Below, piece by piece: positions 1-64,000 of a stretch of 64,000 nt of DNA (position 1 is the stretch's first letter; each line of letters begins with the position of its first letter). The notes below the pieces were generated by a model. The model was given only the letters and a program-made list of their open reading frames with translations. It was not told where the DNA came from and did not search any database. Made by a program: the position numbers and the translations under genes. Origin of the DNA: Lepidurus packardi (taxonomy: Eukaryota; Arthropoda; Branchiopoda; Notostraca; Triopsidae); NCBI GenBank assembly GCA_023053545.1, contig JAKZAN010000001.1, positions 310,001-374,000 of the forward strand, given 5' to 3'.

Positions 1-53
1 CACGCATGACTGGGGACCCAAAGGTCCTCGGTTCGATTCCCGGTCGTGGCACT
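1..53 (+). tRNA. tRNA-like 3' half (partial, cut by window edge)
   Basis: The end of this stretch has a B-box/T-loop (GGTTCGATTCC) followed by an acceptor-like 3' strand and discriminator A. Its length and spacing match the 3' half of a tRNA-Phe-type molecule. The presumed anticodon arm does not pair, so this is more likely a tRNA pseudogene or a tRNA-derived repeat than a working tRNA. The 5' half lies outside the window. Confidence 0.35.
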
Positions 54-895
54 TTATTTCGTCGAATAAACGAAATATTAATTGGCTCCCTTTCCCTGTA
101 CCATATGCCTTCCTGGCAAGGTTCCTATTCGCATATTCGAAATTGTGATGCTTCGGCATTACGAGCTCGAATATCGTGGATAGGAAACCGAGCAGGGGAG
201 TTGGGTACAGGGAAAGGGGCGAGGCTTCAATTTTTGACGATTTTTCAAGGGGACCCCCTTGATCGTGCAGGGATCCTTATGGAAAATACCCCAGAAAACG
301 CTTCGAAATCTCGAAAAGGAGCCACGCCCCCTTTTTGGTCCAATCCACCAATAGGATTCGTCCATTTCGGAAACCACGCCCCCTTTTTTAGCGGATTTTT
401 TGAAAAATCACGCAAAAATATTTAAAATTTAAATTTTTATTGAAAAATTGGCAAATAATACAAAAAGGACCTTTTTTGAAACTAGATTTTACGGGGAACT
501 TTTTGGTACAACAAATAAGACGAACAAATAAACAAAACAAACAAATAAATAAAACTTAAAATTAAGAAAATAAATTAAAAGTCAAGTCAGTTGAAACTCA
601 GTCAACTGAAATCCTGAAGTACAAGGAGAACGGCGAATGAAGAAGCGGCGAATCTAAAGCGTGACTTGGGGAAAAGTGAAGAAAATTAAAATGTAAAAGA
701 AATCTCAACAATACAAACTGCATGTAAATCGGCTTTTTGCTACCCGCTTCGAAATCTTGTCATCCATATTCGACTTCAATCCAAATATTCGATCCAAATA
801 GCCTTCTATTTGCTAGCCTGAAAGAAACAATTAGTAAAAACTTATAAATGTAAATTTAAAGCGTTACTACCATCACTCCGAAGGTCCCCATGACG
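54..895. other. AT-rich intergenic DNA, no gene seen
   Basis: No splice-consistent or conserved coding sequence was found. The stretch is AT-rich, with runs such as repeated AAACAAA/AATAAA near 500-590. An open frame at 6-425 has no recognisable protein character. Confidence 0.5.
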
Positions 896-2082
896 TTTAC
901 ACTGAAATCTGATTCGTTAGGAGATGCTGACCTCTTGGCACAGGACTACTTCCTCTTCCCCTTCATTTTGGCACCGAAAACTAGAAGAAAAGAGAAAAAT
1001 ATCAGTACAAATTCATGAACAAAATGTTTAAAACTTACAAATAAGTGTGAACAAACACATCCGCAGAGGAAGATTCGAGGGCCAGAACCGAGCCACTTCT
1101 TATGTCTTCGCTTTCTTCTAATGGACGGCATTTAACAACATAAATTCATAATGTCATTGAGATGTTGTTAAGTAGTAACGCAGGAGTTCCAATGGATAGC
1201 CTATTTGAATAAAAACAACACTAGTATAGAGAATTAAAAAAAATAACAAGGCAAAACTTACTCCGCCTCTTCATCACCACACCAGAATATAACGCCCCTT
1301 TCCTGCTGGTCCTCCACAGGCCCCACAATGCACCCGAACCACGCCCTCCAAAACCCAGAGAAGCTCCGTTGCTACCGTTGAACACTTAACACACTCGTGG
1401 TATTTCCCAATGCGAAATATTAGCACAACGGAGCTCTACCTCAAGCCTATTAGACAATGACAAAGCAGATATTAATACAAAAAGATCGAGTTCATTAAAA
1501 CTAAAAATGGAACTTGCGTAACGAACATCAAAGATGAATCTGGTAACACAAGTTTCCTCGTCTTCTTCAAAAGTGGGCCGAGTTAAGCGTTAGAAAGTCT
1601 TCAAATGGCTCTAGTCTTGGGTAGTCATGCAGTGAATCCAGTTGAAAGCCTTCCCTTCGTTTTCACTCCGAGGATTCTAGAAACAAAAGAGACAAGAATC
1701 AGTATTATGTCAAAAGTATTAGGAGAAAAACACCCTTTTGCTGGTTCGTTCGTGCCTTGGGGTTTTCAGTGAGTCTCTACTTGTTGATACTAGATGGCGC
1801 AGTTTGTAGGGTTTATTGCAGCTTGTAAACATATAATGGACTCTTCGATTGGGGGAAAAAAACCAGAAAGCCACTTTGAAAAAAATTCAAACAAGTTCTT
1901 ACCTCGACTGAGCGAACACGTGGATCCCCCCAAAACAGCAACAATCTTGAAAACACGGCAAAATCGCAGCCGGATTCCACCACACTCTTCAACTCCGGGC
2001 ATATCTGGTTCTCCTGGCGGCTCACACAGCACACGAAACAATAGCTGTCTCCCCACAGCCTGAGCTTAGCAGAACAGGAGAT
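896..2082. repeat. Segmental duplication, copy A
   Basis: This block recurs at 2196-4005 with roughly 90-95% identity by eye. Matching landmarks include ACTGAAATC.GATTCG at 901 and 2196, TTCGAGGGCCAGAACC at 1075 and 2994, and TAGCTGTCTCCCCACAG at 2041 and 3970. No convincing protein is encoded, and the frames are broken differently in the two copies. Confidence 0.75.
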
Positions 2083-2195
2083 GTGTCAGTCATGGAGATG
2101 TGTTAAGTAATAATGGATAAATGCATAGCCTATTGGAATAAAAACAACATTAAAAAGAGAATTTAAAAAAAATAAGAAATCAACACAAAACTGAA

Positions 2196-4005
2196 ACTGA
2201 AATCGGATTCGTTAGATTGACCTCTTGTCACAGGATTACTCTTCCCCTTCATTTCGCCACCGAAAACTAGAAGAAAATAGAAAAATATTAGCACGCATGA
2301 AATCAATTCATTAACAAAATGTTTAAAACTTACAAATAAGTGTGAACACATCCGCAGAGGAAGGCTCCCAAAACGAGTGAAAACAGAAAACGTATGAAAA
2401 GGAGGAGGACTTTGGAGGAGAAAACTTGCCGAATTTTGTGTTTGTAGACTCCCGACACACAACTAAAACACAACAACACTCGTTTGAGACGTTCGTCCTC
2501 ACTTTTGCATTTCCGGTGTAATGCAGGGATGAAGTAGAGAGCACACATAGAGATGAAGTAGAGAACACATATTTTTGCACTGGCATAGGCCTGACAAGCC
2601 TTTTGCCAAACACCACACGTAACACTTTAAACGCGCACTTGAATTGATTCCAGGTTTTCGTAGATCCAATTGGTAATGTTTTCGAAGATAACGCTTAATC
2701 CGATTGTTAATGTTCAACATGCTTGGTAATGTTTAACTATAAACTCACTACTAGCTTTCACAACATCGCTGGAGAGAAGCAGGTGAGCACTGACTGCTTG
2801 CTAGGGAGCAACTGACGTTATAGGGTTCTTCAGGGTGGACATCCGTTCAAAGGCAACAAACTCTTGAAACTATCCGGACACGGTTTGGTGTTTATACGAA
2901 AACACATGCAGTGCTACGCAGCTTCGGTTCGGGTTCGTCCATCCATGGTAGCGAATCAGAGAACGGCTTGCCAAACCGAAACTTGTGGCGAATTCGAGGG
3001 CCAGAACCGAGCCACTTCTTATGTCTTCGCTTTCTTCTAATGGACGGCATTTAACAACATACATTAATAATGTCATTGAGATGTTGTTAAGTAGTAACGC
3101 AGGAGTTCCAATGGATAGCCTATTTGAATAAAAACAACAACACTAGTACACAGAATAAAATAAAACAACAAGTCAAAACTTACTCCGCCTCTTCATCACC
3201 ACACCAGAATATAACGCCCCTTTCCTGCTGGTCCTCCACAGGCCCCACAATGCACCCGAACCACGCCCTCCAAAACCCAGAGAAGCTCCGTTGCTACCGT
3301 TGAAGACTTAACACACTCGTGGTATTTCCCAATGCGAAATATTAGCACAACGGAGCTCTACCTCAAGCCTATTGGACAATGACAAAAGCAGATATTAATA
3401 CAAAAAGATCGAGTTCATTAAAACTAAAAAATGGATCTTGCGTAACGAACATCAAAGACGAATCTGGTAACTGCGGCTCACAAGTTTCCTCGTCTTCTTC
3501 AAAAGTGGGCGGAGTTCAGCGTCAGAAAGGCTTCAAATGGCTCTCATCTTGGGTAGTCACGCAGTGAATCCAGTTGAAAGCCTTCCCTTCGTTTTCGCCG
3601 AGAATTCTAGAACAAAAGAGACAAGCATCAGTATTATGTCAAAAGTATTAGGAGAAAAACACCCTTCTGCTGGCTCGTTCGTGCCTTGGGGTGTTCAGTG
3701 AGTCTCTACTAGTTGATACTAGATGGCGCAGTTTGTAGGGTTTAGTGCAGCTTGCAAACATATAATGGACTCTTCGATTGGGGAAAGAAACCAGAAAGCC
3801 ACTTTGGAAAAAATTCAAACAAGTTCTTACCTCGACTGAGCGAACACGTGGATCCCTCCCAAAACAGCAAACATCTGGAAAACAGGGCAAATCGCAGCCG
3901 GATTCCACCACACTCTTCAACTCCGGGCATATGTGGTTCTCCTGGCGGCTGACACAGCACATGAAATAATAGCTGTCTCCCCACAGCCTCAGCTTAGCAG
4001 AACAG
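2196..4005. repeat. Segmental duplication, copy B with about 630-bp extra segment
   Basis: Same block as 896-2082. Copy B carries about 630 extra bases (about 2360-2992) between two parts that are adjacent in copy A. Either copy B gained an insertion or copy A lost a piece. I see no terminal inverted repeats on the extra segment, and its origin is not recognised. Confidence 0.7.
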
Positions 4006-4760
4006 GAAGAGGGAATGGATGAGCACCACACGCTTAACACGTTGTAGTACTATCACTCATTGTGAAATGTGGCACAGTCTAATAAATAGAAAAGGAACTC
4101 TTAGAAAACACCGTTCAGGTTTAAGCACAACTCTGTAAGGGTAGTAAGCTTTGGCCAGTTTAAGTTGAGTCACTAAAACAGTCACCCCACCCGACTTGAC
4201 ACATCAAAAAAGGAACTGGAAAAATGCTAAAGAGAAAATCGGGTTTCGTGAAAAATAGAAAGAACGAATCGTTGTCTGAGTAGAGGAAATGGAAGGCACT
4301 GCGGGAACTTGACACTAATGGCAATATGTAGCCAACGGGGAGCGAAGAAACTTGAAAACGTTCGAAAAATTGTTCGAAACCTACTGACGCTAACCCTCGG
4401 GAATTATGTCGAAAATGCTCAATATTGCTACTTTTAATGAGCAAACTGTGCGAATATGCATGCTGCTTGCATACTATACAAGTGTTGGGTGCTTTCACTT
4501 TGATACAAGTCGGATGGGAGTCGATAAACTTGAAATAAAACGGGAGCAAAATACCTGACGTGTAGAAGGTTCTAGTTTTGTTCGCAGACGAGATTAATTC
4601 CGTCGTCATCGACAAGCACCGACAAGTGCCGACAGAGGGCTGTACCCATTCGCCAGAAACCATGGCAACGTTACGAGTATCGTGATTGGGCACTGCGTTG
4701 GGTGAGTGTGTTTAAACTCCATATTCTGACATTTTGCGTGTTAGCAATACTATCCCCCCC
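4006..4760. repeat. Diverged repeat D, copy 1
   Basis: Continues directly from duplication copy B and recurs, more diverged, at 5775-6780. Shared landmarks include CTTAACACGTTGTA (4032 and 5801), AATGGCAATATGTAGCCA (4317 and 6337), ACTTGAAAACGTTCGAAA and GAGGGCTGTA. The 177-aa open frame on the minus strand is not preserved in copy 2, so this is treated as non-coding repeat DNA. Confidence 0.6.
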
Positions 4761-4767
4761 CCCCCCC

Positions 4768-4880
4768 AAAATGAAGGACAATACAAATAATTTGAAGGAA
4801 AATACAAATAAAAATGAAGGAAAATACAAATAAAAATGAAGGAAAATGGAAATAAAATGAAGGAAAATACAAATATAAAA
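4768..4880. repeat. Short tandem repeat, about 23-bp unit
   Basis: A unit of the form AAATGAAGGAAAATACAAAT is repeated about five times, with single-base variation, just after a run of C residues. Confidence 0.75.
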
Positions 4881-5492
4881 AAATCACTTACCAAAAAATT
4901 AACAAATCGGAGGAGGGAAAGCATCGCACACCACACGACAGTTCAAGTCTTGACGAATATCTGCGATCTCCTTGCGTCATTTCCATAAAGCATCTGCTCC
5001 AAGGGTCAAACTAAACAGAAGACACATTAATGTGGCAATGAAATCCGTCAAAAGTTGGCTAGGAGCTTACCGTGGATCTCCAGAACGTGGCAGTACTTGC
5101 TACAGTCCCGAAATGTGGGGCTTCCGTGGGTTGGAACAGCCTCCGTTTCAGAGATTCACAACAAATGAGCAGACCAAGCTCACCGTACGATTCTATACTG
5201 AGCTCTATCTGAAGCCCATATATATAGCCTAGGACCAAGCAAATATTCCTTTTTTAAATCTAGTTCATTCCAATGAAACTATTTTACCTCCAGTTGTGAA
5301 CGCCAAGGACGAAACTGGGGGATTTGCTAACTGCAGCTCACAAGACTCTTTGCTTTCTTCTAAAGGACGGAATTGAACGACACAAGAAAGGCACAATGTC
5401 ATGGAGATGTGTTAAGTAATAGTGGATAAATGCATAGCCTATTGGAATAAAAACAACATTAAAAAGAGAATTAAAAAAAGTAAGAAATCAAA

Positions 5493-5730
5493 ACGTACTC
5501 CGCCCTCTTCAACACCACACACGCAATACCGTCCCTTGCCTGCTGGTCCTCCACCGGCCCACAACCACGCCCACCAAAACCCAGACGACCATGAAGACTG
5601 AACGGGCCTGCTCGTGGTATTTCCCCATACGGAATAGTAGCCAAACGGAGCTCTATCACAAGCCTATTAGACAATGACAAGGCAGATATTAATAGAAAAG
5701 ATCGAGTTCATTGAAATCAAAAAATTCAAA
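5493..5730. repeat. Diverged third partial copy of the 1.25/3.18 kb block
   Basis: The segment beginning ACTCCGCC, with GCTGGTCCTCCAC, CTCGTGGTATTTCCC and AGCCTATTAGACAATGACAA in the same order, matches 1260-1500 and 3180-3430 but is clearly more diverged and has deletions. It links the A/B duplication to the repeat D region. Confidence 0.6.
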
Positions 5731-5774
5731 CCAAAAGGCCGCCAAGAGGCACGGGGATCAAGTTGGCTGAGTGG

Positions 5775-6780
5775 AACGGGAGGAGGGAAAGGACCACACA
5801 CTTAACACGTTGTAACAATAGAACTGTTTGTGAAATTTGTCACCACCTAAGAAGTAGAAAAGGGACAACTCTTAGTAATACTGTTCATCTTTAAACACAA
5901 CTTAACACGGTTTTAAGCTTTGACAAGTTGAATTTGAGTCTCGAAAAAAGTACGTCATCCCACCCGACTAGAAAAATCAAGATGGCGGAACAGGGTGGGG
6001 ACAAAAACGTTCGCTGGAGCTTTGACCGGGACCGACAATGGCGGCCATGCGGGAAATTTTCATATTACGTTTTTTAGCCGGAATATTGCTAACTTTGTTT
6101 GCATTGATAATTTTTTAAACCCAAAAATGGGATTACCCTCCGAGGGTTGATCTTTGTTGGTAGTCATGAGGATTGAGGAATTAAAAGAAATCTGGAAATT
6201 ACTCAAATCAGATTTTGAACATTTTCGTGAAAAAATAGGATAAACAAAATCTTCGCCTTACTAGAGGAAACAGGAGGCATAATATGATAACTTCATAATA
6301 TGATAACTAACTGATAACTGGTTGTTAATTGAATTAATGGCAATATGTAGCCAGTGGGAGCGAATAAACTTGAAAACGTTCGAAATCTACTGACGCTTAC
6401 CCCTGGGAATAATGTCGAACATTATCAACATTGTTACTTTTAATTAAGAAAATGTGATAATATGCAAGCTGATTGCACAATAGTTAGGTCTGTTTGCCTT
6501 TCAGTTGGATAAAAGTCGGATGGGATTAAAAATAATTTGAATAAAACGGGAGCAAATTACCTGACGTGGAGTCGGCTTGGCGTCTGTTCACAAAATGGCT
6601 GACGGGATTAATTCCGTCCGCTATGCAAAGTGGCGGCGAGTGCCTACAGAGGGCTGTATCCATTTCGCCACAGGCTATGGCAACGTTAGCAACGTGATTG
6701 GGTAGTTTTTTTCTAATTCCGTATTCTGGCATTCTGCGTTCTAGCCATACTATTCCCCCCAAAAAAGAAAAATTAAAGAA
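5775..6780. repeat. Diverged repeat D, copy 2
   Basis: Second, more diverged copy of 4006-4760, with extra sequence around 5990-6230. The order of landmarks is conserved, so it is a duplicated block and not scattered short repeats. It ends in a polypyrimidine/purine stretch like the one after copy 1. Confidence 0.55.
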
Positions 6781-6899
6781 AATGGCAATGAATAACTGTA
6801 CACAACAAATGGATAGGAACGAAATTTGTGGAAACTCCACGTCCCCTAGCCACACTTGTGGATCAAGCAAAAAAGCTTCCAATTGCTTCCGACGACGTA

Positions 6900-8155
6900 T
6901 GAATGGAGAAATATAAGCACTCGTTTAAATGTATCAATAAATAACTAATAAGCCGAATGCAAAAGAACGAAAGCTGCGACGTAAAGAAGACGGACCTATT
7001 TGATTCCTTTTATTATTACTGATCTACTGCATTAAATTAAACTGCTAAATACCTTAACAAAATATCTTTCCTTAATCTTACACGTATCTCTCCCACGTGG
7101 CACGCCAAGTTTTCACTCAGCTTCATTTGAATAACAGTCAAAGAAATAAGGATGTCTCTCCTAAAAAATTAAAATAATAATTACCAACTGGAGCAGGCAA
7201 AAGGTGGAAAAGAATAACCCAGCGGCATCTTGTTTGAACATGTCCAGCCCTAAGTTCACAAAACCGTCCGTTTTAGACGTTAAAAAAGGCCTAGACGCCC
7301 AAACGTTTGAATGAAACTCCGCACTGAAAACACGCACAAAATCCACCATTTAATCTGAATGAATGCTTATAGATGAACAGGAATGTTGTTCGTAACTGCA
7401 GACAGACTAAGTTACGTAAATTCAGCTAAAAACACAACTATTCTATACATAAAGTTATGCATAACAATAGTTTCTGTCTGAACATGTAGCTTCTTCGACT
7501 TTGCGAGCGCGACTGGGGCTGCAAGTTGGACAAAGCGCCGCTTGTGGCCGTTCCAGTAACGCGCACTATTCAAACTTGATGGAATTGTCTAAAACAAATT
7601 TTCCTCAGGTTTAACTTTGCAGCAACAGGCCTACAAAAATTAGCCAGCATAACCCAGATACTTTCTTTTCCTTTCAATCGGCTCCTGTGTGGTTGGCACG
7701 AGTGGGTTAAGCTTTTGTAGCCCACTATTCTACCTTTCTTTAACATAAACTAACGATTAACATAGGCGAGTTCACGGATTTTTTCGCAAGTTTAAGATTC
7801 CTACCCAACGGCCTTGATAGAGCACTCTGTTTTTAATACAGAATCTTATTATCGCGGCAATTAGTGGGTTATTACTACGAACACCAGACACACAAAATGT
7901 CCGAAAATGCTAAAAATCACTGACAGAACACTCACAGCAGCCCGCTCAGACAATGCTGCACGATAAAAGAGGGAAAACCTGCCTGCTAATTGACATCGCT
8001 GTCCCTAATGACTCGAACATCATGTTGAAACATACAGAAAAGACAAAGCACCTGCAAAGCTCAGACCTGATGTAAACAGTGCGTATGGCAACTATTAAGT
8101 GTTAGTCAACTAATTAACTATTAAGTATATTAATTAATTAACTATTAAGTGTTAG
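6900..8155. other. Intergenic DNA, no gene seen
   Basis: No conserved coding sequence, tRNA or long repeat was recognised. The last 70 bases (8085-8155) contain imperfect repeats of AACTATTAAGTGTTAG and TTAATTAA. Confidence 0.45.
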
Positions 8156-8446
8156 CTTGTCATTTTACCCCCCATTTGTAGGAGAGTGGACAGACGTGTC
8201 AGAAGCACTTGTGAAAGACGTCCATTTGACCAGGGCCCTTTGTCTGTTCGTTCTCGGACACAATAACGGTGGTCTGCTAATTGGTCCGGTAGCAAAAACA
8301 GCAAGAAGACATGAAGTTGGGATGGAAACAGAAACGCGCATGGCAAATCACTCACCGGAGGAGAGAGTTTGGTGCGGAAGTGTCGTGCTGTACACCTGAC
8401 GAGCAGGTCGGTAGAGTCCAGTTACATATCGTACTCCGGACGACAG

Positions 8447-8511
8447 GTAAAGAGTGTCCCTTCCACTTCACCGGAATCTCTTTGTTTGACAGCCTTTTTT
8501 TCTGTTTCCAG
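8447..8511 (+). other. 5'UTR intron of the uncharacterised gene
   Basis: Donor GTAAAG after GACGACAG, and acceptor TTTTTTTCTGTTTCCAG. The 65-bp size agrees with other introns in the window. The true 5' end of the transcript was not located. Confidence 0.5.
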
Positions 8512-8534
8512 GGAGACTTGAGGATTCCGGCGAG

Positions 8535-9158
8535 ATGAGTGGAAGACCCAAAACAGCCAATATTCGAAGAAGAACGGCTACTGCGACCATTCAGAAGGAA
8601 AGTGCTTCCGTCGTCAGCACGGGAACTGACTGGGGCGACGCCGAAGAGCAGACCGAAGAGGGAATCTGGAATGTAGACAAATTCCCCTCGCCGATGCAGC
8701 CAGGAAAACTGTCGAGGCTCGAAGAAAGAGAAGAGGATTTCGACTGCGAATTCATCCCAAGCCAGCCATCACATTCGTCAAGACGCGAAACGGGAAGGTC
8801 GCCAGTGGAAGACGGCAGTCCTTTGTCCTGGGAACGGGAGCAGTCATTCGCCAAGTATTCCAAGCGGTTGGGGCAAAGTCTGGAAGAGCCTGTCACAGCA
8901 AGCCCGCATCCGACGTTCAGTCGAACGCAATCGCAAGCGTCCTATGATGGATTAGTAATGTTCGAGTGTTTGCAAAGGTCCTCGGCGTTACGAGTGTTGA
9001 CCAAAGCCATCGATCGCCACAAAGGTTTGGCTGCTCACGGAAGCGAAACGTTGAATCTGGAATGCGATCTGAGCGCCGCCAGCAATTCACTTTATCAACG
9101 CCGAACTCCGCCTCCTCGGAAATTAAAACCCCTTTTTAGGGGCAGCAGTGCGAATTAA
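8535..9158 (+). CDS. Uncharacterised 207-aa protein, single coding exon
   Basis: The frame opens with ATG 23 bases after a strong acceptor (polypyrimidine tract then CAG ending at 8511). A matching donor CAG/GTAAAG at 8446/8447 leaves a 65-bp 5'UTR intron (8447-8511), the intron size typical of this window. This supports transcription in the plus direction. The protein is hydrophilic and probably largely disordered. It has a basic N-terminus (GRPKTANIRRRTAT), an acidic middle, Ser/Pro-rich segments, a short possibly helical stretch near residues 140-165 (GLVMFECLQRSSALRVLTKAI), and a proline/arginine-rich tail (RRTPPPRKLKP). There is no signal peptide or membrane segment. I do not recognise the family. 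It converges on HEATR3, whose stop lies about 1.07 kb downstream. Confidence 0.6.
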   Translation: MSGRPKTANIRRRTATATIQKESASVVSTGTDWGDAEEQTEEGIWNVDKFPSPMQPGKLSRLEEREEDFDCEFIPSQPSHSSRRETGRSPVEDGSPLSWEREQSFAKYSKRLGQSLEEPVTASPHPTFSRTQSQASYDGLVMFECLQRSSALRVLTKAIDRHKGLAAHGSETLNLECDLSAASNSLYQRRTPPPRKLKPLFRGSSAN

Positions 9159-10225
9159 AGAGGGTTATCTATTATTGCAAGCGTTACCCAAGTGTCTCCT
9201 GCGCTCCACCACGTTCATTGTTTGTACGCGGAAAACTGTGCGCCACAGGACAGCTCCTCTTTACTGCTTTATCATTGTCACGACTGTGGTTGCGGGGATG
9301 GTACGGTGCCATACTGTTGCGTGATATTGATCGCGGCCAAAGGCAGTACGCTTTTTTGTCAGGTATCTCGGATTTCGACTAAGGGTGCCTACTGCGTGTT
9401 TTCGAGGAATTGCGCTTTCAGGAATAGCGCGTTGTAATGATAAAACTTGGGTAGAAATGCCCTTTTTAGAATCTGCCAGTTTTAACTTTTTTAGATCCCC
9501 CTTTATTTCTGTTCTGGACTAAAGATTCTGAACGACAGTGTATAGAAGCGTCCAAAAGTCAATCTAGATGTTTTTTTAAATGCTCCAGATGTTTCTTAGA
9601 TGCTAATCTAGAAGTTTCTAGATTAAATCTAAATTAAATCTAGATTAAATCTAGATGTTTTTTTAAATGCTCTATATGTTTCTTAGATGCTAATCTAGAT
9701 GTTTAGATTAACTCTAGATTAAATCTAGATGTTTTTTTGAATGAGTTCGGAAAATCGGCTATTGCTATTGAAAAACGGTATTGCTTTTTGAAAAAGGTAT
9801 TGCACTTTTCCGGAGTAGGTTAGTTTAACAGTTTCGTTAATAAACGCGTGAATTACTTGTGAGGTCAAGAAAAGCCCGGAATTTGCCGAGAATATTTCAA
9901 ATTATTTTGATACTTTTCTGAAAAAAAAAATTTAAAAATGGGGAAAAAGCTGAAAAACTAAAAATTTCTGGAAGTATGTTTGTGGTTCACGTTTTTAAAT
10001 ATAACTGATATTGGTTTTGCACCTAATGACTATTTTCGCGCACTTTTATCTAGTGTTCTTCTAAAAAGCAATACCAATTCTGAAGCGAGATTCAAGAGTT
10101 GATGCTCATGTTCAGATTGGTTTAGCTTGACTTCACGCACGGCAGCCAAAAAGGTTAGATAAGGGAAACCTACCTGGATATGTGATTCTGTAAATCTGTA
10201 TGTCCCGACCACGCACAAATACATA
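9159..10225. other. Intergenic/3' flank with about 100-bp tandem repeats
   Basis: Between two convergent genes. At about 9565-9740 a unit rich in TCTAGAT and TTAAATCTAGAT is repeated about twice (TCTAGATGTTTTTTTAAATG at 9561 and 9650). No coding sequence was found; a small cysteine-rich frame at 9192-9437 has no splice or homology support. Confidence 0.5.
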
Positions 10226-12839
10226 TCAACACGTGCTTTTGTACTTAATAAAACGCGTCAAATTTTCTTTCGCTGTTGTCACTACGGGGAAGTTATCACC
10301 CAACTGCTTCCGCTTTCCATGTACCTATCAAAAACATAAAGAAACACCTATACTATGGGAATAACCTATACTATTTAAAGTTACCTGTCGCTTGAATCCT
10401 GGCAAAAATTGGGTCAGGCGTCCGACCAAGTCCAGTTCTTTAGCCAACGGATCAATTTCATCTTCCTTGAAAACGTCAAACAACGCATCCAGAGCTTCGG
10501 CTTTTAACCACAAGTCATTTGCATCACCCACAGACGTGCTGGAAGACTGGCTAGGAGGCATATCCAAAACTTTAAGCAAACACTGTCCAACAGCCTAAAT
10601 AAAACGAAAAACAATTTGTAAAAAAACCGGACTTTCATGACTTTCGTAGAGATATTAACTGTACCTTTACAGCTTCCCCAGCAGGTCCGCTTATTAAAGC
10701 GGTGTTTTTGCTGAGAACGTCACACACGATTGTACCAATAAGGCCCAGTACTTGTACCAAATTCACTTGCACGGACGATTCTGCCGCTTGGAATACTCCT
10801 TGGCACAAGATTTCCAAGTCTGATGGCTGCAACTGCGTAACAAAGTCCGATTGTACAGTGGACAGGCGTTGCAGGACTGACCGCATGCAAGTACTGGCAG
10901 CTTCCAATAGTTCTCCATCTACAAGCACAGTTCGAATTTCCAAATTGCTTTCAAAAGCATCAAGTAAGACAAATACCTGACGACTCAAACATGAATTTCC
11001 CCAGCGAACACCAGAAGTCGTACAAAGCTTTAGCTCCGCCCATGTCACTGGGATCCAACACCAAAACCAGATTACTCAAGCATAGAAACGCTCGACAACG
11101 CAAGGTAGCAAGCCTAAAAAGCACCATTGTATGTTAAGTTGAATCTCGATCAGCGATGCCAAACGAAACCACTGAAATTCACCTTTTCAAGGTTCTTCGA
11201 CCTTCGCCATGGGCTTGTAAAATCTGAGATACACTCTCAGCAACTACGCCGGCTTTGGACAGTACTTTGTCGAATATATGCAGGGCTTTAATGGCTTCGT
11301 GAACCTGCATAAATAACATTACAAAAATTCACGGTTTTCTAATAAATGTCTCACTTCTGGCAATAAGGAAAAGGAGGTGGGCTGCAAGCCATTGGACTCG
11401 GTTTCCATTGAAGCTTCTTCATCCGATTCGACGTCTTCGTATTCGTTGTCACTATCTATAATTATACAGGCTAATAACAAAAATAACAAAGTGGCGTAAG
11501 TTACCTTCGTCGGAACAAAGATTCGTAATAATCTCCAGAACAGTTTGCTGCGCCATAACAGCCCAATCACAGTCCTGCAACGCTGCTTCCAAAGGTGTCT
11601 GTGCAGCGTCGTCATCCGTTATAATTTGTTCTTCGCTTTCTTCGGATGATTTGTTGGCAGAAATCAGCTCGCTTAGCTGTAAAGTCAAGCTGCCATGATC
11701 TATATCTAACGCATTGGCCATCAACTCCACCATTCGTCCAGGGCCAACCGACAAGCCCACTATATTGCCTCGGTTTAGATTAATTAAAATTCCTACGAAA
11801 TCAGAAAGTAAAAAAGAATAAAAAGTAAATTTTTTTTTTTTTTACCTATAGCAACTACTCTTAATAAAGCTAAGGCTTTTTCTCCTACATTGGTAGTGTT
11901 GGACAAGGTAAGGTCCAGAATCTTCTGTACTTCTTCTTGCACGGGCGTTAGTTTCCATTCTGAATTATTTTCAGAAATTGTGTGTAAACAGAGAGCCACT
12001 GTAATGGAAACTTTGGGCCCAAAAATGTCCACGTTTAAGCAACGTGTCAAAATAGGCAGGATGTTCTCTTTGTTAAAAATCTGCACTGCTAGATTGCTGA
12101 ATTCACTGCAATAAAAGAAATAGTATAAAGCAATAAAACCGTGGCAATTTACCATAAATTCAGTAAGAGGTTCACAGCCTCCAAAAACGTCTCTGTCTGT
12201 GTGTCAATCTTATTCGACGGGTTCTTTTTGGCGGGCTGCCAGTCATCGGAATACTAAAACCGCAAAGTAAACTTAAAATTGCATAAAATAGCCAAGAGTT
12301 TACCCTCTTCAGTAGCGCAATTAGAGAAGTCATTACATCATTGTCAACCATACATTGGCAGGCTCTATCGCCCCCGAAGACGGACATATTTCTAAAGTTT
12401 GTTTTCATCAGAAAAATTCTCGTTTCTTTTAAAAACTCCTACCGTAAAGCACCCGTGGCCGCGTGTCGAACGATGTGACTGCTGTCAACCACTAAAGGGC
12501 CAAGAATCCTCACAGCACCCTCAGCTATAAGTATTTGAACGTTTTGTGGGTTCTCAACGTAGACGGCCAGCCCATTGCAAGCACAATCTCTGTCTTCAGC
12601 GGACGAACTTTGCAACTGAAAAAAAAACAAGGGTATGAATAAGCATTGACTCTGCATTGTAACATTCAAATTACTTGTCCCAACAACCTATGCAAATTCA
12701 AGGGAGTCAAATTTTCAGGGATATCATCCAAGTTCATGATTTTTCCGTGTCCGTTCCCATTTTCCAATTCACTGGCACCGGCTGGAAGTATCGGATTATG
12801 CTTGGGCAGCCTTCTCTTGTTTCTTTGCGCCTTTCCCAT
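10226..12839 (-). CDS. HEATR3: HEATR3/SYO1, HEAT-repeat 5S RNP import chaperone (665 aa)
   Basis: Twelve exons on the minus strand: 12839-12675, 12615-12443, 12391-12304, 12253-12153, 12105-11846, 11792-11505, 11455-11355, 11304-11183, 11113-10977, 10918-10665, 10594-10385, 10324-10226. All junctions are GT-AG and in phase, giving 665 residues (human HEATR3 is about 680). Recognition rests on conserved segments: RDCACNGLAVYV and VRHAATGALRNMSVFGG in the N-terminal repeats, SEFSNLAVQIFNKENILP, AQQTVLEIITNLC, the CRAFLCLSNLV region, and KAEALDALFDVF near the C-terminus. A lysine/arginine-rich N-terminus precedes the HEAT/ARM solenoid. An acidic loop (DSDNEYEDVESDEEAS, about residues 359-374) interrupts it, as in the family. 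Family role: nuclear import and chaperoning of ribosomal proteins uL18 and uL5 for the 5S RNP. It starts head-to-head with BBS2, 380 bp away. Confidence 0.95.
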
Positions 12840-12957
12840 GACTAAATAGTATCACTACAAGTTAATTGGTAGCGTATGTATCAGTTCTTACCTTACACCC
12901 GTAGACAAAGCGGCACTGTAACCACGTGTGTTTACTTTAGAACGATCGTCACTTCAG

Positions 12958-12995
12958 TATCGATAACGACAACGACAATAACGACAGTATCGATG
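12958..12995. promoter_or_regulatory. Pair of TATCGAT (DRE-like) elements
   Basis: TATCGATA at 12958-12965 and TATCGATG at 12988-12995 are 30 bp apart. In Drosophila, TATCGATA is the DNA replication-related element bound by DREF and is common in housekeeping promoters. Binding here is an inference from sequence and position only. Confidence 0.45.
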
Positions 12996-13169
12996 TGGGT
13001 GGTGAACCGCGAAATTATGAAACTCATAACTCACATGATCAAATCTCAGCTTTTGGGTTAAAACTGAAATTCGTCTTCTAGTTTCTATTATAGTGTTCTA
13101 TAACATATTATAGCAAGTGATACCGTACAGCGTACACGTAAAAACTTGAACGATACCGAAAACATGTGC

Positions 13170-13183
13170 GTAACTATGGAAAC
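13170..13183 (+). promoter_or_regulatory. Candidate RFX X-box upstream of BBS2
   Basis: GTAACTATGGAAAC fits the nematode X-box consensus GTHNYYATRRNAAC at every position. It ends 36 bp before the BBS2 start codon. X-boxes bound by RFX factors are typical of ciliary genes, including BBS genes, and usually lie close to the start. The match plus the ciliary nature of the adjacent gene makes this credible; binding is not shown. Confidence 0.55.
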
Positions 13184-13219
13184 CTATTCCCAACACAGAC
13201 TCCAAAATAGAAGTAGACT

Positions 13220-15896
13220 ATGTTAGTTCCATTGTACGCTTTCCAGTTAGGTGTTAAAGTTTTCCCTGGCAAACTAACAGCAGGGAAATTCGATGGCGAA
13301 ACTGTATCTTTGGCAGGAGTCACTTCGGCAGAAAAGGTTTTACACACACATTCTAGGACAGCATTTAACTTGCGTTTTCCCTAGATTTTCCTGTATAACC
13401 GTAAGCAAACACTGCCAAAACAATCCGAAGGTCCCTCCCGTCTCTCGCAGCAACAAAACCTTACTTTTCTTCAAGTCGGTCAACAAGTCACGTCCCTTTG
13501 TACGGGTCAGTTCGACGGTCAAGGCAAGCGAGACCTAATTTTGGCTGGTACCGGCACCCATTTACTGGCGTTCGACATTTACCAAAACAGCGATGTTTTC
13601 TACAAAGAAGTACAATTTAAAATGTAGGAAATCGATCAACAAAATACAGATAGGCTTCTTTAGGTTGAAAACGGCGTTTCTGCTCTCCTCATAGGGACAC
13701 AAAGCGAAGAAAACATTGCTATCACTGGTAGTAATTGCGCATTACAGGGATTTGATAAAGAGGGCAATGAAGTCTTTTGGACGGTAACTTCCGACAACGT
13801 CACTGCGTTAGCCATGCTGGATTTGGACCAACACGGACAAGTGGATGTGGTAATTATAACACTGTTTGCAAACGCTTATTCCTAATGTTACTTTGTTATT
13901 GAATTTAAGCTTCTCGTGGGTTCCGAGGATTTCAGTATACGAGCTTACCGGAAAGAAACAGTACTCATGGAATTAATGGAAACAGATTCCATTTCAGCTC
14001 TAGCTGCCATCAAAGGCTCCATTTTCGCCTACGCATTAGCCAACGGAACCATTGGAGTGTATGAAAAGAACAACCGTTGGTGGCGGATTAAAGTACACGA
14101 ACGTCTTGAATTCGCTGTCTTGTACTTGTCTTGTCTTAAACCATATGAATTGCAAACTTCCAGTCCAAAAACCAAGCCGTGGCCATGACTTGCTTCGATA
14201 TCGACGGCGATGGAATGCCTGAACTGATCACGGGCTGGAGTAATGGCAAAGTTGACGCGAGGAATATCCGTACCGGAGAAGTAATTTTCAAAGACAATTT
14301 CCCGGATTCTGTCGCTGGTATTGCCATAGGCGAATTCCAAAACGAGGGCTTCACGGAACTCCTCGTTTGCTCTGTCGAAGGCGAAGGTATTGAATACAAC
14401 TTGTCATACCTCACAAGCAAACAAATACCTTACTTTCACAAGCAAATACCTTATTCACTTTTCCCTTTTGCACACAAGTGCGAGTTTACGCAGCCTCGAG
14501 TCGAGAAACGGCTAAAGCATACATCGAATCGCAATTGGAGCAAGAAGCTGTTAGGGAATTGAACTTGAAGCGGCAAAACCTGCTGGCAGAATTGAAACAC
14601 TATGAAAATCCCTCACAAGATTCCAGTTCTCAGCTCGGTTTAACATTGGACGCTTCCATCCCCACGAATACCGAGTTGCATTTGGGTCTGGTCCTCAACT
14701 GTCAGACGGGACACATCGAGTTACAATTAGCCACCAATAATGGAACGATTATCCGCTGCGCCATCGTTTTCGCTGAAGGGATCTTCCCCGGGGAGTGCGT
14801 AATGGCACATCCATTGGTCAACCAACCCAAAGCCAGTTTGATCGTTCCGCTCAAACCTGCTCGGGACGTGGGCGTGGACATGCACATCAAAAGTTTCTTA
14901 GGTCGTCCAAACTCAGACACCTTCTTTGTCTACGAAATTACGAAACAACTACCCCGTTTCGCCATGTTCAACCTCAACTCGGCCACTATACCCAACCTTA
15001 ATGAGACCAACAGCGTCCATTTCAAGCTTCAAGAACGACTGCCTAGAGTAATACTGTCCATGCTACTCAATTCAGCTTGAATCCAAGAACTTTCCCTAGA
15101 TTGTGCTTTGGTTGCAGCAAAATTTCATCGTATCCGAAAAACACGAGTTTGGGGACAAACTCAGCGTCAATTTCACTTCGTTGCGGGATCAGACGCTGCT
15201 TTGTCTGCAGTATCCCTCAGCCGATGGCGCTTTCGTGATATCGACACCCAATTTGGACTTGGCGGGCGATCTGGTTCAAAGTCTGGCGACTTTTCTCAAC
15301 TTGGAAGATTTAGCGTCCGACATTTCTTACCCGGAGGAAGTCGAAACGTTAGTTAATTTGATCGAGCGGGCCGAAAATTATCAGAACGTGAGACAGAAAC
15401 TAGCGGCTGAAATGGCCGACCAAGTAAAAATTCCAAATCCTACTTTCTTTTAAATACTTACAATGTATAATACGTAAATACTTACAATGTATAAACGTTT
15501 AAAAGCTGCTAATAAGTCCCATACATCAAATGTGTAGAGTGGAGCCATACGGGGATTGCTGGTACGAGCAGAAGATTCGAGGTTACTGGGTGACTTAAAG
15601 TCGATGAGACGAAGATACTCGGAATTGCTTGATCTCAATCGTAATTTGATGATGCAGTACTCAATTCGCGCCCGAAACCACTCGGAACTGATGGAGTGCT
15701 TGAAGCACGTAAACCAAATCATCCAGAAAGCTTCCAAATGTCGAGGTGAATGCCTTCCCACCCAAATGAATCACTTTTCTAACTTCTTTTGCAAGTGGGC
15801 AAGCACAAACTGGCTGTGGTGAACGCCTGCCGCGAGGCTCTCAAAACCAACAGTAAGGATACGTTCCAGAAGATCATACGGACGGGCCTGGCTTGA
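13220..15896 (+). CDS. BBS2: BBS2, BBSome subunit (711 aa)
   Basis: Nine exons: 13220-13336, 13385-13609, 13664-13849, 13910-14092, 14164-14386, 14479-15047, 15100-15423, 15538-15745, 15796-15896. All are in phase, giving 711 residues (human 721). The N-terminal beta-propeller is recognisable from [56 protein letters not shown] and [13 protein letters not shown]...[10 protein letters not shown]. Further conserved parts are the coiled linker [35 protein letters not shown] and the C-terminal LDLNRNLM...CREALKTN region. Family role: core subunit of the BBSome, which carries membrane proteins along cilia. The start matches the family N-terminus (MLVP). The donor of exon 1 (AAG/GTTTTA) is weak but required by the frame. 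It converges on CNOT11 with 44 bp between the stop codons. Confidence 0.96.
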
Positions 15897-15940
15897 AAAT
15901 TGGCGACGAAAAGTGTTTGTATTCACAATAACCACAACAT

Positions 15941-17758
<1,818 letters not shown>

Positions 17759-18330
17759 TGATACAGAAATTACAAACTAATAACACAACATGCAGCAAGC
17801 AAACCCAAAACAAACGGGAAAGTGGAGCGCACTCAGCGTTGGTGACGGATGCCAACAAAACTAATTCACGAAATTACGAATTACAGGAACTGGAGTAAAC
17901 TTATTCGTAGAAGAATGAACCATATTCCTGGCATACGGAAGTTTGGGCACGGGATTGAACGCTTCTCTTTCTGTATGGTGTACTATAGCCAGGCTCAAGT
18001 TAACCCACAGGGAACAAAATTAAATAACTTTATAATACAAAAGCATCTTAAAACGTGATCAGTTTCTGTTGTGCTTTTGACCGTAAGCAAGTGATACGCT
18101 TCAAAGTTTCTTACTATATCCGGCATTCAATAGAAATACAAAAAAGCACTGTTTTGAACACATAAATCGGCATTATCGATGGAATTTGACTACACGATCC
18201 CATAGCAATTGTAGAAGCCATAACCGAAAGCTTACGGCATTAAATCTTTAAAATGAAGGTAAAACTGCATGGAGGCACAGGGCTACTTCCGTTTTCTTCT
18301 TCTCAAAGTAAAACGCTACACAAATGCGCT
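17759..18330. other. Intergenic DNA with a stray copy of part of CNOT11 exon 4
   Basis: This lies upstream of CNOT11 and downstream of the PH-domain gene. Bases 17941-17974 match 17259-17292 (inside CNOT11 exon 4) at 32 of 34 positions, in the same orientation. No other gene or repeat was recognised. Confidence 0.55.
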
Positions 18331-19076
18331 CTAAAACTTGAGGAGATTTTCGATAGATTTACTGGAAGTTAGTCTGGAAAAGAAAGAGCCACGGGACGGT
18401 GACGGAACGTGGCTATGGAAACTGGAAACTTTGGGACCCACAGATCCTCGGAATGCTTTAACGCTTTTGGTACTTTTACTTTTGGTAACACTGGATCCTG
18501 GCACAGGCTCTGAAGGTAACGGATCCTTCAAACGGAAAAAAGGTCTTAATGGATGGTTTAAAAGGAGTTGGCTCTTACTTCGCCCGTCATTGTTTGTAGT
18601 TTTCGTCGTAACGTAATCATCTGCTTTCGGTAATATTCATAGCTTGATAAAGTGAGATAATTAGTTCAGCTTAAGTGATATAATTCAGCTTAGGAGTGTT
18701 CTGCGTACCTGGCTTGTTTCAAAAACTTGACCCATTCTTGACAGTGTATCTGACTACAACATCCAAACAAGAGTTTGGAGTCAGGATCATTATTAAATAC
18801 TATGCAAAATGCGAAGGGTAGTTCGCTGTAGTTTTCTTGGTGGATTGAGCAGTTTTCTAATATATATACTCCCAATGGTTGCTCCTCTTTAATGGCTCCA
18901 AAGTTATCCAAGGGAAAGTAAAATAGCATATTGCCTATTAATCTAAACCACTTTTCCCGAAAACCTATTGAATTGGCAATAAAATCAACACTAAGATATT
19001 CAGAAACTAAAATCAACTAAGATATTCAGAAATGTACCTTTATCTCGAAAACTTGACCTCGATTTTGATCTGACAT
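18331..19076 (-). CDS. PH-domain protein, PLEKHJ1/sesquipedalian-like (about 191 aa)
   Basis: Preferred model on the minus strand: 19076-19058, 19006-18709, 18642-18579, 18525-18331, in phase for 191 residues. A pleckstrin-homology domain covers about residues 15-110: FREKWFRLIGNMLFYFP, PLGVYILENCSI, CIVFNNDPDSKLLFGCCS and the closing helix CQEWVKFLKQAS. What follows the domain (YEYYRKQMITLRRKLQTMTGEDPL) resembles PLEKHJ1 (..SYEF..RNEIRKVTGKDPL), while WF.L.GNMLFYF resembles sesquipedalian/PHETA. A basic, serine-rich C-terminal tail of about 65 residues has no match I recognise. PH proteins of these kinds bind phosphoinositides on endosomal or Golgi membranes; that role is inferred. The first splice junction is uncertain because a 26-bp tandem duplication lies on it. 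SOSS-C starts divergently about 320 bp away. Confidence 0.75.
18981..19032. repeat. Tandem duplication at an intron/exon border
   Basis: AAAATCAACACTAAGATATT... at 18981 and AAAATCAACTAAGATATT... at 19009 are adjacent near-copies differing by a 2-base gap. They span the first intron and the start of exon 2 of the PH-domain gene and create several competing acceptor sites. Confidence 0.8.
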
Positions 19077-19398
19077 TTTTCCAGCTAAGCCTCCCTTCTA
19101 TTGCTGCTTCTCGTTTTGTTGAAATATACGCAAGAGCGAGTTCGTTTACATGCATTTAAAGATGTCCTGCATTAGAAACAATACAGAAATAAATTATGGC
19201 ATTTATTTGATACAAGATAGCTTACGATCTAAACTACATTTAAAAGACTTGTTCTGCTATGACCTGCTTGTTGACATTGCTTTGGAATCGATTAAAACTG
19301 AATCGATTTCTTTCACTGCATTGATAAAGCCACTGAGTTCTAATCGATCGAATGGCAAAACGGTAAAAGAAAAACTAGGCATCGGGAGTTACGTTAGA

Positions 19399-19854
19399 AT
19401 GTCTTTTCAGCCTCCGTCAGGAAAACAAGGTAGGAAATAAGGACTTAACTGGTTAACTTAACTACTGGTACTACCTTTAATTAAATTTGGTTAGCAGCAG
19501 AGCTAGCAAGTCGCAAAATTCTGGAAGAAATCCAGATGCAAAAGAAGCTGCTTAAACAAGGAGGTCCTTTACCAAATCCACCCGCCGCTAACCCGATCGC
19601 CAGTCAAACAGGACCGCTGCTTTCGGTGAATGTTATACTCCCTTAAATATTTGAGAAAATTAACCCAAATTCTATTTTTTGATTAGACTCCTTCAGCCAA
19701 TTCCGAGCTGCATGCGCTAAATCCCACCCAGCGAGCAGCTTTGCAACACGCACACTCGCACTCGTTCGGCTACTTCATAACTCAAGAATCAGCTTACGGA
19801 AACTTAATCCTTCCCGTTATCCCCCGCCTAGAACCCCTGGTAACCCCAAAATAA
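19399..19854 (+). CDS. INIP: SOSS complex subunit C (INIP/SSBIP1), 107 aa
   Basis: Three exons: 19399-19429, 19501-19625, 19687-19854, in phase for 107 residues (human 104). Recognition is from the conserved C-terminal block QRAALQHAHSHSFGYFITQ, ESAYGNLILPVIPRLEP and the helical segment ILEEIQMQKKLLKQ near the N-terminus. Family role: small subunit of the SOSS complex with INTS3 and hSSB1/2, which binds single-stranded DNA at double-strand breaks. The start at MSFQPPSGKQ agrees with the family length. Upstream the frame stays open for 83 more codons to 19150. The exon 2 acceptor is a tandem TAGCAGCAG, so one or two extra alanines are possible. The stop lies 48 bp before the METTL5 start on the same strand. 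Confidence 0.93.
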
Positions 19855-20544
<690 letters not shown>

Positions 20545-20598
20545 TGAAAAGGAAGATAAGCTTTCAACGACTCCATACAAAAATATCACTGTACACGC

Positions 20599-22580
20599 TC
20601 ACATGCGGTTCTTGATCTTCTTCAGCATGTTCCCTTGCTCCAAAGCCGCTTTGCGTTTGCGCTAAAAGTACAGGAAACAAGTATCAAAATATATAAAAAT
20701 AAAAGAATGATGTCACGGTAAAAATACAATGTATGGCACAACTTACACTGGGTGTCACAGCCGGTCCCACCACGTCGATCACTTCCGATATGGATCTCAC
20801 CCTGCCAGGCGTATCTGAACCTTCCAAGCTCGGCGTTGAAGACGGGGTGACCAATCCAGGAGGCAGCTCCAGGGTCTAAAACAGTAATCTTAGGAAAAAA
20901 AGGGACTAAAACTGGATTTCAACGCACTTTTCCGGGTACAACAGCTTCATACTGGTGTCGCAAAGACTGCAACTCGTAGTCGCAAGTGGCCAAACCTAAT
21001 TTGAGCTCATAGAGCAGCACCATTTCACTGCGCAGCTCGTTGAAACTGTTGCAAATGTCTTCGGTCGCAATCGGGTTCAATTCTAATAGTAAAATTTTAT
21101 TTGAAAAATAGTTTAACCACTCTATTACGGGAATAATGTTTCCCATAGAAGCTTACCAAGGCCCAATTCTTGCAAAAGCTGCTCGATAGCTTTAGCCTTC
21201 TTTTGTCCCACACTTGGCGGCAGTTTCATTCGCTGCGAACGAAGGGATACGCCACTGGTTTTGAAGTCTGGGAACTTGATTCCCGTTGAGTCAATAACGG
21301 GCTAAAATACAAATACAAAAACACTTAAATCGTTTATAATTTTAAAAAAATGGAATCGTTACCAAAGTGTCCAGCTTAGCTCGAACGGGCGTCTGAGTTT
21401 TCTTTCGCTGCAGTTGTTTCTTTTCTCCTTTGGTGGCCTCGCTGACGGGACTGGTTCCAGTATCGGCCGCCGAAATGAGTTTCTGTAAATCTTGCGTTTT
21501 GCGCTCGCGGTCCTTTTTCCTGGCTTCGATCTTCCGCAGTTCATTGAGGAGCATCTGCTCTTCATCCATTTGCTCCGTAGTGCGTTCGTACAAGCGCTTC
21601 AGCTGTTCTTTGCGCCGTTTCTCGTGATCAGCGTCATAGTAGATAAGCTTAGGCTCGGGAGCATGCGAAGCGGCCCTGGCTTTGGCTAGAGCGTTGCAAA
21701 TCTCATAATAACGATCTTTGAGCTCTTCCATAGTTTTGGCGGTGAAACGCATCCGGTCCCAACGATCATTGATGACCGCAAAGCGCAAATCAAAACGACG
21801 ACATAGTTCCATCAAATAATCCGTTTCTGGACGAGACCAACTATCAGACTGCAGATTTTGCTGGTATTCCACATCTGTGTAGGACGCAACTTGGATTTGC
21901 TGTAGAAAAAAAAAATGAAAAAATAGAGGTTCGTGGCACAGATTTGAGGTTGAAGTACCTTATTGAACTTGGCGAATGGATATTCTTTTGCTTCGTCGGT
22001 GGCCCGTCTCCAGTGATGGAATACTGCTCCATCTTTTCTGGCCGGGTTGGTAAACGGCATCCACTTCCAGGGTCGAACTTTCCTTACGCCCAACTTCGCT
22101 TTGGCTTGCTTATAGCCCTTACCTAATTAACCCATGTCAATCAACAACAAGGGAATTAATCTAACTTTTTCCCATGAATGTTAGGCTTGTCCCATTGCGA
22201 TTATTGATCATGAATTTATTCCGCAAAAAGTTAAAGCAAGTTTTCTTATCTAACAGTCTAAATATCGGTGCTATTACTTTATCTTATGGCTATTGGTTTA
22301 GTGTAGTGTCGATTCTAAAACATTTTGTCTGCCGTTCTAGAGCAAAAATCAGACACAGGAATGACTTACTAGTGTCCGTGGGAAATAAGGGTGGAACGTC
22401 TTTGTTGTCGTTGTAAAGTAGATTAAACAGTTCTCTGTGCATGCCTTCAGGTCGACGAATAACATCTACTTTGGGTTTGGGCTTCGGTTTTGGTTTAGAA
22501 CCCCCCGCAATAATGCTCTCCTTGGTAACTTCGGGAGTCCCTGGCCTTTCCAACTCCAAAATATCCAGCACATCTGCCAT
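20599..22580 (-). CDS. DMAP1: DMAP1, DNMT1-associated protein 1 (467 aa)
   Basis: Seven exons on the minus strand: 22580-22370, 22122-21959, 21899-21363, 21301-21157, 21082-20928, 20875-20747, 20661-20599. They are in phase for 467 residues, the same length as human DMAP1. Conserved parts are MADVLDILEL, RPEGMHRELFNLLYNDNKD, RKVRPWKWMPFTNPARKDGA and HHWRRATDE. The SANT-like domain lies around residues 139-195 (TDYLMELCRRFDLRFAVINDRW, LKDRYYEICN), then RRKEQLKRLYERT, LLNELRKIEARKKDRE and SQRMKLPPSVGQKK. The C-terminal coiled coil has FNELRSEMVLLYELK and CDYELQSLRHQYEA. Family role: subunit of the NuA4/TIP60 acetyltransferase and SRCAP remodelling complexes in the nucleus. A KPKPKPKPK run lies in exon 1. 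Confidence 0.97.
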
Positions 22581-22632
22581 GCTGGTTCTTTAACTTCCAC
22601 TTAAAGCTTATATTTCAGTTAGATTCTTTAAC

Positions 22633-22800
22633 AAAAACACTTCTTGTCCGTAGAGTTGGCCCTGTCAAAGTAAAACGCTCGATCCCAAACATTCGCGCTT
22701 TCTAGCACTGCAGAAAACAAACAAGTTGGCTGGAGGCATGGCTTATCTCCTCACGACTCGTATCAGTAGCGGCACCTAGAGGCAGAATGATGACTAACTT
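22633..22800 (+). repeat. SINE-like repeat copy 1 (no tRNA head)
   Basis: AACACTTCTTGTCCGTAGAG through CACCTAGAGGCAGAATGATG recurs at about 22880-23050 with roughly 85-90% identity. This copy lacks the tRNA-like head of the second copy, as expected of a 5'-truncated retroposon. Confidence 0.55.
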
Positions 22801-22846
22801 CTAAAGCGAGATTCGTGCAACACTTCTAGCTCTTTTCATCCTCTGG

Positions 22847-23050
22847 TAGCTCTGGTAGAGCGGTGGACTGTAGTGAAACAAGAACACTTCTGGTTCGTAC
22901 AGTTAGCCCTGCCAAAGTAAAACGCTCGATCCCAAACCTTGGCACTTTCCTAGCACTGCAGAAAGACAAACAAGTTGGCCAGAGGCGCGGTATATCTCTC
23001 TGCAACTCGTACCCACTAGCGTCACCTAATGGCAGAATGATAACTCACTT
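22847..23050 (+). mobile_element. SINE-like repeat copy 2 with tRNA-Tyr-like head
   Basis: The first 27 bases, TAGCTC followed by TGGTAGAGCGGTGGACTGTAG, match the 5' exon of eukaryotic tRNA-Tyr(GTA), including the A box and anticodon, apart from a 3-base gap in the D loop. The body is shared with 22633-22800. A degenerate B-box-like TGGTTCGTA lies at 22891. A tRNA-Tyr-derived SINE explains head and body better than a tRNA gene, because the 3' half of the tRNA does not follow. Confidence 0.5.
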
Positions 23051-25318
23051 GGAAGGGATTCGTACAGGGTGTTTGAACTGAACCTGTAAATCGAAACTTC
23101 TAGCGCCTATAAAATTCTAAATAACGCATCAATAAATAACTCATGACTGAGATGGTAATCAGGCTGGCTCGATTCAGCGTTTATTCGCTTCATGAACCGT
23201 GTTGGCTGGATGGGCCTACGAGCCAGAGAAATTGTGAACAGACAGACGGGGATAGGGAAGGGACAAAGGACAAGATGAGGGCGAAAAAATTGGCCACGAG
23301 TAATTTAAGAGCAAATGGGAGGAGAGAAAAAAATAATCAGTCAACAGAGAATCACTCGCCAAAGAAATTTCCCCCTTTTTACATCAGCTGTTGTGGTTCT
23401 GAATCTTCCTGCGCCGAACTAGTTTTTAACAATAACGGAATAACGTTCCCCCAAAACATAATAGCCAAGATAATTGGGCAATGAATTTCTGTGGTGGGTA
23501 AGGGAGAGAGGAAAGGGGGGAGATATAGGCGACAGAAAACTAGAAAAAGGGAGGGAATGGGTTTTTATTTGTTGTCACATTAGTGGTAGTGTTCTTTTTT
23601 TAAATCTTTTGTTCTCTCGTTTGCACATACTGTCCGTTTTTTTAATTTTATCAATACTTTTTTTTTTACTTTTTGGAGGGCTAGCACAGTATAACATATT
23701 CGATATTCTACATAACGATACCTTAAAATTCATACTCGTTAGTAACACTCCATAGGAAAATGGATTAAAAACTAATGCATAATTTCAACACCTAAGAAAG
23801 TTTCCCTTTTTCCATGCCGTTCTGCACATGTCCAAGATCACCATCCCAGACTCCCCTTTCTCCCTCTTTGAATGTTTACCTTAATTTACATTTTTAAGTG
23901 TCCCTTGCTTTCTGCCTACGGGGATATCGGCCTAGAACACGCAACGGTTTCCGCGTCCAATGGAGAAAAAAAGAAAAATACTGGGAAAACATTGGAAGTG
24001 GGATGATAACGCGGAAACTTTTCAGTGTTGTTAACATAGCTCTTCTCTACGCAGGGGAAACAGGGAAAACTCGCCAGACTATTGCTTCACTATCCATTTT
24101 TTGTCTCCAATTCAAGAGTTATTTCGCCCCAGCACAAGCATTCGCTGTGGCTTCAGAAGGGAAAAGAACTTTTTTAAAAAACGTTTTCGATAGACTCCCA
24201 GCACCACACACACTTTTCCATTTCATTCGTACCCCATTTTCTCGTGGCTGCCCCAAATTTGCCATTCCAGATACTTGTTAAGTGAACGAGAGGTGGACAG
24301 ACGGCTTTTCTTTCCCCACGCCATGCTAGCTGACCACGTCATCCAAATTTCGAACGTTTCTTCCGTTGCCCGTGTCTTGCTTGGGTAAGTCGCCGTAAGG
24401 GGGTTGCGGAACCGAAAAGCGGACCGCTTGAATCCAACCCGCTACTTCTCGTGGACCGCAAGCGTTTTAGCGAACATTCTTCTCCTCCCAATAGCAAACA
24501 CACAAACAAAAGGAAGACCTACCCGCTAGGAAAATGAACCAAACAATTTCTTTGGGTGGTGGGATTTGGGGTGTTTGTGTGTGTGTCTGTAGTTATGGAA
24601 AGTCAAATCCAGAGTCATTCGGGATTCACAAAATAACACAAAAAAAATTATATATATAAGGTCTAAGACATTAGCTATCACGCTTAAATTTTTTTTAAAA
24701 TCGTCTTCCGTCTGGTAGGATCACTGCAGTTAGACACACGCAACACTCACTCGATTTACTCTTTTGAAGCCGAAATAGTTTTTTTTTCTTATTTTTTGTT
24801 TTGGTATTCCCTCCTCGCCAAACTAGCCAACACGTGTGTTTCTTTTTTCACATAAACCCTCTGAAACCCTTCCCAAAGATTAAGATATTTTCCCTCCCCC
24901 GAAGAAAAAGACACAGAGAGAAAAAACAGACAGGGGGCGGAGCCACATCTTAACCCTTCAAGTTCTAAGCTTCGGTTATGTGTGCAGAAAAACCGCCATT
25001 TTTCTATATCTTCCTTCTATCCAGGGGGTTAAGGGTTGCTACCCGCCAGGCAAGGCCACGCCCCCTGCGCACTAACAACAGTTTGCTCGACTGGTTGTGT
25101 CACAAAACATGGCAGTGTTTCAGCCCCACTGTTTCCTTTTATCCCGGAGGTTTTTGGGGTGCAGTGTTTCAAGTCTTCTGCGCCATGAACTTCCGTTCAT
25201 CTCAAGAAAAATGAGAAAAATAAAAATGAGAAAAATATCGGTTCGCAACACTTTGGCTCCATGTCAAACGTTTTACGTCCATTCGTTGACTTTTTTGTTT
25301 TTATAAAGAAAATCGGTC
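23051..25318. other. Intergenic DNA / possible PMCA 3'UTR
   Basis: No coding sequence was recognised on either strand. The part next to 25319 should include the 3'UTR of the distal PMCA terminal exon. A GT-rich microsatellite lies near 24570-24590 and a TATATATA run near 24650. Where transcription ends cannot be told from sequence alone. Confidence 0.45.
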
Positions 25319-40769
<15,451 letters not shown>

Positions 40770-43700
40770 GATTCTTCAAACACCGCCTGGCTGGAATTCA
40801 CGCCGAACCAAACCTTCCTGCCGGCCGCTCCGTCGTTCCAAAGACGGCCGTTCCAAGAGGGCGTGGTCCACTCGTGGGAAAAGAGACCCCAATCCCCCCA
40901 CAAAACAATCCCCCCAAATAAGGCCCACGAAGCCTCCTGCACGGGGCTTTCCGGTAAACCGAAGAACCCCCAACGAAGAAAAACGGGCTCTAACCAACCT
41001 GCCTTACGCCAGCATCATCACAAAACCTGGAAAAGACAAAAAACAAGCCAAACATTAGTCTCTTTTCCTTTTCAATGCAACAATGTGTCAGTTTTGTGTC
41101 TTCAACTTGTACATTTGCAACGTGAAAAACTTGGGGCAAACTATCCACTCTTTCTTGCCAGAATAGAAATGGTTCTCTTGGTTTTCACGTTTCTTCCATC
41201 CCAAGATAGGCTTTGGAAACGGATCAAATAGTTTGGAAAGTAAAAGGAAACAGCGCGAGTAGGAGTGATACTTTGATTCACTGAATGGGAAGTTCCATTC
41301 AGACCTGAATGGGTGCTTCGGCTCGGGCACGTTGTGGGGGGAAAGTGTGTATAACCGAGGCATTTATACAGGAGCAACACCTTGAAGGTTGCATTACGAC
41401 TGCCATTACTTTGGTGGAGCGCCTCGGCCGAAATAAACAGCGAAATAAAGTATGCATAATACACGCCAAGCCCGGGGGGGGAGTAGCAGCAGTAAGTACT
41501 ATAACCCCCCTCCGTTCTCCGCAACAATGAATCCGTTTCATTCCCCTTGAGCCAAGCCAGAACTATTCTCCCCTCCTCCCTGTGCTCGGCTTCAAAGGGA
41601 GGGAAACCACGCAGTGGAGCGCGTTCCGAGCCACGACTATGCGGCCCACCTTCTATCAACGCGAGTGCGAACAATGGGCAGCACTTTCACGAGCAAGACT
41701 CCCTGCCATCGGACTCCCAACGACAAGATGGATTCGGACCCGAAACGACCAGTAAAACGGTCCACATTAGAACTAAAATGCTCTTTTTTGGGCGAAATCC
41801 GAGCCAGAAACTTGATCGAAAATAGTATAGTACCACTGATCTTTACATGAACTTAATTCAACGTATTGTTTGTAACAAATACAACCATTTCTATTAGATG
41901 AATTTGATTCCATCTGCAGAAAAAAAACGACCGATGAAGTTAAAGTATTATTTATAAGTTATGATTCCTTTATAGGAGCACTTTATTAGTTAACACGATT
42001 CAAAAGAACGTTTATAAAACTCGTTAAGTCAAGTTTTGCGTCATTCCAACGGAGCATTACTGCAGTACAAGGTTAAGTATAACGCGTAGATTATAAAGGT
42101 TAAGAGCAAATGTTAAGATTAAGAGTAAAATTAAGGTTTAAGGTTAAGAGCAAATGGCGCATCCCAATTTAGCTTTTATGTGAAAGCAACTACTAAGTTG
42201 GAAAGTGTGGTTAAACGTTTCAAAGCCGGTGTAAAACGAAGGGTTTAATGGTTAGGACTAACAGAGTAGTTGGAACGCATCCCAAACATGAAAAGGTCGT
42301 CAATTCATCGGTGCACAACTGACAGATCGACAGTTCAACAGTTCAAAACTTGGCCCGAGTTCAGTGTTCAAAGGCGCAGAGCTAACTCGAAAGGAAGAAA
42401 ACAGTCCCACTTAAATCAATAGCGCAGCTCAAACGAAGGGTACAACTTAGTGAACAATGCAACTTGACCGATCAACAACGACCCACACTTGCTCGTTAAA
42501 TCAGTCTAAAAGCCCCCGACTACCGTCAATATTCCTTTAGAGTACATTAATTCAGTTGAAGCACGACACACCCAGAAAAAGAATGTTTATAACCAAGTTA
42601 AATAATCAACTCTCGCTGTTCAATAGCTCTCAACCCCTACCAGTTCAACCTTTCATTCAAACGTCAAACTGCCGTTCTTTCAAACCAAACAATCATTTCC
42701 AAACTTGAAAACCAAATCCTTTCCAAACTTGGGATAGTCAACAACTACCACAATTCAAGAAAACATTCCATTTCCTAATCCTTGAAGCTAAGCTGAGCAA
42801 CTGAACAATTGAACCAAATGAACTGAATGTCAATTCCTAGTTTTTGAAACAAGGACCAAAAAATCAGATTCATCCTAGAGGCTTAACTTTACCTACCCCG
42901 TTTGAAGGTTGCTAGGAGGTTTCAAACGCAGCAAAACACAATTTACAATACCTCTCTTTTCTTAACTTTGATCAATAAACCTGGGACTAACCGGACAAGT
43001 TCTCAGCCCCGAATGTGCTCTGCGTGCTGTCAAAACTCGCTCACTAACGAATGCTGGCCGCAGCCATTGGGTTAAAAAACCCTCCGATAACCCCCTCAGC
43101 ACTAAAGTTCTATTCAGGCTCTTATCGCCCGCAATCCTGATTACAACTCTCAAGCCGCCATCCCTCAAGATTATAGTGTCTAAAAAAGAATGCCGGCAGA
43201 GAGTGGACCACGAGTCCATTTACACAAAAAGTCCGTGTCTTCCCCAGTCCGTTTGACGTCAATGGAGTCAAGTGACTCGAATCAGTGCGAAGGATTAGAA
43301 TTGATAAGCAAAATAGCTTTGCACCGTTCTCACCACACTATCCCTTTCTTTCTCTTTCGCCCCGTACCCTATACTATAAGCCAGCACATATTCCATTCCC
43401 AGGGTTCCGGCAATACGCTATGGCACTAGCCCAGAATCATGAAAGTGGATGCCCTTTCACTGCCCCAATAAAAACCCATTGTTAACGCGACTTTCCGGGA
43501 AGAAACGGGAAGAAACCCCGCTAGAAACAGACCACCAACTCAACCAAGCTTGCTTAATGCGAAGGCTGCACAGAGCTACACTCCCGCAACAGTGACAACA
43601 TGCTTGAGCAGCAAAACGCCACCAGGATTGCGAGCCAAAGGGGATCAGACACGTGATATCCGTTGCATGGATAGAGAGATCTCGGGCGCTCTCTCCCTCT

Positions 43701-46446
43701 GCGTTCGACTTTTCCTTCGATTCAATCAATAAATACACGACATGGTAACCCCTTTCACTTGTGTCCTTGCGAGGATTTCGTGTCTAGGCAGTTGCCAGCC
43801 ACGCGACGCGGAAATGGACCTTTGCTAGTAGCCGATCGCTGCAACTTCATCAACGTTTATTCTCGGTGTATTCCTTTAATAAGTCCCGGCGAGTGTCACG
43901 TGTCCCGGACATGGTACCCAAGAGCGGAAATTGGGCACCAGTAACACCAAAAACGACTTTTCAGCTCGAACGTTAACCTGAGACGTTATTTTTACCTTAC
44001 AAGAGCTGGTCTACCACTGCCAACAATGAAAACTCACGAATCTCTCGCCATTCGCGGTTCATGAAAGCGCACGGCTACCAGGATTCAGCCATGTGGAAGC
44101 TCAGTTCACCTTGGGAGCCAGAATGATTGACCTACAAGGTTTGCGTGCAAACCCCGCCCCCTACTCACGCAACAACTTCACGATTCTCGCTTGTCTCACA
44201 GAGCACACCCAAAACACACAACACATATACACACAACAGACATAAGAGCCCTGCCTGCTGCCCTTGATTCAATCGATAACCCTGTTCGGTTAGGACTCCG
44301 CCTCCTTTTACCTTGCCCGCTTGTGGAGCACTAAGGATTCAGAGAGCGACTAGGGCGTTGTGCTGCAAAAAAAGAAGCAAAAAAAAGACGCCCACTTGTC
44401 TCGGGGATGTGGGCAAGTGACCAAAACTGCTTTCCACCCTCTCCAAGTCCAAACTCTTCTTCTTTCTAGGAAAAATGCTCAGACCCAAATGTGATCACAG
44501 CAGCCAAATTTCTCGACGCTTCGGAGTCGTGCTGCTTTTAGTTCCGGTGACACACCAAGAGACTGCTCTAGAATATCTTTGGGTGAAAAAAAAACGCCAG
44601 AAATTAAAACATTTCACACTCTTAAGAATCCCAGACTCTCCAAGCGCCCTCCTAGTTAGAATGGACAACTTCCAGTTAAATCTTCAAGTTAAATCCCCAA
44701 CATTCCCTTCAAATCCACGTACTGTACATTCGTTCTGTAGTGACGTTATGTACTGTTCGCAGAGTTTTAAACTTGGAACCCAACTTATCTCTACTTGCTT
44801 TGCAACAAGCTCGTTGAAAAAAAAAAAAAAAAAAAAAAAAACCAAGAACTTCTAAACGAATGTAATGGTTATGGGTCGTACTTGGCATTACCTGTCGAAA
44901 ACGGAGTCAAACAGAGCAGACAATAAAACTCTATTTTAATACTATGATGAATAGTGGGCAAATCTAAGCTAATAGCTAATATGGCTCTTGAGTGTGACGT
45001 CACAGATTTCGCAAGGTAACGGTGAATGAAACGTCCCAGCAAAAGACGACAATCAAATAAAATGTGGGTTTATGCAAACTTGTGCTTCCTTTAAGGAGTA
45101 CTAATTTCCAACTTCTTAGTGTTCGTTTACCTACCCCCCAAAAAAGAGAGAAGGGGATCTGTGGTTAGAAAAAAGGAATGGGTTTTCTCCTGCACTGTCT
45201 TGGAGACGACGCAAAGCTAATAATAGCAGGAAAAACCAGGCCCGCTGGTCGCCTGTTTATACGCAAATGACAATGGTACACAATGGCCCCAGCTACCCCA
45301 AACACAATTCGGAATTAACTGTTGGCGGGCTGTCGACGCCCATCTGTCCCGGTCAGTAAACTCGTCCACGGCGAGTTCGAGTTTGTCTAACCATCCCAAC
45401 CATAACAGCTTCCAAATCTTGGCAAACGCCATACCTTGGTGGTAATGAACATTGCGTCATAAAACGAAAGCCCCAAACGCATCGCTCACTCCGCGTAAGA
45501 GCCCCCGTGTTTCATTGCATTTCCCCCCCTTTTGCCATGGCCGTACATTCATTGTTGGCCAAGCATGAATGTTGCAAGCAAAACTAACCTGCCGGTTACA
45601 CTGTCCGTGTAATAGAACGCCGCAGGAACGTTCGATATATCGATCCGCCGATTCAAACTTGCGCGTTCCCTTCGCGACAACGACAATGAATCCTCTTTTC
45701 GACAAGACTTTGCTTTCGTTTCTTTCCGTTTGCTTTCGTTCTGGGAACAACGGGTCCCAGTCAAAAGTCACGGGCTTAAATACATAAACGTCCCGAAGAA
45801 CGACGAGTACCTTTTCCTTTCTTTTTTTTTATGAGGAAAGTGCGTAGACACGAGAAAACAGAGCAATAATAAAGACATGTTTTTTCGTTTAGAATCTTTT
45901 GTTTCTGTTTTTGTTTCTGGGGAAGGAGATCCCGAGGGAGTAGCTTCCCTAAAACTTGGTTCGCTGTACTAACAGAACGTTTCTGGCGCGATGTCTCTGT
46001 TTGAACTCCATGGGAAAACGCAAGAAAGCAGAAAAGGAAGAAAAATAGAAGCTCCATCTGGGGACCCTTTATTCGATCTCAGCCATTGTTGTCCTATCCC
46101 CTACCTTTTCGCTTTCTTCTCTTCCCTCCGCTTGACGTTGTGACTAACAATCCGGAACGATTACGTAGTCGTAGTTGCCTGACTTTCCATCAAGTGATTT
46201 CCCAGCCAAACTAGTGAATATCGCCTTAATCCAAGTTCCAAACACTGCAGCAATAAGCTATGGTATAGTGAAATGAAAGTTGGGTTGTTTCAGTCGACTC
46301 AAATGAGCGGCTTGGCAATTAGCGAGTCTTGACATTTAACTGAATTACGGTCGCCCGATGTTACAATAGGACCAGCATTGTGACCCACTCTTGGTAATGT
46401 ACAGGGCTAACGAGCTAAGCATGGCACCGAGGCACGTTTGTGCTAC
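40770..46446. other. Gene-poor upstream flank of PMCA
   Basis: The stretch next to 40770 should contain the PMCA 5'UTR and perhaps non-coding first exons, but no promoter or splice site could be assigned with confidence. A poly(A) tract lies at about 44819-44841 and short GGTTAAGAG repeats near 42100-42150. No conserved protein was found in any frame. Confidence 0.45.
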
Positions 46447-46815
46447 AGAGAGTGCAGAACCGTGCCCACTTTGTTTGAAATGTCACGCTTAAGCTTCCTA
46501 CTTAAAGGCCGAAATTATTTCTTTTTTAAATTTAATTTTTTATTTTATTTTATTATTTTATTTTAATTATTTTATTTTATTAGAGAGTGCAGAACCGTGC
46601 CCACTTTGTTTGAAATGTCACTCTTAAGCTTCCTACTTAAAGGCCTAAATTATTTCTTTTTTAAATTTAATTTTTTATTTTATTTTATTATTTTATTTTA
46701 ATTATTTTATTTTATTAGAGAGTGCAGAACCGGGCCCACTTTGTTTGAAATGTCACGCTTAAGCTTCCTACTTAAAGGCCTAAATTATTTCTTTTTTAAA
46801 TTTAATTTTTTTTAT
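46447..46815. repeat. 135-bp tandem repeat, about 2.7 copies
   Basis: AGAGAGTGCAGAACCG begins at 46447, 46582 and 46717, an exact 135-bp period. Each unit ends in a long TTTTATTTTATTA tract; the third copy is truncated in that tract. Copies differ by only a few bases, so the array is recent. Confidence 0.92.
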
Positions 46816-48449
46816 TATTATTTTTTAATTTAGTTCTTCAACGAATAAATTCACATTATTTGCAAAACCATATGGACTTATCTAGCTTGAAAGGACACCA
46901 TTTTGAAAAAAGGTTTCATAATTACAAGGGCTAACCGAACTCATACAAGTCAACAAAGACAATTTAGTAATAATTGAGTTTTCGTTCCATCATTTTCGTT
47001 AGCGAAGCAGTCCATCCTTGAAGAACGTTGAAACAAACGGTCCTTTAGCACCGAATTTCGAACAAGTTTAAGGCTCCCGTTTAGCCTAAGCTTAGTGATG
47101 CGAAACAGTCACAGATGGCACTGATGTATGTTGTTCTTTGGCGAAAGCTTTGCATAGGAAACGGACAGCAAAGCATTCTTCACCTGTATTCTGCACTCTT
47201 CACCTGTACCTTTACTTGAATACTTTCTCTCCCAATACTTGAAACTCTGTGGAAATTGTACTCTCTGTAGAAGTTAAAAGAGCTTCTATCGCAATTGCAC
47301 TCTCTGTAGAGGTTAAAAGAGCTTCTAACCCTTTTCAAATGACTCGTGCTACGCCTGTCCCTTACAAATACCGGATTCAAGATATGCATTCAGAAGCTAC
47401 TCAGGAAATCGCTCCTTTAAAGCCAGATTTATCTCAAACTCGCACAAGACTAAACAGAAAATAGGATCTGTTTGATCTAGGCCAATGTTTCGGCGCTTTT
47501 CAGGCTGCGTGAGCGACCATGATAGGGGCAGCTATTATTGACCTTTAAAAGGAAAAAAATTCAGAGGGATTGGGAAGTCTGTATGGGATAGGATATACGT
47601 GGGGACACTGGCAAACTGACAGACTTCGGGGGGTAGCAGGTGTATTTGGCCGGGAAGATTGACTCGGGCCAAGAACAACAATCAATCCGTCGACCAAGTG
47701 GCTCCGCGCGTCCAGACCCAAAGCTCTCCTTCCCCTCCCGCAGCATTAAGAAAACAGCAAGTTTCCCTCAAAACTCGCTCCCCTGTGTGAGTCACTTAAA
47801 CAATGCCAGCAACCTCCCTCCGGTTTCCCAAAAAACGCCCTCACTTTCCCTTCAAGTACGAGTTTCCGGGATTGGAAGCAGCCAGGTTTTTCGCTTTTCG
47901 GGGGAAATTACGGAAGAGCGTGTGACGCTAGCCTACATTTGCATGGTTTCGCCCTGGAATGTTCGATACGGGTACGTGGCCACGCCGCGAGGTCCCGAAA
48001 GTTATTTCCAGCACCGGGTTCGCAGCACATGGCATGCCAGACCTAAGAGAGCGAGAGCGAGGGCGCAGAGAACAAAACGAGAAGAGCGAGACCAGAACCA
48101 GACCACTCCTAAACCATGCCCCACACGCCGGAGCCTGGCGAACTAAAAATATTTCTAATCGTGCTCTCGACCAAGTTCTGCTGCCCGCAAGCCCTCTGCT
48201 CGCACACAGTTTACGGTCGCTTTCCTTTCCGAAACTTTTTCGTTTCCGCCACAAATGTCTCGTTTCTTAATTTCTTACTCGTTTGCTAGACAAACAGACT
48301 CGACATCCTTCCCCCCTAAGCTCTGCCTAGAGCCACTTTGCATGCCATCTCGAAAATAAAGGAAGAAATGTAATAATAATAATCATCATCATCATCAAAT
48401 CTTCCGTAAGCCCCACAACGGAACGACAGACCCGGGGGTACTTGTTTCT
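46816..48449. other. Intergenic DNA, no gene seen
   Basis: A short tandem duplication of about 42 bp (ACTCTCTGTAGAAGTTAAAAGAGCTTCT, second copy with GG) lies at about 47260-47330. The part from 47640 to 48250 is comparatively GC-rich and open in several frames on both strands, but carries no recognisable protein. Confidence 0.45.
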
Positions 48450-49350
48450 TTTCGAATTTGAATGCATTTTGAATTTCTTTTCGAATTTCGTGAATTGAAT
48501 CGAATTTTTTTCTTTTGAATTTGAATGAATTTTGAATTTCGTTTCGAATTTGCTGAATTGAATCGAGTTTTTTTCGTTTGAATCTGAATGCATTTTGAAT
48601 TTCGTTTCGAATTTGGTGAATTGAATCGAGTTTTTTTCTTTTGAATTTGAATGAATTTTGAATTTGGTGAATTGAATCGAGTTTTTTTCGTTTGAATTTG
48701 AATGAATTTTGAATTTCTTTTTGAATTGGGTGAATTGAGTCGAGTTTTTTCTTTTGAATCTGAATAAATTTTGAATTTCTTTTCGAATTAGTGAATTGAA
48801 TCGAGTTTTTTTCTTTTGAATCTGAATGAATTTTGAATTTCTTTTCGAATTGGGTGAATTGAATCGAGTTTTTTTCGTTTGAATTTGAATGAATTTTGAA
48901 TTTCTTTTTGAATTGGGTGAATTGAATCGAGTTTTTTTTCTTTTGAATTTGAATGAATTTTGAATTTCGTTTCGAATTTGCTGAATTGAATCGAGTTTTT
49001 TTCGTTTGAATCTGAATGCATTTTGAATTTCGTTTCGAATTTGGTGAATTGAATCGAGTTTTTTTCTTTTGAATTTGAATGAATTTTGAATTTGGTGAAT
49101 TGAATCGAGTTTTTTTCTTTTGAATTTGAATGAATTTCGAATTTGGTGAATTGAATCGAGTTTTTTTCTTTTGAATCTGAATGAATTTTGAATTTCTTTT
49201 CGAATTTGGTGAATTGAATCGAGTTTTTTTCGTTTGAATCTGAATAAATTTTGAATTTCTTTTCGAATTAGTGAATTGAATCGAGTTTTTTTTCTTTTGA
49301 ATTTGAATGAATTTTGCATTTCTTTTCGAATTTGGTGACAAGAATCGAGT
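48450..49350. repeat. 63-bp minisatellite, about 14 units
   Basis: The unit GAATTGAATCGAGTTTTTTT then CTTTTGAATTTGAATGAATT then TTGAATTTC.TTTCGAATTTGGT is 63 bp. Shorter units of about 51 bp have lost 12 bases. Because the period is a multiple of three and stop codons are absent, two minus-strand frames stay open for over 300 codons. This is explained by the repeat and not by a gene. Confidence 0.92.
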
Positions 49351-52300
49351 TTTTCCTTTACCTTCCTAAAGCCCCATGCAGCGGCAGATATAATCCTATG
49401 ACGTCACGAGTATCGAACCTATTCACTTTCACACGGAAATGGCTGAGCCTCCGAATTTTTTTTCCTCTCCTGACGCACTGAAAGAACACGAGTTTCAAAG
49501 AGTATTTTTTAAAAAAAATAGGGATACCGTCCAGCGCCAAAGTTGCGACCTAAAGGCACACTCTGTCGAAGAGGGACTGGTGGTAAACTTCAAACGCGGA
49601 ATTCTTCTTGGCAGGCGTGGTCGTCGGCTTTCTTCAGCCTCCCGCGCCAAGCCGCCAATTTAAGAGGGAATTTCGCATAACACACTCCGTCACGGAACCT
49701 TTCTGTTTTCGACAGTTTGGCCCCACTCGAAACTGAAAAAGCCACGTGTCGGCACTATTGGGACTTTGGGGGGGGCAGAATGGGTCACCTACTCCGCCCG
49801 AACATGGCTCTGAAACGTTCTTTCAGGCGGCCGTGGGAAAGATTCCTCTGAACCAAATCCCAAGAAAATTGGTGGATTTTGGGGGGGCAAATCTACGAGC
49901 CCGCGGAAGAAGAGCTCGCCAAGCGACTCGACTCGACACTCCGGGAAGAGCAACTCGGGAGGTTTCCGCAGACGACTCAGGCGGCCGTTTTGAGTAATGG
50001 ACGAACGGGAGATCGATAGAGCCCGCGAGGGCTCCGGCTGCTCCGATCCTGGTTTTTAGCCTTGGCCCGAGAGACGGCCACCAGAAACGGTATTCTCTTT
50101 CGTTCCTTTCTGCGCCACCGCGCGCGCAAGTTTCGCGTGCGCAATTCAAGCAAAACCCTCCGACCAGCTTAAGCTTTTCCCAGCTCTGCTCGCGGAATGA
50201 ATGACACGAAATGAAAACGAGACCGCAATACCAAAGTCGCCCTGTACTCTACTCGGCAACCGAAAGCACAACTTTCCAATACAGCTAAGCCCCGCCCTCC
50301 CGACAAGGCAGTCATCTATTAGCCGTAACGGGCTTCCGGCGTTGTGGGATATTTATCAGCGCTTTCGGAAGGAATGGAGCAAAATTGGCTTGACATCGTC
50401 ATGAATAAGATAACCGGTTCTTTTCCCTCTTCTTTCTACTGAAAAAGAAATGTTGTCAAATGTTGAAAAAGAAATGTTGGTCAAAGTGAGCAGTTTTTTT
50501 GCTAGCTTCGGTGAAGGTGCTTAACAGGAACAATGAGGGGAAAACACGTTCTTCGGGGGGTACGCAAGAGATTTCAATCAATACCAATGGAATTCAACGG
50601 AAAAAAGGAATTTGGCTTTTACATTTTAAATTCCGGGTTTTGCATTCATACGCTTTTTGACCCCAGTTCCCGCTGAGTTTCGTGTTCGGGCCAATTTCGA
50701 TACAATGTTCTAGTTCCGGTATTCTTGCCCGTTTTCTTTCCTTTTCAGTACAGAGAGCAACTTGAGCGTACGGCTTTAGAAAATAAAAAAAAACTTTTTT
50801 AGCTTCAACACTTCTCCAAACAAAACACAGTGGTAAAAGCAAATCGTTCCCATTCCTTCCTTCACTGCAGTTGGCTTTATTTGGGAAACAGCGTTTCAGT
50901 AATAGTCTTCCTTAATACTCATGTTTTAGATACAATACTCATTTATACTGTTTTATACTGTTTTATACTGATTATGATACTGTTTAGATAGTAAATACTC
51001 ATGTTTCATTGATGTATAGACATGAGCCAGTCAATATTGAATAGTATTCAATCTATACTTAATGAATAATATTCCATGCCTGCAATCCGCACTAATATTC
51101 CGCAAACATCCAATATCATTCAACAATCCATTAGCACCATTAAGGTCAGACCTACTACTAGTAAAGTACTAGTAAAGTACACAAAAGTCAAGTAAAGTAA
51201 CTAATTTTTCGCAATTTTAATTTCACCCAATTTCCGCTACACTTTCAAGCTGAATACCGTCAATTCTGTGTCGTCCCGTCCCAGTAAGAAAAGCAGTAAT
51301 TCCGTCCACGATAGAAATCCGCACACCGGGAACGCCCTCCCCGTCGAGCCTGTCAAATGAACCCTTTCTTGCCCGACACCGGTAATAAAAACACTCTACA
51401 CCACTGAAATAACCACCTGTGTATGTACCTAACCAGTTGCTGATCATCCCATCCCTCTATCGCTGCAAAAGTAACTACTCCCTGATTCGCCCCGTAACGA
51501 TATCTAACCAACTGAGCCGAACCACAAAAAAAAAAAATCCCCCCAAAATCGGCAAAGCCTTGTTTGGCCCGAATCAACTTTTCCCATGGAACCAGCAATC
51601 AATAAAGCTCAGCTGGATCAGCACTGATACACACTTTCTCCTTCCGCTCCTTGAGCGCAACCGGAAAGAAAACCCGCCAGCACTGACCTCGACCCACGGA
51701 TCTTCCATCATCCCAGTCAGAAAGCGTTTCAGGACGCATAATGAATGGCATTCTACCACATCCTAACTCTCTGTTTCATCACCCTCGAGTGCGGAACCCA
51801 TATTCATGATTCACTTTATTCACTAGCATCATTTCCCTTGATTGGACAGCAATCGGCCTGTCATAGGAACACGAAGCAATATCAACAACTAACTATATCG
51901 AGTACACACACTCGACGTCCGTAACGCCGACTCATCACGTGAGTTCCGGGAAAGGGAAAATGCAACACGCTACTTTGTGTAGCGCTTAATGGTAAAACGA
52001 CACGCTGGCGATCATCAAGATGCAGTTTGAACGACTCCTTTTATTTTCAATGTTTTATTTTTCAACTGCCTGGAGTAGGTAACGCTATATTAACAATTAG
52101 GAATTATTACATTCTTCGGGGGAGGAATTCTTTTGCAGGGCACAAGAAATAGTTGGAGAGAAGCGTCCGAAAGCAGGCGAAAATGTTTCTGGTCCGAGCG
52201 GAGGCCCGAAGAAAGGGAGACAATGCAGTTGGCAAGACTCCCACGGAAGATCGATAGGAGAAGCGGCTCTGATCACAGCGGAAACCGGCCAGGCCCATTA

Positions 52301-52796
52301 AGAGCCTTTCTCCTCCCCCTCGACAGCTCTAGCCCGCACTAGCGCTTTTACTTTGGGGGGATCTCCTCCCGAAAGTCCGGAGGTGATGACGAGCAACGCA
52401 CGGAAACCCATTCTTTTCCTCCCGATCCGTAAAGGTCAAGCACTGGTAAGCATACGCTGCAACGCCTTATCCGTATATCGCCCCTACTTGGTTTCACCAG
52501 CTTTGCTTGGAGAACCGTCTCAAGTTTGGAACTGGAACCTATGCTAAACGTCCTGGGTAAATCGTCCGGCTCGAAAACAAGACCAAAGGGTTTAAATGGT
52601 CTGTATTTGATTCAGAGACTGGTTCTTTAGACTGTGGATTAAAACCATAAAGGCAGTACAATGATAGGACAAAGATGTGTGCTGAAAGGGAAGCGTCGCT
52701 TTACTTCATGTTAGGCGTAACTTTTGCAATGGTGGAAATGGTGGAACGGAAATTGGGAAGCTATTCCATTCTGCAAATGTTTAGATTCATCCATTT
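49351..52796. other. Gene-poor intergenic DNA
   Basis: Bases 49800-50150 are CpG- and GC-rich compared with their surroundings and could be promoter-like, but no transcript could be inferred. A 12-bp repeat (TTATACTGTTTT) occurs three times near 50940-50970. No conserved coding sequence was seen. Confidence 0.4.
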
Positions 52797-53378
52797 GTTA
52801 GTTTCTAATTCAGTCTAATCTAATTCATTAGCAATGGCCCAACACAATTGTGGGTCAAATGGATGTTGTTTGGATGGAAGATTGAAAATTCGGATGGAAA
52901 ATTGAAGTTATTTTCCATTGCCATGCAAACTGTAATGGAGAATATCAAATCGAATTGGACGGCAAAAGCATTACGAAAATGTACAAAATGACCTGTTCTA
53001 ATGTATTATTATGTTCTAATTTAATGTTATTATTATGTTATTAATTTGTTATGTTATTAATATGTTATTATTGTTTAATTTAATATGTTATTATTGTTAT
53101 TATTATCTAATTTAATATGTTATTATTATGTTCTAAATTAAAATGACACTGTTCTAATTAGGAAATTTTTTAGTTTCTAATTCAGTCTAATTCGAATTCA
53201 TTGGGAAAGGCCCAAGTGTGGCAGGCTCGCAGGCGTGGATACAATTGTGGGTCAAATGGATGTTGTTCGGATGGAAAATTGAAAAGTTATTTTAGATTAC
53301 CATGCAAACTGTAATGGAGAATATCAAATAGAATTGGACGGCAAAAGCATTACGAAAATGTACAAAATGACCAATCCA
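52797..53378. repeat. Duplicated 200-bp segment separated by an AT-rich spacer
   Basis: TTAGTTTCTAATTCAGTCTAA starts at about 52798 and 53170. The following 200 bases correspond, including GTGGGTCAAATGGATGTTGTT and the run TGGACGGCAAAAGCATTACG. The spacer (53000-53165) consists of TTATTATG-type repeats. Confidence 0.85.
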
Positions 53379-55310
53379 TATCGTAAACGCTGTTCTAATT
53401 AGGAAAAATCCGAAATTGCTGGTAGAATGACACGGCTTGACACTAATTAGGATTTTCTTCAATAATGTGACTCGAGTACAATCAGCGCAGTGGTTTTCTA
53501 ATTCATGAAACAAGCGAGATTTTCTAAACCATTGCTTGTTGACATAAATGAACTACTTCAAATGAACTACTTCAAATGAACTACTTCAAATACTAAAACG
53601 TTTTTTAAAAAAAACGATTCTACGCATTGAAATGTTCAAGTTTCCCCCAAACCTAAGAAAGGAGCATGTCATGGAACTAAAAATGAATCGCACGGAATAC
53701 TTCAGGAATACCAATCCATTCTGACAATTCCCCCCAAACATGTTATTTCCATTTAAAACCTCAATTTGCCTAACACGATTGAGATTTGCCCAAGTTTGGG
53801 CTGTCATTCCAGTAGTCAAAGGTTGAGGCTTTTGGGGGTTAATACAGCTCGAGGAGGAATACCGGATCGATCTTTAGCACGCGCAGAAACTCGCGAGTTT
53901 CCCCCGGATTTCTCTTTTTTTACTTTTAATTTATTTTCCCGTTTTGTCGTTTTTATTTAGCGAAAGAAGGAAAATGGGAAGCGCGACTTGGACTCTATCG
54001 TTCGTATCTCGCAGATGCCCCCCCAGTTTGAACTCAGCAAAGCAGAAAGCTTGCATTTGGGTCGATTTTCTCCATTTTTCTTTTGGGACTTCTTTCGCTC
54101 ATTCCCTTAAACTAAACTTTCTTTTTCCGAGAAAAAGCTCATGTTGCTGCTGTGTCCTGTCTCTCTCTCTCGCTCCTTGGCGAAATGTGGGTTCAATCAA
54201 TACTTTCCGGTGCGAAAAGGCAATAGTTGAGCTTTGCAACTCCCCGAAGTCAGCCATTTCTTTCCCTGCTCCTTTTCAACACTGGGAATCATTACGGCAT
54301 GCGATTTCGAGTTACCCCCCCCACGCCCCCCCTGCGGTTCGTCTTCCATGATCCGAAAAGGCTCCTAGAAAGAATGAGGGATCGCCCAACGTGCCTATGA
54401 CATGCTACGTTTCTACCTCCCAGACGACAAGCCACGCCCCTATGCTGTTGTGTACCGTACGCTGCCCCTCAAGACGCTTTCGAACGCTCAAGAAGAAGCT
54501 AAAATTAGCATTGTCAACCCCGTGTTCGTGAAAGGCCATCTTTCCCCTGATACCCAACTTCAACACAAGTGGGCAGCTGCTCCTAAATTTAAATGAGTAC
54601 CTTAGTCCTGGCACTCTATGGTCACGCTAATTTTTTTGACGATTTCTTTCCTTTTTTTTTGACGAAAGATTTGGAGAATGCATTTCCATGATTTTCTACT
54701 CTACTTTGATCTACTCTAATTCTACTCTAATTTTAGTACTCCTTGTTAGCATTCTTTGCGTTAGAACATGATTTTTATTTTACTTATTTTATCAAGTCCA
54801 CTATTCTGCTTGAAAATAAATACTTAAAAAAGGCGCCAGGCTTGGAATCTTGCTTAAGATGTTTAGAGTGTAACTTGAAGCGGTGCCAATGCCGTACGGA
54901 GCACTGAAATCACTGATAAAAAAATAAATTAAAAAAATCGGACCTTAACGACATTGCCTGAGCGAATAGCAATCCAATCTGCCCTCGTTTTGCGCCGATT
55001 TTCATCTTTCAATGATGACGTTAAACAGAGATTACTGCCTATCAAAACTACTTTGAATCGGTAATCTTGTGTTTTTTAGCTCACTTACGACTACGACGGT
55101 CAACGATAAGAAAATATCCTAGTTTCTGCCTCGTAATAGATGGATTACTACAAGTAATTTTCTTGGGGAAGCTACGAGAATATGCTTTATCTTGAAGAAA
55201 GTTTCCTTTAAAGGGCAAGATATTTTTAAAGGGAGAGTAAAGTTTCGAAATGAAAAAATAAACTTTACAGAAGACACCAAACTACATGTTCTGACTTACG
55301 AACTTCCGAG
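53379..55310. other. Intergenic DNA, no gene seen
   Basis: No splice-consistent or conserved coding sequence was recognised. ATGAACTACTTCAA is repeated three times near 53547-53590. Confidence 0.45.
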
Positions 55311-55640
55311 TAATTAACCGAGTAATTAATGACTTATAATTCTTGAAGAAATTCTTGAATTAAATTTAATTTCTTGAAGAAAGTCTTCCTTTAAAGGAGA
55401 AATAATTAACCGAGTAATTAATGACTTAAAATCCTTGAAGAAATTCTTGAATTAAATTTAATGTAATTTCTTGAAGAAATTTAATTTAATTTAACTTCTT
55501 GAAGAAAGTAACTTTAATTAAATTAAATTTCTTGAAGAAAGTCTTCCTTTAAAGGAGAAGTAACTAACCGAGTTAATTTAATTAATACTTATAATTAATA
55601 ATTAATTAATGACTTATAATTCATTATAGAACAGAGTTTG
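55311..55640. repeat. AT-rich irregular tandem repeats
   Basis: Units built of CCGAGTAATTAATGACTTA, TTCTTGAAGAAA and TCTTCCTTTAAAGGAGAA recur two to three times in changing order. TTCTTGAAGAAA and CCTTTAAAGG are palindromic. Confidence 0.75.
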
Positions 55641-55663
55641 GTTCTATAACGTACTTGTGTATA

Positions 55664-55866
<203 letters not shown>

Positions 55867-56221
55867 TCCTCAATTAAATGTGATTTTAATTAGGGAAAAA
55901 AATCGTTAATAATTGTCTTCGGAACGAAGCAGTTGATCTTAAGGCTTGTTTTACGTGTTAAATCCTAATTAAAAACAAGAACAAAGGTTCTCGAATGTGA
56001 AACCAAAGATGTCCTAAACGGCGACAAGCCAACTCTCATTTCGCCTCACAGCATAAAGCAAACATGTGTTAGTTTTCTTTTCGCTAAAGAAAAAAAAACA
56101 TGCGGCCTCCTACTTCTGTTCAATGTATAGCATTGTGTGGTTGTGTGTGTCATAATAGTGTGGTTCCTAACTATATAAGTTAAAAGACGTAATGTATAAG
56201 AAGTGAAACACTTATGATTCT

Positions 56222-56320
56222 CAAAGTTGAACATTATGACTGGACAACGTCTTAGTCAAAAGCGCATTTTGTTTTGTTATTGGTTGCCCGATTTGCATGG
56301 CCCCCTAATGGCGGCGATTT

Positions 56321-56355
<35 letters not shown>

Positions 56356-56569
56356 ACATATATGTATATGATACATATATGTATATGTATGTATATATGT
56401 ATATGTATGTATATATGTATATGTATATATATATATGTATATATATGTGCCGTAAACAAATCGCCGCCATTACGGGGCCATGCAAATCGGGCAAAAGAAA
56501 ACAAGTTCAAAACAAAGTTGAACATTATGACTGGACAACGTCTTAGTCAAAAGCGCATTTTGTTTTGTT
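56222..56569. mobile_element. Foldback element: 42-bp inverted repeats inside 57-bp direct repeats
   Basis: Bases 56222-56278 and 56513-56569 are identical 57-bp direct repeats (CAAAGTTGAACATTATGACT...). Inside them, 56284-56325 and 56453-56494 are inverted repeats of 42 bp with one mismatch (TTGCCCGATTTGCATGG...). They enclose about 127 bp of TATA/GTATATG repeats. The inverted repeats suggest a non-autonomous DNA or foldback element. The direct repeats are far longer than a normal target-site duplication, so the arrangement is unexplained. No transposase is encoded. Confidence 0.65.
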
Positions 56570-59500
56570 TTATATAGGTATTATATTTTTATATTTTGTT
56601 TTGTATAGTATAGGTATACTTGTGTATAAGTAGTTGTAGTTCTGTTCTATATTTTTTCATTTTGAAACCTTACTCTTCCTTTAAAAATATCTTGCCCATT
56701 CGGAAAGGCGAGAAAATTCAATCATATTTCACCTTCTTATGCACTTTCTTCGAAACTAACCTTTCAAAAAGCCAAAAAAAATGATGCTGTAGCAACAATA
56801 CGGGCTGTGAAAGTGTGTCTGTTCATGTTATTTTTTTGACGGTGCTGAAATATGGCACGCTGGGTTTCAAATCGCCGGGAAAAAAAGAAACAGTGGTAAT
56901 TTTTTTCCCCAAGCATTGGGCTGGCTGAAAAGGGTTCTGGAGCATTTTTCCGGCACTTGGCAGCGAATTTTACTGTTACGAGGGGCGTTTTCTCCTGGGC
57001 TAAAGATCTGCGCGAAGAAACTTGGGAGTCAGAGAGTGCACGCCGAGCCCGGCAGGGCGAGTAGGGAAAAGCCCAACCCCATAAGCAGGGAATCTGAAGC
57101 ATAAAACGGACGCCCGGATGTTATACCCGGGAGTGACAGCAGCGTGAGCGGGATCGTGAGTAGTGGGTATCCCGCTAGCTGTGCGCCCCCTCTCCCCTTT
57201 TACCGGCCAAGAGGGCCGATCAATAGCGTTACCAGCAGCCATTCCGGGCAAGGGCCAAAAATAAAAAGGGAGGGAAGACAGATATATATAAAAAAAAAAA
57301 AAAAAAAAAAAAAAAAGCTGGCGAGTCACGTACATCGGTTGTCCATTTCTGCCACTAGGTGTCACTAGCTTAGTTGAGGCAGTCCTGCCTCAACCACGTT
57401 CGCCACTCCGGGGCTTGTTCATTGAGTAATGCTGTTAGTATTCATTATTTCCGTACTACACAATTACCTAGAGTACTCTAATTATGTACGTCAAAGGCGC
57501 TGGAAGAATTGATTACTTTTTCCAATAAACGCACCGCAGAAGTGAATAGAAATAAGTTTGCCATAGGGGTGGACTATTTCATGGCTCTAGGTTTTTACCG
57601 TATTTCGCCTGATCCCCTTCACTCCCCATTTCCCCGCGCTTTCTGGATTGAGGTCGGGAATCCGAGTACCCCAGCAACACCACAGACCACGTACTTGAAC
57701 CCATCTAAACCTTTCTGTAAATTTGCATTAAATAGACGTAAATGTGCGAAATAAATACGTCTTATCTTAACGCCCTCTACCATATTTCATTTATTATCTT
57801 AATATCGTTGAGCCAGTTAAATAAAAAAAAAAATTGTTTCGGAGCAACCGACCCTTTAGGAGAATGTTCAGTCGTATCATTTTAGAACGTACTTAACGTC
57901 CAATACATTGAATAGTACAAACGTACTTCTACACTCTACGAATTTTAATTAAAGGAAATTATTAATTTAATTTAAGGAAATTTTTTTTTTAATTTAAGGA
58001 AAAAGGACGAGTCGCAAACATGTAACTCGGAAAGGATATGAACCGCGACTAAATCCCTTTAGCCAAAGCAAATGAACTGTACAATATAGTACCCAGACAT
58101 AGTACAATATAGTACCCGTAAGTATTGCTGCCACCTCTACTGTTACCCTACTAAGTGAACACGTCCCACCAGCAAGGCAATAATCACAACTGCTCTCTAA
58201 CCCACACTGATAAGACAGTTGTTTTCAATCCTGGTTTAAGCTTCCGCGTTTTCCTATAGAGCAGAATCTCAATTTAATACATTCTCGTTTTTATACATTC
58301 TCGCATTTTTCACATAAAAGCACTCACAACTGGGCTCAGGTTCTATACTTGCTAACCGTGATTAATTGCTGCGGTTTCTCCTCAAAGTGACTAAGAAAGG
58401 CCCTTTTTATCTTTCCCGACCTCCATCTTCCTCCTCTACAATGTTCTGCCGAATGTGTGTACATTCCAAGCGAACACGAAACCTTAAAACACGACACTTT
58501 TGTTAAACAAATTAACCTTTGAAAACTCCGGCAAAAGTCACGCCCTTTCCGGTTTCGGTTCACGGGAAGATAACTTTATGCTAACTAACCCAATTTCCTT
58601 TCAATTTGCCGTGCTTGCGCTATGAGCTGATATACAATGCCTTTTCAAACCCCCCCAAACCAAAACGAACCCATGCTGCATATAATGGTAGGCCGGTTTA
58701 CACGTATAAGGCTTTGCAAAGCTCCAAATGCCTCATCTTTGATCAGCCACTCGCCAACGCAGTACTTCTCTCGAGTCTGACGCATTTACGTCAATATGAT
58801 TTATCTCCCTCGGATGTGTGTTGTGTGACGTCACTCTCCGTCAACACACGAACTTTCAGGACCAATTACCCAAATTACCTAAAAAAAATAAAAGTTCCTA
58901 CCCCTGGAACTCCAACCTTTCACAATTGCTCTTTCAATTAACGGGGGAAAAGTTCCAAAACAAAGCATCGCTCTTCAAAACGCGTTCCAGAACAGTCAGA
59001 AATGACGCAAGAAATGCCCGAAAATCCAAGTTATGACGTAACCTAATTAAGATGGGTGACCCAATTTGTCATAAAACATTGAGCCTTTTATAAATCTCAG
59101 TCGAAATCCTGACGTCTTACGGTTTCCCAGATTGAGGCAAGGTTTTATTGAGCTACTAAGCTAAATTAGCCTCCAATTTCAACAAATCCAACCGTGAAAT
59201 AAGAAAGAAGCTGGAAATGTGTGGCGTATCTCTAACGCACCGCCGTCCCACTTGACGTAAAAGACGCTAATCACAAAGTCCTCCAGCTTTTTATAGCTCA
59301 TACCTTTCTTCCGGCGTTCTTTCCCAACCTACAATATCGTGTTCCTGGATTAAACAACATATTGGCCTGTTTCTCTGCTTCCGAACCGGGGTATCGTCAG
59401 TCACGAGGGCAATGAACAGCCCAGTTTTGAGCTACGGGCCATGGACCGTTCTTTGCCCACAACAGCCACCTGCGAATCACGCGCCGCCTTTCCCCGACTT

Positions 59501-62500
59501 GTTACTCAGAAGAAACGACTCTTCCAGCACTCATGTGACCACAACTCCAGGAAAATTATACAACAACCGCGTGATAGAGTCATCACGAGGCCTACCCCGG
59601 ATTAAGAAATTCTTCACGCGCCTAAGAAATTTAGACGAAATTCGACCCAAGACAGCGTTACATCGGCAACGTGATCCACGGTCTACCTACAGCATGAAAC
59701 GTGTAGTACGGCGCATTTTTGACTACTGCTGATCCAATCTTTCCATTAAGAACGCATTTCAACGGGCTACAGAACATGGTGAAAATTGGCAAGAGTTCCC
59801 TTTTAAAAAGGCAAAAGGCAGAAGGGTGTTCCCTTTTAATGTAAATCTAAACATAGCAACAGACTAAATATGAAATATGAAACTGTCCATCAAACCCAAT
59901 GATCTTAATGCCAGCTTAGCCAGGAGGTAAATTCAGGTTGCACTACCCCCCAAAGTTTTAGAAGTCACTAAGCAACCAATCTAAAGTCGGTGCTGACCTT
60001 TCAAAGTTGTATCAGATCATCAGAATCGTCCATGACCACAAAGCTGTTATCTTGCAGTCTAATTCGGAATGCATGTACTCAAATGGCGTTTAGGATTCAG
60101 TTGAGGATTAAGGTGACTTCTTACCTCTCTGAAATAAGGGATGTATCCCCTTTTCACTCCAGATTTCAATTTCCACTACGAAACCCCAACGCACGGTGAC
60201 TCAAGCAATGCTAAGCCGATTTTCCAAAAGTCCACGAGCAACAACTGACACTGAGCTCTGCGGGAATTCAACTATCGGCCAAGTGTGTGAAAAACATGTC
60301 TTTTGCTGTACTCTCCACGCCCTACGAGCTCGACAATAAAGGCACGCACATGATAACACCGACGTCAGCTTCGAAAGCCCCTCCCATGCCCCCGAAAAAC
60401 TAAATTACAAAAAAATTAACTCGGGGTAATAAGTGCCTTCTTTCATTCCCGCTACACTAGCTTCCAAACCACCTCCATGCCTGCGGACAACTAGATTCCG
60501 GCACTTACGAATATCCCAACGACAACACTATAGAATAATAAAATTCCAGCGTGGAGTCAAACCAAGCTAGCCGTTCCAGCCGCCGAGCTTAAGATCTAAA
60601 GTGACTGCATAACTATGTCGAGGCTGACTTCTCGCAAGAGGACTTTGTGGTCATGTGGTTCACCGGCCTCAATTGTTTCCTTTCTCTCCAATTTGTTTTT
60701 CTTTTTTGGAGTGGGCAATAGCTGTATTGCCCAAGTCCATAAAATCCATTTTACAAACAAGCTAGATCACCGAAAATAACTGGAAGACAGATCAAGTCCT
60801 GGGAAATAAAGAAATAAACTCAATTTTAACGCGAAACTCAAAGTTCCCAACTTTACGATTACGATAACAAGCAGAAGCTCCCAGTGTTTGGAAGGAATCG
60901 TCCCCAGCTGGGGGGTTTACGCCCTAATTATAACCCTTCCCCTCCTTAGCCCCCATTTTCGAGTCTCGAAAAATCGAACTTGCCCCCTGCATCTGCCAGT
61001 GAGAGGGTATTGGTTTCGTACGAGGCAATGCCAGCAACAAACAATTTACTTGTATGCTGTATACTTGTATACGTGTAGGCCCCAGCCCCTCAATGAAAAT
61101 CTCCTAACGGTTCCCAAGCGCACATTCATTGTTGCTCATTGCGTGCGTTCTGACGTCTGAGCCTCGGATACATGTACTTTCTCAGCCATGACGGCAATAG
61201 CTCAGGCCCGTAGCCTTTCCACGCATGCTTTGCCAAGCCATTTCTTCATTATTGCCAAAGGTGAGAGCGACTAAATAGCGGGCTAGTAAACAAGATCACA
61301 TAGACAGTAGACGATTTTTACCAGACACGCGTGACAAATTATCGGACCTGACGATCTTTCATTCACCGGCGTTGGGCGCGGAGAATACTGATTTCCAAAG
61401 CGGTTACTGTTGCAGCTTCGCCCCAAACTTTTGGCAGATAGTCCCAGAGAGTTCCAACCAGGCCAAAAAGCGCTCATGCTTTCCGGCCAACTAAAGCCTA
61501 GGAAATCGAAACCAAAAGTTGAGAACGTTGAGAAACCGGTCAATATTTCAGCGCTCCATTCAGACTGTACTGTTCTTTTTTGGTAAACTACCTTCCTTGT
61601 CATAGAACGAGACATTCCGGCTGCTTTTTCTCCCTTTGCTCTCACATACACACGTATACAACAAGTCCTAGGACTACAGGTCTTGAATAAAGATAAACCT
61701 GTAATGTAACCTTTCAAAAACACGCATGCTTGCTCACGGGGCGTTGCCCAACCCAACTGGCCTAGTCCAATGCATGCAAAAATTACACAATAAAGAGCTA
61801 ACTTGATTTGTATATACCTTACATGTTTCGGAGTATGGAAAGGAACCGACTTAAACCGTTGGCGATTCTTTGAGAACCTTCTAGAACTAGATTCTATGAA
61901 AGTCGCTAAACGGCGAAATTGTGCGCTAAATTTGTTCGGTCAACCTGTAATATCTAGCGTAAAAACTGTTTTCAAAGCTGTTGTTGTGCATGTCAATGGA
62001 CCTCCTACTCCCAGACCGGCAACGAGCCCCAGGCTCAAGAAGAGTCGAGCCGGCCATGGAAAAGTAAACCCGACCGAAACGATAAGCAAGCCAGGAAAAT
62101 GACACAATTGGGGGGTGAAAAACGTTGGAAGCTTACCAGATCCAAAGCGCATCGATTCGTGAGTGAACGCTACGCACGTCAAGATGAATACAACTTCACG
62201 CGAGTGTTATTTAACCACTAAAATCCAGTAAAATAGCCGCTGCCATCACAACTTTTACCCACACCTAAACTCTGCCGTTCACTGACTGCCAACCGTCCTC
62301 CTGGTGGCGCTGGCGCATGCGAATGTGATAATCCGAAAGCCGGCTCCGAACCGCTTTTAAGACACCATCGCTTTTGGACATCTCAAAACGACTCAAAACG
62401 CCATGAAATTATTCGGAATCAACATGAGAAGCTCGTTTTTATTACAGTAATACAAGTCATAAGTAATAGCTCGTTCCACTAGCTGCACTGGTGCAATATG

Positions 62501-62987
62501 TTTGGCAAAAGATAGACATGTTTGACACACCGAGTGCAAAAAATGGGGCACCAGTGGAGCATAAGTAGACGGGTTCGGGTTGTGCAAATTTTGAACGAGT
62601 TAGCGATGAAATCATACCCTGGTTTGGCTAAAACATTGTCGAAATTATTGAGCGTACAAAACGGTATAAACATCAATGAGCAAAAGCGAGTTCCGACTAG
62701 AATAGACACGTAATATCACACAAGACTTGTCAGACGGAGGCTTTTAGAGCCCCCTAGAGAAAGCTTATTCAACGGAATGTAACGTGAGGAGACACACGGA
62801 ATGCGAGACGAGCAGCTGCCAAGTACATACACTAATGACAAAGGAGATCCATACAAATGAGCTTCGAATACTCCGACGACGCCGACCTTGGACTTCACCT
62901 GGCTTCCAGCTAGGTATTATTACCAAACAGACACTTCGTATAGCTTCCTTATTTGTGGAGCATGGTTGAGATATTGACGATTCGCAA
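56570..62987. other. Gene-poor intergenic DNA
   Basis: No conserved coding sequence was recognised. A poly(A) tract at 57290-57316 is preceded by AATAAA at 57260, the spacing of a polyadenylated transcript, which suggests a retroposed sequence in plus orientation. The lowest part next to 62987 is likely 3'UTR of the minus-strand transmembrane gene. Confidence 0.4.
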
Positions 62988-63717
62988 TTAGACATCAGCG
63001 ATGGGCATGACTTTCACAGCATGAGGCTCGTACTTTCGCTGCCCTGATGTCACTTCTTCGGGCATTCCGTTCAGTTTCATCGTGTCGTCCTTACCTAAGG
63101 ACATGAAGAGATTAATAGGCTGTATCGCATGTTTCTATGGAAATTGTGGGAACTTTACTGTAAGCTACAATGTCGTTTTTGAGGTAGCGTACACGGCAGG
63201 TCGGGAACAAGGGACATTTGCTCCAGAAGCAGCAAATGCTCACGACGACTGCGGCTATTACGCAGAGTAAGATGACAGCTATAGAAACAAGCATCACGAG
63301 CCTGGAACCAAGTAAGATAGGGCATTAAAAAAGCGCAATTGCCGGTTATAAAGCCGGTCCTTACTGCGATGGGCCCAAATGGCTTGCAGTTAAAACGCAA
63401 CACGAGCTGTTTCGCGTATGGCAGCACTCGACTAGTTCTGGTGAATCATTGGGCCTGGGACACGAGTATGTATTGACTTCTTGGTAAAAAGGCACTGAGC
63501 TTCCGTTCACCATGTGATTGACAACAACTCCCTCAGATACGCAAACTTTGCTGCCTAAAATAGGAAATACGAATCAGTTCTCAAGTATGTGATTTTAATA
63601 CGGATAAATCTTACCTTTTACAGTCAAGAAATGCATGACGCACAAGAACGCAATAAGCATAAGATAATGCCGCTGAGAAAGAGAAAAAACGGTCATTTTG
63701 AGGAGACTTTTTGCCAT
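62988..63717 (-). CDS. Shisa-like single-pass membrane protein (180 aa, 4 exons)
   Basis: Exons on the minus strand: 63717-63615, 63554-63365, 63301-63159, 63094-62988; introns 60, 63 and 64 bp, all GT-AG and in phase. The product has a hydrophobic N-terminal segment (LMLIAFLCVMHFL, about 19-31) that fits a signal peptide. A short ectodomain follows with exactly six cysteines (39, 66, 78, 79, 86, 87) in the order C-C-CC-CC and three N-glycosylation sequons (N51, N70, N83). Then comes a transmembrane helix (about 99-121) followed by CC and two more cysteines. A 50-residue charged cytoplasmic tail ends MPIADV. The C...C...CC...CC arrangement just before a transmembrane helix is the signature of Shisa-like adaptors (for example VOPP1: ..DCCGSRCC..). 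Shisa/VOPP1 relatives regulate receptor trafficking; no PPxY motif is seen in this tail. Identification is structural, not a close homologue match. Confidence 0.7.
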
Positions 63718-64000
63718 TGTTTAAGAGTTTATTTTAGTCAACCACACATCACTCGAGCAAAGCATGAGACTTGAGACTGCCGTGAACTGCGAACGATGAC
63801 CTGATGACCCGTGATCTTGATGACCCGTGAGCTTTAGATGTGGACCTGAAACGTAAGCCGGGACCGACAAGGAACAACGAACTAGTCCCAACGGCTAGCG
63901 GTGGTTTTCGAGAGGACAGACAGAAGGGGTGGAGGCGTGGAGACAGTACGGATAGAAAAGAAATTTCTTGTTTTAATTTCAATTTCAGTTTTTTTTATTT
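63718..64000. other. 5' flank of the Shisa-like gene
   Basis: Expected to hold its 5'UTR and promoter. GATGACCCGTGA is repeated near 63802-63830. Nothing else was recognised. Confidence 0.4.

Follow-up and report, generated by a model that had tools for sequence, protein, structure and literature searches.

Shisa proteins consist of a signal peptide, a cysteine domain, a transmembrane helix and a C-terminus rich in proline, where PY or PDZ motifs are found, and in zebrafish, where the cysteine pattern is C*C*CC*C*CC*C, Shisa-1 to -5 carry cysteines after the helix (PMC10531659). The Shisa-like set, referred to as STMC6, is characterised by the luminal pattern C*C*CC*CC, that is, six cysteines ahead of a single helix, and Drosophila CG15760, which is reported to have PY motifs and, at the helix, an aromatic motif, has been put forward as a candidate Shisa-like protein (PMC5578492).

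Here, I describe a gene of the branchiopod Lepidurus packardi whose product is Shisa-like in architecture, and probably by descent. The gene runs on the minus strand from 63717 to 62988 of the window, namely the whole stretch of 64,000 nucleotides that was analysed (C1:310001-374000), to which all positions without a contig name refer. The reading that I favour, with moderate confidence, is that this arthropod gene is real and intact and encodes a type I single-pass membrane protein descended from, or sharing an ancestor with, the Shisa-like six-cysteine adaptors; a second copy was not found. Judged from sequence, the product is probably a distant, stripped-down and diverged relative of these adaptors.

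An earlier note on this DNA had proposed a four-exon gene with short GT-AG introns and a 180-codon frame, and such a spliced frame can be reconstructed on the minus strand: exons of 103, 190, 143 and 107 nt, separated by three GT-AG introns, join into 543 nt, i.e. 180 codons and a stop, with no frameshift required (Table 1). Read unspliced, the frame runs into stops inside all three introns, and by the same sequence reading the retention of intron 3 would lead to an altered short tail and a premature stop. The remark that no open frame in the region exceeds about 90 codons was nearly right, a 96-codon stop-to-stop frame being present in another frame (63155-63445, minus); simple scans for open frames miss the gene. 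The least certain part of the gene model is the start site, 63717 or 63765; the former was retained because it needs no extra intron and lies in a good start context.

Table 1. Features of the four-exon gene in the window, in the order of transcription
Feature	Position	Strand	Description
Exon 1	63615-63717	minus	ATG (context aaacaATGg) and signal-peptide-like segment; end phase 1
Intron 1	63555-63614	minus	60 nt, GTAAGA...TTTTAG, phase 1
Exon 2	63365-63554	minus	Ectodomain C-x26-C-x11-CC-x6-CC with three N-x-S/T sequons; end phase 2, immediately before the helix
Intron 2	63302-63364	minus	63 nt, GTAAGG...TTCCAG, phase 2
Exon 3	63159-63301	minus	Transmembrane helix (~99-121), juxtamembrane CC-x4-C-x5-C, beginning of the tail; end phase 1
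Intron 3	63095-63158	minus	64 nt, GTAAAG...CCTTAG, phase 1
Exon 4	62988-63094	minus	Remaining cytoplasmic tail, without PPxY and without a [ST]x[VLI] end; stop codon 62988-62990
AATAAA	62438-62443	minus	Sole AATAAA from the stop down to 61501; candidate polyadenylation signal

The signal-peptide-like start, the C-C-CC-CC ectodomain, the three sequons, the helix and the short tail that had been ascribed to the product are all seen in it. Residues 1-35, which carry the uncertainty of the start codon, look like a signal peptide by eye, with a basic start, the hydrophobic stretch LMLIAFLCVMHFLTV and a plausible cut after VKG, preceded by a small residue. The ectodomain (residues 36-98) holds the six cysteines C39, C66, C78, C79, C86 and C87, spaced C-26-C-11-CC-6-CC, and sequons at N51, N70 and N83, of which the second, reading NDSP, may go unused on account of the adjacent proline. 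Residues 99-121 are strongly hydrophobic (hydropathy peak of 3.3 near 99-118) and constitute the helix, LVMLVSIAVILLCVIAAVVVSIC, which is devoid of an aromatic motif; lysines and arginines number four in the 20 residues after it as against one in the 20 before, an excess suggestive of type I orientation. In the tail (residues 122-180, 59 residues), positions 122, 127 and 133 are cysteines, prolines number five and the terminus is IADV; a motif scan of it detected no [LP]PxY, no Yxx-hydrophobic, no acidic di-leucine and no PDZ-binding end, and [LP]PxY is absent from all three minus frames between 63160 and 61500. A structure model of the ectodomain was given no weight, the best pLDDT being 72.5 and the other four models reaching 42-46; compared with the PDB, it found no match at E<=0.001 (best E 3.2).

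The same genome encodes a canonical Shisa, which scores 42.7 bits against PF13908 (cut-off 22) at C4:8776049-8776171 on the minus strand (locus L006, G000:C4:8774549-8777671), and whose ectodomain-helix segment matches the PDB shisa-3 homolog 5m0w_A at 1.4e-5. Its cysteines, spaced C-15-C-10-CC-7-CC, form only C*C*CC*CC before the helix, CCLCPGC follows the helix, and the tail carries three PPxY motifs (PPVY, PPQY and PPNY); a signal-peptide exon was not found at the locus. Its cysteine exon begins, past a polypyrimidine-AG acceptor, with two codon-completing bases (phase 1), the first cysteine being the sixth full codon. Intron 2 is of phase 2, and the codon that it splits immediately precedes LLLVLG, where the helix begins; intron 3 is placed shortly past the helix, where two candidate donors and two acceptors all read as phase 1. 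These introns were called by eye with the model of the product already known; an alternative acceptor at the cysteine exon would alter the first phase, and the gene search did not recover that exon.

The strongest link between the product and Shisa is gene structure. Introns of phases 1, 2 and 1 fall, in the product, at the borders between signal peptide and ectodomain, ectodomain and helix, and helix and tail, and the local Shisa has, by the eye-called introns, the same phases at the same borders. Counted in full codons of the exon that begins in phase 1, the first cysteine comes fourth in the product and sixth in the local Shisa, and the phase-2 split codon stands directly before LVMLVS in the former as it does before LLLVLG in the latter. 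Along the same line, the spacings from the second cysteine to the first pair and between the pairs agree within one residue (11 and 6 in the product, 10 and 7 in the local Shisa), clusters of cysteines follow the helix in both, and the order of ectodomain, helix and tail is common to the product and the Shisa family (PF13908), as is a single transmembrane helix after the cysteine domain. The epithet Shisa-like, already chosen in the earlier note, is thus backed by cysteine order and spacing, and by the positions and phases of introns that match those of the Shisa of the same genome. The longer zebrafish pattern, C*C*CC*C*CC*C, is displayed neither by the product, which has C*C*CC*CC, nor by the local Shisa before its helix.

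Introns of phase 1 commonly follow signal peptides, and this weighs against the favoured reading. The gene may instead be real but unrelated to Shisa, coding for a small cysteine-rich single-pass membrane protein whose cysteine order and intron phases are convergent or fortuitous; I regard this as a tentative alternative of clearly lower probability than common descent. In keeping with it, the loop between the first two cysteines is longer in the product (26 residues as against 15 in the local Shisa), the tail, with 59 residues and five prolines, has no PPxY where the local Shisa has three, and Pfam yields no match, the Shisa_N profile (PF13908) included. The pairwise alignment with the local Shisa is marginal, its score being reached by 52 of 2000 shuffles for the ectodomain and by 53 of 2000 for the mature part. 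Against a lack of kinship stand the agreement of three intron phases at matching domain borders and the closeness to Shisa of the spacing from the second cysteine through both pairs. Were six cysteines thrown at random into 63 residues, the order C, C, CC, CC would arise with a chance of 0.0062, and the same order, with the two later spacings differing from those of Shisa by at most one residue, with a chance of 1.1e-4, the tolerance having been chosen post hoc. A two-sequence profile that includes the product reaches the PDB shisa-3 at 3.8e-4, which is weaker than the 1.4e-5 of the local Shisa alone, the programs used for the two values being different.

Kinship, if real, lies beyond the reach of the profiles. 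The whole product, the ectodomain with the helix and the ectodomain alone each remained without a Pfam match at E up to 10, so that neither Shisa_N nor WBP-1, the two profiles suggested for the purpose, recognises it; in the same run, the Shisa of this genome scored 3.9e-11 against Shisa_N. The product was not filed as a member of the Shisa family because Shisa_N is unmatched and the proline-rich tail, with PPxY or PDZ motifs, is absent; the proline-rich C-terminus with PY or PDZ-binding motifs reported for that family (PMC10531659) has no counterpart here. In the assembly of 108.6 Mb and 344 contigs, DNA and protein each match their own locus only, the protein search having proceeded by single exons and scored only the best candidates. 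Sixteen stretches of viral contigs fit a pattern, with no relative among them, and no invertebrate or crustacean counterpart was found in the literature by title and abstract start, which is not proof of absence. The window scans detected no Rfam family at gathering thresholds and no tRNA. The sequence search of the PDB returned a lone match, an ankyrin-repeat chain at E 0.88, which was dismissed, leaving no credible solved relative. A second genomic match to Shisa_N, on C3 (E 0.75, below the cut-off), shows by eye no cysteine pattern and was likewise rejected. PF10873 has no match in this genome and none in any control genome, so that its silence is uninformative.

Whether the frame is a gene at all was approached by a dynamic-programming search that combines splice sites and codons over 62400-64000 and is blind to the proposed model; splice sites were scored with generic matrices, and codon scores were trained on 1,947 codons from three long kinase frames and from coding pieces recognised by eye in the window and in the neighbouring locus L008. 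At intron penalties of -11, -12, -13 and -14 the search recovered the stop and all three introns of the model; at -10 it altered the 5' part while keeping the stop and introns 2 and 3, and at -8 the best model differs, with added introns and another end. From -8 to -14 it prefers to begin the gene at 63765 and adds an intron upstream; the control scores therefore apply to the model with that start and not to exon 1 exactly as first proposed. Out of 500 dinucleotide shuffles, 2, 0, 0, 0, 0 and 1 reached the best score at penalties of -8, -10, -11, -12, -13 and -14, respectively, and out of 50 real, overlapping tiles of 1.6 kb taken from both strands of 41-62.4 kb, none did so at any of these penalties. 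At -16 the best model is exon 4 alone, which beats all of 300 shuffles and all of 50 tiles. Only in the proposed frame does the codon score rise above zero (+14 bits), those of the other five ranging from -26 to -84; each stop counts as -5 bits, and the other two forward frames contain 16 and 4 stops. As a spliced frame whose introns are recovered blindly, and in the light of shuffles and tiles, the small gene is convincing on sequence grounds.

It is accordingly very unlikely that the frame is a chance spliced product or a decaying gene, i.e. not functional, given the shuffle and tile controls, the coherent and orderly succession of the topology elements and a frame that needs no frameshift. 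Such a reading would draw on the codon scores of the exons, which are, from 5' to 3', -3.0, -6.3, +5.1 and +17.1, so that codon usage backs exons 3 and 4 and speaks slightly against exons 1 and 2, and on the donors of introns 2 and 3, weak at 4.8 and 2.6 as compared with 11.3 for intron 1.

Likeness to VOPP1/WBP1, the other half of the original proposal, found no support: although C*C*CC*CC precedes a single helix in the product as in WBP1/VOPP1/TMEM92 and CYYR1, it differs from them in having no PY motif, no aromatic helix motif and no WBP-1 match, and the sole PF11669 (WBP-1) match of the genome lies elsewhere, below the cut-off and with stops, all of which makes a place in the VOPP1/WBP1/CYYR1 branch of the Shisa-like set, and not near Shisa proper, highly improbable. 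That genomic match, on the small contig C274 (E 0.0079), was rejected as a relative; the frame next to it looks by eye like a Rab-like GTPase. With CG15760, as described in PMC5578492, the product shares an arthropod origin, a signal sequence (putative in the product) and C*C*CC*CC, whereas the PY and aromatic helix motifs reported there for CG15760 are lacking.

If the product is indeed a diverged relative of the Shisa adaptors, it would be expected to enter the secretory pathway, where its small disulfide-bonded and glycosylated ectodomain might bind a partner membrane protein in the ER, the Golgi or the plasma membrane and thereby alter the maturation or delivery of that partner; palmitoylation is possible at the cysteines that follow the helix. 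Since the tail has neither PPxY nor PDZ-binding motifs, recruitment of WW-domain ubiquitin ligases or PDZ scaffolds is not expected, unlike in classical members, and without such docking motifs the protein would therefore act mainly via its helix and ectodomain, as a subunit that binds a partner or competes. A bolder proposal, which I consider rather improbable, is that the gene is an arthropod duplicate of Shisa that kept the ectodomain, the helix and the ancestral introns and lost the tail that docks ubiquitin ligases and scaffolds, its product being a natural antagonist that competes for the receptor partners of the full-length Shisa that this genome has kept.

Descent from, or shared ancestry with, the Shisa-like adaptors would mean, if true, that an arthropod with a canonical Shisa also has a divergent Shisa-like gene that lacks the customary docking tail, and that kinship among small cysteine-rich membrane proteins can show in intron phase where profile searches fail to find it. 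Current understanding would not be overturned by it, the gene being believable but fairly ordinary.

As to the surroundings, the earlier note saw no other convincing gene in the final 23 kb; in a check of part of this region's frames, 11 of 75 that reach at least 75 aa at 40-64 kb were compared with Pfam, with 0 matches. The nearest recognisable neighbour on the left looks, by eye, like a plasma-membrane calcium pump, encoded on the minus strand from a start near 40.77 kb; the only support for this reading is a Pfam match at E 0.15, below the cut-off, in the frame 28516-29265, and the frame at 40.5-40.8 kb has no Pfam match. To the right of the window, at about 3900-6000 of L008 on the plus strand, the next gene looks by eye like a signal-peptide-peptidase-like intramembrane protease. 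Within the window, a tandem array with a 63-base unit occupies 48445-49354, where overlapping minus frames run without a stop for as many as 358 codons and seem to owe their length to the repeat.

Some observations concern the assembly at large. The usual arthropod telomere repeat, TTAGG, forms a clear array at the end of C3, one of eight contig ends examined, in agreement with an arthropod source. COX1 has 41 matches; those on C1, C2, C4, C5, C6, C21 and C38 contain in-frame stops, mostly TGA, which suggests many mitochondrial insertions in the assembly, and the three on C43, C52 and C214 contain none and may be bacterial. Protein kinases have 131 matches; the first 30 include 27 on small contigs (e.g. 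C73-C318; loci L015-L043 except L026 and L041), and all 27 have in-frame TAA or TAG, two of them with one TGA as well; this fits a ciliate that reads TAA and TAG as glutamine, perhaps an epibiont or symbiont, in the same assembly. Lower among the 131, some matches on small contigs are free of stops and some on chromosomes have them. The remaining three of the first 30, on C1, C2 and C5, show no stops: the frames on C1 and C2 (L041 and L044, 371 and 345 codons) have near-identical N-terminal stretches, and the 357-codon frame on C5 (L026) looks like them, which suggests a dispersed, possibly retrotransposed kinase family.
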